From Eubacteriaceae bacterium (GTDB lineage: Bacteria; Bacillota; Clostridia; Eubacteriales; Alkalibacteraceae), in NCBI GenBank assembly GCA_013335935.1, contig JAAXUP010000007.1:1-56222 (forward strand): DNA of 56,222 nt, in the 5' to 3' direction. Position numbers and translations under genes: made by a program. A model generated the notes under the pieces. That model did no database searches, was not told where the DNA came from, and worked only from the letters and a program-made list of their open reading frames with translations. Below, one piece after another: positions 1-56,222 of this stretch. Position 1 is the stretch's first letter. The number at the start of each line of letters is the position of its first letter.

Positions 1-206
1 GCGAAGAAGCAGATGGCAATGATTAGATAACCAAGGCAAATATTGATTTTCACCCGTATTTTTGCGACTACTATACATTAAACTTGTCTTTAACAGATAG
101 TTGTGTTAACATTGTTCTGAGGATAATTACGGGTATGTATGCAGCCGTCAAATATCCGCTGCTATGGTTGCTTCCCCTGTACTGTCTAGTAGATCACCAT
201 GAAAGG
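1..206. other. Window edge, no clear gene
   Basis: An open frame continues in from the recombinase gene as far as a TTG at 84, but it has no ribosome binding site and its first 40 residues do not look like the start of this family. I see no convincing gene, promoter or RNA here. Confidence 0.5.
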
Positions 207-1301
207 ATGTTTGGATTGTCTGGTAAAAATGATACCTATATAAAAGAGGAAAATCTAAAATTGACGATAAAACTCAGAGAGCTCATTAACCAGCTGCCGC
301 TTTTTTGCGAGACCTTCTTTCGTGGGATTGAACCTAATACTTCGATCAAAACAAGGATCGCTTACGCTTTTGATTTAAGGACGTTTTTCTATTTCGTCTC
401 TGAGGAATGTTATGATCCAGGTGTAAAAAACACAATAAAAGATTTGACCATCACCGACGTGGAAAACCTGACTCCCGTGCAAATCGAAAAATTTCTGGAG
501 TTTTTATCTTTCTATTCCCTGCCCCATTATAAAAATCACGATGAGTTCATTTCCTATTCCAACAGCAATACTGGAAAGGCAAGAAAGCTTGCATCCATCC
601 GCTCATTTTATAAGTATTTTTACAAGAAGCAAATTACCACCAAAAATCCTGCCATACTTGTGGATCTTCCTAAAATCAAGGAAAAGCCCATTGTAAGACT
701 TGAAGTGGACGAGGTTGCCAAATTATTGGACGCTGTAGAAAATGCTGAAAATATGAGTCCGGGGCAGAAAAAATATCATGAATTTACAAAGGAACGTGAT
801 TTGGCACTGATTACCCTGCTTCTCGGTACAGGAATACGAATAAGCGAATTTGTAGGCCTTGATCTGGATCATTTCGATTATTCAAACAACAGCTTTCTGA
901 TTACAAGGAAAGGCGGAAGCCAGGTTGTTCTTTATTATAGTGACGAGGTTGCCAAAGTTCTGCAGAACTATATCACGGTAAGAAACCTCATCAATCCCCT
1001 GCCAGGCCATGATCAGGCTTTTTTTCTCTCTCTTCAGAGAAAAAGATTGGGAGTCAGCGCTGTACAGAAATTGGTTAAAAAATACACCGATATAACGACT
1101 CCCTTAAAACGGATCTCTCCCCACAAACTGAGAAGTACCTTTGGAACGAACCTTTACAGAGAAAGCGGCGATATCTACCTGGTAGCTGATGTGCTTGGTC
1201 ATAAGGACGTAAATACCACGAAAAAACATTATGCTGCAATCAGCGATGAGCAGAGAAGGAAAGCGGCTAAACTGGTTAAATTAAGGGAAGATGACGATTA
1301 G
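207..1301 (+). CDS. Tyrosine recombinase, XerC/XerD-like
   Basis: Site-specific DNA recombinase/integrase of 364 residues from the chosen ATG. The N-terminal half is a SAM-like core-binding domain (region around PNTSIKTRIAYAFDLRTFF). The C-terminal half carries the full catalytic set: Arg in GTGIRISEF, Lys in ITRKGG, HKLR, GHKD and the Tyr nucleophile in KKHYAAI. The frame is open up to a TTG at 84, but that extension is hydrophobic and lacks a ribosome binding site; the ATG at 207 is preceded only by a weak GAAAGG, so the start is uncertain. It could be a housekeeping Xer protein that resolves chromosome dimers or a stand-alone integrase. No phage or integron genes flank it, which favours the housekeeping role. 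It converges with the next gene, overlapping by 4 bp. Confidence 0.85.
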   Translation: MFGLSGKNDTYIKEENLKLTIKLRELINQLPLFCETFFRGIEPNTSIKTRIAYAFDLRTFFYFVSEECYDPGVKNTIKDLTITDVENLTPVQIEKFLEFLSFYSLPHYKNHDEFISYSNSNTGKARKLASIRSFYKYFYKKQITTKNPAILVDLPKIKEKPIVRLEVDEVAKLLDAVENAENMSPGQKKYHEFTKERDLALITLLLGTGIRISEFVGLDLDHFDYSNNSFLITRKGGSQVVLYYSDEVAKVLQNYITVRNLINPLPGHDQAFFLSLQRKRLGVSAVQKLVKKYTDITTPLKRISPHKLRSTFGTNLYRESGDIYLVADVLGHKDVNTTKKHYAAISDEQRRKAAKLVKLREDDD

Positions 1302-1540
1302 TCATCTTCCCCACTGTCTTTTTTGAGCCATTTATCAAATTCCAACTTTTTCTCGTGAACCTCGTACTCGTAATCGTCAATAATATCTAATTCTTCCTCG
1401 TCCGGCACGATTTCATCAGGGACTATTTCTTTGTTTCCTTCTTCAAGCTTACTAAAGTAATTGATATAATCCGGACAGTCGCTGCATTCTTTCTCGTAGT
1501 TGCAAAATTCATTATCATCGAATTTACATATATCCAACAT
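1298..1540 (-). CDS. Small acidic cysteine-containing protein, unknown
   Basis: An 80-residue protein of unknown function. The N-terminal 25 residues hold four cysteines, ending in a CSDCPDY motif, which could bind a metal; the rest is strongly acidic with an EIVPDEIVPDEEE stretch and no membrane segment. The start at 1540 is chosen because GGTGG lies 5 nt before it; an ATG at 1552 has its Shine-Dalgarno directly adjacent and is less likely. It lies downstream of the fructose operon on the same strand and overlaps the recombinase gene tail to tail by a few bases. I do not recognise a family. Confidence 0.6.
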   Translation of the reverse strand: MLDICKFDDNEFCNYEKECSDCPDYINYFSKLEEGNKEIVPDEIVPDEEELDIIDDYEYEVHEKKLEFDKWLKKDSGEDD

Positions 1541-1584
1541 ATATTCCACCATCCCTTTTAATAAGTTGATTTGTATAATGAAAG

Positions 1585-2028
1585 TTATTCCAGAATTCTC
1601 AGCACTTCGTCGCCATCCCCAGCATTGAGAAGCTTTTCCCGAATATCTGGGTTGATAAGCCTCCTTGAAAGCAAACTCAGAACCTTCAGGTGCTCATCTG
1701 TTGCATCTTCTGGCACCCCGATAAGAAAAAATAGTCTGCAGGGATCTCCGTCAAGCGCTTCAAAATCCACCTCATATTTTGACCGGCCAAAGGCTACGAA
1801 GGAACTATCCACACCCTCTGATTTCCCATGAGGCATAGCAACGCCAAATCCAATACCTGTTGACTTCTTCTCTTCTCTTTCCATTACCGAATTCAGAAGA
1901 CTGTTTTTATCTTTTACATACCCGGATACAACGGCAAGATCCACCAGTTCTTCAATAATGTCATTTTTATTCTGGGATTCTAACACCATCTTGACCATGC
2001 ATTTTTTCAAGAGATCTTTAATATCCAT
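1585..2028 (-). CDS. PTS fructose-type EIIA domain protein
   Basis: Phosphotransfer protein of the fructose-mannitol PTS family, 147 residues, passing phosphate from HPr towards an EIIB domain. The phosphorylated histidine is His67 in the AMPHGKSEG motif, and the length is that of a single EIIA domain. The start at 2028 is chosen because GGGGAG lies just upstream and because the longer frame would overlap fruK. It is the last gene of fruR-fruK-EIIA. No EIIB or EIIC gene follows, so the membrane permease must lie elsewhere or the protein has a regulatory role. The family call is firm; the sugar is inferred from the neighbouring fruK. Confidence 0.88.
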   Translation of the reverse strand: MDIKDLLKKCMVKMVLESQNKNDIIEELVDLAVVSGYVKDKNSLLNSVMEREEKKSTGIGFGVAMPHGKSEGVDSSFVAFGRSKYEVDFEALDGDPCRLFFLIGVPEDATDEHLKVLSLLSRRLINPDIREKLLNAGDGDEVLRILE

Positions 2029-2045
2029 ATCAGCTCTCCCCTTCG

Positions 2046-2972
2046 TTATACGCTGTAAACTCTGATTTCGCTGCAATATTTCTCAATTTCATCTTTTTTA
2101 CCTTCCGTTGTTCCCAGGCTGACATGGACTGTAGCAGTAGCTACTGCATATTTAAATGCGCTTATCATATCGTTTTCTTCATAATACTTGAATATAAAGG
2201 ATCCAACCATAGAATCCCCTGCACCTACCGTATTCTTGACCCGGACTTTTATCCCATCAATTTTATGAACACCATCTTTTGTAACAAGAAGCGCACCATC
2301 ACCACCCATGGAAACAAGCACCACACTGACTCCGCTTTCTATGAATTTATAACAGGCGTTTTTTATCTCATCCATTGTTGTAAATTCAGTATCGAATATT
2401 TCTTCCAGTTCATGGATATTGGGCTTGATCATGAAGGGGGCGGTTTTTAAAGCGAGTTTAAGGGCATCTCTGGTTGCATCCAGAACGACCCTTGCGCCTT
2501 TTTCCTTGCTGAACTCAATGATTTCTGTATAGACCTCGGCTGACATCCCTTTAGGCAGACTGCCTGATAGCACGACAATGTCCCCGTTGGAAATAATTGT
2601 GTGGAGTATGGTTTTCAGCTCATTTACATAACTGATATCGATCTCCTCACCGGTTTCATTGATATCGGTAACCTCTTCCGTTGTGATATCGATGATTTTA
2701 GTGTTTGTCCGGGTTTCTTTATCAGTATAGACGAAATCGTTCATGATTCGCATGCCATGAAGTTCCCCAGCAATCCATTTTCCTGTGTCGCCTCCCAGGA
2801 ATCCGGTAGCGATGGTTTTTCCACCTGCAAACCCGATGACTTTTGAAACATTCAAGCCTTTGCCTCCCGCTTTCTTATATGACCTGATTGCCCTGTTTAC
2901 CTCACCTTTTTTAAAGTCTTCGAGTTCCAGCGTATGGTCGACAGCCGGATTTAAAGTGATGGTCAATATCAT
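2046..2972 (-). CDS. fruK: 1-phosphofructokinase
   Basis: PfkB/ribokinase-family sugar-phosphate kinase of 308 residues, converting fructose 1-phosphate and ATP to fructose 1,6-bisphosphate in the cytoplasm. It shows the N-terminal glycine-rich GGKGLNVS sugar-binding motif and the C-terminal anion-hole/catalytic motif NTVGAGDSMVGSF, whose Asp is the catalytic base. A GGGAGG ribosome binding site precedes the ATG. The gene lies 18 bp after fruR and 17 bp before the EIIA gene, so the three are very likely one transcript. A tagatose-6-phosphate kinase (LacC) is the nearest alternative, but the fruR/EIIA context favours fructose. Confidence 0.9.
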   Translation of the reverse strand: MILTITLNPAVDHTLELEDFKKGEVNRAIRSYKKAGGKGLNVSKVIGFAGGKTIATGFLGGDTGKWIAGELHGMRIMNDFVYTDKETRTNTKIIDITTEEVTDINETGEEIDISYVNELKTILHTIISNGDIVVLSGSLPKGMSAEVYTEIIEFSKEKGARVVLDATRDALKLALKTAPFMIKPNIHELEEIFDTEFTTMDEIKNACYKFIESGVSVVLVSMGGDGALLVTKDGVHKIDGIKVRVKNTVGAGDSMVGSFIFKYYEENDMISAFKYAVATATVHVSLGTTEGKKDEIEKYCSEIRVYSV

Positions 2973-2990
2973 ATTATATTCCTCCCGTAT

Positions 2991-3740
2991 CTATTTTATT
3001 ATGATTGAATTTCTAAATTTATCTGCGATTTCAAAATCAAGCTGCTCATCTGTTATGATATAATCCATATCTTTAATCTCTGCAAATTTAGAAAAATAGG
3101 TTCTGCCAAACTTGGTGTGATCGGCAACGATAAACTTTTCTTTTGCCGATTTAATCATTAATTCCTTGATTCTTCCCTCATACATATTTGGGGTTGTAAA
3201 CCCATCAGTTGAGGAAATGCCGTTTGTCCCCAGGAATACCTTGTCCACCCTCAGTTCAGAAATATTTCTTTCTGCCATTGGGCCTACCAGACTTCCTGTT
3301 TCACGTCTTATACTGCCGCCCGTGAGTATGACACTCACGGTATCGCTTGTTAATAGCTCTGCTGCGATTTGTATGGAATTCGTTACAACTGTCAGTGTTT
3401 TTCCCTTAATTGCTCTGGCGATTTCCAGGGTCGTGGAACCGCTGTCCAGCATAATAGTTTCATCTCTATGTATATACCCAGCAGCCTTCTCACCTATGCT
3501 TATTTTTTCATTTAAATTTTCCAGTTCCTTCTCAGAAAGTGTCGGCTCGTAATTGGTAAAATCCATGCTGACCGCACCTCCATGAGTTCTGCGAAGAAAC
3601 CCGCCTTCTTCAAGCTCTCTGAGATCTCTCCTGATGGTGGAATCAGAGACTTTGAGCCCCCGAGTCAGTTCTCCTACCAGGACCCTGTTTCTTTCCTTGA
3701 TGATCTGCAAAATTTTTGCTTGTCGTTCTTCTGTAAACAT
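2991..3740 (-). CDS. fruR: DeoR-family repressor of the fructose operon
   Basis: DNA-binding regulator of 249 residues. The N-terminal winged helix-turn-helix (residues about 1-57, with VSDSTIRRDLRELEE as the recognition region) is followed by the DeoR sugar-phosphate sensor domain, which has the IMLDSGSTTLEIAR and VFLGTNGIS motifs. By family precedent it represses its own operon until a fructose phosphate binds. The start at 3740 has a GGAGG site 7 nt upstream; the open frame extends 34 codons further but that part has no family resemblance. Candidate operators (GTATTTG repeats) overlap the promoter immediately upstream. Confidence 0.9.
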   Translation of the reverse strand: MFTEERQAKILQIIKERNRVLVGELTRGLKVSDSTIRRDLRELEEGGFLRRTHGGAVSMDFTNYEPTLSEKELENLNEKISIGEKAAGYIHRDETIMLDSGSTTLEIARAIKGKTLTVVTNSIQIAAELLTSDTVSVILTGGSIRRETGSLVGPMAERNISELRVDKVFLGTNGISSTDGFTTPNMYEGRIKELMIKSAKEKFIVADHTKFGRTYFSKFAEIKDMDYIITDEQLDFEIADKFRNSIIIK

Positions 3741-3776
3741 TAGAAACCTCCATTCACGGGATGCCTGTTCATGCAC

Positions 3777-3811
3777 GTATTTGTCTGTATAGGACTGTAT
3801 TTGACTATTTG
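3777..3811 (-). promoter_or_regulatory. Candidate FruR operator, three direct repeats
   Basis: GTATTTG occurs at 3777-3783 and 3797-3803, exactly 20 bp (two helical turns) apart, with a third near-copy CTATTTG at 3805-3811. The repeats sit at and just downstream of the expected start site of the fruR promoter, which suits autorepression by a DeoR-family protein. Confidence 0.6.
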
Positions 3812-3813
3812 TG

Positions 3814-3842
3814 ATTATATCAAGTTTTTTCACTGTCGTCAA
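3814..3842 (-). promoter_or_regulatory. Promoter of the fruR-fruK-EIIA operon
   Basis: On the minus strand, TTGACG (3837-3842) and TATAAT (3814-3819) are separated by 17 bp. This is a near-consensus housekeeping promoter reading into fruR. Confidence 0.85.
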
Positions 3843-3872
3843 GCCACTTTACTTCCTATTACAAAAAAGCGT

Positions 3873-3901
3873 TTGACATATAAAAACAATTCCTGTATTC
3901 T
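3873..3901 (+). promoter_or_regulatory. Promoter of the hydrogenase-maturation operon
   Basis: TTGACA at 3873-3878 and TATTCT at 3896-3901 with a 17-bp spacer. It is divergent from the fruR promoter, the two -35 boxes being 30 bp apart. The expected start near 3908 leaves a leader of about 240 nt before the first gene. Confidence 0.8.
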
Positions 3902-3907
3902 ATTAGT

Positions 3908-4150
3908 TAATAATATAACAATATCTGAGCTCAAGGGTTTTCTGAGAGTAAGGGTCATAGTTCAAGCGATATCTTCTCCTGAAGCTGTTAAGTTAATAGC
4001 CGCCAAGGGTTATGATGGGGTCGTTTATTATACCTTATTGCCTCAGGCAGTAAGGTTTTTTTGTGTTAGTAACGCGTCAAAGATGCTGTTCTCGTTGAAT
4101 AGTGCATCAGAAGCGTTGTTCTTGTGTTTCTTGAAAGGAAAAATGATAAT
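3908..4150 (+). promoter_or_regulatory. Long leader with attenuator, upstream of the hyd operon
   Basis: An untranslated leader of about 240 nt lies between the promoter and the aspartase-like gene. It ends in a strong intrinsic terminator (4032-4062), so the downstream genes need read-through. AGTAAGG at 3947-3953 can pair with CCTTATT at 4033-4039, the left arm of the terminator, giving a possible antiterminator. I could not match it to a known riboswitch: the CTGAGAG word resembles one TPP element but the rest of the TPP core is missing. An open frame crosses the region but has no ribosome binding site and runs through the terminator hairpin. Confidence 0.6.
4032..4062 (+). terminator. Leader terminator (attenuator)
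   Basis: An 11-bp stem (4032-4042 with 4046-4056, one G-T pair) with a 3-nt loop is followed by a run of T. It lies about 90 bp before the first start codon of the hyd operon. Confidence 0.85.
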
Positions 4151-5560
4151 ATGTGCGAAACAAGAATGGAAAAAGATATTCTGGGAGTTATGGAGATCTC
4201 CCGAAGCGATCTCTTTGGTATCAATACGGCCAGAGCTGCTTCAAATTTTAAATTAGGTAACGACAAGGTAAGCCTTTCCTTGATTTATGCCGTAGTCATG
4301 GTCAAAAAAGCAGCTGCTATGGTAAACCAAAAATTAGGAGATCTGAGTTCTGACCTGTCGACGGCAATGATCAAAGCCTGCGATTTGATATTCTCCGGGG
4401 GATTTGATGATCAGTTTGTTCTTCACCCCCTCCAGGGTGGAGCAGGAACCTCTATAAACATGAATGTCAATGAAGTGATCGCCAATATTGCAAATATCGA
4501 GTTGGGAGGCATGCCAGGGGATTATACCCTCGTCCATCCCATGAACCATGTGAATATGAGCCAAAGCACCAACGACGTTTTCCCCACAGCAATTAGAATT
4601 GCAGCAATTTACAAAATACGGGCGCTGGCTGACGTTCTTGCAGCGCTTCAGTCCAGCCTGCAGCAAAAAGAAAATGATTTTTCAGACATCCTGAAGCTTG
4701 GCAGGACCCAGATGATGGATGCCCTCCCTATTACCCTGGGCCAGGAATTTGGCGCATATGCCAGGGCAATCTCAAGAGACCGATGGCGGATCTACAAAGT
4801 TGAAGAGCGGCTCAGAGAAACGAATATCGGAGGGACAGCCATAGGGACCGGTCTTAATGCTAAACTCGAATATATCTATATGGTCACGGAAGAGCTCCAG
4901 AAGCTTACAGGCCTGGGACTGGCCAGAAGCGACCTGCTGGTGGATACCACTCAAAACATGGATGTTTTTGCTGAGGTTTCCGGATTCCTGAAAGCATGCG
5001 CTGTTAACCTCATCAAGATATCAAATGACCTCAGGCTTATGTCCTCAGGACCCAGAGGGGGCTTAGGAGAAATCCACCTGGAGGCACTTCAGCAGGGCTC
5101 TACCATCATGCCGGGAAAGGTCAATCCGGTCATGTGCGAAATGATGATCCAGGTATGCTACCGTGTGATAGGCAATGATTCCACCCTAACGGCAGCCGCT
5201 TATTCCGGCAGCTTCGAATTGAACCCATTCTCACCCCTCATCGCCCATACGCTTCTGGAGTCACTGGATTTGATGATCCATGGAATCACACAGTTTAATG
5301 AGCTTTGTATTAAAACCTTGAAAGCAGACAAAGAAAAATGCCTGGAGTATGTTGTAAAATCTTCTGCTCTTGCAGCCGCACTGATCGGTCATATCGGATA
5401 TGATGAGGCTGCCTCCATTGCAAAGGAAGCTTATGAAAACAACACCTCCATCAAAGACATTGTGATAGCCCGTGAACTTATGGGTGAAGAAGAATTAAAC
5501 GAAATTTTGGATATCTACCAGGTGACAAAACCTGGTATCCCGGGAAGGAAGAAAAAATGA
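4151..5560 (+). CDS. aspA: Aspartate ammonia-lyase family protein of the hyd operon
   Basis: Member of the aspartase/fumarase superfamily, 469 residues, expected to release ammonia from aspartate to give fumarate. Family blocks are present: GGAGTSINMNVNEVIAN, HVNMSQSTNDVFPT, GRTQMMDALPITLGQEF and the signature loop GSTIMPGKVNP. The catalytic serine of that loop is kept, but the usual GSS reads GST, and the usual HPND reads HPMN, so it is a divergent member. The start at 4151 follows GAAAGGA; the frame opens at 4124 without a better site. The stop overlaps hydF by ATGA, so the two are translationally coupled. That coupling suggests the ammonia may feed synthesis of the azadithiolate ligand, which is an inference. 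Confidence 0.85.
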   Translation: MCETRMEKDILGVMEISRSDLFGINTARAASNFKLGNDKVSLSLIYAVVMVKKAAAMVNQKLGDLSSDLSTAMIKACDLIFSGGFDDQFVLHPLQGGAGTSINMNVNEVIANIANIELGGMPGDYTLVHPMNHVNMSQSTNDVFPTAIRIAAIYKIRALADVLAALQSSLQQKENDFSDILKLGRTQMMDALPITLGQEFGAYARAISRDRWRIYKVEERLRETNIGGTAIGTGLNAKLEYIYMVTEELQKLTGLGLARSDLLVDTTQNMDVFAEVSGFLKACAVNLIKISNDLRLMSSGPRGGLGEIHLEALQQGSTIMPGKVNPVMCEMMIQVCYRVIGNDSTLTAAAYSGSFELNPFSPLIAHTLLESLDLMIHGITQFNELCIKTLKADKEKCLEYVVKSSALAAALIGHIGYDEAASIAKEAYENNTSIKDIVIARELMGEEELNEILDIYQVTKPGIPGRKKK

Positions 5561-6804
5561 GTCTAAACAGTACACCCCAGGCAAATCGAGTACATATCGC
5601 ATTTTTCGGAAAGACAAACGCAGGAAAATCCAGCCTGATCAATGCTGTCACCAACCAGGATATTGCCATCGTCTCCCCCATAAAAGGAACGACCACTGAT
5701 CCTGTCTATAAATCCATGGAACTGCTGCCCATTGGACCGGTGACCATGATCGATACCGCCGGACTTTGCGACGACGGAATTTTAGGAGAACTCCGGAAAG
5801 AAAAAACTATTGAGGTCTTAAATAAAACAGATATTGCCATCCTGGTACTGGAAGGAACCGACAGAGACATCTCCTTTGAAAAGACCCTCCTTGAAGTAAT
5901 CAAAGGAAAAAAGATTCCTGTCCTTGGAGTTTTGAATAAAAAAGACCTTCTGGAGGACATTGAAGAATCAAGAAAATATTTCGAATCAGAACTTGGCATT
6001 CCCCTTTTAACTGTTTCAGCCAAAGACCGGGAAGGCATATTTCATTTGAAAGAAGAAATCGGAAAGCATGCACCAAAGGATGAGGACAAGTTTAAAATTG
6101 TGGGCGATCTGATTTCCCCGGGAGATTTCGTTATTCTGGTTACCCCCATCGACAAAGCTGCCCCTAAAGGAAGGCTCATCCTCCCTCAGCAGCAGACTAT
6201 CCGAGATATCCTTGAGAGTGATGCAATGGCCATCGTAACAAAAGAATATGAGCTAAGGGAAACGCTGATGAAACTTGGGACCAAACCCAAACTCGTGATA
6301 ACGGATTCCCAGGCTTTTCTCAAAGTTAGTGCCGATACCCCCCGAGATATCCTGATGACTTCATTTTCCATACTCTTTGCCAGACATAAAGGGGATTTGA
6401 ATACTTTGGTCAGAGGAGCAAGGCAAATATCCAAACTGAAAGATCATGACAAGGTGCTGATCGCTGAAGGCTGCACCCATCACAGGCAGACCGATGACAT
6501 CGGCACTGTCAAAATTCCCAGATGGCTTAGACAGCTTACTGGTAAGAACCTGGATTTCCATCATGTTTCAGGAGTTGAATTCACCAAAGATGTTGAACAA
6601 TATTCCCTGATCGTCCACTGTGGCGGATGCATGCTGAACCATAGAGCCATGCTTCACCGGATCGAATCCGCAGACGGCTATGAAGTGCCCATTGTGAACT
6701 ATGGCGTACTGATCGCTTATGTCCACGGAATCCTTGAGAGAGCTCTTGAGCCCTTTCCTTTGGCTAAAATGATATGGGATAAGGAGGATGAACCAAATGC
6801 TTAA
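5557..6804 (+). CDS. hydF: [FeFe]-hydrogenase maturation GTPase HydF
   Basis: Scaffold on which the 2Fe subcluster of the H-cluster is assembled before delivery to apo-hydrogenase. The 415-residue protein has a TrmE/Era-like GTPase domain with P-loop GKTNAGKS (residues 18-25), a GTTTDP switch, DTAG and NKKD. A dimerization domain follows, then the C-terminal [4Fe-4S] site: Cys306-Thr-His308 and His354-Cys355-Gly-Gly-Cys358, matching the CxH-x45-HCxxC pattern of HydF. It overlaps the upstream aspA-like gene and the downstream TM1266-type gene, so the operon is tightly coupled. Confidence 0.96.
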   Translation: MSLNSTPQANRVHIAFFGKTNAGKSSLINAVTNQDIAIVSPIKGTTTDPVYKSMELLPIGPVTMIDTAGLCDDGILGELRKEKTIEVLNKTDIAILVLEGTDRDISFEKTLLEVIKGKKIPVLGVLNKKDLLEDIEESRKYFESELGIPLLTVSAKDREGIFHLKEEIGKHAPKDEDKFKIVGDLISPGDFVILVTPIDKAAPKGRLILPQQQTIRDILESDAMAIVTKEYELRETLMKLGTKPKLVITDSQAFLKVSADTPRDILMTSFSILFARHKGDLNTLVRGARQISKLKDHDKVLIAEGCTHHRQTDDIGTVKIPRWLRQLTGKNLDFHHVSGVEFTKDVEQYSLIVHCGGCMLNHRAMLHRIESADGYEVPIVNYGVLIAYVHGILERALEPFPLAKMIWDKEDEPNA

Positions 6805-7051
6805 CCGGATAGGCGTTGTCGGGATCGTGATCGAGGAAAGTGACAGCATTGGCAGAATCAACGAAATCCTTCACGAGCATTCATCAATCATTTCAGGAAG
6901 AATGGGTCTTCCTCATATCAACGGAAGACATGTAAATATTATTTCCATCGTTGTGGATGGAACGACAGATGAAATCGGAAGCCTTACAGGAAAACTGGGG
7001 GCACTTCCAGGAGTCAGTGTTAAAAGTGCATTATCTAAAAAAACCTATTAG
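6797..7051 (+). CDS. TM1266-type putative hydrogenase-system regulator
   Basis: An 84-residue ACT/NikR-like ferredoxin-fold protein of the family annotated as iron-only hydrogenase system regulator, after Thermotoga TM1266. It starts RIGVVGIVIEES and has the conserved central segment ISGRMGLPHINGRHVNIISI. It has no DNA-binding domain, so its role is unproven. The start at 6797 is preferred over the ATG at 6788 because AAGGAGG at 6781-6787 is 9 nt away; this start overlaps the hydF stop. It lies directly between hydF and hydG. Confidence 0.85.
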   Translation: MLNRIGVVGIVIEESDSIGRINEILHEHSSIISGRMGLPHINGRHVNIISIVVDGTTDEIGSLTGKLGALPGVSVKSALSKKTY

Positions 7052-7060
7052 GAGGACCAA

Positions 7061-8434
7061 ATGAAAAAATTTATCAATGATGATCTGATTTATTCTTTGC
7101 TGGAAGAATCGAAAAACACCACTAAGGAGACGATCCTTAGCATACTGGAGAAATCAAGAAACCTGCAGGTACTGGATCTGAAGGAAGTTGCCATGCTATT
7201 GCAGTGCGAGGATCCTGAGCTTCTGGAAAAAATGTACGAGACTGCAAACTACATTAAAGAGACGATCTATGGCAACAGAGTCGTTATGTTCGCTCCCCTC
7301 TATATCTCCAACTACTGCATAAACAAATGCAGCTACTGCGGCTTTAAATGTTCCAATGATTTTGAAAGAAAGCGTCTTACTGATGAGGAAATTGAAAAAG
7401 AAGTCCGGATCATCGAGAATATGGGACATAAAAGGATTGCCCTGGAAGCCGGCGAAGACGATGAAAACTGCCCAATAGATTATGTGCTCCATGCCATGGA
7501 CGTGATTTACAAAACCAAACTGGACAACGGAAGCATTCGTAGAATTAATGTTAATATCGCTGCTACCACAGTTGAAAACTACAAAAAACTTAAAGATGCC
7601 GGTATCGGAACCTACATTCTCTTCCAGGAATCTTACCATGAAGATACCTATAAGAACTATCATCTGTCAGGACCAAAGGCAGATTACCTTTACCACCTCA
7701 CAGCCATGGACAGAGCCATGGAAGGTGGAATCGACGATGTGGGCATAGCTGCTCTTCTTGGACTTTATGACTACAAATTCGAGGTAATGGGGATCATGAT
7801 GCACCGAGATCACCTGGAAGAAAAATATGGTGTTGGTCCCCATACCATATCGGTTCCAAGGATCAGAAAAGCAAGAGATGTGGCTACAGAAGCTTTCCCC
7901 CATGCGGTTTCTGACGATGATTTCAAAAAACTGGTTGCTATCATACGATGTGCTGTTCCCTACACCGGAATAATCCTTTCAACAAGGGAGCATGCTAAAA
8001 TGAGGGATGAACTTATCAATATGGGCGTATCTCAGTTAAGTTCAGGTTCTAAGACCGATGTGGGCGGCTATAGCGACAGTGAAAAAATGGATCAGTTCGA
8101 AAAAGCAGATGAAAGGTCTTCCGCTCAAGTCATCAATACGCTCCTGGAAAAGGGCTACCTGCCTAGCTATTGCACGGCCTGCTATCGTGCGGGAAGAACT
8201 GGCGATCGATTCATGGAAGTTGCCAAGAGCGGAAACATCCACAACTTGTGTCAGCCTAATGCTCTGCTGACACTAAAGGAATATCTCATGGACTACGCAG
8301 ATGCCGAATTAAAAGCTCTGGGTGAATCCGTGATCGAAAAGAATATCCGTATGATCCCAAGTGAAAAAATGCGTGAAACGACTGTAAACAGGCTTAAAAA
8401 AATCGAAGAAGGCGAAAGAGATATGTTCTTCTAA
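7061..8434 (+). CDS. hydG: [FeFe]-hydrogenase H-cluster radical SAM maturase HydG
   Basis: Radical SAM tyrosine lyase that cleaves tyrosine to p-cresol and dehydroglycine and gives the CO and CN ligands of the H-cluster. The 457-residue protein has the radical SAM motif Cys86-x3-Cys90-x2-Cys93 in a TIM barrel. Its C-terminal auxiliary cluster motif Cys371-x2-Cys374-x22-Cys397 distinguishes HydG from ThiH. AGGAGG lies just before the ATG. It follows the TM1266-type gene by 9 bp and precedes hydE by 12 bp. Confidence 0.96.
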   Translation: MKKFINDDLIYSLLEESKNTTKETILSILEKSRNLQVLDLKEVAMLLQCEDPELLEKMYETANYIKETIYGNRVVMFAPLYISNYCINKCSYCGFKCSNDFERKRLTDEEIEKEVRIIENMGHKRIALEAGEDDENCPIDYVLHAMDVIYKTKLDNGSIRRINVNIAATTVENYKKLKDAGIGTYILFQESYHEDTYKNYHLSGPKADYLYHLTAMDRAMEGGIDDVGIAALLGLYDYKFEVMGIMMHRDHLEEKYGVGPHTISVPRIRKARDVATEAFPHAVSDDDFKKLVAIIRCAVPYTGIILSTREHAKMRDELINMGVSQLSSGSKTDVGGYSDSEKMDQFEKADERSSAQVINTLLEKGYLPSYCTACYRAGRTGDRFMEVAKSGNIHNLCQPNALLTLKEYLMDYADAELKALGESVIEKNIRMIPSEKMRETTVNRLKKIEEGERDMFF

Positions 8435-8446
8435 AAGAGGTGTTTT

Positions 8447-9496
8447 ATGGCAATCAAATATTCCGTGCCAGCTATTATCGAGAAATTATTTCGGACGTCA
8501 GAGGCTTCAAAAGAAGAGCTGATCACACTCCTTGGTGTTCTTATTAAGGAAGATGAAGCGTTCCTTTTAGAGAAGGCTTTTGAAAAAAGAAACGAAATTT
8601 ATGGCAATTCCGTCTATGTAAGAGGGCTGATTGAATTTTCTAACTACTGTACCGCAACCTGCAATTACTGTGGGTTGCGGTCGGACAATACTATCGAAAG
8701 ATATCGACTTTCGGAAGATCAAATCATCACCCAATGTAAAATAGGCTACGACTTCGGTTATCGAACATTTGTTCTGCAGAGTGGTGAAGATCCCTGGTAT
8801 ACCAAAGACAGACTTGTAGCAATCGTTGCAGGGATCAAAAAGTGCTGTACTGATGCTGCAGTCACTTTGTCCATCGGTGAAAGAACGGAAGAAGAATACC
8901 AGGCATTTTTCGATGCCGGTGCTGACCGGTTCCTTCTGAGGCAGGAAGCCTACAATAAAAAGTTATACGATAATATGCATCCAGGAATGGATCATGAAAA
9001 CAGGATAAGCTGTCTGAGAACGCTCAAAAAAATCGGGTACCAGACAGGTGCAGGCTTTATGGTGGGCATAAAGAATCAGACTCTGGAAAACATTGCAGAG
9101 GATTTGATTTTCATGAAAGAACTCCAGCCTGACATGATTGGAATCGGTCCATTCATGCCATCCCAGAATACCCCTTACGAGAAGGAAAGTCCCGGAGATG
9201 CGGAACTGACACTAAGAGTCCTTGCTATAACGAGGCTCCTTGTCCCCCATGCGCTAATGCCCATGACCACCGCTCTCGTCTCCCTTTGTCCCGAGATCAG
9301 GGAAAGAGCCCTTAAAGCCGGGTCCAACGTAATTATGCCCAACCTGACCCCTGATAACGGCGGTTACAAATATAAGCTCTATGACAACAAAAGCGTTACC
9401 GAGGGCTTGGATCAGGAAAAAATGGCAGCCCTGAGCAAAAAAATCAAAGAAGTAGGATTCGATCTCCAGATGGTCCGGGGAGATGTCATAAAATAA
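8447..9496 (+). CDS. hydE: [FeFe]-hydrogenase H-cluster radical SAM maturase HydE
   Basis: Radical SAM enzyme of 349 residues in the BioB-like family that acts on an Fe(CO)2CN-cysteine synthon made by HydG. The cluster motif is Cys68-x3-Cys72-x2-Cys75 (NYCTATCNYCGLR), followed by a full TIM barrel. It lacks the HydG-type C-terminal CxxC-x22-C. An AAAGAGG site precedes the ATG. It is the last gene of the operon; a 15-bp perfect stem lies 6 bp past its stop. No hydrogenase structural gene is in this window, so the maturation genes stand apart from their target. Confidence 0.95.
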   Translation: MAIKYSVPAIIEKLFRTSEASKEELITLLGVLIKEDEAFLLEKAFEKRNEIYGNSVYVRGLIEFSNYCTATCNYCGLRSDNTIERYRLSEDQIITQCKIGYDFGYRTFVLQSGEDPWYTKDRLVAIVAGIKKCCTDAAVTLSIGERTEEEYQAFFDAGADRFLLRQEAYNKKLYDNMHPGMDHENRISCLRTLKKIGYQTGAGFMVGIKNQTLENIAEDLIFMKELQPDMIGIGPFMPSQNTPYEKESPGDAELTLRVLAITRLLVPHALMPMTTALVSLCPEIRERALKAGSNVIMPNLTPDNGGYKYKLYDNKSVTEGLDQEKMAALSKKIKEVGFDLQMVRGDVIK

Positions 9497-9502
9497 TATG
9501 TT

Positions 9503-9540
9503 GCAAAAGAGGAAATCCATTTTGAGATTTCCTCTTTTGC
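9503..9540 (+). terminator. Terminator after hydE
   Basis: A 15-bp perfect stem (9503-9517 with 9526-9540) with an 8-nt loop and an internal TTTT on the right arm. It probably also limits minus-strand transcription of the convergent gene at 9572. Confidence 0.8.
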
Positions 9541-9571
9541 TTATTGTACTGCTATTCCTTCCAACAAATGA

Positions 9572-10276
9572 TCATATTGTCCATTGATCATGAACGACAC
9601 AAACAAGGTACCATTTCCCATCGACGTTTTCAAAAATCAGCCTTATGCTTTTCCAATCCATTCCTTCGTATTTGGGATCGAAGCCCGGGAAATTGTACTC
9701 GATGTATTCCCCATCAGGGTAGACTTCCTTAATATTGTCCAGGCTGTTTCCAAGTCCCACCCTGTAGGTTCTTCCTATTCTGACAGCATTGATGAAATCT
9801 TGATCGTAAATAAATTTTCCGTAATACTCCGAAAAGGTCAGGTTGATGTCGTCTCCTTTTCCATCGTAAACACCCCAGAGATATTTCTGGGTGCTTGTCA
9901 TAGCCTGTTTGATCTGATCCGGGGTGAGGACGATGCTGGCATTCATATCAACATATGCATATGGTGAGAATCTTACCCCTTTATCCGGATGGACATATTT
10001 TGAAAGTTGATTCATGTCCTTGTCCTTTATTGCCTTGAGAACCTGATTTGAATAGACCAAAAGCTCCGAAGTCTTCTGCTGGTTCATGTAGTTTTGAATT
10101 TCGGTTTTTAAATTTTTGTTTTCTTCGGTGAGAAGATTGATGCTGACATCCTTCTGATCCAGTTTCACCTGAATATCTTTGTACAAAGACTGCTGCCAGG
10201 AATAAACACCTGCCCCGGATAAAGCAGCCGCAAGAATAATAAGAGCAACGACAATCATTGTTTTATTGGACTTCAT
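9572..10276 (-). CDS. Membrane-anchored extracytoplasmic protein, unknown
   Basis: A 234-residue protein with one N-terminal membrane segment (about residues 8-25, no lipobox cysteine). A coiled-coil stretch follows (about 30-65, rich in K, D, E, L and N), then a folded C-terminal domain ending GKWYLVCVVHDQWTI, a pattern seen in extracytoplasmic domains of Gram-positive surface proteins. The start at 10276 has GGCGGTG 5-9 nt upstream; the frame opens 9 codons earlier. It stands alone between hydE and the PBP operon. I do not recognise a named family. Confidence 0.7.
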   Translation of the reverse strand: MKSNKTMIVVALIILAAALSGAGVYSWQQSLYKDIQVKLDQKDVSINLLTEENKNLKTEIQNYMNQQKTSELLVYSNQVLKAIKDKDMNQLSKYVHPDKGVRFSPYAYVDMNASIVLTPDQIKQAMTSTQKYLWGVYDGKGDDINLTFSEYYGKFIYDQDFINAVRIGRTYRVGLGNSLDNIKEVYPDGEYIEYNFPGFDPKYEGMDWKSIRLIFENVDGKWYLVCVVHDQWTI

Positions 10277-10337
10277 GATCACACCGCCTTTCATTTCACT
10301 CAACTACTACTACATATCTACCCATTTACAATAACAT

Positions 10338-10380
10338 GAAAAAGTTCAGTATAAGAATAAATTTATTCTTATACTGAACT
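10338..10380 (-). terminator. Terminator after the PBP operon
   Basis: 10343-10380 is a 38-nt perfect palindrome, followed on the minus strand by TTTTTC. It lies 37 bp past the PBP stop codon and reads as an intrinsic terminator. Confidence 0.8.
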
Positions 10381-10388
10381 CACACTAA

Positions 10389-10423
10389 CTATTCTCTATT
10401 CTCTATTAGTTATTCTCTATTTC
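10389..10423. repeat. Heptanucleotide array CTATTCT
   Basis: Five consecutive 7-mers: CTATTCT, CTATTCT, CTATTAG, TTATTCT, CTATTTC. The array starts in the gap and runs over the stop codon of the PBP gene (10417-10419). Confidence 0.75.
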
Positions 10424-11829
10424 AAGTATGCTTCCATGATTTCCTTCGCAATTGGTGCAGCGGTTTTCCCACCTGTGGAACCACTGTATTCCAGAATGAC
10501 AGCGATGGCGATCTGAGGATCCTCTGCCGGTGCAAACCCTACAAACCAGGCATGCTCCTTATCCCCTTGGCTGGAAGTCAATTCATTTTCTGCTGTTCCA
10601 GTTTTACCCGCGACATTGATTCCGCTTATGCGTGCCCTCGTGCCTGTGCCTTCTTCAACAACTTTAATCATCATACCTGTTACCTGATCGGCTGTAGATT
10701 TATCTGTCACTGTCAAAAAGACAGACGGCTTTTTACTGTAAATAACTTTCCCCTTTGAAGTGGAAATGCCTTTCACCAGATAGGGCTCCATCATTGTTCC
10801 ATCATTTGCCAAAGAAGCGGTTATCATGGCCATATGCAGGGGTGTGACCTGCAGGCTGCCCTGACCTATTCCTACTGCCGCCATATCTGTTTTTTTCATG
10901 CTGGTGTAGGGAAATGAACTTTTTTTAACAGAAAGGTCAAAAGGCAGCTTTTTGTTAAATCCGAATTGCAGCGCAACCTCTTTCAAATTTTCAAAACCCA
11001 GATCAACTCCGGTTTGTGCAAATACCGCGTTGCTGGATACAGCCAGAGCTTTTGAAAAATCTATTTTCCCATAGGCCTTTTCACCAAAATTACTGATGAA
11101 TTTGCCATCAATGACAACGGAACCCTGGTCATCATAACCTTCTTTTACCAAACCATTTTCATACGCTGCAACACTTGTGACGATTTTATATGTGGAACCT
11201 GGCACATAAATCCCCTGAATGGCTCGTGGCAGGAAGGGAGAATCCTGAGATTCAACGAGCTTCGACCAATTTTCTTCAAGGTTTGAAGAATTTGGATCAT
11301 AATCCGGCTTGCTTACCATGGCAAGGATTTCTCCAGTCTTTGGATCAATAGCCACAACCGCTCCCTTTCTGTCTCCCAAAAGTTCACTTGCCTTTTTCTG
11401 AAGATCGTGATCGATGGTAAGGAGTAGATTATTGCCTTTTTTATCATCTCCTGACAATTGATCTTTAATATCCAGGATACTGCTTAGAGCATTTTTCCCA
11501 ATGAGTTCCTGATTATACACGGATTCCAGAAGCGAATTTCCATAAATCACCGAATTATACCCAATAACCTGACTGTACAGATTTTCAAAAGGATATACCC
11601 TCTTCTGATTTTGAATTTCTCCCTCGCTGGCAGCAAGGATCTCGCCATCCCTGTCGTATATGCTTCCTCGAAGGGTCTCTCTTGCATATTCCGTCTGACG
11701 TTTGTTGAAATTGTTCGTGATGATATCTTCCTTCATAAATAATTCAAAATAAGACAGATAGCCAATTATGGAAAGGAACAACACACTCATGACAACGAGT
11801 ATATGGATAACCCTTTTATTTTGGTTCAT
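10417..11829 (-). CDS. Penicillin-binding protein transpeptidase (class B)
   Basis: Cell-wall cross-linking D,D-transpeptidase of 470 residues, anchored by one N-terminal membrane helix (about residues 8-28). The penicillin-binding domain shows SxxK as Ser212-Thr-Tyr-Lys215, SSN in SSNAVFAQ, and KTGT near residue 413. The N-terminal dimerization/linker region is shorter than in FtsI or PBP2, as in the PbpA-type proteins of Clostridia and Actinobacteria. Its start overlaps the FtsW/RodA-like gene by 4 bp, and an FHA gene lies upstream. This fixed trio suggests a septal or sporulation-associated peptidoglycan synthase pair. Confidence 0.93.
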   Translation of the reverse strand: MNQNKRVIHILVVMSVLFLSIIGYLSYFELFMKEDIITNNFNKRQTEYARETLRGSIYDRDGEILAASEGEIQNQKRVYPFENLYSQVIGYNSVIYGNSLLESVYNQELIGKNALSSILDIKDQLSGDDKKGNNLLLTIDHDLQKKASELLGDRKGAVVAIDPKTGEILAMVSKPDYDPNSSNLEENWSKLVESQDSPFLPRAIQGIYVPGSTYKIVTSVAAYENGLVKEGYDDQGSVVIDGKFISNFGEKAYGKIDFSKALAVSSNAVFAQTGVDLGFENLKEVALQFGFNKKLPFDLSVKKSSFPYTSMKKTDMAAVGIGQGSLQVTPLHMAMITASLANDGTMMEPYLVKGISTSKGKVIYSKKPSVFLTVTDKSTADQVTGMMIKVVEEGTGTRARISGINVAGKTGTAENELTSSQGDKEHAWFVGFAPAEDPQIAIAVILEYSGSTGGKTAAPIAKEIMEAYLK

Positions 11830-13097
11830 ATTTCTCCTTCTTCTTCTTCAAAATTGTTCTTTGAAATTGCCTGCAGGATCCCTAAGGCGACAAAACTTGT
11901 TGTAAGTGAGCTGCCGCCATAGCTAATGAAGGGTAGTGTGATCCCTGTTAGTGGGATCAGCTTGATTACTCCGCCAATAATGATAAATGTTTGAAAACCG
12001 AACATAATTGTGATCCCCAGGGCAACAGCTTTATGAAAAGTATCGTCTACTTTCATAGCAATTTTCATGCCTCTGTAAACAAGGATAAAATAGAGAAGCA
12101 CTACCGCCGCTCCGCCAAAAATTCCAAGTTCTTCACAAATTGCTGAAAAAATAAAATCCGTTTGAGCTTCAGGAATATATTGAGGACTCCCGAGGCCAAT
12201 ACCCGTGCCAAAAAAACCTCCAGAGCCAATGGCAAACAGAGATTGGGTGATCTGGTAGCCCTTTCCGGATATGTCCCTCCAGGGATCCAGCCAGGTTGAT
12301 ATCCTGACCTGAATGTGATAAACGTACTTCGCTCCCAGTAAACCTCCAACGATGGCTATCCCCGCATTAATAAGCAGTAATCGGAGGTCGCTTTCAAATA
12401 TATATAATAATGTAAAATACACAAGAAAAAACAGCAGCGCTCCTCCCCATTCCCTTTGAATGACCAGGAAACCCATATGAGTGTACGCAATGAGCGTCAT
12501 AACTGTCGTGTCTTTGATTTTAATTTTCTTCCCTTTGATCTGGAGATTAGGTATTTTTATGCTTCCGCGGTTTTTAAAAAAGCTTGCTATAAAAAAGATG
12601 AAAATAACCTTGATCATCTCCGAGGGCTGTAAAGTGATTCCGCCAATATTCACCCAGTTTGTCGCTCCGGAGATTTTTTTCCCAAAAGCCAGGGTGATGA
12701 TAAACAGCGTAAGGGACAGAATCAGATAAAAAATTGTCAGCCTATCCCAGAATCTGATTTTTTGGTAGACAATATAACTGATGAAAAATAGAACGATGCC
12801 TCCCATGAACCATTGTATTTGCTTTATTCCAAGCTGAACCTCCAGTCGGAATATCATCATGATCCCAATGCTTGCCAGCATGGAGACGATTAGAAAAAGA
12901 TACTCATCTCCCCAGGTTCTCCATTTGATGATGGTAAATGAAAGATAAATCAAAGCCATGACAATCAGACCTGACAGCAGAATTTTTTGATCATATCTTT
13001 CTTCGAATAAAAAAAGCAATGTAAATGCCAGCAGATTAAAAAGCAGTATCATCCTCACCGGACGATAGTTCGAAAATATACTATCCATAGCTCTCAT
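11826..13097 (-). CDS. FtsW/RodA/SpoVE-family peptidoglycan polymerase
   Basis: Multi-spanning SEDS glycosyltransferase of about 423 residues that polymerises lipid II together with a class B PBP. It has about ten membrane segments and SEDS hallmarks: GATNWVNIGGITLQPSEMIK, FIFSAICEELG and LPFISYGGSSLTTSF. It is coupled to its cognate PBP by a 4-bp overlap. The start is ambiguous: the ATG at 13097 overlaps the FHA stop (TGATG), with a GTG at 13100 and an ATG at 13088 as alternatives. Confidence 0.93.
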   Translation of the reverse strand: MRAMDSIFSNYRPVRMILLFNLLAFTLLFLFEERYDQKILLSGLIVMALIYLSFTIIKWRTWGDEYLFLIVSMLASIGIMMIFRLEVQLGIKQIQWFMGGIVLFFISYIVYQKIRFWDRLTIFYLILSLTLFIITLAFGKKISGATNWVNIGGITLQPSEMIKVIFIFFIASFFKNRGSIKIPNLQIKGKKIKIKDTTVMTLIAYTHMGFLVIQREWGGALLFFLVYFTLLYIFESDLRLLLINAGIAIVGGLLGAKYVYHIQVRISTWLDPWRDISGKGYQITQSLFAIGSGGFFGTGIGLGSPQYIPEAQTDFIFSAICEELGIFGGAAVVLLYFILVYRGMKIAMKVDDTFHKAVALGITIMFGFQTFIIIGGVIKLIPLTGITLPFISYGGSSLTTSFVALGILQAISKNNFEEEEGEI

Positions 13098-13543
13098 CAC
13101 TCCATGCTTTCAACATATAAAAAATTCAGCTGACCCAAATGTATGGCATCACCGTTTGTTAGTTCATGGCGTTTTTTTGAAATTTTCTCATCATTCACAA
13201 AAGTTCCATTCTTGCTGCCCATATCAAAGATATAACATATTCCATGATCAATAGCGATGCCTGCATGCTCCCCTGAAAGGAATGGATCCTGTATGAATAT
13301 CTCGTTCTTGGGTGTTCTTCCAATGGTTTTGTCACCGTCTAAGACATAACTTTCATCCACCTTGAATTTTAACTTTTCCCGTTGATTGATCAGCTTAAGA
13401 TACGGGTATTTTCCGCTGATCTTCTTACCGGTATAGCTGGTTGTGGATATATCCAGATAGATCAGTCGAATTATCCCATAAATGAAATAATAGATGATCA
13501 CGATAAATATATATTTTAGTATCGTAGAAATTAATTCAAACAT
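13097..13543 (-). CDS. FHA-domain protein with membrane anchor
   Basis: A 148-residue protein with one N-terminal transmembrane helix (about residues 5-27) and a C-terminal forkhead-associated phosphothreonine-binding domain. Residues about 70-145 contain IGRTPKNEIFIQDPFLSGEHA and GSKNGTFVNDEKI. The GR, SGEH and NGT motifs needed for phosphopeptide binding are intact. It is the first gene of the FHA-FtsW-PBP operon, implying that a Ser/Thr kinase may control this synthase; no kinase is in the window. Confidence 0.9.
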   Translation of the reverse strand: MFELISTILKYIFIVIIYYFIYGIIRLIYLDISTTSYTGKKISGKYPYLKLINQREKLKFKVDESYVLDGDKTIGRTPKNEIFIQDPFLSGEHAGIAIDHGICYIFDMGSKNGTFVNDEKISKKRHELTNGDAIHLGQLNFLYVESME

Positions 13544-13727
13544 AAGATCTCCTCAATTCAATAGTAATGGTCTTTCATTCAAACTTACTTATTTATTATA
13601 ATGTTTTAATCAGCTTCAAGCAAATAAAGGTTTTGTAAACAAACCGGTCATTTCTGGATACGTTTTTACTAATCCGCTTATTTATGGTAAGATATAATCA
13701 ATAATATTATTAATCGAGGAGTAATTT

Positions 13728-14822
13728 ATGACTAATTTTGTACTGGACAAAAAAAAATTGAAGAAATTTGGTTTTAATTTACTTAGCATAAGTATTGGAT
13801 TTTTTATTTTTTTTAGTACCTTTGCCTATACCGCGCCATTTATTATTGCTCTGATCTTGTCCTTTGCCATTGAGCCGTTGATCAGATTTATCGTTAATAA
13901 AACTAAAATTCCCAGGAATATCGCGTCCTTCATGTGTGTGATCATGATCCTCGTGGTATTGATCCTTATGATAATTTTTCTAGCAGCCAAACTGGTTACA
14001 GAAGCCAAGGATTTATTTGAAATTCTTCCATCCTTCTTTAATAATATGGTCACTATGTTTTCCGAGTTTACCAAAAACGGCAATAGTTTTGTGATCGACC
14101 TTCCAGAAGAAGTTGTTTCTTTTCTGAATGATACGATCCAGAATTTGATTTCTTCCGTTGCAACCCTGGCGAATGCCTTGATCGCGCAAATTTTTAGTAC
14201 AGCTGTATCAATTCCATCAGCGATTTTCTTTATTTTTATTACAGTGATTTCAACATATTTTTTATCCAGCGATCGGGAAAAATTTATCAGATTTGTGAAA
14301 AATCAAGTCCCTGAAAATTGGTACTCAAAGATCATTTTCATTAAGAATGATATTCTTCATTCCGTATTGCAGCTCATTAGAGCATATATGATCATCATGT
14401 CCATAACTTTTACGGAAATTTTTATTGGTTTGACCATTATTGGAGTACAATACGCATTCTTTATTGCTGTTATCATCGCAGTATTTGATATTATGCCCGT
14501 TCTGGGAACAGGAGGCATCGTTATCCCCTGGATCGTATATTCTTTTGTAACAGACAATTCAGAACTTGGTTTTTCTTTACTTATCCTGTATGGTATCGTG
14601 GTTCTGGTCAGGCAGCTATTGGAACCTAAAATCGTCGGGCATCAAATTGGAGTTCATCCACTGATTACACTGGCAGCGATCTATGTGGGACTTAAAACGA
14701 TCGGTGCGGCTGGAATCATATTGGGACCAATCACTTTCCTTGTTCTCAGAAGCATTTTCGAAGTGGTCTTTAAAAAGCAATCCTTAAAAACACTACTGTT
14801 TTCAGAAAAACCTACTCCCTAA
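13728..14822 (+). CDS. ytvI: AI-2E/YtvI-family membrane protein
   Basis: A 364-residue polytopic protein of the AI-2E transporter (UPF0118) family, most like the sporulation protein YtvI. About seven to eight membrane segments are visible, with a soluble helical segment after TM3 (about residues 95-135) and the conserved C-terminal block DIMPVLGTGGIVIPW, RQLLEPKIVGHQIGVHPL and GLKTIGAAGIILGPI. A CGAGGAG site precedes the ATG, and a TATAAT lies about 35 bp upstream without a clear -35 box. It stands alone, divergent from the FHA operon. The transported substrate is unknown. Confidence 0.85.
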   Translation: MTNFVLDKKKLKKFGFNLLSISIGFFIFFSTFAYTAPFIIALILSFAIEPLIRFIVNKTKIPRNIASFMCVIMILVVLILMIIFLAAKLVTEAKDLFEILPSFFNNMVTMFSEFTKNGNSFVIDLPEEVVSFLNDTIQNLISSVATLANALIAQIFSTAVSIPSAIFFIFITVISTYFLSSDREKFIRFVKNQVPENWYSKIIFIKNDILHSVLQLIRAYMIIMSITFTEIFIGLTIIGVQYAFFIAVIIAVFDIMPVLGTGGIVIPWIVYSFVTDNSELGFSLLILYGIVVLVRQLLEPKIVGHQIGVHPLITLAAIYVGLKTIGAAGIILGPITFLVLRSIFEVVFKKQSLKTLLFSEKPTP

Positions 14823-14827
14823 AAAAT

Positions 14828-14879
14828 GGCTTAAGGATCGATTTCATCAAACTATCTGATTAATTTCGACCCTTAAGCC
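14828..14879 (-). terminator. Hairpin with T-run, copy 1
   Basis: A GGCTTAAGG/CCTTAAGCC base with further internal pairing, followed on the minus strand by six T. It overlaps the end of the 7-codon ORF at 14873-14896. On the plus strand no T-run follows, so it is not an obvious ytvI terminator. Confidence 0.7.
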
Positions 14880-14896
14880 TTACTTGCACTAGTCAT
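14873..14896 (-). CDS. Micro-ORF MTSASKA (possible leader peptide)
   Basis: ATG plus six codons and TAA, with AAAGGA 7 nt upstream. The stop codon lies inside the left arm of the following terminator hairpin, an arrangement found in translation-coupled attenuators. It parallels the MTDELKA micro-ORF of copy 2 in position and in the ending KA-stop. There is no evidence that it is translated. Confidence 0.35.
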   Translation of the reverse strand: MTSASKA

Positions 14897-15050
14897 CGTG
14901 TGTTCCTTTCTGGTGGCTAATGTTTTTTCAAAGGCTTCCGATTCTATGGTTCCGGTTTTCAAGCCGGTTCGCTTTGAACCATTTTCCTTTGTACTATCTA
15001 TATACCCAAAACATTAAAAATCAAACATATCTTCACTACCTACTAAAAAA

Positions 15051-15098
15051 CTTAAGGATCGATTTCATCAAACTATCTGATTACTTTCAACCCTTAAG
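15051..15098 (-). terminator. Hairpin with T-run, copy 2
   Basis: CTTAAGG/CCTTAAG base with internal pairing, followed on the minus strand by TTTTTTAG. Nearly identical to the hairpin at 14828-14879. Confidence 0.7.
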
Positions 15099-15117
15099 CT
15101 TTTAATTCATCAGTCAT
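15094..15117 (-). CDS. Micro-ORF MTDELKA (possible leader peptide)
   Basis: Seven codons from ATG to TAA with AAAGGA 8 nt upstream. The stop overlaps the left arm of the terminator hairpin, as in copy 1. Translation is unproven. Confidence 0.35.
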   Translation of the reverse strand: MTDELKA

Positions 15118-15407
15118 TCTTTCATTCCTTTCAGATTGGCCAATGTATTTTATCAAAGTACTTTTGATTTTGAATCTGGATCTCTCTTATCACCTTATAA
15201 CTTTTCAGTTCCCTTTAACTTAGATATCAGGCTTTACCCTGATAGTGTTGGAAAGGCTTTTTAAGTTTCCAAGAAATTTCCCTGATACTCTAATCAGTTT
15301 CCTTTGTTATCTATATAATACCCTTAACTCATAAATTTAAACATTTTATGTCACTTTACCCTGATAATTTCAGCAAATTTCTCACATGGTGAAATTTTAA
15401 CCAAAAA

Positions 15408-16037
15408 TCAGAACATCCAATTTTTACAAATCGTCAACCCTTCCCAGGCATCGTTGGAGTATGCATCTGCTCCTACCTTTTCGCAAATATCGCTGTTTAC
15501 GATTGGTCCCCCTAAGATGAATTTCAAATCGTTTCTTAATCCCTTATTATTGAATTTTTCAATAACAACTTTCATGGAATTGATGGACTCAGGTACAACA
15601 CCGCTTAACCCAATGATATCAGGCTTGATATCCTGGCAAACCTCAAGGAATGTCCCTGCGGATACATCTATCCCCAGATCAAAAACATTGAATCCCGAAG
15701 CTTCTGCAAGTTTTATGAATATATCTTTACCAAGGTTATGATGGTCGTGTTTAACTGTCCCGATAAGTATTGTAGCTTTATTTTCTTTGCCCTCATTATT
15801 GAAGGTAGTTCTCATCTCCGGCAGAGATATGATCTCCTTAAAAATTTCACCTGCCATAATAAGATCAGCAATAAAGTAATTCTTATTCTCGTAATCCTGT
15901 CCCGCCCTGTTTACTCCTTCGTGAACACAGGACACTACCTCAGCCGGACTAGATCCGCCATTGATCAAACTTTTCGCAGCCCTTAAAGCCCCTGCCTCAT
16001 TAAGCGTATGCACCGCACTGACTAGTTTTTCTTTCAT
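15408..16037 (-). CDS. Corrinoid (B12-binding) methyltransferase-type protein
   Basis: A 209-residue protein of the MtbC/MtmC/MttC type that carries a methyl group on cobalamin between partner methyltransferases. It has an N-terminal helical cap (about residues 1-85) and a Rossmann B12-binding domain with the lower-ligand motif DHHNLGK (DxHxxG) and a downstream GGP. The usual SxL motif is altered to SGV. The start at 16037 follows GGGAGTGG; the longer frame adds 20 residues of no family character. No substrate-specific methyltransferase, MtbA or reductive activator is nearby, so the substrate cannot be named. Confidence 0.85.
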   Translation of the reverse strand: MKEKLVSAVHTLNEAGALRAAKSLINGGSSPAEVVSCVHEGVNRAGQDYENKNYFIADLIMAGEIFKEIISLPEMRTTFNNEGKENKATILIGTVKHDHHNLGKDIFIKLAEASGFNVFDLGIDVSAGTFLEVCQDIKPDIIGLSGVVPESINSMKVVIEKFNNKGLRNDLKFILGGPIVNSDICEKVGADAYSNDAWEGLTICKNWMF

Positions 16038-16120
16038 CGAACCACTCCCATCACATTCGTATGTATACAGAATACTCTTTTGATAATATTTTATCAATGT
16101 CTTTTTGTGTACTTATTGGC

Positions 16121-16141
16121 AGTTAGCGGTTAGCGGTTAGC
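16121..16141. repeat. Heptanucleotide array GGTTAGC
   Basis: Three consecutive 7-mers: AGTTAGC, GGTTAGC, GGTTAGC. Confidence 0.7.
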
Positions 16142-16146
16142 AAAAA

Positions 16147-16181
16147 AGACAAAAGCAGCCCTGTTATAAACAAGGACTGCT
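16147..16181 (-). terminator. Terminator of the MarR-ABC operon
   Basis: The hairpin arms around AGCAG...CTGCT (16154-16181) enclose an inner AACAAGG/CCTGTT pairing. On the minus strand it is followed by TTTTGTCTTTTTT. It is about 280 bp past the end of the ABC operon; a closer terminator was not seen. Confidence 0.65.
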
Positions 16182-16192
16182 ATGACCACAAT

Positions 16193-16241
16193 AGTCTCTA
16201 GTCTCAAGTCACTAGTCCCTAGTTTTAAGTTGTAAGTCACG
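16193..16241. repeat. Heptanucleotide array AGTCNCT
   Basis: Seven consecutive 7-mers all starting AGT: AGTCTCT, AGTCTCA, AGTCACT, AGTCCCT, AGTTTTA, AGTTGTA, AGTCACG. The phase is kept without any indel. Confidence 0.8.
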
Positions 16242-16343
16242 ATGTTTGATTTTCAATATTAAAATATTTTTTTAAATATAAACATTTTAGAAAAGATTTT
16301 ATGAATGGGCGCGTCTGAGTCATATTTTCTAAAATGAACGTTC

Positions 16344-16378
16344 ATTGTAAATTGTACACTGTACATTGTCAATTGAAT
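16344..16378. repeat. Heptanucleotide array ATTGTAC
   Basis: Five consecutive 7-mers: ATTGTAA, ATTGTAC, ACTGTAC, ATTGTCA, ATTGAAT. Confidence 0.75.
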
Positions 16379-16424
16379 TTGTCCTAAGCATGCCAGATTT
16401 ATGCAGTTCAACGTTTTTGCTTTT

Positions 16425-16461
16425 AGCTAATTGCTACTCACCTGATCGCTAACAGCTGATT
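16425..16461. repeat. Degenerate heptanucleotide array GCTAANT
   Basis: GCTAATT, GCTACTC, an 8-mer ACCTGATC, GCTAACA, GCTGATT. It abuts the stop codon of the ABC transporter gene, as the array at 10389 does for the PBP gene. Confidence 0.55.
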
Positions 16462-19400
16462 CAAATTTCCCCGCCGGCGAACTGGCTGTTGTACAGGTCG
16501 GCATAGAAGCCTTTGTTTTCCATGAGTTCATTATGACTGCCCATCTCAATGATACTTCCCTGGTTCATTACAAGTATTGTCTCAGCATCTCTGATGGTAG
16601 AAAGGCGGTGAGCAATAACAAAGCTCGTACGGTCTTGCATCAGATTAGCCATGGCCTTCTGTATCAGTACTTCTGTTCGCGTATCTACGCTGCTTGTGGC
16701 TTCATCCAAAATCAATATTGCGGGATCCGCAAGGATCGCCCTGGCAATTGTGATCAGCTGTTTCTGTCCTTGAGAGATATTCGTTGCTTCTTCGTTTAGT
16801 ATCGTTTCATAGCCTTCAGGAAGTGTTCTGATAAAGTGATCGGCATGTGCCGCTTTGGAAGCTTCTATAATTTGCTCTTCAGTGGCATTTTCCTTGCCAT
16901 ATGCGATGTTATCCCTGATAGTCCCATTGAAAAGCCATGTATCCTGAAGTACCATTCCAAACATCCTTCTCAGGCTGCTTCGTTTGATATCTCTGGTGTC
17001 TACTCCATCGATTGCTATTTTCCCTTTATTGATTTCATAAAATCTCATCAGGAGATTTACCAATGTCGTTTTACCAGCACCTGTTGGCCCAACAATTGCC
17101 ACGGTATGGCCTTGTTTTACATCCAGATTCATATTTTCGATCAATGGAATATCATCCACATATCGGAAGGACACATTCTCGAAAACTACATTGCCTTCCG
17201 GGTTTTCAATGGCGACAGCAGCTGCACTATCCTGGATTTCTTCCTCCTCGTCAAGGACTTCAAAGATCCTCTCTGCGCAAGCAACCGTGGACTGGAGTAC
17301 ATTTGCAATATTTGCGGTCTGAACGATGGGCATGGTAAAGTTTCTGGAATACGTTATGAATGCCAGCATATCCCCAAGTTTCAGGATATCTTTTGTGATC
17401 CAAAGTCCTCCTACGACGCTAATCAATACATAACCGATATTGCTGATAAAGTTCAATAACGGAAACATGATTCCGGAAACAAACTGCGCTTTCCAGCCTG
17501 CATTGTACAGTCTTTCATTTACTTCCTTGAATTTTTTAACAGAATCATCTTCATGATTATACGCTTTAACAATTTTATGTCCTGTATACATTTCCTCCAC
17601 ATGTCCGCTTAATATTCCTAATTCCTTCTGTTGTGCAGCGAAATATTTCTGTGATCTCTTCGCGATCATCATTGTTGTCAATACATAAAGGGGCAAGGTT
17701 GCAATAACGATCAGTGTGAGTACCGGACTAATGGTAAGCATCATCACAATATATCCAACCAAAGAAATCACTGATGTAATGATCTGGGTGATACTCTGCT
17801 GAAGGGTCGTAGCTATGGTATCCACATCATTGGTGACCCTGCTGAGCATATCCCCATGAGGGTGCATGTCATAATATTTCAGTGGAAGTTTGGAAAACTT
17901 ATGATCCACGTCCCTTCTCAAATCCCTGACTGTTTTTTGAGATACTCCTGACATGACTAATCCCATAATCAGACTAAAAAGCGAACTAACAAGATACATT
18001 CCCATTAGTATTAAAGCGATTTGACCGATATACTTGAAATCGATCTTTCCATTCGTCTCCTCTATGGCTGTTATTACCCCATCGATCTGATCATCACTGA
18101 TGGATATTTCTGAATCGGGACTTGTTGCAGGTGCATTCTCCATGGTTGACATAGTATCGCTTAAACTAAGTATTTTTCTTGCGATTTCAGCTTTTTCTGC
18201 TCCTGTTTTCAAAGTGCTGATTACCGGCAGATCGATAAATTCCCTGAGATCCGCAAGACCAGTCTTGTCAAAGGTTTGGTCTTCAGCTGTTGTTTCGGTA
18301 TCTGTGCCCATATCCGGCATTTTCTCCAGCAGTATGAGCATTTTGTCAAGAGCTGCCAAGCGCTCCTTTTCATCGGTTATGCTTCCCAGGTCATTCATTT
18401 TAAGCAGTTCTAAAACTGTATCAAGGGAATCCTTGTCGATGGCATTATCTGTTGGTTCGGTTCCATCGGTTTCAATATCCGGCATATTTTTAAAAATGCC
18501 GACCAACTCGATAGTTGTTGTTTTTTTCTGCATCGGATCCTGGATTTCTTCCAGGAGAGGCAGAGCCAGTAGTGATTTTATTGTGTCTAACGAGTCAGCA
18601 TCCATCCCCTCAGCTGTTGAAGAACTTGCGGGCATTTTATTGAGAACATTGATAAAGCTTACCGTTAACGCTGCTTTTTCCTTCAGGTCCGCACCTGAAC
18701 TTATCGCTTTAAGATTCAGAAGTTCCTTAACGGCGCTAAGACCAGAAGTTTGTGCCGATGAAGGCATTTTCCCTAATACGCTGATAAAGTTAAGTGTAGC
18801 TGTTTTTTTATTGTTAGAAGAAGAGATTTCTTCACTTTTTAATAGATTGATCATATTTCCGGCAGTAGCTGCATCCATTGTCTGAGAGCTGCCCGGGAGC
18901 TGAGGGAGCGTTTGCATAAGCTCGATAAATTTAATTGTCGTTGCGATCTTATCGTTTCTGTTTGTTCGTGTTTTTATACTGGGTAAATCCAGCAAGTCCT
19001 GAATATTGCTTAATGCCTGGGGATCTGTGATCCCGCCTGAAGCGATCAGTTGGCTCAACGTGCCGTCAAGGCTATCCTGTGTTGTCGCCATTTGTGCAAT
19101 CAAATTATCTTTTGCGCTATTCTGCGCCTTGATCATCTGGGTATAGACGCCTTCTACCGCTTTATTTTGCGCGTCGCTCATTTTGTTAGTGATGTTCGTA
19201 TCGGCTTCTTTCTGGGCATCACCCATGCTGGTCATGATGGAATCATTCATTTCATTTTGAACATCCGTCATATTATCCAGAATAGAAGTTCTTGCTTTGA
19301 TCTGTCCCTCAGACATCTGACTGATGATTTTGCCTGCCATATAACCGTCCTGAAGTTTATTCATTGCCTTGGCTGTTACTTTAGGAGCGGCTATTGTAAA

Positions 19401-19610
19401 GATCGTGCTGGCAATTGCAAATATAACCACCAGGATCAGATTGATCCGGTGAGGTTTTAAATACTTCATAAGTCTTTTTAATGTGCCTTTGAAATTTTTA
19501 GGCTTCTCAACGGGAACCCCAAATCCTCTCATGGGACCGCCGCCATGGCTTCCCCCCGGCCCAACTGCCGGTTTCTTAAATTCGTCATTTTTTCTTTCCC
19601 CGTTGCTCAT
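16461..19610 (-). CDS. ABC exporter half with giant repetitive ectodomain
   Basis: ABC-type multidrug/peptide exporter half-transporter of 1049 residues; relatives are about 600-720. A Gly-rich cytoplasmic N-terminus and TM1 (about 56-76) are followed by an insert of about 430 residues before TM2 (about 529-550). By type IV exporter topology the insert is outside the membrane. It contains six exact 15-residue repeats (residues 99-188, each starting M and mostly with Q at position 5), then about six helical repeats of 44-56 residues (197-495) punctuated by MP or LP. The C-terminal ATPase has Walker A GPTGAGKTT, Walker B LILDEAT, an H-loop AHR, and a degenerate signature ISQGQ. It starts with an ATGA overlap after its partner gene and a GAGGAGG site. 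Confidence 0.93.
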   Translation of the reverse strand: MSNGERKNDEFKKPAVGPGGSHGGGPMRGFGVPVEKPKNFKGTLKRLMKYLKPHRINLILVVIFAIASTIFTIAAPKVTAKAMNKLQDGYMAGKIISQMSEGQIKARTSILDNMTDVQNEMNDSIMTSMGDAQKEADTNITNKMSDAQNKAVEGVYTQMIKAQNSAKDNLIAQMATTQDSLDGTLSQLIASGGITDPQALSNIQDLLDLPSIKTRTNRNDKIATTIKFIELMQTLPQLPGSSQTMDAATAGNMINLLKSEEISSSNNKKTATLNFISVLGKMPSSAQTSGLSAVKELLNLKAISSGADLKEKAALTVSFINVLNKMPASSSTAEGMDADSLDTIKSLLALPLLEEIQDPMQKKTTTIELVGIFKNMPDIETDGTEPTDNAIDKDSLDTVLELLKMNDLGSITDEKERLAALDKMLILLEKMPDMGTDTETTAEDQTFDKTGLADLREFIDLPVISTLKTGAEKAEIARKILSLSDTMSTMENAPATSPDSEISISDDQIDGVITAIEETNGKIDFKYIGQIALILMGMYLVSSLFSLIMGLVMSGVSQKTVRDLRRDVDHKFSKLPLKYYDMHPHGDMLSRVTNDVDTIATTLQQSITQIITSVISLVGYIVMMLTISPVLTLIVIATLPLYVLTTMMIAKRSQKYFAAQQKELGILSGHVEEMYTGHKIVKAYNHEDDSVKKFKEVNERLYNAGWKAQFVSGIMFPLLNFISNIGYVLISVVGGLWITKDILKLGDMLAFITYSRNFTMPIVQTANIANVLQSTVACAERIFEVLDEEEEIQDSAAAVAIENPEGNVVFENVSFRYVDDIPLIENMNLDVKQGHTVAIVGPTGAGKTTLVNLLMRFYEINKGKIAIDGVDTRDIKRSSLRRMFGMVLQDTWLFNGTIRDNIAYGKENATEEQIIEASKAAHADHFIRTLPEGYETILNEEATNISQGQKQLITIARAILADPAILILDEATSSVDTRTEVLIQKAMANLMQDRTSFVIAHRLSTIRDAETILVMNQGSIIEMGSHNELMENKGFYADLYNSQFAGGEI

Positions 19611-21334
19611 GCTATCTCCTCCTCGCTCAACTGAGAAGATACGATTTCTTTATATACTTCACAGGTTTTCATTAGCTCACGATGTGTTCCCATCCCGGCT
19701 ACTCTGCCTTCGTCCATAACGATGATCCTATCCGCATCCATTACGGTCCCCACTCTTTGAGCAACAATAATTACCGTAGATTCACTGATTTCCTTGTTCA
19801 AGGCAGCTCTGACCTTTGCATCAGTCTTAAAGTCAAGGGCAGAAAAACTGTCATCAAATATATAGATTTCTGGCTGTCTCACCAGTGCTCTTGCGATGGA
19901 AAGTCTCTGCTTTTGTCCTCCGGAGATATTTGTTCCCCCCTGAGAAATGTAATGGTCATATCCACCCTCCATAGTATCGATAAATTCCTTCGCCTGGGCG
20001 ATTTCAGAAGCTCTTGCTATTTCCTCTGTTGAGGCATCCATGTTTCCGTATCTGATATTCTCTGCGATCGTTCCAGAAAAAAGTACGGCTTTCTGAGGAA
20101 CAAGCCCGATTTTCCTTCGGATGATCTCCATGGAGGATTCCTTGACATCTACTCCGTCCACAAGAACTCTGCCATCAGCAGGATCATAAAATCTTGGTAT
20201 CAGGTTGACTAACGTTGATTTTCCTGAACCAGTAGAACCGATGATTGCCGTTACTTCACCCGGGCATGCTGTAAATGAGATATTCTTTAAAACAGGCTCC
20301 TCCGCTCCAGGATAACAGAATGTGACATTTTCAAATTGTATGTGTCCCTTCCCAACAAAATCACTCTTGATTTCATCAGGATCCTTTACACTTGGCAAGG
20401 TCTCAAGAACTTCGTTGATCCTGACTGCCGCTGCCTGAGCTCTTGGAACCATGATAAACATCATAGAAAGCATAAGCATGGACATCATGATCTGCATGGC
20501 ATACTGCATAAACGCACTTAAATCTCCAAGGTTCATACTGCCTGCATCAATTTGAAGACCCCCAAACCACAATATCGAAAGGGAGGTCAGGTTCATGATC
20601 AACATGATTGAAGGCATCATGAAGGCCATGATCCGATTTACCTGGATATAATTATCTGTTAAATCTGTGTTTGCCTGTTCAAATCTGATGTTTTCTTTTT
20701 CTATGGTATCAAATGCTCTTATGACTCTGACTCCAGTCAGTTTCTCCCTCAGGACCAGATTGATCCTGTCGATCTTTTTCTGTACCTGCTGGAAAAGCGG
20801 GATGACTTTTCTTGCCAGAATCGCAATAACTACCCCAAGGACTAAAATAGCGATCCCCAGCACACCGGTGAGTTCCACATCCCGTGAGAATGCCATAACC
20901 AGTCCCCCAACCGCCATCATGGGTGCGCTTACCATCATCCTTAGGATCATCATGACGACGTTCTGTACCTGTGTAATATCATTGGTTGTTCTTGTAATCA
21001 GTGTCGCCGTACCCAAAGAATCAAATTCTTTTAAAGAAAAGCTTTCCACCCTTTCAAAAACCTTGTTTCTGAGTATCGTTCCAAGTGCAGTAGATACTTT
21101 GGAAGCCAGGAAACTGGAAATAACGGCACATAGCGCGCCAAGTCCGGCGATAAGAAGCATGAAGCCTCCTGTCGTCCATATATAGTCCGTATTTCCATTC
21201 ATGACGCCCTCATTGATAATATCTGACATCAGTGTCGGAAGATAAAGATCTCCTATGGTTTGCAGAAATATAAGAACTAATATGATTACGATCTGTAAGG
21301 TATACGGTTTTAAAAACCTAAATAGTTTTATCAT
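19607..21334 (-). CDS. ABC exporter half, non-catalytic partner
   Basis: A 575-residue half-transporter with six membrane helices and a C-terminal ATPase. Walker A (GSTGSGKST) and the signature (ISGGQKQR) are canonical. The Walker B glutamate is Asp (IFDDSFSALD) and the H-loop His is Gln (AQRVGT). Combined with the ISQGQ signature of the other half, this gives the one-good, one-degenerate ATP site arrangement of heterodimeric exporters such as BmrCD, LmrCD and TM287/288. It follows a MarR gene and is coupled to the larger half by a 4-bp overlap. The substrate is unknown. Confidence 0.93.
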   Translation of the reverse strand: MIKLFRFLKPYTLQIVIILVLIFLQTIGDLYLPTLMSDIINEGVMNGNTDYIWTTGGFMLLIAGLGALCAVISSFLASKVSTALGTILRNKVFERVESFSLKEFDSLGTATLITRTTNDITQVQNVVMMILRMMVSAPMMAVGGLVMAFSRDVELTGVLGIAILVLGVVIAILARKVIPLFQQVQKKIDRINLVLREKLTGVRVIRAFDTIEKENIRFEQANTDLTDNYIQVNRIMAFMMPSIMLIMNLTSLSILWFGGLQIDAGSMNLGDLSAFMQYAMQIMMSMLMLSMMFIMVPRAQAAAVRINEVLETLPSVKDPDEIKSDFVGKGHIQFENVTFCYPGAEEPVLKNISFTACPGEVTAIIGSTGSGKSTLVNLIPRFYDPADGRVLVDGVDVKESSMEIIRRKIGLVPQKAVLFSGTIAENIRYGNMDASTEEIARASEIAQAKEFIDTMEGGYDHYISQGGTNISGGQKQRLSIARALVRQPEIYIFDDSFSALDFKTDAKVRAALNKEISESTVIIVAQRVGTVMDADRIIVMDEGRVAGMGTHRELMKTCEVYKEIVSSQLSEEEIA

Positions 21335-21364
21335 TTAAATTATCAGCTCCTTTATGTTGATTCC

Positions 21365-21796
21365 CTATATTTTGTCGAAAATATTTTTCATTTCGATAAT
21401 AAGTGTATTAAGCTTCGTTACATCGTCATCATCAAGTACTTCAAATCTTTTCAGAAGTTCCGACTTGACGATATTCATATGCAAATCCACAAATTCCTGT
21501 CCCTTTTCTGTGATTTTTAAATTTACTACCCTTCTGTCTTCAGAGTCGTTCTCCCTGACAATCAGACCTTCTTGAATAAGTTTGTCAGCCAGTATCGTCA
21601 GATTTGATTTTGGAATACACATCTTATCGCTATATGTACTCATCGTCCTTCCATTTTCCTCATGAATTCTGAACAGTAAACCAAGCTGCTGCTTGGGTAT
21701 CTCCATTTCAGGCATTTCTTTCATCAGTTTTTTAAACATGGCAGGCAGGAGCATCAAGAGATTTTTTGACAATTCAGCTCTATCAGACAATTTCAT
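21365..21796 (-). CDS. MarR-family regulator of the ABC operon
   Basis: A 143-residue winged-helix repressor with a dimerization helix at each end and the DNA-binding segment IPKSNLTILADKLIQEGL followed by the wing ENDSEDRRVVNLKIT, whose D-x-R-R motif is typical of MarR. AAAGGAGG precedes the ATG. It lies 30 bp upstream of the two ABC genes, and palindromes overlapping its promoter suggest autorepression relieved by a ligand, probably a compound the pump exports. Confidence 0.92.
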   Translation of the reverse strand: MKLSDRAELSKNLLMLLPAMFKKLMKEMPEMEIPKQQLGLLFRIHEENGRTMSTYSDKMCIPKSNLTILADKLIQEGLIVRENDSEDRRVVNLKITEKGQEFVDLHMNIVKSELLKRFEVLDDDDVTKLNTLIIEMKNIFDKI

Positions 21797-21819
21797 TCCT
21801 CCTTTAAGATTTATGATTA

Positions 21820-21839
21820 TTACGTTTCGTAACTGTTAC
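21820..21839 (-). promoter_or_regulatory. Candidate MarR operator
   Basis: Two overlapping palindromes: TTACG-ttt-CGTAA (21820-21832) and GTAAC-t-GTTAC (21829-21839). They lie just downstream of the -10 box of the marR promoter. Confidence 0.6.
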
Positions 21840-21841
21840 TA

Positions 21842-21870
21842 ATTATAACTATTCCATTAAAAAAAAGCAA
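21842..21870 (-). promoter_or_regulatory. Promoter of the MarR-ABC operon
   Basis: Minus strand TTGCTT (21865-21870) and TATAAT (21842-21847) with a 17-bp spacer. Confidence 0.75.
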
Positions 21871-21924
21871 GAGAATTTAATAAGATAAGTATTAAATCAT
21901 CCTGCAAAAAACATACGTTGAAGG

Positions 21925-22248
21925 TTAAATCACTTTAATATCAGTCAGTGTCATGATTCCGTCATGCACCATTTCCTTCAGGAGCGGTATGAGGGTTTCC
22001 AGCAGTTCCTCTTCCTCAATAACCTCGATCATGACGGGAAGGCCTTCACTTAAATCCAGGATGTGGGCAGAGTGGATCACACTATGATTTCCAAAGCCTT
22101 CGATCCCCCGATAGACGGTAGCACCTGTTGCCCCCAGTTCCTTGATCTTCAGGATAACCGCATGGACTAGACTATGGCCTTTATATTTTGCGTCTTCATT
22201 CAGATAAATCTTTAAAAGCTTGACCGATTTAGAAACCTGCATTTTCAT
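21925..22248 (-). CDS. DUF190 protein, fluoride-channel associated
   Basis: A 107-residue protein of the DUF190 family, a PII-like ferredoxin fold often encoded next to CrcB/Fluc. Typical features are LLKIYLNEDAKYKGHSLVHAVI near the start, GATGATVYRGIEGFG in the middle and SEGLPVMIEVIE. It follows the two crcB genes by about 20 bp on the same strand. Its biochemical role is not established. The start may be the second Met, two codons in. Confidence 0.88.
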   Translation of the reverse strand: MKMQVSKSVKLLKIYLNEDAKYKGHSLVHAVILKIKELGATGATVYRGIEGFGNHSVIHSAHILDLSEGLPVMIEVIEEEELLETLIPLLKEMVHDGIMTLTDIKVI

Positions 22249-22268
22249 CTCTCCATCCGTGTTTTTAC

Positions 22269-22625
22269 TTAAAACTGTTTTGCAGCAAAAAAACCTGCCA
22301 TATAGAAGATGATACCCAGAAAAAGCGAACCGAAAATGTAGATTGAAGCATTGAGCTTCTCTTTTCCACTGATCAGGTCGAATCCTTCATACATAAAGGT
22401 TGAAAAAGTTGTATACCCACCTAAAAATCCATCTCCAATGAGAATATATCCGCTTTCAGGAAGTTCAAGACCACTCACCACACCCAGCAGAAACGCGCCC
22501 GTCACGTTAATGACGAATGTTCCTGAAGGAAAAGACCCTCCCTTTTTTTGAGAAATTTTCCGCCCAAGGATAAACCTGGTCAGACTTCCAAAAATTCCAC
22601 CCACGCCTGCAAGTAAATAATTCAT
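22269..22625 (-). CDS. crcB: Fluoride channel subunit Fluc/CrcB (second copy)
   Basis: A 118-residue membrane protein with four predicted helices that lowers cytoplasmic fluoride. It has family motifs GGIFGSLTRFILG, FVINVTGAFLLG and GGYTTFSTFMYE; the Asn and the TTFSTF phenylalanine-box residues line the pore. Its start overlaps the stop of the upstream crcB gene by 4 bp. Gram-positive bacteria often encode such pairs, which can form heterodimeric channels, and the tight coupling here fits that. Confidence 0.92.
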   Translation of the reverse strand: MNYLLAGVGGIFGSLTRFILGRKISQKKGGSFPSGTFVINVTGAFLLGVVSGLELPESGYILIGDGFLGGYTTFSTFMYEGFDLISGKEKLNASIYIFGSLFLGIIFYMAGFFAAKQF

Positions 22626-23026
22626 TTTTCACCTCTTGAGCGCAGTCTATAATTAATCATCCGGGCTGTTGCCATTCCTGCGTAGGCAGCAAATAATCCC
22701 ATCATAATGGAAATTGCACTATAGGCAAGACCTGCAGGATATTGACCTGACAATATCAGAACGGAGGTTTCCTTGCAAAAAGTTGAGAATGTTGTGTAAG
22801 CGCCAAGGAGGCCAGTTGCGATCCCTATCCGCAGATCTGGATCTATGGAGATCACTTCAAGGGCAAAGATCAGGAAAAATGCCAGAAGATAGCTGCCTGA
22901 TATATTGATGATAAAGGTATTCAAAGGAAAACTGCCACTATAGTCAAATATCCCTTGAGATTTAATCAGATATCTTAATATTGCACCAATGAAGCCAAAT
23001 GCGCCAATTAAGCAGTATTTTCTCAT
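22622..23026 (-). CDS. crcB: Fluoride channel subunit Fluc/CrcB (first copy)
   Basis: A 134-residue four-helix fluoride channel subunit with GAFGFIGAILRYLI, FIINISGSYLLAF and GAYTTFSTFCKE. It is the first gene of the crcB-crcB-DUF190 operon. The promoter starts transcription only about 20 nt upstream of the ATG, which leaves no space for a fluoride riboswitch. Confidence 0.92.
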   Translation of the reverse strand: MRKYCLIGAFGFIGAILRYLIKSQGIFDYSGSFPLNTFIINISGSYLLAFFLIFALEVISIDPDLRIGIATGLLGAYTTFSTFCKETSVLILSGQYPAGLAYSAISIMMGLFAAYAGMATARMINYRLRSRGEK

Positions 23027-23055
23027 AAATTCATTCCTTTCATATACCTTGTAAA

Positions 23056-23084
23056 ATTATATTTTAATGAGATAAATAAATCAA
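23056..23084 (-). promoter_or_regulatory. Promoter of the crcB operon
   Basis: Minus strand TTGATT (23079-23084) and TATAAT (23056-23061), 17-bp spacer. Confidence 0.75.
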
Positions 23085-23134
23085 GAAATTATTATATTTA
23101 TGCATCATAACCATCAAAAACGGTTATGTTAACG

Positions 23135-23163
23135 TTGACAATGCATAATTATATGAGTATAAT
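23135..23163 (+). promoter_or_regulatory. Promoter of the T-box/tyrosine phenol-lyase gene
   Basis: TTGACA (23135-23140) and TATAAT (23158-23163), 17-bp spacer, both consensus. It is divergent from the crcB promoter. Confidence 0.88.
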
Positions 23164-23180
23164 AATATAAAATATTAAAA

Positions 23181-23438
23181 AACGATGACTGAGAAAAAGT
23201 AAGACTGATCTTTTTCTAAAGAAAGCTGCCGGAGGATGAGAGGCGCAGAAAAAACAGTTCTGAATACATCTCAAGAGTTGCTCCCTGAAAGGTTTTCCAT
23301 GTAGGGTGTTGCCGGAAATGCACACGTTATCGTGCAAGGTATGATTTATACTTATTAAGATCAGGATCGCGAGTGACTGATGAATTAAGGTGGTAACACG
23401 GTGAATATCCGTCCTTTGCATAAAGGGCGGTTTTTTTT
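23181..23438 (+). promoter_or_regulatory. T-box leader, probably tyrosine-specific
   Basis: A tRNA-sensing leader that lets transcription through when uncharged tRNA binds. Stem I shows the AGTAA (loop E-like) strand opposite GAATACA; the specifier would be TAC (Tyr) at 23265-23267, followed by the usual A. The antiterminator element AAGGTGGTAACACGG (23387-23401) carries the TGGT bulge able to pair with a tRNA ending ACCA, which fits tRNA-Tyr. The terminator at 23410-23438 has a CCGTCCTTT/AAAGGGCGG stem and eight T. The T-box call is firm; the specifier assignment was made by eye. Confidence 0.88.
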
Positions 23439-23523
23439 GTGCCAAAATATTTGAACCTCAGCAATTAGGTTGAGCTTTTTGGCATACGTGAGAGAAAATA
23501 ATAAATTTAATGGAGGAAGTATA

Positions 23524-24972
23524 ATGGCAAATGTAAAATTTCACAGCGGAGAAAAAGTACCTTTAGAGATGCATAAGGTAAGAATTGTACAGAAACTCGA
23601 ACTGCTCCCCATCGAGAAAAGACTGGAAGCAATCGCAGAAGCAGGAAATAACACCTTCTTGTTGAAGAATCGAGACGTATTCATGGACATGCTTACAGAC
23701 AGCGGTGTAAACGCCATGAGCGACAAGCAGCAGGCAGCCATGATGGCTTCCGATGACAGCTATGCAGGAAGTGAAACCTTTTATAGACTGGAAGATAAAT
23801 TAAAAAATCTTTTTGGCATGGACTACATTCTTCCTGCCCATCAGGGAAGAGCCTGCGAAAATATCATTTCCCAGACATTGATCAACCCAGGTCAAATCGT
23901 TCCCATGAACTACCACTTTACTACGACAAAATCCCATATCGTTATCAACGGTGGAACGGTTGAAGAATTGATCATTGATGAAGGTCTTGAAACAACGAGC
24001 ACCTGCTCCTTCAAAGGAAACATGAATATTGACAAGCTTGAAAATCTAATCCGATTGAACGGCAGCGAGAATATTGCTTTTGTCCGTATGGAAGCTGGAA
24101 CAAATCTGATTGGAGGTCAGCCCTTCGCATTAGCTAACCTTAAGGAAATAAAAGAAGTTTGCCGTAAAAACAATATCCTTCTCATACTTGACGCGAGTTT
24201 GCTTCAGGATAATCTCTATTTCATAAAAACAAAAGAAGAAGAATACAAAGAAAAAAGCATCAGAGAAATCACTCGTGAAATTGCAGATCAATGCGACATC
24301 ATTTATTTTTCTGCAAGAAAATTAGGCAGTGCACGAGGCGGCGGAATCTGTATTCGTAGTGAACATATCTTTAATGGCATGAGGGAATTTGTCACACTCT
24401 ATGAAGGTTTCCTGACTTATGGTGGAATGTCTGTAAGGGAGATGGAGGCTATGACTGTCGGCCTTGAAGAGACTATGGATATGGAAGTAATCAATCAGGG
24501 TCCTCAATTTATCGAGTTCATGGTAGATGAGCTGATCAAGAAAAATGTTCCTGTTATTACTCCTGCCGGTGGTCTTGGCTGCCATGTAAATGCAATGGAT
24601 TTTGTGGATCATATCCCACAAAACGAGTACCCGGCAGGTGCACTTGCCTCAGCATACTATCTTGTCAGCGGAGTCAGAGGAATGGAAAGAGGAACCATGT
24701 CAGAACAAAGAAATCCTGATGGAAGTGAACTCTTTGCGAATATGGAACTTCTGAGACTTGCCATGCCAAGAAGAGTATTTACAATGTCTCAGGTCAAATA
24801 CGCGGTTGATCGTCTCGCTTGGCTGTATGAAAACCGTGAAATGATTGGCGGATTAAGGTTTACAGAGGAACCAAAGATCCTTCGATTCTTCTTCGGGCGT
24901 CTTGTACCGGTATCTGACTGGCAGCAGAAGCTGGTTGAAAAATTCAGAAAAGATTTTGGTGACAGTCTTTAA
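23524..24972 (+). CDS. Tyrosine phenol-lyase-like beta-eliminating lyase
   Basis: PLP enzyme of the tryptophanase/tyrosine phenol-lyase family, 482 residues. The DDSYAGSETFY segment carries the Tyr71 equivalent, ILDAS the PLP-binding Asp, and SARK the Schiff-base Lys. By my ungapped alignment to Citrobacter TPL as remembered, two positions separating TPL from tryptophanase are TPL-like: Arg381 (GMERG) and Phe448 (LRFF). Departures from both families are Arg217 changed to Leu, Lys256 to Arg and Asp258 to Leu. It may therefore cleave or make tyrosine from phenol, pyruvate and ammonia, or use another substrate. GGAGG lies before the ATG at 23524. A tyrosine T-box controls it, unusual for a catabolic enzyme. 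Confidence 0.78.
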   Translation: MANVKFHSGEKVPLEMHKVRIVQKLELLPIEKRLEAIAEAGNNTFLLKNRDVFMDMLTDSGVNAMSDKQQAAMMASDDSYAGSETFYRLEDKLKNLFGMDYILPAHQGRACENIISQTLINPGQIVPMNYHFTTTKSHIVINGGTVEELIIDEGLETTSTCSFKGNMNIDKLENLIRLNGSENIAFVRMEAGTNLIGGQPFALANLKEIKEVCRKNNILLILDASLLQDNLYFIKTKEEEYKEKSIREITREIADQCDIIYFSARKLGSARGGGICIRSEHIFNGMREFVTLYEGFLTYGGMSVREMEAMTVGLEETMDMEVINQGPQFIEFMVDELIKKNVPVITPAGGLGCHVNAMDFVDHIPQNEYPAGALASAYYLVSGVRGMERGTMSEQRNPDGSELFANMELLRLAMPRRVFTMSQVKYAVDRLAWLYENREMIGGLRFTEEPKILRFFFGRLVPVSDWQQKLVEKFRKDFGDSL

Positions 24973-24989
24973 ATTTGACTGCTTAAAAA

Positions 24990-25023
24990 AATGCGGTTTA
25001 CTCCATGAGTAAACCGCATTTTT
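24990..25023 (+). terminator. Terminator after the lyase gene
   Basis: A 14-bp perfect stem (24990-25003 with 25007-25020), 3-nt loop, then TTTT. On the minus strand it also ends in a T-run, so it probably serves the convergent gene at 25040 as well. Confidence 0.9.
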
Positions 25024-25039
25024 AACATTATGGATTTTT

Positions 25040-25279
25040 TTACTTTAAATTAAGCTTTTTAACGATTTCTTCTGCTTTCTTAGCTCCATCTTCCGTTAGA
25101 TAAACTGCCTTGGAACTCTTTTTCCAGGAGATCAATTCATCTTCAGTCAGTTCGTCTAAAGCTTCAAATGGATAACCCTTCCAGCTTTTTTTTACAGCTG
25201 TACCATTTTCATCTTCTTCCGTAGAAGTCAGATACAATAAGGCCAATGTTAACTCTTTAATTAATTCAAATTTCGTCAC
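25040..25279 (-). CDS. Small protein, possibly DUF6429-like
   Basis: A 79-residue protein: an N-terminal helix (ELIKELTLALLYLTS), a central KSWKGYPFEALDELTEDELI segment and a C-terminal AVYLTEDGAKKAEEIVKKL helix. This resembles a small winged-helix-like family I recall as DUF6429, but the match was made by eye only. An AGGTG site is near the ATG. It is a single gene between two terminators or gaps, and its function is unknown. Confidence 0.7.
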   Translation of the reverse strand: MTKFELIKELTLALLYLTSTEEDENGTAVKKSWKGYPFEALDELTEDELISWKKSSKAVYLTEDGAKKAEEIVKKLNLK

Positions 25280-25350
25280 TAAAACACCTCCAATTACACA
25301 TTATACCTTAATTATAGTATAAATAGCTTGATACTTAAACTTATATCGTA

Positions 25351-25872
25351 TTAAAGCGACAATATATTATAGATTCCCTTAAGATTTTCATATAGTACCT
25401 CAGAAGATGATTTTCTTTTTGAAAACAGCATACTCTTTTCGGCAATTCTCTCCTCGTCCTTCAGGTGTCTGATATACACCTCAGGAAGAAAGCTGTAAAA
25501 TTCGGATAACAGAACAAGCTTGTCTGCAACCGGGAGGCAATTGGCATGATAGGTTCTAAGAAGATCGTCCAGTTTCTCGAAATTTTTTGAACGGAGACTT
25601 TTATCTATCTCCTTTAGCAGATTCATTATATTGAAGAGTTCATCTTCCAGTGCATTTATTTTTAATTGAACTTTCATTTCGAAAATCTTTTTGATTTTTG
25701 ACTTTTTCAGGCCGGAGAAACTATTAAATTCATCATTTGTATTTTTTAGATCCAGGATAAGTTCCAGTATCCCTTTATTGACAAGTTCAAACATCTTCTC
25801 AAGATACAGGTTTTCTTCATTCTTCACTACTGCTGCTTCATTATTTTTATTCCATGGAAATGTCCTGTCCAT
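25351..25872 (-). CDS. Helical protein of unknown function
   Basis: A 173-residue, mostly alpha-helical, charged protein with no membrane segment, signal peptide or recognisable motif; several stretches could form coiled coils (for example around LKKSKIKKIFEMKVQ). The start at 25872 is chosen because GGTGGGGGAAAG precedes it; the frame opens 16 codons earlier with a Cys/Trp-rich stretch that is unlikely to be coding. It is divergent from sixA and not obviously part of an operon. Confidence 0.6.
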   Translation of the reverse strand: MDRTFPWNKNNEAAVVKNEENLYLEKMFELVNKGILELILDLKNTNDEFNSFSGLKKSKIKKIFEMKVQLKINALEDELFNIMNLLKEIDKSLRSKNFEKLDDLLRTYHANCLPVADKLVLLSEFYSFLPEVYIRHLKDEERIAEKSMLFSKRKSSSEVLYENLKGIYNILSL

Positions 25873-25997
25873 TGTCTTTCCCCCACCTCTGCATCTGCAA
25901 ATCCACCATCGGTTACACACATAATAAATATTTTACAATTAATAGCCTGATCATACAAGCTGTATTCTCACAAAAAAACAGGATCATTCACAGTACC

Positions 25998-26026
25998 TTG
26001 ATTAATATTATAAATTACTGTATAAT
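25998..26026 (+). promoter_or_regulatory. Promoter of the sixA-CHAD operon
   Basis: TTGATT (25998-26003) and TATAAT (26021-26026) with a 17-bp spacer, 28 bp before the sixA start. Confidence 0.8.
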
Positions 26027-26054
26027 TATAACAAAGGCTAAGGAGGCTGATTAT

Positions 26055-26744
26055 ATGAAACTTATATTTTTTAGACACGGCGAAGCAGAAAACCCCACTG
26101 AGGATTCATGTGATTTTGAAAGAAGGCTCACCCCTCAGGGAATAGCATCTGTACAAAACAGTTCCAAGTTATTGAAAGCTATGATTTCTGGGATAAATGA
26201 AGTAACGATCTGGTCCAGCCCGCTTATCAGAGCTGTTGAGACTGCTGATCTGCTGGCAGCTGAACTAAATGTGACCAAAGTAAAAAAAATCAACGCGTTA
26301 GGAAAAGCTGGGTTCAGAAAAATCATCGAGAAAATTCAAAAAAAAGATTTTTCAGATGCTTCCTGTCTGATCCTTGTGGGACATATTCCCGCTCTAGACA
26401 AATGGAGCAGCCGATTGACGGGAACTGAACTTTCATTCGGAAAATCAGCTTTTGCTATATTCAATCTAAAATCCAATTTAAAAAAACGAGCAAAAATCGA
26501 TTTTTTTGCAGCTCCTGAATATTTAAAAATATTCGCTGGACAGATTCTTCCACTTCAGGACGATTCTGAAGAAGCGTCATTTGAAACGGAGAACTCAGGA
26601 AGTTTTGATCAGGAAATCGCTATGGACTGCGATGATGACAATGGTCAGATATCCAGTTTTGAAAGAGAAGAAATGCTTGAAGAAATTTCCGATGAAGTGA
26701 CCGATGAAGATCAGGAAGCTTCACAAAATTCTGATGAAGGCTGA
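26055..26744 (+). CDS. sixA: SixA-type phosphohistidine phosphatase, acidic tail
   Basis: Histidine-phosphatase superfamily protein of 229 residues. It has the RHGEAE nucleophile motif near the N-terminus, a conserved Arg in SSPLIRAVET and the second catalytic His in LVGHIPALD. SixA proteins remove phosphate from phosphohistidine residues. SixA is normally about 160 residues; here about 60 extra C-terminal residues are extremely acidic (DDSEE, DCDDDN, DEVTDEDQE) and probably disordered. AGGAGG lies 8 nt before the ATG at 26055. The 3' end overlaps the CHAD gene, so the two are coupled. Confidence 0.87.
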   Translation: MKLIFFRHGEAENPTEDSCDFERRLTPQGIASVQNSSKLLKAMISGINEVTIWSSPLIRAVETADLLAAELNVTKVKKINALGKAGFRKIIEKIQKKDFSDASCLILVGHIPALDKWSSRLTGTELSFGKSAFAIFNLKSNLKKRAKIDFFAAPEYLKIFAGQILPLQDDSEEASFETENSGSFDQEIAMDCDDDNGQISSFEREEMLEEISDEVTDEDQEASQNSDEG

Positions 26745-27585
26745 CAAAATCATTCCAAAAATCCTGGATAAAAACATTCTTGATGCTATCGAAAAATTTG
26801 ACCATTTAAAATCACCTGCATACGATCCTGAAAATGTCCACCGATTCAGAATAAGTATAAGAAAAATAAAATCTCTTTTGTCTTTCTTTAAACCGTTATT
26901 CGATCCGGCATGGTATTTGATTACCCGTGATAAACTGCGGGTTATTCAGCAGGACACGTCTGCTCTTCGTGAAACCGATGTTATGCTTGGACAAATCCTC
27001 AATACTTTTAAGTCCATTACAGTATATGAGGAACCCGGAAAGTGTTTATATGATCTTGTTACAAGATTTAATATCGCTGAACGACACCGGATACAAAAAA
27101 TCATTCAGGCTGAGGGCTGGAAGACTGATCTGGTAAGTATTCATAGCTCCCTTTTGGCTAATGAACTATTCCAATCAGAATGCTGCAAAGTATCTTTTGA
27201 TGTCTACGCCAATGAAAGGATCGCAGGCTGGATCAAAAAAATCACCAGACTTCACAAAAGCGTCGATTTTCACGATCATTTTGCAGTTCATGACCTGCGG
27301 ATAAGGTATAAGAAGATCCGTTACTGCACGGAGGAAATGCAAGGTGTTTTGAAATTCGACCATGAATCTTTGTTGAAGATCATGAAACCTCTTCAGGAAA
27401 ACGCCGGATATTTGCATGATGCTGTGTTGAATGAACTTCTGATTTCTAAAATTTTAAGAAATTCCCACCAAAGAAAAGCATATTTTGAAGCTGGCTATTT
27501 TTCAGGTATAACGAATTCCCAAATTGAATCGAAAGAACGAAATATGAGAACATTATGGAAGAAATTTAAAAAAAACAAGACCTGA
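26704..27585 (+). CDS. CHAD-domain protein
   Basis: Conserved-histidine alpha-helical domain protein of up to 293 residues; CHAD proteins bind inorganic polyphosphate. Two basic helices with the signature histidines are seen: NVHRFRISIRKIKSLLSFF near the N-terminus and AVHDLRIRYKKIRYCTEEM in the second half. The start is uncertain: the ATG at 26704 overlaps sixA by 41 bp and the one at 26734 by 11 bp, and neither has a strong ribosome binding site. Pairing of CHAD with SixA is recurrent in bacteria and suggests a link between polyphosphate and phosphohistidine signalling. Confidence 0.88.
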   Translation: MKIRKLHKILMKADKIIPKILDKNILDAIEKFDHLKSPAYDPENVHRFRISIRKIKSLLSFFKPLFDPAWYLITRDKLRVIQQDTSALRETDVMLGQILNTFKSITVYEEPGKCLYDLVTRFNIAERHRIQKIIQAEGWKTDLVSIHSSLLANELFQSECCKVSFDVYANERIAGWIKKITRLHKSVDFHDHFAVHDLRIRYKKIRYCTEEMQGVLKFDHESLLKIMKPLQENAGYLHDAVLNELLISKILRNSHQRKAYFEAGYFSGITNSQIESKERNMRTLWKKFKKNKT

Positions 27586-27607
27586 CAAAATCAGGTCTTG
27601 TTTTTTT
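27575..27607 (+). terminator. Terminator after the CHAD gene (bidirectional)
   Basis: An 11-bp perfect stem (27575-27585 with 27591-27601) and seven T. The minus strand has a matching A/T arrangement and serves the convergent antiporter gene ending at 27607. Confidence 0.9.
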
Positions 27608-28854
27608 CATTCAGATAAAACGTCTGCCTCCAGTTTCAATGCCTTTGCAAGGAGTTTGGATGTGCTCGCTTGAAATGTTAGGGTAATAAATATGGCAGCA
27701 AATGTCACTGCCGAAATAATTTCAGCATTTGGCAAATTCATGGCTACCAGCATTCCTGCAAGTGCCGCAGGAATAACGCCTGTTTCGCGGACCCACATCA
27801 GATAGATGATCTCTCTCATTGACCATTTAGCTGTTCGGTCCCAAGTTACTGAAACTAAAACCGATATTGGTCTGGCGACAAAAATAAGAATTGCAACGAT
27901 GAGCAGGGTGCTTCCAATATTTGAGAAAAGTATTCCAAAATCAACGTGAGTCCCTAATAGAATAAAAATCATCATCCTCATGATGATGGTCATTACTTCC
28001 TTAAACCGCAAATGGGTCTCGAGAAATTGTTCAGGAATACACATATTTAAAATCTTCTTGTTACCGCAGATCATTCCAACTACGAAGACTGCGATGAAAC
28101 CACTGAAACCGAAATAATTTGAAATGACATACGCTCCGATTACAGCCCCTAATGCTATTTCAGAAGGATGCTCCTGAAAAACGCCAACTTTTGTACCTGA
28201 ATCAGAGATCGCTTTACTGGCGAGAAGACCTAAAATCAAACCCACAGCAATCCCCCCCAGCGAGGTTTTAAATAGTTCAAATATACTGTCTGACAACGAG
28301 AATGTTCCTGCAGTGATTATGCCGAGAATTGCAAAAGTTGCAATAGCGCCTGCAGCATCATTAAACGCCGATTCTGCAATGATCGTCTGTTTTAAACGGT
28401 CATTGATATTCATATTTTTAAAAAGAGGAACTAATACCGAAGGATCTGTGGATGCGATGACCGCTCCCAGCAGCAGCGCATAGATCCATTGAATATGCAG
28501 GATTTTAAATGCGAAATATCCTGTAATAAACATGGAGACCAGAACACCCAGAGTAGATAATACAATAACGGAAAGCTTGACTTTATTGAGAACCTTTAAG
28601 TCGATTTCTCTTCCGCCGTCATAAAGGATATAGGCTGCACCAAAGGTCAGGATAAGCTGATTTCCAATAGGGTACGTGTCAATATTCACTAAATTAAGAA
28701 CTTGTGGACCGATAATGATTCCTGCAATGATATATAAAACTACATCAGGAAGCTTGACGATGCCGCTTATTTTTGAAAAGACTACCCCTGAGAGAATAAT
28801 TATTGCTAAAAATTCCAGGATTTTGTTCGCTTGAAGCACTGTATCTGTTGCCAT
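27607..28854 (-). CDS. Cation:proton antiporter (CPA1/NhaP-like)
   Basis: A 415-residue membrane protein with about 12-13 helices exchanging Na+ or K+ for H+. The conserved ion-binding region is visible in ASTDPSVLVPLFKN and AESAFNDAAGAIATFAIL, whose ND pair is the CPA1 electroneutral type. It lacks the C-terminal TrkA or USP domains of some relatives. The start at 28854 has AAAGGAGTG upstream; the frame opens 29 codons earlier. It lies 158 bp downstream of purB, with a strong hairpin in between. Confidence 0.88.
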   Translation of the reverse strand: MATDTVLQANKILEFLAIIILSGVVFSKISGIVKLPDVVLYIIAGIIIGPQVLNLVNIDTYPIGNQLILTFGAAYILYDGGREIDLKVLNKVKLSVIVLSTLGVLVSMFITGYFAFKILHIQWIYALLLGAVIASTDPSVLVPLFKNMNINDRLKQTIIAESAFNDAAGAIATFAILGIITAGTFSLSDSIFELFKTSLGGIAVGLILGLLASKAISDSGTKVGVFQEHPSEIALGAVIGAYVISNYFGFSGFIAVFVVGMICGNKKILNMCIPEQFLETHLRFKEVMTIIMRMMIFILLGTHVDFGILFSNIGSTLLIVAILIFVARPISVLVSVTWDRTAKWSMREIIYLMWVRETGVIPAALAGMLVAMNLPNAEIISAVTFAAIFITLTFQASTSKLLAKALKLEADVLSE

Positions 28855-28878
28855 TTTTACACTCCTTTTATAATAATA

Positions 28879-28913
28879 AAGATCTGATAATATTCTATAG
28901 ATTATCAGATCTT
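28879..28913 (-). terminator. Hairpin between purB and the antiporter gene
   Basis: A 13-bp perfect stem (28879-28891 with 28901-28913) and a 9-nt loop, just upstream of the antiporter ribosome binding site. On the minus strand the following tract is TATTATTATAAA, so terminator strength is moderate; it may instead regulate or protect the antiporter mRNA. Confidence 0.55.
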
Positions 28914-29012
28914 TTGTATATATTAGTTTATTATTTAACATCCATTATTTGTTAATCTTTTATCAACAATCTCTTATTTTTCAGAATAGATTATTTTATG
29001 GACCTCATCGTC

Positions 29013-30446
29013 CTATACATTAACTTCTGCTTTTTCACCGAGTAAATCCCTGTTGGCATCCAATACGGGTTTGACCTGGTCTCTTATGAACTCTACAACC
29101 TGCTCTGGCGCTCTGCCAATATATTTTCTGGCGTCAAGAATATTTTCAAGGTCAGATTCCTCCAGTTTGAATGCGCTGTCATTTTTGATCCTTTCGATGA
29201 GATCATTGGACTTTCCTTCAACCTTTACCATTCTGCCGGCTTCCATGGAGTGAACTCTTATTTTCTCATGAAGCTCCTGTCGATCACCGCCTTTTTTGAC
29301 CCCCTGCATAATGATATTTTCAGTTGCCATAAATGGCAGCTCTGCATCAATATGCTGCTTAATGACTTTTTCATAGACGACCATGCCCTCCGATACATTT
29401 AAACATAAATTGAGTATGGCGTCAACAGCAAGAAACGATTCCGGTATGGCTATTCTTTTATTTGCCGAGTCATCCAGTGTTCTTTCGAACCATTGAGTAG
29501 AAGCAGTAATTGCAGGATTTAAAGCGGTTATGACAACGTAGCGGGCAAGTGAGCTTATCCTCTCCGTTCTCATGGGATTTCGCTTGTAAGCCATGGCAGA
29601 TGATCCTATCTGGCTTTTTTCGAAGGGTTCCTCGATTTCCTTCAGGTGCTGGAGTAACCTGATGTCATTGCTAAATTTATACAAACTTTGAGCAATGCTG
29701 CTTAAAACATTACAGACCCTTGAATCGAACTTTCTTGGATAGGTCTGGCCTGTTACGGCGAAACTATCCTTAAAGCCCATTTCTTTTGCCACAAATCTGT
29801 CCAGTTCTTTGATTTTTTCATGGTCTCCTTCAAACAACTCCATAAAGCTGGCTTGAGTACCGGTTGTACCCTTAACACCTCGTAACTTGACATGTTCCAG
29901 TAGAAAATCAATTTCATCCAGATCCATAAGGAGGTCCTGTATCCATAGTGTTGCTCTTTTTCCAACAGTGGTAAGCTGGGCTGGCTGAAAATGGGTAAAT
30001 CCAAGGGTAGGCATATCCTTGTATTCCATAGCGAATTCAGTCAGCCGGCTGATGCAGTTGATCAGTTTCTTCCGGACGGTCAGCATTCCCTGGGTATATA
30101 CGATGATGTCCGTGTTGTCTCCTACATAAGCGCTGGTTGCACCCAGATGGATGATTCCTCTGGCTGTTGGGCATATTTCCCCATAGGTATGAACATGAGC
30201 CATAACATCATGCCTCAGCTCTTTTTCCTTCTTCTGGGCCAGATCATAATCGATATTGTAAATGTTGTCTTCCAATTCTTTTATCTGTTCATCGGAAATA
30301 TTTAAACCCAACTGTTTTTCGCCTTTTGCAAGAGCCACCCAAAGCTTTCTCCAGGTGCTGAATTTATTATCATGAGAAAATATCCCCAACATTTCTTTTG
30401 AAGAATATCTCTCGATTAATGGACTAACATATTCATTGGTTATCAT
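29013..30446 (-). CDS. purB: Adenylosuccinate lyase
   Basis: Fumarase/aspartase-superfamily enzyme of 477 residues catalysing two steps of purine synthesis: SAICAR to AICAR plus fumarate, and adenylosuccinate to AMP plus fumarate. The signature loop GSSAMAYKRNPMRTE holds the catalytic serine, and the GATSAYVGDNTD and HFQPAQLTTVGKR blocks are present. The PurB C-terminal domain is complete, as in the longer form of the enzyme. Its ATG directly abuts the stop of the aminotransferase gene, with AAGGAGG inside that gene's end, so the two are translated from one mRNA. Confidence 0.95.
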   Translation of the reverse strand: MITNEYVSPLIERYSSKEMLGIFSHDNKFSTWRKLWVALAKGEKQLGLNISDEQIKELEDNIYNIDYDLAQKKEKELRHDVMAHVHTYGEICPTARGIIHLGATSAYVGDNTDIIVYTQGMLTVRKKLINCISRLTEFAMEYKDMPTLGFTHFQPAQLTTVGKRATLWIQDLLMDLDEIDFLLEHVKLRGVKGTTGTQASFMELFEGDHEKIKELDRFVAKEMGFKDSFAVTGQTYPRKFDSRVCNVLSSIAQSLYKFSNDIRLLQHLKEIEEPFEKSQIGSSAMAYKRNPMRTERISSLARYVVITALNPAITASTQWFERTLDDSANKRIAIPESFLAVDAILNLCLNVSEGMVVYEKVIKQHIDAELPFMATENIIMQGVKKGGDRQELHEKIRVHSMEAGRMVKVEGKSNDLIERIKNDSAFKLEESDLENILDARKYIGRAPEQVVEFIRDQVKPVLDANRDLLGEKAEVNV

Positions 30447-31646
30447 TTATTCGACCTCCTTTATAAATTGTTCGATTCGATCGATTCCTTTTTTGATCTG
30501 CTCCAGACTTGTCGCATAGGATATCCGGACGAATTTGTCCGTTCCGAATGCGATTCCGGGGACTAAAGCCACATCAAAGCTTTCCAGCAATATATCCGCC
30601 AGATCCATAGATCCCTTGATCAGCTTGCCTTGGTAGGTTTTTCCAAACAGTTTTGATACGTTTATGAAAACGTAGAATGCTCCCTTGGGATAGATATAGG
30701 AGAGCTGTAGGATCTTATTAAGACGTTCAATACAATATTTTCTTCTCTGGTCATATTCCGCCAACATGCTATTGAGGACTTCTTCCGGACATTTCATTGC
30801 ACCGATCCCTGCGTATTGCGTGATGGATGATGGATGGGAAACGGCATGTCCCTGAACAGTTCCCATAGCCTGTATCACTTCCTTGGAAGCGGCTGTATAA
30901 CCAAGTCTCCAGCCTGTCATAGAATGGGATTTAGATACTCCATTGATAACAATAGCCAGCCGTTTTATCTCCTCATTCAACGAGGCTATGCTAACATGCT
31001 TTTCCCCATCATAAATCAGTTTTTCATATATTTCATCTGAAATAACATAAACCTCATGCTTCACTGCTATCTTGGCAAGCGCCTCCAATTCTTCCCTTGA
31101 ATATATTGCTCCTACAGGGTTTGAAGGGCTATTGATCAATATAGCTTTTGTTTTTTCAGTAATATTCTTTTCAAACAGCTCTGCGGTCATCTTAAAATCA
31201 TTTGCTTCACTGGTTTCAACAAACACAGGAATGCCATCAGCGATCCGAACGATTTCGGGATAGCTCACCCAGTAAGGAACTGGAATGATAACTTCATCCC
31301 CTTTGTTCAGGATGCTTTGAAAGGCTGTAGAAAGGCTGTGCTTGGCACCACTGTTCACAATGATCTGATCCGGAGGATACACGAGTCCGTTGTCTCTGAG
31401 AAGTTTTTCGCTTATCAGTTTTCTTAATTCAAGTACCCCAGTAGCAGGCGTGTATTTTGTATGTCCGTCATTTATAGCCTGGATCGCACATTTCTTGATA
31501 AAATCAGGAGTATCAAAATCTGGCTCCCCTGCGCCGAATCCAACTATATCATGACCTGCCTTTGTGAGCTCTTTCGCTCTGGCGGTGATAGCCAAGGTCA
31601 TGGATGGTTTAGTATCTTTAACTCTGTCTGAAATCATTTTTTTCAT
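30447..31646 (-). CDS. Class I aminotransferase (aspartate type)
   Basis: PLP-dependent aminotransferase of fold type I, 399 residues, in the prokaryotic aspartate aminotransferase (Ib) subgroup. It has GAGEPDFDTPDFIK near the N-terminus, NSPSNPVGA, an SDEIYEKL segment with the cofactor-binding Asp, the Schiff-base Lys in VSKSHSMTGWRLGY and the substrate carboxylate-binding Arg in FVRISYA. GGAGG lies 9 nt before the ATG. Aspartate transamination is the likeliest reaction; other amino acids cannot be excluded. It lies between the PHP-domain gene and purB. Confidence 0.92.
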   Translation of the reverse strand: MKKMISDRVKDTKPSMTLAITARAKELTKAGHDIVGFGAGEPDFDTPDFIKKCAIQAINDGHTKYTPATGVLELRKLISEKLLRDNGLVYPPDQIIVNSGAKHSLSTAFQSILNKGDEVIIPVPYWVSYPEIVRIADGIPVFVETSEANDFKMTAELFEKNITEKTKAILINSPSNPVGAIYSREELEALAKIAVKHEVYVISDEIYEKLIYDGEKHVSIASLNEEIKRLAIVINGVSKSHSMTGWRLGYTAASKEVIQAMGTVQGHAVSHPSSITQYAGIGAMKCPEEVLNSMLAEYDQRRKYCIERLNKILQLSYIYPKGAFYVFINVSKLFGKTYQGKLIKGSMDLADILLESFDVALVPGIAFGTDKFVRISYATSLEQIKKGIDRIEQFIKEVE

Positions 31647-31694
31647 TAATCATTACCTCCGGGTTTATAATTCACAGTTCTATCTGGAAAGTGG

Positions 31695-32516
31695 CTAAGA
31701 AATACTAGCCAGCTTATCCATCAATGCCTCAACATAAGTATATGGTATCTTGCAAGTCCCTATCTGAACAATACTATTTGCAGTATTGCCATGAAAATCG
31801 GAACCCCCTGTAACAAGGCGTTTGTTTTCTTTACATAGATTGTATAATTCTATCCTGTCTTTTGATGTATTAAGGGGATGATATACCTCAAGACCGTCAA
31901 TGTCCTCTTTGATGAGGTCACCGATCATATATTTGGCCTTAATGACTGCCGGGTGAGCGATAACGCTTAACCCTTTATGAGCATGGATCATGTCATTGCA
32001 TTCAAAGCATGTCAGTTTCTTTTTAGGTACATAATACGGACTCTCGGTATGCAGGTATTTAGCAAAGGCTTCCTTTGTATCCCCGCTATAACCCTGGCTG
32101 ACCAGTGCTTTCGCAAAATGAGGTCTCCCTACACTTGCTGAAGAATTAAATATATCTTCAAAATCCAGGTGGATTCCCGATGCTTTGAATTTCTCTGCCA
32201 TTTGATAGGCTCGTTCAAGTCTGTGCTTCCTTAAATCTTTAAGGATTTCTTCAATGGCATCTGTTTTTGAACTGTCAAAATAGCCAAGAATGTGAATATC
32301 CTCAGTTCCGCTGCTGCAGCTGAATTCGATACCTGTTATAACTTCGACTCCATATTTTTTTTCGAAGGTTTTAGCCTCCAATACCCCTGAAAAATTATCA
32401 TGATCTGTAATGGAAATGGCCTTTAAATTTTTTTCAGATGCAATTTTTATGATTGTTTCTGGTGTCAGCACCCCATCGGAATGGTTGGAATGAATATGAA
32501 GATCTGCGTATCTCAT
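31695..32516 (-). CDS. PHP-domain phosphoesterase
   Basis: A 273-residue PHP metal-dependent phosphoesterase with the four motifs: ADLHIHSNHSDG, ITDHDN, the HAHKGLSVIAHPA segment and GGSDFHG. It resembles TrpH/YciV-type enzymes, some of which hydrolyse 3',5'-nucleoside bisphosphates or trim RNA 5' ends. A GAAGGTG site precedes the ATG. It lies 48 bp upstream of the aminotransferase gene and probably shares its transcript. The exact substrate cannot be told from the sequence. Confidence 0.88.
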   Translation of the reverse strand: MRYADLHIHSNHSDGVLTPETIIKIASEKNLKAISITDHDNFSGVLEAKTFEKKYGVEVITGIEFSCSSGTEDIHILGYFDSSKTDAIEEILKDLRKHRLERAYQMAEKFKASGIHLDFEDIFNSSASVGRPHFAKALVSQGYSGDTKEAFAKYLHTESPYYVPKKKLTCFECNDMIHAHKGLSVIAHPAVIKAKYMIGDLIKEDIDGLEVYHPLNTSKDRIELYNLCKENKRLVTGGSDFHGNTANSIVQIGTCKIPYTYVEALMDKLASIS

Positions 32517-32602
32517 TGATTCACCTTCTTTAAAATCTTTAAATATTATAGCATAAATATGAACTTCTTCATAAACATTTATTAACGAGCTGACATATCT
32601 GT

Positions 32603-32739
32603 CTACTTGAATAGCGTCTCAGAGGGACCCAAGCGAGCTAGTCCACCTTTCCTAGTCCAAGAATAGCGTCTTCGACGCGTTATTCAAGTAGACCAGGAAA
32701 GTTTGGACCCCAGCAAGCTAGTCGAACTTTCCTGGTCTA
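32603..32739. repeat. Dispersed two-hairpin repeat, copy 1
   Basis: This composite holds a module-2 hairpin (GAATAGCGTC-ttc-GACGCGTTATTC, 32661-32685) and a module-1 hairpin with a 15-bp perfect stem (32689-32703 with 32725-32739) whose loop contains AGCAAGCTAGTCG. A half-copy of both lies at 32603-32659. Related copies are at 33606, 44801, 47024 and 56050. It fills most of the gap between the PHP gene and ymdB. Confidence 0.85.
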
Positions 32740-32774
32740 AAAAAAGCAAAAAGAACTTCCCAGCGCTTTTTGCT
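32739..32774 (-). terminator. Terminator after ymdB
   Basis: AGCAAAAAG/CTTTTTGCT stem (32745-32753 with 32766-32774) followed on the minus strand by TTTTTTTA. Confidence 0.85.
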
Positions 32775-32787
32775 TCAATTTTAATGC

Positions 32788-33588
32788 TTATTCTGTTGGT
32801 TCAGTAATCTCCGGATAATATTTAATAAAGTTCTGAATACAGGTACATTTCCCAGAAGCTTCATCAATCTCTGTTATAATTCCGTTTAGCTGCAGCATTC
32901 CATTTGCCAGTTCATATTTATTGGGCCTCTTGGTTTTCATACTTCTAATGATTATGTCCTTGTCCACCCCCAGGACCCCGTTCAATGGACCGGTCATTCC
33001 AATATCCGTTATATAACCGGTTCCATTTTCCAGGATTCTGTTGTCTGATGTCTGAACATGGGTATGCGTCCCGAAAACAAGAGATACTCTCCCATCCAGA
33101 TAATAGCCGATAGCAATTTTTTCGGCAGTCGCTTCTGCATGAAAATCCACGATTATAATTTGTACATCCTCATCAATTTCTTCAAGGATCTCATCAAACC
33201 TGAAAAACGGGCAGTCCAGACTCTTCATATATACTAAGCCGGACATGTTGATCACACAGACCTTATGTCCCTTCGCCTCAGCATAAGTATAGCCAAGTCC
33301 GGGACAGGGTTCCGGATAATTGGCAGGCCGGACAATCGTATCATATTCGTGAATGAATTTTTCAGTTTCCCTTTTATCCCATACATGGTTTCCCATGGTA
33401 ATAACGTCGATTCCAAGACTCAGGAGCTCATCGGCATTCTTCCTTGTAAGCCCGTTTCCACCTGAAGCATTCTCGCCATTGACGATGATCATATCTGCCT
33501 GATATTCTTTTTTAAGGTTAGAAAGCTCCTGGGCTATTAACGTCCTTCCTGGTCTGCCTACGATGTCTCCTATAACTAAAATCCTAAT
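32788..33588 (-). CDS. ymdB: YmdB-family metallophosphodiesterase, AUU start
   Basis: Calcineurin-like phosphodiesterase of 266 residues; Bacillus YmdB hydrolyses 2',3'- and 3',5'-cyclic nucleotides and affects biofilm choice. Metal-ligand motifs are RILVIGDIVGRPGR (residues 2-15), NGENASGG, MGNHVWD, DFHAEATAEK and FGTHTHVQT. The first ATG in frame, at 33492, would cut off the first metal-binding Asp. The homologous N-terminus begins at an ATT codon (33588) exactly 8 nt after AAAGGAGG, so I place the start there; a base error changing ATG to ATT is the alternative. It follows rny, the usual gene order in Firmicutes. Confidence 0.9.
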   Translation of the reverse strand: MRILVIGDIVGRPGRTLIAQELSNLKKEYQADMIIVNGENASGGNGLTRKNADELLSLGIDVITMGNHVWDKRETEKFIHEYDTIVRPANYPEPCPGLGYTYAEAKGHKVCVINMSGLVYMKSLDCPFFRFDEILEEIDEDVQIIIVDFHAEATAEKIAIGYYLDGRVSLVFGTHTHVQTSDNRILENGTGYITDIGMTGPLNGVLGVDKDIIIRSMKTKRPNKYELANGMLQLNGIITEIDEASGKCTCIQNFIKYYPEITEPTE

Positions 33589-33605
33589 TTGGATGGCCTC
33601 CTTTC

Positions 33606-33649
33606 GGAAAGTTTGTACCCCTGCGAGCTAGTCGAACTTTCCTGGTCTA
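33606..33649. repeat. Dispersed repeat, copy 2 (ymdB leader)
   Basis: Module-1 hairpin: GGAAAGTT (33606-33613) pairs with AACTTTCC (33635-33642) around the conserved GCGAGCTAGTCG loop. It ends directly before the ymdB Shine-Dalgarno sequence (33597-33604). Confidence 0.85.
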
Positions 33650-33675
33650 TAAAAAAAAGGAGATATGATCTCCTT
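33649..33675 (-). terminator. Terminator after rny
   Basis: AAGGAGAT/ATCTCCTT stem (33657-33664 with 33668-33675) followed on the minus strand by eight T; it overlaps the rny stop codon. Confidence 0.88.
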
Positions 33676-35224
33676 ATTTTGCATACTCAACTGTTCTGAT
33701 TTCTCTTATAACATTAACTTTTATCTGTCCAGGATAATCCATTTCTTCCTGGATCTTTGCTGCGATTTCTCTGGCTAACACGACCATTCCCAAATCATCA
33801 ACATGATCCGGTTTAACCATGATCCTTACCTCTCGTCCTGCCTGAATTGCAAAAGTTTTCTCGATACCATCGAAGGAATTTGCTATTTCTTCAAGTTTTT
33901 CAAGACGCTTGATATAGGATACCAAAGTTTCTCTTCTTGCTCCTGGTCTTGCTGCAGATATGGCATCTGCCGACTGAACAAGAACAGCTTCTATGGACTT
34001 AGCTTCCACATCTCCATGATGGGCTTCCACTGCATGAATCACCTGGGCTGATTCTTTGTATTTCTTTAAAAGATCTACTCCAATTTCAGTATGGGGACCT
34101 TCAACCTCGTGGTCAACGGCTTTTCCAAGGTCATGGAGAAGGCCTGCTCTTTTTGCTATCTTTGAATTGGCTCCGATTTCGTCTGCCATAATACCTGCAA
34201 GATGAGCTACTTCAATGGAATGTTTTAAAACATTCTGGCCGTAACTTGTCCTGAATTTAAGTCTGCCTAAAAGCTTGATCACTTCAGGATGAAGACCATG
34301 AATGCCTGTATCGAAACTAGCCTGTTCCCCAGCTTCCTTAATACCCTGTTCGACTTCTTTTTTTGCTTTTTCAACCATCTCTTCGATTCTCGCAGGATGG
34401 ATCCTGCCGTCGATGATCAGTTTTTCTAAAGCGACTCTTGCGACTTCTCTCCTGATAGGATCAAAGCCTGACAGGATGACAGCTTCAGGTGTATCATCTA
34501 TAATCAGATCGATACCAGTCAGCGTTTCAAGGGTACGGATATTCCTGCCCTCTCTGCCGATGATCCTTCCCTTCATTTCATCGTTTGGCAAGCTGACTAC
34601 CGATACGGTAGTCTCAGCGACATGGTCAGCTGCACATTTCTGAATAGCGTAGGAAACAATTTCTCTGGCATTTTTATCTGCTTCATCCTTTGCAGCCGCT
34701 TCCAGCTGTTTAATGAGGATTGCGGACTCTCTTCTTATCTTCTTCTCAACATCACTTAGCAAAATCTGACGAGCTTCATCGTACGAAAGCCCTGATATCC
34801 GTTCAAGTTCCTGAACTTCTTTTTCGACCATTTCTTTTAGTTCGACTTCTTTTGCTTTAAGTTCATTTAATTTACTTGCAATGTTATCTTCTTTAGTCTG
34901 GACCTGTTCGTTCCTCTTATCGATGCTTTCTTCCCGTTGTATCAATCTTCTTTCAAGTCTTTGTATTTCAGTTCTTCTATCTCTGTTTTCTTTTTCAACT
35001 TCAGCCCTGATATTGTGCGCTTCTTCTTTTGCATTGAAAAGCATTTCTTTTTTCTGTGTCTCAGCATCTTTCAAAGCATCTTCAACAATTTTATTTGCAG
35101 TCTCTTCTGCACTGTTTATTTTGCCTTCAGCGATATTTTTACGGAAAAAATAGCCTACTACAAAAGTAATTACTCCAACTGCACCAATAACAGGAATGAT
35201 GTAATTTCCTAAAGTCTCAATCAA
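33674..35224 (-). CDS. rny: Ribonuclease Y
   Basis: Membrane-bound endoribonuclease of 516 residues that initiates mRNA decay in Firmicutes. An N-terminal transmembrane helix (about 5-27) is followed by a long coiled coil (about 30-190). A KH domain ([15 protein letters not shown]) and an HD domain ([22 protein letters not shown]) come next, with a C-terminal RNase Y domain. Length and domain order match the family. The start codon is TTG at 35224, with AAAGGAGGT 7-8 nt upstream. Its own promoter lies at 35379-35407. Confidence 0.96.
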
Positions 35225-35378
35225 TTGTTTACACCTCCTTTTATTTAGTTTTTGACAAAAAAATAAACCTGTTTCTCATTTGTTCTTTTGTGATGGTATT
35301 TTCATAATCAAATTTAGTATTTATGCAATGTCAAAATCATGTTTTTAAATTTGTAACATTACCATAAATAATAATATA

Positions 35379-35407
35379 ATTTTAACCTTTTTTGAAAGAA
35401 GTGTCAA
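35379..35407 (-). promoter_or_regulatory. Promoter of rny
   Basis: Minus strand TTGACA (35402-35407) and TAAAAT (35379-35384), 17-bp spacer; the leader is about 150 nt. Confidence 0.7.
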
Positions 35408-35441
35408 GATGATTATCGGTTGTGCCAATTGGGCATAAATT

Positions 35442-35474
35442 AAGACATGAGCAGCGATTGCTGCTCATGTCTTT
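35442..35474 (-). terminator. Terminator after recA
   Basis: A near-perfect stem of about 14 bp (AAGACATGAGCAGC paired with GCTGCTCATGTCTT), 4-nt loop, with a modest TTAATTTAT tract on the minus strand. Confidence 0.8.
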
Positions 35475-35488
35475 TAATTTTTCAGATG

Positions 35489-36511
35489 CTAACTGCTGAT
35501 GGACTCTTCAACCGCAGCTGGTTTCTTATTCAAATGGAAATGCTCTCTTATCAGCATTTCAATTTCTTTGCAAATCTCAGGATTTTCTTTAAGGTAGATC
35601 TTTGCATTCTCTCTTCCCTGACCCATTCGCTGATCATTAAAGGAATACCACGCTCCGGATTTGTTCACAATGTCAACAGTGCTTCCAACGTCAAGGATGT
35701 CCCCTTCCCTGGATATGCCCTCGCCATACATGATGTCAAATTCCGCAGTTTTAAATGGTGGCGCCATCTTGTTCTTAGCAACTTTAACTCGGGTCCTGTT
35801 ACCAATCATTTCCTGTCCTGATTTTAGTGTATCGATCCTTCGAACATCCAGTCTGACGGATGCATAGAATTTAAGGGCTCTGCCCCCGGATGTTGTTTCA
35901 GGGCTTCCAAACATTACTCCGACTTTTTCTCTCAGCTGATTGATGAATATCGCCGTTGTATTGGATTTATTGATACATCCGGTAAGTTTCCTCAATGCCT
36001 GGGACATAAGCCTTGCCTGAAGGCCTACATGGGTATCTCCCATTTCTCCTTCTATTTCCGCTCTGGGTACCAGGGCTGCTACAGAGTCGACGACGACAAC
36101 ATCGATTGCCCCGCTTCGCACCAGTGCTTCGCAAATCTCCAGTGCTTGTTCTCCTGTATCCGGCTGGGATACGATAAGATTATCGATATCTACACCAAGG
36201 GCTTTTGCATAAGTTGGATCCAGCGCATGCTCGGCATCTATAAAAGCTGCATTTCCACCATTTTTCTGAGCTGATGCGATGATATGAAGTGCGACAGTAG
36301 TCTTTCCTGAAGATTCAGGACCATAGATTTCTACGACTCTTCCTCTTGGTACTCCGCCAATACCCAACGCGATATCAAGTCCAATGGAGGTTGTTGATAT
36401 GACGTCTATATTCATTTTTGCCGACTGCTCACCCAGTTTCATGACTGAGCCTTTTCCGAATTGTTTTTCGATCTGATTTAGTGCCATTTGTAACGCTTTG
36501 TCTTTTTCCAT
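35489..36511 (-). CDS. recA: Recombinase RecA
   Basis: ATP-dependent strand-exchange protein, about 340 residues, that also triggers LexA self-cleavage. It has Walker A GPESSGKT, the MAW motif region [20 protein letters not shown] (Walker B), loop L1 [10 protein letters not shown] and loop L2 with [19 protein letters not shown]. The start is not certain: ATG at 36511 (after CGGGA) or 36514 is preferred by family length; the frame opens at a GTG at 36538. The promoter carries a LexA box, so SOS control is expected. Confidence 0.96.
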
Positions 36512-36562
36512 CATTTGATCCCGAATATTTCGGTTCACATCCTTTCGATGTTTTACATCAAC

Positions 36563-36576
36563 AGAACATCTGTTCT
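36563..36576 (-). promoter_or_regulatory. LexA (DinR) box of recA
   Basis: AGAACATCTGTTCT is a palindrome matching the Gram-positive GAAC-N4-GTTC consensus. It lies just downstream of the recA -10 box. Confidence 0.85.
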
Positions 36577-36581
36577 GATTA

Positions 36582-36610
36582 ATTATATATTATGGTTCTT
36601 TGTAAGTCAA
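36582..36610 (-). promoter_or_regulatory. Promoter of recA
   Basis: Minus strand TTGACT (36605-36610) and TATAAT (36582-36587), 17-bp spacer; the -35 box overlaps the end of cinA. Confidence 0.85.
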
Positions 36611-37842
36611 CCTTTTTTTAATTTCTTTCTGATGAGATTAAGGGACATGGCCGCAGTTTTCATCTGAACTCTCTGACGTCCGCCGCTTATGTGATATTCC
36701 TCGATTTCATATATGCCATTATGGTAAATCCCAATATAAACCAAACCGACAGGCTTAGCTGTTGTCCCTCCATCCGGTCCGGCGACACCTGTGGTTGCAA
36801 TGGCCATATCCGTTTTATTTCTTTTAACAAGACCCTGAAGCATCTCTTCTGCGCATTCCCGGCTTACGGCTCCAAAAGTGTCTAAAGTCTCTTTTCTGAC
36901 CCCAAGATAATCTATTTTTGACTCATTGGAATAGCAGACGATCCCGCTGTGCAGACATTTGGAGATTCCGGGTATTTCAGTAAGCCTGCTTAATATCAGT
37001 CCGCCGGTGCAGGATTCCGCAACAGATAAAGTCGTTCCTGAATCAATTAGCAGATCAGCAACCACCTGATTTAACGATATATCCTCTCTTGCGTAAATAT
37101 TATCTTTTAACCTTTCTGATATGATTACATCATATTTGCGAAGGAATTCTTCGGCTTCCTCCTCGCTTTTCGCATTAGCCGTGACCCGCAGGAGTACTTC
37201 GTCAGGCTTTGCGTAGGTCGCAATGGTTGGATTCGTCTGATTGTCGATAATATCCAGCAACATATCCTCCAGAGCAGATTCCCCTACCCCAGAAACTTTG
37301 TAATAATACGAATAAAACTTATCGGGACTTTTACTTAAAAGGTAGGGATAAACAAAATCTCTGAACATCGGGATCAGTTCCCTGGGTGGACCTGGGAGAA
37401 GTATGAAGATTTTTTCGTCTTTTTCGATCAGGACTCCCGGAGCGGTTCCATTGTTGTTGGGAATGATATGTGAACCTTCCGGCATGTATGCCTGTTTCAG
37501 ATTATTATCTGTCATTTTTGATGACACGCTGTTGAAAAAGGATAAAAGCTTGTCATAGCTTTCTGTGTGCAGCTCCATCTTGAGTCCAAGAAGTTTTGCA
37601 ACACTTTCTTTTGTGAGGTCGTCCTGTGTTGGCCCGAGACCTCCTGTTAAGATGATCAGATCAGAGCGTTCAATTGATTTTTTAAGAATTTCCATCAATC
37701 TGTCACCATTATCCCCTACAGTTGTCTGATAATATACACTGATTCCGGCTGATGACAGTTCCTTGCTGATATATTGGGCATTGGTATTTAAAATATCCCC
37801 AATGAGAATTTCTGTTCCTACATTTACGATTTCGCCTCTCAC
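36607..37842 (-). CDS. cinA: CinA-family protein (competence/damage-inducible)
   Basis: A 411-residue two-domain protein. The N-terminal COG1058 nucleotide-diphosphatase domain of MoaB-like fold has ILTGGLGPTQDDLTKE and LPGPPREL. The C-terminal domain (about 250-411) is a nicotinamide-nucleotide amidase domain with SVAESCTGGLILSRLT and GVAGPDGGT. The family links to NAD recycling and to competence, and lies next to recA in many Firmicutes, as here. The gene ends 18 bp after a 3' lysine-rich tail and starts 12 bp after pgsA. Confidence 0.94.
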   Translation of the reverse strand: MRGEIVNVGTEILIGDILNTNAQYISKELSSAGISVYYQTTVGDNGDRLMEILKKSIERSDLIILTGGLGPTQDDLTKESVAKLLGLKMELHTESYDKLLSFFNSVSSKMTDNNLKQAYMPEGSHIIPNNNGTAPGVLIEKDEKIFILLPGPPRELIPMFRDFVYPYLLSKSPDKFYSYYYKVSGVGESALEDMLLDIIDNQTNPTIATYAKPDEVLLRVTANAKSEEEAEEFLRKYDVIISERLKDNIYAREDISLNQVVADLLIDSGTTLSVAESCTGGLILSRLTEIPGISKCLHSGIVCYSNESKIDYLGVRKETLDTFGAVSRECAEEMLQGLVKRNKTDMAIATTGVAGPDGGTTAKPVGLVYIGIYHNGIYEIEEYHISGGRQRVQMKTAAMSLNLIRKKLKKG

Positions 37843-37854
37843 TATTTAACCTCC

Positions 37855-38397
37855 CTATGACATATGGCTGAAAACTTTTCTGTTCAGCCAGAAATAATCT
37901 GCACCTGAAATAATGGTAAATATGACTGCAAGAATCATGGCAATATTGCTGAAAGGAAAATTGAACAGACTAAAAGGATAATTATCAAAAAGCATGCTAA
38001 CAATTGCCACCATCTGCGTTATTGTCTTGATTTTTCCCCATCCGCTTGCTGCGATCACAATTCCGTCCGACGCCGCAAGTGTCCTGAGCCCAGTTACAGC
38101 AAATTCCCTTGCGATGATCACGATGGCGATCCAGGAGGAAATATAGGATTTTTCCACAAGTACAATCAAAGCGGAGCACACCAGAAGTTTATCCGCCAGT
38201 GGATCCATAAATTTTCCAAAGGTAGTGATCAGGTTGTATTTCCTTGCGATCTGTCCGTCCAGCATGTCTGTCAAGGACGCTATAATGAACACGACAGCGC
38301 CAATTAATTGACCATATTTGATGTCAGACAGGAAAAAATAGATAAAGAATGGGACCAGTAGGACTCTTAACAGGGTAAGTTTATTCGGCAGATTCAT
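37855..38397 (-). CDS. pgsA: CDP-diacylglycerol-glycerol-3-P phosphatidyltransferase
   Basis: Integral membrane enzyme of 180 residues that makes phosphatidylglycerol phosphate, the first step to phosphatidylglycerol. The CDP-alcohol phosphotransferase motif is complete: DMLDGQIARK followed by GKFMDPLADK, with the DG-AR-G-D-D residues. Several membrane helices follow. It starts inside the end of rimO (17-bp overlap) with GGAGAG upstream, so it is translationally coupled. Confidence 0.95.
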   Translation of the reverse strand: MNLPNKLTLLRVLLVPFFIYFFLSDIKYGQLIGAVVFIIASLTDMLDGQIARKYNLITTFGKFMDPLADKLLVCSALIVLVEKSYISSWIAIVIIAREFAVTGLRTLAASDGIVIAASGWGKIKTITQMVAIVSMLFDNYPFSLFNFPFSNIAMILAVIFTIISGADYFWLNRKVFSHMS

Positions 38398-39721
38398 CTT
38401 CTATCTCTCCTATTAAATCAAATTCTATGGCATTTGTTATTTTAACCTGGCAAAACGATCCGATTTCAAGGGGTCTGCTGCTTTGAACATAGACGACTCC
38501 ATCGACTTCAGGGGCATCCATCCAGGTACGTCCGATATATTCACCTTCCGATTCACTTTCGATCAGTACATCAAAGAATTGCCCAATATATTCTTCCATG
38601 ATCTCTTTGGATACGACCTTCTGAACCTCCATGGCTGCAAACTGTCTTAGTTCTTTGATATTGTCTGGTATCTGATCTGTCATTTTTGCAGCGGCTGTTC
38701 CTTCTTCCCGGGAATAGTCGAATACCCCAAGTTTGTCTATCCTTAGTTCCTTAATGGACTCAAGCATCTTTTCATGCTCTTCTATGGTTTCTCCAGGAAA
38801 TCCTGCGATCATTGTAGATCGAATGATGATATCAGGAATTTCTTTCCTGAGTTTTTTAATCAAATCAAAAATGCTTTTCTTGTCAGTTCTTCTTCCCATC
38901 AGCTTCAGTATCCTGTCTTCCGTATGCTGCAGCGGAATGTCGATATAATGAAGGATCTTTTTACCGTTTTTCATGGTTTCTATTAATCGGTCGTCTATAT
39001 TTTCGGGATAGGCATACATGACCCGGATCCACTCTATCCCTGCAATTTTGTCCAGTTCAAGGAGAAGATCGCTAAGCATCCGTTTTTCATACAAATCGAT
39101 ACCGTACATGGTTGTATCCTGAGCAATCAGAATAATTTCCTTTGTTCCTTTTTCTGCCAGGGCTTTTACTTCCTTCACAATGTTTCCCATTTTCCGGCTT
39201 CTATACTTTCCCCTCAACTTAGGGATTATGCAGTACGTGCAGTGATTATCGCAGCCTTCCGCGATTTTTACATAAGCGGTGTAAGAGGCTGTTGAAATCT
39301 TCCTGGGTAGTTCTTCGTCAAAATCGATGTCAATATTGCCGAAGCTTACAACCTTCTCACCCTTGTTCTGGATATTCTGAATAATATCCACAATTTTCTT
39401 ATAGTCTCCTGTCCCGATCACAGCATCCAGTTCAGGTATTGCCTCCATGAGCTCCTTATTGTATCTTTCGCTCAGACACCCAGTGGCTATGAGGCCTTTC
39501 AGCTGGCCATTTGTCTTGTACTGAGCCATCTCAAGAATCGTATCGATTGACTCTTCTTTAGCGGCTTCAATAAACCCGCAGGTATTGACAACAATGTAAT
39601 CTGCATTTTCACATTCTCCAGAAACATTGAATTTATTTTTATCCAGAAGACCCATCATTATTTCCGCGTCTACCAGATTCTTTGAGCAGCCCAGTGAAAC
39701 CATTGCTACTTTTACATTCAT
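38381..39721 (-). CDS. rimO: Ribosomal protein S12 methylthiotransferase RimO
   Basis: Radical SAM methylthiotransferase of 446 residues modifying an Asp of ribosomal protein S12. It has the N-terminal UPF0004 domain (MVSLGCSKNLVDAE; further cluster Cys in NTCGF and TGCLSERY), the radical SAM CxxxCxxC in GCDNHCTYCIIPKLRG and a C-terminal TRAM domain. The SKNLVDAE segment separates RimO from MiaB. It lies between ftsK and pgsA. Confidence 0.95.
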   Translation of the reverse strand: MNVKVAMVSLGCSKNLVDAEIMMGLLDKNKFNVSGECENADYIVVNTCGFIEAAKEESIDTILEMAQYKTNGQLKGLIATGCLSERYNKELMEAIPELDAVIGTGDYKKIVDIIQNIQNKGEKVVSFGNIDIDFDEELPRKISTASYTAYVKIAEGCDNHCTYCIIPKLRGKYRSRKMGNIVKEVKALAEKGTKEIILIAQDTTMYGIDLYEKRMLSDLLLELDKIAGIEWIRVMYAYPENIDDRLIETMKNGKKILHYIDIPLQHTEDRILKLMGRRTDKKSIFDLIKKLRKEIPDIIIRSTMIAGFPGETIEEHEKMLESIKELRIDKLGVFDYSREEGTAAAKMTDQIPDNIKELRQFAAMEVQKVVSKEIMEEYIGQFFDVLIESESEGEYIGRTWMDAPEVDGVVYVQSSRPLEIGSFCQVKITNAIEFDLIGEIEDESAE

Positions 39722-39780
39722 TTGATCACCAATTTTCTTTCTTAATAATTAAATACATGCTTAAATGCTCCACCTAACCG

Positions 39781-42132
39781 CTATTCAGCCGTTTCCTCCG
39801 GCGGTGCCAGGTCGGCCCGGTCCACCAGAACTTTTCTGGGTTTGCTTCCTTCAGGACCTGAAATGATGCCTCGTTGCTCCATTTCATCGATGAGTCTTCC
39901 GGCTCTTGAATAGCCTACCCTTAACCTTCGTTGAAGATGGGAAGTCGAGACCGAACCGGCTTCCAGCGCGATTTCTATGGCTTTCGGAAGCATATCATCT
40001 TCGAAATCATCATCTTGGGGTGCATTGACTTCCTTTATCTCTTCAATAACCTTCTCGCTGTATTCCGCCTGAGCATTTTTTTTAACAAATTCGACGACAT
40101 TTTCTACTTCTTTATCTGAAATATAAGTTCCCTGGATCCTCATGGGTTTTGGTTCCCCGACAGGATAAAAGAGCATGTCTCCTCTGCCAAGAAGTTTTTC
40201 CGCACCCCCCATATCCAGTATGGTTCTTGAATCCATCATTGAAGAAACCGCAAAGGACACTCTCGAGGGAATATTCGCTTTAATAAGTCCTGTAATAACA
40301 TCCACTGAGGGTCTTTGTGTGGCAAGGACCAAATGGATGCCTGCCGCTCTGGCTAGCTGAGCTAGCCTGCAGATGGAATTTTCCACTTCTCTGGGTGAAA
40401 CCATCATAAGGTCTGCCAGCTCGTCTATAATAATAACGATCCTTGGCATTGCAAGGCCATTTTTCTCTTTTGTCACCTCATTGTATCTGATGATGTCTCT
40501 GACTCCGGCATTTTTAAAGGATTTATATCGTTCAGTCATTTCTCTGATTGCCCAGTTCAGGGCTCCCGCAGCATGCTTCGGATCCGTAACTACCGGGATA
40601 AGAAGATGAGGGATCCCATTATAATTATTAAGCTCAACCATTTTAGGATCTATTAAAATCAATTTTACTTCTTCAGGAGAAGCTTTGTATAGTATGCTTA
40701 TGATTATGCTGTTGATGCAAACGCTTTTACCTGAGCCTGTTGCACCAGCGATGAGCATATGAGGCATTTTCGATATATCGGCGACAACTGCAGAGCCTGA
40801 CAACTTTTTACCTAAGGCAAAGGAGATCTTGCTTTTGCTGCCGGCAAATACAGAACTCTCTATGATTTCCCTGATATGGACAACGTCTGTATTTTTATTG
40901 GGCACTTCGATGCCGATTGCAGCCTTGCCTGGTATGGGAGCTTCGATCCTCACATCTGAGGTAGCAAGACTAAGGGCTAAATCATTGGAAAGGTTCACGA
41001 TCCGGCTTACCTTGACCCCTGGTTCAGGCTGGAGTTCATACCTTGTAACGCTTGGTCCCACAGATACCTCTGATATTTTTGCTTTGATACCAAAATCGGC
41101 CAGCGTTTTTTCAAGTAGCCTGGCATTGGCCATGACTTCCTTCTTATTGCTGGAACTTCCTTCATTTGATACATTGTCCAGAAGACTAAGAGAAGGAAAT
41201 TGATAATCCGCTTTTAAGGGATCTGCTGCTGCTATGCTGATTTCTACCTCGGCTGAACTTTTATCATTTGGCTTCATTGATTTTTCAGACTTCTGGTTAG
41301 GTTTATGTGTCTTTATTTCATCAAGGATTTCTCCTGTTTCGGGATCTGCCTTTATATTTCCAAATTTACCACCGGAAAACTTGATTTCCTTTTGCTTGCT
41401 TTCCTCTGACATAAGACCTGATATAGCTGCAGATTCTTCTTTCCCCTGGATATTCTTAGGTCTTATTTCGGAATAGTCAAGAATTTTTACTTTCTTGTCC
41501 TCCTGCAAAGCTGCAGATTGAGCCAATTTTACCGATTTTTCATGATTTTTTGCCTGCAGCATTTCTTTTTGTGTATTGATCTTATCTCTTCCATGGATGA
41601 AATGCTCATATATGGATTTTTGTGTAACCAGTACCACAGAAATCAACCCTAGAAATACCATTAAAATATATGTACCCGTCAATGAAAATAATTTAACAGA
41701 AAATGAGGCAAACAAGGTTCCTAAAAACCCTCCCCCTTTTTTTGCGCTGTATCCGTAGGAAAAAAGTTCCCTGGAAAAAACATTTTCCAGCAACTGTTTG
41801 TCTATAATAGCGAAGAGCATGCCAAATACCATAATGACAAGTACCATCGTAATAATTATTCTCTTTATTGTTCCCTTTTCCTTCACGGCAATCAAAATAA
41901 TACCGAAAAGAATCAGAAAAACAGCAAAAATATAGCCACTTTTGCCAAATAGAAAGGCAGTTACACTTTTAAGCACATTGCCTATCGATCCAGCATTTTC
42001 TACCGACAGGCAATTCAGCATGAAAATCCCTGAAAACAGGATGACAAGCGCAGCAATATCTTTGATTATTTTATTTTTATTTTCATTTTTTTTACCGGCT
42101 TTGCTATTTTTCTTATTTATCCCGGTCCTCAC
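39781..42132 (-). CDS. ftsK: DNA translocase FtsK/SpoIIIE
   Basis: Septal DNA pump of 783 residues. The N-terminal third has four membrane helices (about 30-180), then a charged linker (about 200-310), the motor domain with Walker A AGATGSGKSVC and Walker B IVIIIDELADLM, and a C-terminal winged-helix gamma domain (STSHLQRRLRVGYSRAGRLIDEME) that reads KOPS/SRS sequences. The start is a GTG at 42132, 8 nt after AAGGTGG; the GTG at 42144 lies inside that site. Whether it acts in vegetative division, sporulation or both cannot be told. Confidence 0.95.
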   Translation of the reverse strand: MRTGINKKNSKAGKKNENKNKIIKDIAALVILFSGIFMLNCLSVENAGSIGNVLKSVTAFLFGKSGYIFAVFLILFGIILIAVKEKGTIKRIIITMVLVIMVFGMLFAIIDKQLLENVFSRELFSYGYSAKKGGGFLGTLFASFSVKLFSLTGTYILMVFLGLISVVLVTQKSIYEHFIHGRDKINTQKEMLQAKNHEKSVKLAQSAALQEDKKVKILDYSEIRPKNIQGKEESAAISGLMSEESKQKEIKFSGGKFGNIKADPETGEILDEIKTHKPNQKSEKSMKPNDKSSAEVEISIAAADPLKADYQFPSLSLLDNVSNEGSSSNKKEVMANARLLEKTLADFGIKAKISEVSVGPSVTRYELQPEPGVKVSRIVNLSNDLALSLATSDVRIEAPIPGKAAIGIEVPNKNTDVVHIREIIESSVFAGSKSKISFALGKKLSGSAVVADISKMPHMLIAGATGSGKSVCINSIIISILYKASPEEVKLILIDPKMVELNNYNGIPHLLIPVVTDPKHAAGALNWAIREMTERYKSFKNAGVRDIIRYNEVTKEKNGLAMPRIVIIIDELADLMMVSPREVENSICRLAQLARAAGIHLVLATQRPSVDVITGLIKANIPSRVSFAVSSMMDSRTILDMGGAEKLLGRGDMLFYPVGEPKPMRIQGTYISDKEVENVVEFVKKNAQAEYSEKVIEEIKEVNAPQDDDFEDDMLPKAIEIALEAGSVSTSHLQRRLRVGYSRAGRLIDEMEQRGIISGPEGSKPRKVLVDRADLAPPEETAE

Positions 42133-42183
42133 ATATAAAACCACCTTACAGATTAAACTTGCAGATCTTTTTAGATATTAACT

Positions 42184-43017
42184 TCACCTCACGTAGCTGT
42201 TTATCAAAAGCAATGCGGATACTCCCCAGCAATAGTAGGAAAAATAATAAAGTTTTCCATTTCTCAACAGTTTGGACAAAAGCTGAATGGCGAAAATCCC
42301 AAACAAAACAGCTGCTGTAAATGCAGTTCCAAGAGTGATGGCAGCAATCCCTGTTTCCTTCAGAGCCATGATGTCTGTTGATCTTACCAGTAAAGCGCCT
42401 AGAATAACTGGTACAGACATAAGAAAGGAAAATTCTGCGGCTTCTTCTTTTTTCAGACCGCTGATAAGACCTCCTGCAATAGCGGCACCTGTTCTTGAGA
42501 TTCCAGGTATTATTGCAACAGACTGGAGGAGTCCAATGATTAAACTATTTTTTAATGTAAGTTTTTCCATATGCATCTGATTTTTCTTCCCGATTTTCTC
42601 GCCTAACGCCAGTAGTATCCCAGTAAATATCAGGGTTATGGACACTACTTCTATTGATGAAAACAGCTCTTTAAACTTACTTTCAAAGAGCAGACTAATT
42701 AAAGCAAAAGGGATCGTCGAAATGATAATGAGAACAATGGTTTTCCGGTACTTGTTTTTATACACGTTAAGGGACCGGTAAGCGATAAAATCCCAGATCA
42801 TCAGAAAAAATTCTTTGATCATATTTAATATTGAACGACTGTATACAATGCAAATTGCAGCAAGGGTACCCAGGTGGAGAATACAGTTCAGCAGCAGATT
42901 CCCATCATCTAGCTTCATAAAATGTCGGGCGATGACTAGATGCCCTGAACTGCTCACCGGCAAAATTTCTGTGAGCCCCTGAAGTATTCCTAAAAATGTT
43001 GCATCTACTATGTTCAT
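42184..43017 (-). CDS. uppP: Undecaprenyl-diphosphatase UppP (BacA)
   Basis: A 277-residue polytopic membrane enzyme recycling undecaprenyl diphosphate for cell-wall synthesis. The N-terminal motif LQGLTEILPVSSSGHLVIAR contains the catalytic Glu and Ser/His residues, and the second inverted-repeat motif SVAIIPGISRTGAAIAGGL is present. The ATG at 43017 is three codons inside the open frame and fits the family start better. It precedes ftsK by 51 bp. Confidence 0.94.
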   Translation of the reverse strand: MNIVDATFLGILQGLTEILPVSSSGHLVIARHFMKLDDGNLLLNCILHLGTLAAICIVYSRSILNMIKEFFLMIWDFIAYRSLNVYKNKYRKTIVLIIISTIPFALISLLFESKFKELFSSIEVVSITLIFTGILLALGEKIGKKNQMHMEKLTLKNSLIIGLLQSVAIIPGISRTGAAIAGGLISGLKKEEAAEFSFLMSVPVILGALLVRSTDIMALKETGIAAITLGTAFTAAVLFGIFAIQLLSKLLRNGKLYYFSYYCWGVSALLLINSYVR

Positions 43018-43093
43018 GACGATCACACCCGATATCCATTAATTTTTGCACAAAGAATATTATATCACAGGTTGATAGATAATAGAACGACCC

Positions 43094-44278
43094 TTAGATA
43101 TCTATGCTTTTGAATCTGGCATGGAGCATATTGATCGCTTCATCCGCGACCGCCGTCTTCACCAGAAGAGATATGGTCATATGGGAGTCTGAAGTCTGAA
43201 GCACCTCGATTTTTCCTTTCAAGGAGGAAATCACCGATGCCATTACTCCAGGCACACCTCTGATCTTATTCCCGATCAAGGTGATCTTGGTGCATTCATC
43301 TTCAATATGATAGTCTATGCCGTTTTCCAGAAGCAGATGTTCAAGATTGTCATAGCTTGTGTTGTTAATAATAAATACGGCATGATCGGTAAAAATATTG
43401 ATCATATCGATACTGATATCCTTACAGGCGATTTTGTCGAAGATATCGTCACTTATTTTATTCATATTGATCTTGATTTGGATCTTTCCATGCTCATGGG
43501 CGATAGCAGTGATCATGTCATCATTCACAACTTTTCCTCCACTGATCAACGTGCCTTTGCCAGTGCTGTATTTTCTGGCATTCAGCACCTTAATAGTCAA
43601 ATTATTATTCATAGCGTATTCTACAGCTCTCGGATGGATCACTTTTCCCCCGTATTCTGCCAGTTGGAAAACTTCATCGTAATTAATGGTATTAATGAGT
43701 TTTGCATCCTTAACGATCTTTGGATCTGCACTCATGACGCCATCCACATCTGTGAATATTTCCACCCACCGGGCTTTGAGGGCTGCGCCAATAGCAACCG
43801 CACTAACATCACTTCCACCTCTTCCAAGGGTCGTAACATCTCCCTGAGCTGTTATTCCCTGAAATCCCGTTATTACAGGGATAAACCCATCTTCTAAAAG
43901 CGAGAGCACCTTATGGGGATTTATTTCAATGATCCTGCTGTTTCCGAATGTGTCATCGGTCAGTATCCCAGCCTGGCCGCCTGAGAGTGCGATGGCCTTT
44001 ACTCCCTTTTCTCTAAGATGAGATGCCACCACAGCTGCCGAGATGATTTCACCGCAAGAAATCAGCATATCCATCTCCCGTGTATATCCCTTTCTGTCAT
44101 TGATAAGATGAAGAAGGGAGTCGGTGGCATAAGGATCGCCTTTTCTTCCCATTGCCGATACTACAATAACTGGTTTATCGCCACTCTCTTTTACTTTAAC
44201 CAGATTTTCATAGATGATATCCCGGAGTTCAGAAGTGTTGACTGATGTTCCGCCGTATTTTTGTACAATGATTTCCAT
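43094..44278 (-). CDS. Aspartate kinase
   Basis: Monofunctional aspartokinase of 394 residues, the first step of lysine, methionine and threonine synthesis. It has the kinase motifs VQKYGGTSV, SCGEIISAAV, GRGGSDVSAVAIGAAL and FTDVDGV, and two C-terminal ACT domains that normally bind a feedback inhibitor. The start at 44278 has AAGGAGG upstream; the frame opens 20 codons earlier within dut. It follows dut by 13 bp. The inhibitor (lysine or threonine) cannot be deduced here. Confidence 0.93.
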   Translation of the reverse strand: MEIIVQKYGGTSVNTSELRDIIYENLVKVKESGDKPVIVVSAMGRKGDPYATDSLLHLINDRKGYTREMDMLISCGEIISAAVVASHLREKGVKAIALSGGQAGILTDDTFGNSRIIEINPHKVLSLLEDGFIPVITGFQGITAQGDVTTLGRGGSDVSAVAIGAALKARWVEIFTDVDGVMSADPKIVKDAKLINTINYDEVFQLAEYGGKVIHPRAVEYAMNNNLTIKVLNARKYSTGKGTLISGGKVVNDDMITAIAHEHGKIQIKINMNKISDDIFDKIACKDISIDMINIFTDHAVFIINNTSYDNLEHLLLENGIDYHIEDECTKITLIGNKIRGVPGVMASVISSLKGKIEVLQTSDSHMTISLLVKTAVADEAINMLHARFKSIDI

Positions 44279-44291
44279 AACATCCGCCTCC

Positions 44292-44732
44292 TTACTTTCC
44301 CGAATGACCAAACCCACCATGGCTGCGGTCCGTTTCATCCAAAATTTCTACTTCATCAAGATTTGCGTGAACATATTTATTTATCACCATCTGGCAAATA
44401 CGCTCACCGGGTTTTATTTTATAGGGCTGGCCTCCAAGATTGATCAGAGGAACTTTAATTTCACCACGGTAATCTGAGTCAATGGTACCTATTCCATTAA
44501 CCATGGTAAGACCGTATTTAGAGGACAGACCACTTCGCGCCCTTATCTGAGCTTCATATCCCACAGGAAGAGAAATATATAGTCCTGTTGGGATCATTTT
44601 GATTTCCATTGGATCAAGCTGCTCATCATCCTTCAGATCCGCGCAAAGATCCATCCCTGCAGAGCCTTCTGTCATATATCGAGGCATTGGATTTCCTGAT
44701 TTGTTAATGATTTTAATTTTGCAAAATTCCAT
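44292..44732 (-). CDS. dut: dUTP diphosphatase
   Basis: Trimeric dUTPase of 146 residues that keeps uracil out of DNA by hydrolysing dUTP to dUMP. The five motifs are present: AGMDLCA, RSGLSSKYG, GTIDSDYRGEI, GERICQMV and the C-terminal RSHGGFGHSGK arm. Length is standard. It is followed at 13 bp by the aspartokinase gene. Confidence 0.95.
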   Translation of the reverse strand: MEFCKIKIINKSGNPMPRYMTEGSAGMDLCADLKDDEQLDPMEIKMIPTGLYISLPVGYEAQIRARSGLSSKYGLTMVNGIGTIDSDYRGEIKVPLINLGGQPYKIKPGERICQMVINKYVHANLDEVEILDETDRSHGGFGHSGK

Positions 44733-44800
44733 AAAATACTCCCTTCAAATGTCATATAGTTAATTATATATAAATCGGTATGAATATTCAATGTAATCAA

Positions 44801-44840
44801 AGTAGCATCCTAGCAAGCTAAGACGAAATTTCCTGCTCTA
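44801..44840. repeat. Dispersed repeat, copy 3 (degenerate)
   Basis: The loop AGCAAGCTA and the right arm ATTTCCTG are kept, but the left arm has decayed. It lies between pnp and dut. Confidence 0.55.
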
Positions 44841-44846
44841 TAAAGA

Positions 44847-44880
44847 AAAATAACATAAACCGTGAGGCTTATGTTATTTT
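44847..44880 (-). terminator. Terminator after pnp
   Basis: AAATAACATAA paired with TTATGTTATTT around a short loop, followed on the minus strand by TTTTTC. Confidence 0.85.
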
Positions 44881-44887
44881 TGATTTT

Positions 44888-46990
44888 TTATTTTTCTATA
44901 TCGTGACCAGGTTTAGGAAGACATGCTTTTCTAGAAAGGTTGATTCTTCCCTGTTTGTCCACTTCCATTACCTTAACCGTGATCTCGTCACCGATATTCA
45001 CGACATCTTCAACTTTATCAACTCTGTCATTGGAAAGCTTAGAAATGTGAACCATTCCGTCTTTCCCTCCCGGAAGCTCTACAAAGGCTCCGAAGTTCAT
45101 GATCCTTACGACCTTGCCGGTGAATACTTCGCCAACTTCGATTTCCTTCACAATGCCTTCGATGATTTTTCTTGCTTTTTCAGCTGCTGGTAGGTCAGGC
45201 GATGCGATAAATACTTTTCCGTCATCAGAGATATCGATTTTAACTCCTGTATCGTCGATGATCTTGTTGATTACCTTGCCCCCTGCGCCGATAACTTCCC
45301 TGATTTTGTCAGGATGAATCTGCAAAGTGATGATTCTTGGTGCGTAAGGTGACAGATCTTCCCTTGGGGTGCTGATAACTTCATTCATTTTATCAAGGAT
45401 ATATAATCTGCCTACTCTTGCTTTTTCAAGAGCGTCACTTAGTATCTCTTCACCGATTCCATGGATTTTGATGTCCATCTGGATAGCCGTGATACCTTTT
45501 TGTGTTCCTGCAACCTTAAAGTCCATGTCTCCAAGGAAATCTTCCATTCCCTGAATATCAGAAAGCACTGCAACGTCTGTATCTTCCTTGATCAGTCCCA
45601 TGGCGATACCAGCCACTGGCGCTTTTAGGGGCACACCGGCATCTAAGAGTGCCAAGGTACTGCCGCAAACGCTTGCCTGGGAAGTGGATCCGTTAGAGCT
45701 TATTACTTCAGATACGATCCTTATGGTATATGGGAATTCATCTTCTGAAGGAATCATTGGTTCCAACGCTCTTTCTGCAAGTGCGCCATGTCCGATTTCT
45801 CTTCTTCCAGGACCTCTCATCGGTCTTGTTTCTCCTACGGAATATGCAGGAAAATTGTAATGATGCATGTATCTTTTGCTTTCTTCCTCATCTGTGAGGC
45901 CGTCGATCCTCTGAACGTCGCCCATGGCTCCTAACGTAAGGGCGGAAAGAACCTGGGTCTGTCCCCTGGTAAAGAGTCCTGTTCCATGTACTCTGTCAAG
46001 AATTCCGACTCTGCAAGTGATTGGTCGTATTTCATCAAGTTTCCTGTTGTCCGGTCTGATACCTTCTTTGACAATCATTCTTCTTACTTGTTCTTTGACT
46101 AATTTATAAGTGACTTCCTTAATGTCTTTGACATTCTCAGGATATTTTTCAATGAACATTTCTTCGACCATTTTGTTTACTTCGTCGATTTTTTCTGTTC
46201 TTAGAAGCTTATCTTCTGTTTTTATGGCCTCGACGAATTTGTCTGTTGAAAAGTTTCTGATTTCCGCTTCGATTTCTGCTGCAGGTTTGAATAATGGAAC
46301 TTCCATTTTAGCTTTTCCGATTTCCGCAACGATCATTTCCTGAAATTCAACAACTTTTTTGATTTCCTCATGTGCAAACATGATTCCTTTTAGCATGACT
46401 TCTTCTGTAACTTCAGTGCTTCCGGCTTCTACCATCATGATCGCATCCTTTGTTCCTGAAACGATAAGATGAAGAGAGCTTTTTTCCCTTTGTTCAGAGG
46501 TAGGATTGACAATGAATTCATCATCTACCAGTCCGATGAGAACGGAACCGGTTGGTCCCTGGAATGGAATATCTGAAATCGCCAGAGCAACTGATGAACC
46601 CACCATGGCAACAATTTCAGGAACATTATCCTGTTCCACCGACATAACAGTAGCAACTACCTGAACATCATTTCTAAATCCTTTTGGGAACAAAGGTCTT
46701 AGTGGTCTGTCCATAAGTCTGCATGAAAGTATTGCTTTTTCCGATGGTCTGCCTTCTCTTTTTATAAATCCACCTGGAATTTTACCAACAGAGTATCGTC
46801 TTTCCTCATAATCACAGCTTAGAGGGAAAAAATCGATTCCTTCTCTCGGAGCTTTTGATGCGCATGCAGTAACCAGAATATTTGTTTGTCCATATCTTAA
46901 AAATGCAGACCCGTTTGTCAACTGAGCCAATTCTCCAGTTTCTACGATTAATTCTCTGCCGCCAAAATCCATTTTAAAAGTTTTTTGCAT
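44888..46990 (-). CDS. pnp: Polyribonucleotide nucleotidyltransferase (PNPase)
   Basis: 3'-5' phosphorolytic exoribonuclease of 700 residues, trimeric, for mRNA decay. Two RNase PH domains are seen, the first with [24 protein letters not shown], the second with [24 protein letters not shown] and [16 protein letters not shown] domain ([14 protein letters not shown]) and an S1 domain ([21 protein letters not shown]) follow. The length is standard. It lies downstream of rpsO as in most bacteria; the 190-bp gap contains a dispersed repeat. Confidence 0.97.
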
Positions 46991-47023
46991 ATTATTCCTC
47001 CTTTTTCAAATTTGTTTTAGACA

Positions 47024-47096
47024 AGGAAAGTTTGGACCTTAGCAAGCTAGTCGAACTTTCCCTGGATACTTGAATAACACGTCGCAGACGCTATTC
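47024..47096. repeat. Dispersed two-hairpin repeat, copy 4 (pnp leader)
   Basis: A module-1 hairpin (GGAAAGTT 47025-47032 with AACTTTCC 47054-47061, loop AGCAAGCTAGTCG) is followed by a module-2 hairpin (47072-47096). The module order is the reverse of copy 1. Confidence 0.85.
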
Positions 47097-47156
47097 TTGT
47101 AAAATAAAGATTAGCCCCACCAGACAGGTGGGTGAATTTCTTACGGATTAAATAAT

Positions 47157-47176
47157 AAGGCGGATAACTCCGCCTT
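47157..47176 (-). terminator. Hairpin after rpsO
   Basis: AAGGCGGA paired with TCCGCCTT across a 4-nt loop, directly after the rpsO stop. The minus-strand tract TATTATTTAAT is weak, so read-through into pnp is likely. Confidence 0.7.
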
Positions 47177-47180
47177 TTTA

Positions 47181-47450
47181 TTATTTTCTTAAATTCAGTT
47201 GTTCAATTATAGTTCTGTATCTGTTAACATCTTTTTTCTTAAGATAGTTTAACAGACCTCTTCTTTGTCCAACAAGCTTAAGCAATCCTCTTCTTGAGTG
47301 GTGATCTTTTTTGTGGACTTTAAAGTGCTCAGTAAGATCTGCGATTCTTTTTGAAAGAAGTGCAATTTGTACTTCTGTAGAACCTGTGTCTTTCTCGCTC
47401 TTTTTGAAACTTTCGATAATCTCTGCTTTTACTACTTTTTCTAAACCCAT
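47181..47450 (-). CDS. rpsO: 30S ribosomal protein S15
   Basis: An 89-residue primary rRNA-binding protein of the small subunit. It has the S15 signature from [15 protein letters not shown] through [18 protein letters not shown] to [14 protein letters not shown]. An AGGAGG site precedes the ATG. The leader from its promoter is about 80 nt and could carry an S15-binding autoregulatory structure, as is common; a CAGTTAACTG palindrome lies in it. Confidence 0.97.
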
Positions 47451-47539
47451 AATTACCTCCTAATTTTTTAAATCGCCATTATCACAGTTAACTGTCGGAG
47501 TGTCAGTAAACCGAGGTAAAGGTTATATTTAACGTATAA

Positions 47540-47567
47540 ATTATACCATACATCCGAGTAATTGCAA
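47540..47567 (-). promoter_or_regulatory. Promoter of rpsO-pnp
   Basis: Minus strand TTGCAA (47562-47567) and TATAAT (47540-47545), 16-bp spacer. Confidence 0.75.
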
Positions 47568-47573
47568 ATGCTT

Positions 47574-48329
47574 TTACCGATTTATTAAGTCCTTAATGAC
47601 TTCCCCGGCAATAATGAGCCCGGCTACAGATGGTACGAAGGAAATGCTTCCTGGTATCTGTTTTTTAGAGGTGCATTTTCTGGTGGTTCCGCTAGGACAG
47701 ACACAGCTTAACCTGCAGCTGGATTCTTCGCTTTCTACCGGCTTGATGGGCATTTCTTTCGAGTAAACAACCTTCAGCTCCTTGACCCCTCTGTTCCGAA
47801 GTTCTTTCCTCATTACCTTTGCCAGTGGGCAAACCGAGGTTTTATAAATATCGGCTACTTCAAATTTTGTGGGATCAAGCTTGTTTCCGGCACCCATGGC
47901 ACTGATGATGGGTATTCTCTTTTCGACCGCTCTAAGAACCAGATCGATTTTACCAGTGACTGTATCGATAGCATCGATGATATAGTCATAATCATCCCTG
48001 ATCATATCTTCTCCGGTTTCAGGAAGATAGAATTTTTGGATCGTTTCAACTTCCGCACTGGGGTTGATATCCATGATCCTGTCTTTCATTACCTGAACCT
48101 TGGGCTTCCCGATGGTTTTTCTGGTAGCGTGGAGCTGTCTGTTGAAATTTGTAAGACATATGCAGTCGTCGTCAATGAGAACAAATTTACCGATTCCTGA
48201 TCTCACCAAGCCTTCCACTGCGAAAGTTCCTACTCCGCCAATTCCAAATATGGCAACTTTGCTATTTTTAAGCTTCTCCAGGGCATCCTTCCCGATTATG
48301 AGCTCCGTTCTTGAAAATTCATGAAGCAT
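47574..48329 (-). CDS. tcdA: ThiF/TcdA-type E1-like tRNA t6A dehydratase
   Basis: A 251-residue adenylating enzyme that cyclises t6A37 of tRNA to ct6A in TcdA-type members. It has the nucleotide-binding GIGGVGTFAVEGLVRSG, the DDDCICLTNFNRQ loop with the catalytic Arg, DAIDTVTGKIDL and a cysteine-bearing C-terminal part. It carries no ThiS/MoaD partner nearby, which favours TcdA over ThiF/MoeB. It lies between ribF and rpsO on the same strand. Confidence 0.87.
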   Translation of the reverse strand: MLHEFSRTELIIGKDALEKLKNSKVAIFGIGGVGTFAVEGLVRSGIGKFVLIDDDCICLTNFNRQLHATRKTIGKPKVQVMKDRIMDINPSAEVETIQKFYLPETGEDMIRDDYDYIIDAIDTVTGKIDLVLRAVEKRIPIISAMGAGNKLDPTKFEVADIYKTSVCPLAKVMRKELRNRGVKELKVVYSKEMPIKPVESEESSCRLSCVCPSGTTRKCTSKKQIPGSISFVPSVAGLIIAGEVIKDLINR

Positions 48330-48390
48330 ACGTTTCTCCTCTTCCTATTTGATAAATCGATTTATATGGAAAGATTTACGAATTGTCGGT

Positions 48391-49317
48391 TTAATTGATA
48401 TATTTTTCTCTTATCTGTTGGATATCGTGCTGTATTTGTTTGATCAATTCATCTAAGCTGTTAAATTTCTTCTCTTTTCGAATTTTCCTGATGAAGGTCA
48501 AATCCACATATTCGCCATAGATATCATCATCAAAATCATAGATGTAGGTCTCTATGCTGAAAGGATGATTCTCAAAAGTCGGATTATAACCCACATTTGT
48601 CAATCCATGATAGCTTATTCCCCGAACATTGACACTGGTATAATAGACACCAGCGTCTGGAAGGATATGATCCTCATCCACGATCATATTCGCAGTGGGT
48701 ATGGCAAACTGTCTGCCAAGCCCTTTCCCTCTGACGACTTCTCCATTAACAGAGAACTTCCTGCCCAGATATTTTTCCACCTGGTCAACTTTCCCATTGA
48801 CGATCAGATTTCGTATCAGTGTGCTGCTAACGATCTGTCCATTGATTTCAATGGGACTTACGATGGTGACTTCATATCCATATTTTTTTCCAAGTTCTTT
48901 CAATAACTCCGCAGTTCCCTGTCCTTTGTGTCCGAAATTGTAATTGAAGCCGACGATCACACTTTTAACATTCAACCTTTTGATAAGGACTTCCTTTACA
49001 AATTCCTCAGGATCATAATTCATGATTTCTTCCGTGAATTCAATGAATACAAGTTTGTCTACGGACAGCTCTTCCAATACCTCTATTTTCTCATCATTTG
49101 AAGAAATCAGTTTAGGTGTGTATGTCGGGAATATCAAAGTCAATGGGTGCTGTCTGAAGGTCAGGATGCAGCTCTCAAAATTATTCGTTTCAGCTATTTC
49201 AAGCATTTTTTTTATCAAAGCCTGGTGTCCAAGATGCAGACCGTCAAAAAAACCTAAAGCTACCGCTGAAGGCGCCTTCTCGTTAAAATCCACATTTGAT
49301 AAGTCATATATCTCCAT
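48391..49317 (-). CDS. ribF: Bifunctional riboflavin kinase/FAD synthetase
   Basis: Makes FMN and FAD from riboflavin and ATP; 308 residues from the start at 49317. The N-terminal nucleotidyltransferase domain has ALGFFDGLHLGHQALI and SSTLIRNLI. The C-terminal kinase domain has GEVVRGKGLGRQFAIPTAN and NVGYNPTF. AAGGAGTG precedes the chosen ATG; the frame opens 9 codons earlier, near the truB stop. It follows truB, the usual order in Firmicutes. Confidence 0.95.
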   Translation of the reverse strand: MEIYDLSNVDFNEKAPSAVALGFFDGLHLGHQALIKKMLEIAETNNFESCILTFRQHPLTLIFPTYTPKLISSNDEKIEVLEELSVDKLVFIEFTEEIMNYDPEEFVKEVLIKRLNVKSVIVGFNYNFGHKGQGTAELLKELGKKYGYEVTIVSPIEINGQIVSSTLIRNLIVNGKVDQVEKYLGRKFSVNGEVVRGKGLGRQFAIPTANMIVDEDHILPDAGVYYTSVNVRGISYHGLTNVGYNPTFENHPFSIETYIYDFDDDIYGEYVDLTFIRKIRKEKKFNSLDELIKQIQHDIQQIREKYIN

Positions 49318-49354
49318 TTTCAGCACTCCTTGCCTCAGATTCATCTAAATTATT

Positions 49355-50260
49355 TCATGGATTTTTATTAAAAATGCATTGGGGTTTGATCAATTTGATC
49401 CCGTCATCTGTACTGATTCTGCCGATCCCCATAAATTCATCTCCAAAATAAAGTCTTACTTCTTCGTCATCCTGGAAATTTTCGATATTTTCCTCAAGAT
49501 TCTTATCAAGCAGGTAAGTTCCATTGATTAAATATTTTAACGATTCCGTTTTGATTTTTACAGGTTTCATAAACGTTACAGGGAAATCCGCAGGCAAAAG
49601 GATCTTTTCGATCTCGTCTGGGGTCATTTCCAAAAAATCATCCAAACATACGGCATTTTCCGTTGTGAAAGTTCCACTCCCGGTTCTTACAAGTGCGGTC
49701 ATATGAGCTCCGCATCCCAGCGTTTCTCCAATGTCATGAAATAGTGACCGTATATAGGTACCTTTTGAACAATTGACCTTAAGCTTTAGAAATGGAAGCT
49801 CGACTGAAATTATTTTGATATCATAGATGGTGATCCTTCTTGATTTAATTTCAACCTCTTTGCCGCTTCTGGCATATTCATAAAGCTTTTTGCCATTTAC
49901 CTTCAACGCAGAAAATATCGGCGGATATTGCTCGATCTCCCCGATAAATTTACTTACTGCGCTGATTATATCCTCTTCAAAGGCTTCCACCATTCTGTTG
50001 GAGGTAATGGCTCCCGTGGAATCATAAGTATCGGTGCTCACTCCCAGCTTAAGTTCCCCGATATATTCCTTGTCCTTTTCGATCATGTACTGGGAAACTT
50101 TGGTGGCATAACCAATGCATACAGGCAAAACGCCTTCAGCCATGGGATCAAGCGTACCTGTATGCCCCACTTTTTTCGTTTTAAGATGTCTTCTCACTTT
50201 GGCAACAATATCATGGGAAGTACAACCTGTCGGTTTATAAATATTTAGTATTCCGTCCAT
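49355..50260 (-). CDS. truB: tRNA pseudouridine(55) synthase TruB
   Basis: A 301-residue enzyme forming pseudouridine 55 in the T-loop of tRNAs. It has YKPTGCTSHDIVAKVRR, the catalytic motif KVGHTGTLDPMAEGVLPVCIG with the Asp nucleophile, and a C-terminal PUA-like tail ending in QCIFNKNP. Gene order rbfA-nrnA-truB-ribF is kept. It starts 10 bp after nrnA. Confidence 0.95.
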   Translation of the reverse strand: MDGILNIYKPTGCTSHDIVAKVRRHLKTKKVGHTGTLDPMAEGVLPVCIGYATKVSQYMIEKDKEYIGELKLGVSTDTYDSTGAITSNRMVEAFEEDIISAVSKFIGEIEQYPPIFSALKVNGKKLYEYARSGKEVEIKSRRITIYDIKIISVELPFLKLKVNCSKGTYIRSLFHDIGETLGCGAHMTALVRTGSGTFTTENAVCLDDFLEMTPDEIEKILLPADFPVTFMKPVKIKTESLKYLINGTYLLDKNLEENIENFQDDEEVRLYFGDEFMGIGRISTDDGIKLIKPQCIFNKNP

Positions 50261-50270
50261 TCATTTCCCC

Positions 50271-51221
50271 TTATATCTCGATATGCTCTTCCAATTCTTT
50301 AAGCATTACATCAACTTCTTTTCCTTTTATGGTACAGCCGGCAGCCTTGCTGTGCCCGCCGCCGCCGTATTTTACAGCCAGAGCGCTCACATCAAAATCG
50401 CCATTTGACCGGAAGGAAAGTTTATAGGTTTCATGACCGGTTTCCCTGATCAACACAGCAACCTCAACACCGGAAATATCTCGGGCATAGTTGATGATGC
50501 CTTCCATTTCGGTATCTTCACCAAACTTGTTCAGTTCTTCAGAAGAAAGAAAAATAATTGCTACCTTGCCGTTTCTTACCGTATAAAGCTTATTAAGGGC
50601 TACTCCCAGAAGCTTTGTTCTGGAGTAAGAGATTTCGTCAAAAAGCTTTCTATTGATATCCCAATAATGATTGGGGATCTTATATAGTTTCCCTGCAATC
50701 TCATGTGTCTTGTAAGTCACATTGCTGTATTTAAAATTACCGGTATCCGTGACGATTGCCGTATAGATAGCAATGGCCATTTCACTGTCTACAGGAGTCT
50801 TAAAGTACTCCAGGAGTTCATAAATGATTTCACTGGTTGCACTGGCATTCACATCAATATAATTCAAATGACCATAACCTGCGTTGCTGATGTGATGGTC
50901 TATATTGATGGTATATTTACATTTTTCCAGCAAAGACGGATCATAAAGGTGGTCAATATCCGAAGTGTCTACAAAAAAGCCTACATCAAATGTCTTGTTT
51001 TTGTAGGATGCGTTGACTTCACAAAGTTCATTGATGAAATTAAACTTCAAAGGACCTGGATGTTCAAATGCATAATAAACGGTTTTATTCATTTTTTTAA
51101 GCGCGAGTCCTAAGGCGATGCTGGAACCGATCGCATCGCCGTCAGGTGATTTATGTGTGCTTATGAGAAAAGTTTCATTTTCTTTTACCGCATCAAGAAT
51201 TTTACTCGCTATCATTTTCAC
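50271..51221 (-). CDS. nrnA: DHH-family nanoRNase/pAp phosphatase NrnA
   Basis: A 316-residue bifunctional oligoribonuclease and 3'-phosphoadenosine 5'-phosphate phosphatase in Firmicutes lacking Orn. It has the DHH motifs THKSPDGDAIGSS, FVDTSD, DHHISN and TDTGNFKYSN, and the DHHA1 motif GGGGHSKAAGC. The start overlaps the rbfA end by 20 bp; an ATG two codons in (51215) is equally possible. Confidence 0.94.
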   Translation of the reverse strand: MKMIASKILDAVKENETFLISTHKSPDGDAIGSSIALGLALKKMNKTVYYAFEHPGPLKFNFINELCEVNASYKNKTFDVGFFVDTSDIDHLYDPSLLEKCKYTINIDHHISNAGYGHLNYIDVNASATSEIIYELLEYFKTPVDSEMAIAIYTAIVTDTGNFKYSNVTYKTHEIAGKLYKIPNHYWDINRKLFDEISYSRTKLLGVALNKLYTVRNGKVAIIFLSSEELNKFGEDTEMEGIINYARDISGVEVAVLIRETGHETYKLSFRSNGDFDVSALAVKYGGGGHSKAAGCTIKGKEVDVMLKELEEHIEI

Positions 51222-51591
51222 TTACCTTTTCTGTTGTCTTTTCGTCTTTTTTGATTTTTCTAAGAACTTCATCAATATGAACTCCATATTCAATGGAATC
51301 ATCAAGAACAAAAAGTAGCTGAGGCGTATAATGTGTTTTAAGTTTCTGGCCGACATTCTTTCTCAGATAGCCTGAGGCCTTGGAAAGAATGTCGATAACC
51401 TGGTTTTGTTTCTCCTTGCTGTCGTATATGCTCATAAAAACCTTAGCATACCTTAAATCCCCTGTCGTATCCACTTTCAGGACACTTACCAGTTCAGATA
51501 TCCTGGGATCCTTAAGATCGAATCTGATCAGGTGACTTAGCTCCTGCTTAATGATTTCATTGATTTTACTTAATCTGTTTTTATTTGCCAC
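51202..51591 (-). CDS. rbfA: Ribosome-binding factor A
   Basis: A 129-residue KH-fold assembly factor for 16S rRNA 5'-end maturation in the 30S subunit. Family features include RLSKINEIIKQELSHLI, KDPRISELVSVLKVDTTGDLRYAKVFMSIY and the PQLLFVLDDSIEYG segment. The C-terminal tail is acidic and runs into nrnA. It lies 18 bp after infB. Confidence 0.95.
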   Translation of the reverse strand: MANKNRLSKINEIIKQELSHLIRFDLKDPRISELVSVLKVDTTGDLRYAKVFMSIYDSKEKQNQVIDILSKASGYLRKNVGQKLKTHYTPQLLFVLDDSIEYGVHIDEVLRKIKKDEKTTEKVSENDSE

Positions 51592-51609
51592 TGTTTACAC
51601 CCTCTGACT

Positions 51610-53856
51610 TTATCTTGGTATCTCTTCCATTGTAAAGGCTTCGATCTGATCGCCTTCCTTAAGGTCATTGTATTTTTCAACTCCGATACCGCATTCATAG
51701 TTTTGAGCAACTTCTCTGACGTCATCCTTGAATCTTTTCAGTGAAGTGATTTTACCTTCATAGACTACGATGCCATCCCTTATGATCCTTACCTCATTAT
51801 TTCGGTTGATCTTTCCGTTGAGCACATAGCAGCCGGCGATAGTTCCTAAATTCGGAACATTGAATGTCTGTCTTACTTCAGCAGTTCCAAGAACAACTTC
51901 CTTGTACTCTGGCGCAAGCATTCCTTTCATGGCCTTCTCGACTTCTTCTATGGCATTGTATATTACCCTGTATAATCTGATATCCACCTTTTCACGATCT
52001 GCCATTGAAGCAACGTTATTTCCAGGTCTTACGTTGAAGCCTATGATAAGACCACCGGAAGCTGCAGCAAGCATGACATCTGATTCAGAGATGGCACCAA
52101 CACCGCTGTGGATGATATTGACTCTTACTTCTTCATTTGTGAGTTTTTCCAGGGACTGCTTCATTGCTTCTACTGAGCCCTGAACATCACCTTTTATGAT
52201 GATATTGATATCTTGCACTGCGCCTTCTTTGATCTGGTTGTATAAATCATCCAGGGAAAGAGGTGCACTTCTCTTGACTCTCTGGTCCTTGATGAAGCTT
52301 CTTCTTTTGTCTGCAATCTGTCTTGCCGTTTTTTCATCTTTTACGGAATAAAATTCCTCTCCGGCTTCCGGCACTTCGCTTAGTCCCAAAACCTCTACAG
52401 GCATGGAAGGACCAGCTATTTTCACTCTTTTACCTTTATCATTGATCATGGCCCGGACTTTTCCAAATGCGACACCAGATACGATTGCGTCTCCGATTTT
52501 CAATGTTCCATTGTTGACTAGGAGCGTCGCAACAGTTCCTCTGCCTTTATCAAGTTCAGCTTCGATAACTGTACCCTTTGCCAGTCTTTTAGGATTGGCT
52601 TTCAGTTCAAGCATCTCTGCAACGATGATGATCATTTCAAGAAGCGTGTCAACGCCTTCTCTGGTTTTAGCGGATACTGGCACACAGATCGTATCTCCGC
52701 CCCATTCTTCAGCAACAAGGTTATACTCGGTAAGCTCTTGCTTCACTTTTTGTGGATCAGCTCCGGGCTTATCGATTTTGTTGATGGCTACGATAATTGG
52801 TACTTTGGCAGCTTTGGCATGGTTGATGGCTTCCACCGTCTGAGGCATTACCCCATCATCAGCAGCAACTACAAGAACTGCGATATCTGTGATGCTTGCC
52901 CCTCTTTGGCGCATTGCCGTAAAAGCTTCATGTCCAGGGGTATCAATGAAGGTGATGGCTTCCCCGTTTATCTTTACGGTGTAAGCTCCGATATGCTGAG
53001 TGATTCCACCTGCTTCACCGGACATTACATTGGTTTTTCTAATGGCATCCAGAAGAGAGGTCTTGCCGTGATCGACATGTCCCATGACGGTGATGACAGG
53101 CGCTCTTTTTTCCAGGTTTTCATCACCCTCGTCTTCATCATCAGCATCTCCAATAAGTTCTGCCACTTCTTCTTCAATATCTTCAAGCTCAATTTTCATC
53201 CCCAGTTCTGATGCAACGATTTCTGCTGTCTCAAAATCGATTTCCTGATTTATCGAAGCCATTACACCTAAGGAAATAAGCTTTCTGATGATCTCTGTAG
53301 AAGGCATATTTATTTTTGCAGCCAGATCTCCAACGGTCACTGATGTTGGAATAACAAATACTTCCACTTCCTGGCCGTCTTCCGTTCTTTTCTTTTTGTA
53401 AACATTTCTTGATTTCTTTTCTTTCTTACTGTTGTCAATAGGAGTTGCCAGAACTGGCTTCGCCTTTCCTTTATCCTTCTGACCAGGTTTCTTTTTGAAT
53501 GGTTTGTTCTGACCCTGAGGCTTTGCTTTCGGCGCCACTGCCTCGGTTTCAGCACTTTTGAAGGTTTCCCCTGACGTTTGTTTTTCTGCAGGTACTACGG
53601 CTGCCGGCCTGAACGCAGGTCGCTCAACTGGCTTTTCTGGAGTTTTTTCTAAAGGTTTTTCCACAGGCTGTTCCTTCACCTCAGTTTTTGCTCCAGTGAT
53701 TTTGTCGAAGTTTTTTCTGAAATATTTTTCCTGCTGTTCAGTAAGCGCGCTCATGTGATTCTTTACCGGGATATCGGCTTCAACCAGCATATCTACCAGT
53801 TTCTTGCTGTTTATGTTAAATTCTTTTGCCAGATCATATACTCTTAGTTTATTCAT
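51610..53856 (-). CDS. infB: Translation initiation factor IF-2
   Basis: A 748-residue GTPase that brings initiator tRNA to the 30S subunit. An N-terminal IF2N domain (about 1-55) is followed by a low-complexity K/P/E-rich linker (about 55-165), a second IF2N domain, and the G domain with [26 protein letters not shown] and NKIDKPGAD. Domains II-IV follow. The N-terminal linker is of the usual variable type. It overlaps ylxQ by 8 bp. Confidence 0.97.
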
Positions 53857-54181
53857 ATAACTCCCCCTGTTTCTTTGTATTATCGTACAACTTGATTAAA
53901 TTACTGCTCTGATTATTATCGGTGAATCCAACCAGCGCCACCAGTTTTCTGCCTGCGGCCTTACCCAATTCTTCCTTGGTTGTGTATATAATGACCGGCA
54001 CATTCTTATCATTGCACAGTCTGACATATTTGTTGCTGATTCTTTCGGACGTATCTTCGGCAATCAAGATAAGTTTGATTGTTCCCCGGTTGATTTCTCT
54101 TTCCAGAAGATTGTCCCCGATTATTATTTTACCCGATTTTTTACATATACCCACAAAATTTAAAAATCTATTTTTTAGCAT
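53849..54181 (-). CDS. ylxQ: L7Ae/L30e-family RNA-binding protein YlxQ
   Basis: A 110-residue protein of the ribosomal L7Ae/L30e/S12e/Gadd45 fold, with [32 protein letters not shown] and the C-terminal [14 protein letters not shown]. It is a small RNA-binding protein commonly placed between ylxR and infB; its exact target is not established. It overlaps ylxR by 14 bp and infB by 8 bp. Confidence 0.92.
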
Positions 54182-54434
54182 TATTTATATCATCCACTAT
54201 CTTTAGTTTTATTTCTTCAGGCACTTCCATATGAAACGCCCTGTTTAGTGCATTCTTTTTCAGGATACTTCCGATGCATTCCGGTTGGCTGCAAATATAT
54301 GCTCCCCGTCCGTTTGCCTTGCCTGTGGGATCATAAAACAGCTCCCCTTCTTTGGTTCTGACAATACGGTTCATTTCTCTTTTACCTGACTTATCTCCAC
54401 ATACCATACATGTACGCTGAGGTATCTTTTTCAT
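54168..54434 (-). CDS. ylxR: YlxR (DUF448) protein
   Basis: An 88-residue protein with the DUF448 pattern RTCMVCGDKSGKREMNRIVR, DPTGKANGRGAYIC and a C-terminal LNRAFHMEVPEE. The two CxxC-like cysteines suggest metal or nucleic-acid binding. It is a conserved partner of nusA and infB and probably binds RNA or regulates transcription. It starts 17 bp after nusA. Confidence 0.94.
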   Translation of the reverse strand: MKKIPQRTCMVCGDKSGKREMNRIVRTKEGELFYDPTGKANGRGAYICSQPECIGSILKKNALNRAFHMEVPEEIKLKIVDDINNAKK

Positions 54435-54451
54435 TTCCGATCCCTCCTAAG

Positions 54452-55540
54452 TTAAATCTCCAGGTCGTCCAGAATATCTTTTTCCAGATTGGCGATATCC
54501 GCAAGGTTGTCACTTTGTGACTTGCTTTTGATATCTATTTTCCAACCAGTAAGCTTGGCTGCAAGTCTTGCATTTTGGCCTTCCTTGCCGATGGCCAGTG
54601 ACAGCTGATAGTCGTCCACAACAACTGCCGCCGTTTTTTCAAGTTCATTGATGGTCACATTCAGAACCTTCGCAGGGCTAAGTGAGCTTGCAATGTATTC
54701 TCTTGGGTCATCGCTCCATTTGATGATATCGATTTTTTCACCGTTCAATTCATCAACAATTGTCTGGACCCTTACGCCCTTTGGTCCGACACATGAACCA
54801 ACGGGATCGACATTGGTATCATTGGCGAAAACTGCGATCTTCGTTCTTGAACCGGCTTCTCTGGAAATTGATTTTATAATGACGGTTCCATCGTAAATTT
54901 CCGGTACTTCATTTTCAAAAAGCCTTTTCACGAGGCCGGGATGTGTCCTTGAGACATTGATCTGCGCACCCTTTGTTGTCTTCTTAACTTCAAGGACATA
55001 AACTTTTATTCTTTTATTCTGGGGATATTCTTCCCCAGGGATCTGCTCATTTGGCATTAATATGCCTTCCGTTTTTCCAAGGTCAATATAGACGTTGTTT
55101 TTTTCTTTTCGTTGTATGATTCCGTTTATGATTTCATCTTCACGTTCAACAAACTGATTATAGATGATATTCCTTTCGGCTTCCTTAATTCGCTGAACCA
55201 CAAGCTGTTTCGCATTCTGTGCAGCAATCCTTCCAAAATTTTTAGGTTTGACTTCAATTTCAGCCATATCCCCGATTTCGTAGGTTACATTGATATTTTT
55301 TGCATCAGAAAGGCTGATCTGCGTCACATTGTCTTCCGCTTTTTCGACGACTTCCTTTAAGGCATGTACATTGATCTCCCCGTTTTCTCTGCCTATGTTA
55401 ATGACAATATTGTGTGCATTCCCATAATTTTTTTTGTACGCAGATGTAATGGCAGCTTCTATTGCATTGATAAGTTCCTCTTTCGATATGCCTTTTTCTT
55501 TTTCCACCATATCTAACGCCAGGATGAATTCCTTGTTCAT
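54452..55540 (-). CDS. nusA: Transcription factor NusA
   Basis: A 362-residue transcription elongation and termination factor. It has the RNA polymerase-binding N-terminal domain (LALDMVEKEKGISKEEL), an S1 domain (ending in DLGKTEGILM) and two KH domains (GSCVGPKGVRVQTIVDEL and LSLAIGKEGQNARLAAKLTGWKIDI). It lacks the C-terminal acidic repeats of the proteobacterial protein, as in other Firmicutes. It follows rimP by 19 bp. Confidence 0.97.
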   Translation of the reverse strand: MNKEFILALDMVEKEKGISKEELINAIEAAITSAYKKNYGNAHNIVINIGRENGEINVHALKEVVEKAEDNVTQISLSDAKNINVTYEIGDMAEIEVKPKNFGRIAAQNAKQLVVQRIKEAERNIIYNQFVEREDEIINGIIQRKEKNNVYIDLGKTEGILMPNEQIPGEEYPQNKRIKVYVLEVKKTTKGAQINVSRTHPGLVKRLFENEVPEIYDGTVIIKSISREAGSRTKIAVFANDTNVDPVGSCVGPKGVRVQTIVDELNGEKIDIIKWSDDPREYIASSLSPAKVLNVTINELEKTAAVVVDDYQLSLAIGKEGQNARLAAKLTGWKIDIKSKSQSDNLADIANLEKDILDDLEI

Positions 55541-55559
55541 AATTTATTTAACCTCCATA

Positions 55560-56024
55560 TTAAAAATCGAAATGTAATTTTGCGCTTGCGATGTTCTTTT
55601 CTGGTATAAGGACTTCTTTGCCATCTTCCAAAACAAGCGTAAGTTCGTTATCATTTAATCCTTTATTTGTTCCTTTAAAATATTTTACCCCATCGATTTG
55701 CGTATAAAGGGTAACCTCTATTTCCTTGCCAGCGTATCTTTCAAAATCCGCTTTCTTTTTTAACGGCCTGTCTAAGCCTGGTGAGGATACTTCCAGAAAA
55801 TAAGCATTTTCTATAGGATCGGTTTCATCCAGGATCTCATTGATCTCACCGCTGAAGACTTCACAGTCCCCAAGGCCTATACCGCCTTCTTTGTCGATGT
55901 AGATCCTCAAAAACCAGTTTTGACCTTCTTTGATGAATTCAACATCAACCAGCTCATAGTGAAGCTTCTGTGCGATAGGCTCTGCAAGCTCCCTTACAAT
56001 TTCATCAATTTTCTTCTTAGCCAT
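55560..56024 (-). CDS. rimP: Ribosome maturation factor RimP
   Basis: A 154-residue factor for 30S subunit maturation, first visible gene of the nusA operon. It has the N-terminal domain motif YELVDVEFIKEGQNWFLRIYIDKEGGIGLGDCE and the central LEVSSPGLDRPLKKKADF, then an SH3-like C-terminal domain. Only the ordinary family length is seen. AGGAGG precedes the ATG. Confidence 0.96.
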   Translation of the reverse strand: MAKKKIDEIVRELAEPIAQKLHYELVDVEFIKEGQNWFLRIYIDKEGGIGLGDCEVFSGEINEILDETDPIENAYFLEVSSPGLDRPLKKKADFERYAGKEIEVTLYTQIDGVKYFKGTNKGLNDNELTLVLEDGKEVLIPEKNIASAKLHFDF

Positions 56025-56049
56025 TGTTTCCTCCTGTATTATACATGAA

Positions 56050-56118
56050 CTGCGTCTTCACGCATTATTCTCTTATGTCAGGTACCTTTAGCTCATGAGT
56101 CCAGCGCTAAACTTCCCT
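56050..56118. repeat. Dispersed repeat, copy 5 (degenerate)
   Basis: GCGTCTTCACGC-ATTATTC resembles module 2, and the following stretch to AAACTTCCC is a decayed module 1 in the order of copy 1. It lies upstream of rimP. Confidence 0.5.
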
Positions 56119-56128
56119 TGCATATAAT

Positions 56129-56152
56129 AAAGAGCGGGTTTATCCCACTCTT
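56129..56152 (-). terminator. Terminator of the gene beyond the window
   Basis: AAGAGCGGG/CCCACTCTT stem with a TTTAT loop and TATTATATG on the minus strand. It probably ends the transcript of the gene upstream of rimP, which lies outside the window. Confidence 0.65.
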
Positions 56153-56222
56153 CGCATAGTTAAATCTTTTGTTATAGTTAATGATACCACGATTCTGTTT
56201 ATTTATCAAGTGATTTATTCGA

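Follow-up and report, generated by a model that had tools for sequence, protein, structure and literature searches.

A conserved hairpin RNA in front of [FeFe]-hydrogenase maturation genes, a putative attenuator family with TM1266 as its possible reader

Introduction

Protein-controlled attenuators, e.g. those of TRAP, HutP and PyrR as well as the ribosomal-protein leaders, make use of antiterminator and terminator structures that exclude each other, and the gene for the regulator often resides in the regulated operon. Small riboswitches such as preQ1-I are compact RNAs that occur on two platforms, i.e. 5′ of a terminator or 5′ of a Shine-Dalgarno (SD) motif. The literature on riboswitches or attenuators in connection with hydrogenase maturation, and on the protein family TM1266, yielded no description of the motif reported here. 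The published surveys of structured bacterial RNAs that were consulted contain no reference to hydrogenase or hyd genes. That aspA is associated with hyd operons has been described before (PMC11736057).

The leader under study belongs to an operon in the window, i.e. the whole 56-kb stretch of DNA that was analysed. On the plus strand, the operon encodes an aspA-like aspartate ammonia-lyase as its first gene (4151–5560), hydF (5557–6804, TIGR03918), a member of the TM1266 family (6788–7051, TIGR03959 with 104.6 bits, PF21699), hydG (7061–8434, TIGR03955), and hydE (8447–9496, TIGR03956). TM1266 family members, of which one relative has been solved (PDB 2NZC), are annotated as putative regulators of the hydrogenase system, and no report of a tested function or target was found in the literature searched.

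Results

Layout of the leader and comparison with known RNA families

A sigma-70-type promoter (TTGACA-17-TATTCT, 10 of 12 consensus matches) is located at positions 3873–3901 of the plus strand, with the transcription start expected near 3908. The surroundings of its −35 and −10 elements are kept in G004, a genome of the same family. Counted from this start, the leader has a length of about 125 nt and ends at an intrinsic terminator (4032–4062, plus strand, −15.2 kcal/mol), which consists of an 11-bp stem, ACCTTATTGCCTCAGGCAGTAAGGT (4032–4056), and a T-rich sequence. The ATG of aspA at 4151 lies about 90 nt past the T-run and is immediately preceded by the ribosome-binding site GAAAGGA. The heptamer AGTAAGG (3947–3953) can pair fully, with one G-U pair, with CCTTATT (4033–4039) in the left arm of the terminator. 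Promoter, leader, terminator and complementary heptamer are all present at the positions given in the initial annotation. The fold energy of the leader region is unexceptional (z value of −1.0; 33 of 200 shuffled sequences fold equally well), so that only conservation can show this region to be real.

Between the terminator and aspA, the window contains a copy of a dispersed palindromic repeat (4066–4096, strand not given), GAGAATAACGCGTCAAAGACGCTGTTCTC and variants, which is missing from G004 and has eight other copies in its own genome. One of the other copies of the GAGAATAACGCGTCAAAGACGCTGTTCTC-type repeat separates a terminator-like hairpin from the ribosome-binding site of a different operon.

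The core had originally been left without a known class, and this assignment held up: a search against Rfam 15 gave no match at the gathering score in the window, the best sub-threshold match reaching 19.9 bits versus the required 44, and none in the leaders from 20 related loci. The weak matches that appear at E values of up to 10 centre mainly on the terminator. A TPP riboswitch and a T-box leader were rejected, as even at an E value of 10 neither the THI element nor the T-box gave a covariance match. The word CTGAGAG, which had been judged insufficient for a TPP assignment, consists of a CURA element and part of a stem of the new motif.

A symmetric hairpin with compensatory changes

The motif was recognised by reading the leaders of hydF-containing operons across the order. 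The first relative was G004, in which the synteny is conserved and the leader can be recognised; a search by plain DNA similarity gave this homologous leader and no other, and a strict pattern derived from the two leaders had no further match in 198 genomes. On its own, the latter result would have suggested a lineage-specific element; the motif became visible only in the hyd leaders from across the order.

In the window, the motif is a hairpin of 29 nt (3925–3953, plus strand), CUGA-GCUC-AAGG, a GUUUU loop, and CUGA-GAGU-AAGG, which is supported by the fold of the leader with minimum free energy (MFE) as well as by a covariance model (see below). Its general form is CURA-N4-AARG, a loop of about 4–8 nt, and CURA-N4′-AARG, and it is two-fold symmetric, both strands carrying the same element. 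In the alignments, the 5′ half-site comprises 3925–3936 and the 3′ half-site 3942–3953; the latter includes the heptamer at 3947–3953 and is also the 5′ strand of the putative antiterminator. The initial annotation had thus been right to single out the heptamer, but this represents only the 3′ end of the full core. The CURA and AARG nucleotides are conserved and unpaired, while the N4/N4′ stems vary between species with retention of complementarity. A DNA operator was rejected as an explanation, because in a DNA palindrome the flanks would be complementary, and in the hairpin the CURA...AARG pattern is repeated on the two strands.

Conservation and covariation were both found in related leaders. 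In an alignment of 15 sequences, the covariation score is 0.539, versus 0.151 after shuffling, with 22 double-change cells versus 7.0, and RNAalifold predicts the identical structure unaided. Part of this set had been picked with a pairing filter. An unfiltered test used 131 kb of sequence fetched by HydF alone; a stem-blind pattern matched 14 times, and not at all in shuffled sequences. In these matches 3.27 of the 4 stem positions are paired, versus 1.56 when the strands are swapped between species. In an alignment of 73 sequences, 96.9% of the cells are paired, versus 73.3% after shuffling; the 4-bp stem contains 135 double-change cells versus 38.5, and some double change occurs at all eight pairs, albeit in an alignment fitted to the structure. 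A newer set, mostly from outside the class, has 46 double-change cells versus 13.3. The compensatory changes therefore exceed those of shuffled controls, also in the test that was not conditioned on pairing.

A covariance model (R3) trained without the window leader and without G004 was applied to the window. Its sole good match is at 3925–3955 (26.8 bits, E = 2.2e-5), the next-best site reaching 13.8 bits (E = 0.23). As far as comparative sequence data can tell, there is hardly any doubt that 3925–3953 is a conserved structured RNA.

Distribution of the motif

In the Clostridia and related classes, about 96 distinct sites were detected, most of them lying immediately 5′ of TM1266, hydE, hydG, hydF or aspA. 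With one model (R1), the strong matches in 391 genomes of the class are nearly all on the sense strand and directly 5′ of these genes. A second model, applied to 329 genomes of the phylum that mostly lie outside the class, yielded 20 sites, and 16 of them are at the same hyd, TM1266 or aspA genes. Model matches within coding sequences, at five loci, were taken as chance matches and removed. Examples are Clostridium caldaquaticum, with the motif 5′ of TM1266-hydE-hydG, and Anaerocolumna sp. MB42-C2, with the motif 5′ of hydG; both loci came from a search with aspA, in which the matches listed were mostly distant aspartases.

Five leaders had no match to the motif model. Two of these, in front of hydE-hydG operons, contain a different tandem element, two copies of GTACGTCC(TAAC/CGAAC)AGGAA, with a terminator downstream. 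Another two, 5′ of TM1266-hydE-hydG-hydF, have a structured-looking leader with a terminator, reach only 14–15 bits, and are possibly a diverged variant. The fifth is the leader at locus L184. Separately, a Clostridiales-1 RNA (RF01699) was observed at positions 1751–1922 (minus strand) of locus L168, inside the hyd operon region of another genome.

Terminator and Shine-Dalgarno platforms

At 64 of the 96 distinct sites a terminator lies downstream, at a median distance of 37 nt past the motif, and at these sites the left arm of the terminator pairs with the 3′ strand of the hairpin. An automatic rule found a nearby start codon at 26 sites, and about 24 of them were judged genuine SD platforms. 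At these, the SD motif directly follows the hairpin and the start codon is a median of 12 nt away.

The pairing of the motif 3′ strand with the terminator left arm has a score of 14.6 for the true partners and of 12.9 for swapped partners (standard deviation 0.47), and only 8 of 10,000 permutations reach the true value. Between the window and G004, the heptamer varies at a single base (AGTAAGG/AGCAAGG). This base shifts together with the terminator arm (CCTTATT/CCTTGTT), which is, judged at the sequence level, a compensatory change for the antiterminator. For window transcripts that end at 4046 or 4050, the MFE structure pairs 3942–3955 with 4032–4046, so that the left arm and the loop of the terminator (4032–4046, plus strand) are predicted to form the antiterminator 3′ strand, in agreement with the coevolution of the partners. 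Once the right arm has been made, the motif hairpin together with the terminator is preferred, with −42.2 versus −35.3 kcal/mol for a fold with the enforced 7-bp antiterminator.

Folds of partial and full transcripts as well as coevolution thus indicate that antiterminator and terminator are mutually exclusive, as expected of an attenuator; conditional termination itself is only inferred. An attenuator layout, controlled by a ligand or by a protein, had been proposed for this leader on its own, and it gained support from the covarying element in front of hydrogenase maturation genes and from the two platforms. It is very likely that the motif acts together with the terminator as an attenuator. 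As long as the polymerase has not left the leader, the hairpin 3′ strand would pair with the terminator left arm, the antiterminator would form and the operon would be on. A factor that holds the hairpin would make the 3′ strand unavailable, the terminator would form, and aspA-hydF-TM1266-hydG-hydE would be off. Because the pairings of hairpin plus terminator and of the antiterminator exclude each other, whatever holds the hairpin would favour termination. In relatives with the hairpin abutting the SD motif, the bound factor would block ribosomes, and the gene would be off. We regard it as likely that the bound state is the off state on both platforms, but the direction is inferred and no transcription data are available. 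Since the calculated energies favour motif plus terminator, the operon might also be off by default, with no factor bound.

The two platforms also bear on attenuation by a leader peptide. An open frame (3771–4256) spans the leader and contains, 5′ of the terminator, two codons for Tyr, the amino acid used by HydG, so that translation-coupled attenuation may be envisaged. The frame, however, lacks ATG, GTG and TTG between promoter and terminator when read from the sequence, the conserved part is structural, and relatives have SD platforms. Leader-peptide attenuation is therefore given practically no credence.

A Rex-like box at the promoter

A Rex-like operator, TAGTTAATAATATAACAA, matches TTGTTAANNNNTTAACAA at 12 of 14 positions and overlaps the transcription start (3904–3921); in G004 the same box has 11 of 14 matches. 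Boxes with at least 12 of 14 matches in the 150 nt preceding the motif are present in 6 of 54 related leaders, versus 0.5% of shuffled sequences. An additional, separate layer of redox control, exerted by Rex at the promoter, is plausible, with nothing but the site match behind it. These boxes would also allow Rex alone to regulate the operon, the leader terminator being passive or a leftover. A passive leader, however, would not show compensatory changes, conserved half-sites, and coevolution with the terminator across classes, and Rex as the sole explanation, which is already contradicted by these data, is very improbable; an additional action of Rex remains possible.

TM1266 as candidate reader of the hairpin

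The TM1266 gene is part of the window operon, and elsewhere it often lies directly 3′ of the motif. We scored HydG, TM1266 and the motif in the same 391 genomes, with presence lists transcribed by hand. Among the genomes with HydG, the motif is present in 46 of 189 with TM1266 versus 2 of 51 without (Fisher p = 6e-4). Among the genomes without HydG, the values are 8 of 47 versus 0 of 104 (p = 6e-5). When the coding-sequence matches are left in, the p values are 0.007 with HydG and 0.004 without HydG. All of these p values are optimistic, because the genomes are not independent by descent. The motif thus co-occurs with TM1266 independently of the target pathway. The two exceptions, which carry the motif and no detectable TM1266, are incomplete drafts. 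TM1266 is present in 236 of the 391 sampled Clostridia genomes, and 182 of these 236 have no strong motif match; in them, TM1266 must act otherwise or the motif has diverged.

At five loci outside of hyd operons, TM1266 paralogues and transporters follow the motif. In four genomes it is followed by a TM1266 gene and a periplasmic-binding-type transporter, and in a fifth it lies 5′ of TM1266, a FecCD-type transporter, and a NifH-like gene. The genome G133, which has TM1266 and lacks HydG, contains the motif 5′ of a NifHDK-like operon, an NMT1-type ABC transporter, and HydE-HydF. These contexts show that the motif follows TM1266 beyond hydrogenase genes.

Further observations concern the neighbourhood of TM1266. 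Ten loci from genomes without detected HydG, four of them in G133, combine TM1266 with NMT1-type or FecCD-type importers, some also with NifH-like genes or HydE/HydF and often under the motif, which may point to a HydG-independent cofactor supply. At two loci, motif and TM1266 are followed by an ECF-S-like membrane protein without Pfam match; HydG was found in neither genome, and one of the loci has an apparent iron-hydrogenase gene just upstream. One genome encodes a TM1266-like protein slightly below the family cut-off within what appears by eye to be a cobalamin-related cluster.

In the TM1266 proteins R7, R38 and K79 are invariant, and K69 is nearly invariant. As the RNA is two-fold symmetric, a homodimeric protein would be a suitable reader. 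On balance, we favour TM1266 as the protein that binds the hairpin, an inference from co-occurrence, context and symmetry for which binding data do not exist. We know of no RNA-binding function for TM1266 or the NikR-C fold.

A reader other than TM1266 has to be considered. The hairpin of 29 nt could be a metabolite or ion riboswitch for a small ligand, e.g. an H-cluster precursor, an iron species, or an ammonia- or cysteine-related compound, and TM1266 would merely share its regulon. The conserved unpaired CURA/AARG nucleotides, the two classic platforms, the transporters in the regulon, and the two motif genomes without detected TM1266 are compatible with this. The core, however, is very small and two-fold symmetric, no pseudoknot or junction is seen, and the motif distribution follows TM1266 even in the absence of HydG, so that a riboswitch seems possible but rather unlikely. 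A ligand linked to iron, redox state, ammonia/aspartate or a maturation intermediate had been a speculation of the initial annotation; a specificity for aspA or ammonia was not borne out, and TM1266 is the best sensor candidate, with a ligand of the RNA alone not excluded. Because the hairpin has the appearance of a symmetric protein site and its binder has not been identified directly, an unrelated RNA-binding protein or a general elongation factor could also read it. A general factor would not track TM1266 or the hydrogenase genes so closely, and we consider such a reader improbable.

Discussion

The leader at 3908–4150 is, with somewhat better than even confidence, a member of a new cis-acting attenuator RNA family for [FeFe]-hydrogenase maturation that is read by TM1266. 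TM1266 would then work as a dimer in feedback repression, in response to an undetermined signal of H-cluster assembly. A more far-reaching proposal is that TM1266 acts as a homodimer with a NikR-C-like fold that binds RNA, senses the assembly of the H cluster and controls its regulon via the hairpin. In genomes without HydG, this regulon, with HydE/HydF, an NMT1-type importer, a NifHDK-like reductase, and an ECF-like or FecCD-like transporter, would then indicate a HydG-independent route to the cofactor. This proposal is speculative, and we would rather doubt it than rely on it.

If the main interpretation is true, the motif constitutes a regulatory RNA family that is absent from Rfam, the TM1266 family has a testable function, and [FeFe]-hydrogenase maturation has a regulatory layer that has been missing so far, which bears on fermentation, hydrogen metabolism in the gut, and engineered hydrogen production. 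Where HydG is missing, the regulon would in addition draw attention to transporters and nitrogenase-like proteins, which may take part in the synthesis of the H cluster.

The closest described systems share different properties with the motif. With the protein-controlled attenuators it has in common the predicted exclusive antiterminator and terminator, and the window operon encodes the candidate regulator. It differs from them in its RNA fold, the symmetric CURA/AARG hairpin, and in that the candidate protein belongs to another family, TM1266, without binding data; in the window, the PyrR and L10-leader models reach only 16.5 of the required 54 bits and 19.9 of the required 44 bits, and their alignments have the terminator at the centre. 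Like the small dual-platform riboswitches, the motif is compact and lies 5′ of a terminator or an SD motif. Unlike preQ1-I, it is symmetric, has no pseudoknot and no Rfam match, and no ligand is known. The likeness to the Rex regulon is the Rex-like operator at the window promoter, but control by Rex takes place at the DNA level and leaves the conserved RNA unexplained. For the TM1266 family, the putative regulators of the hydrogenase system, the motif RNA is, to our knowledge, the first candidate for a concrete target. The RNA family appears to be new, while the regulatory principle, an attenuator leader, is a known one.
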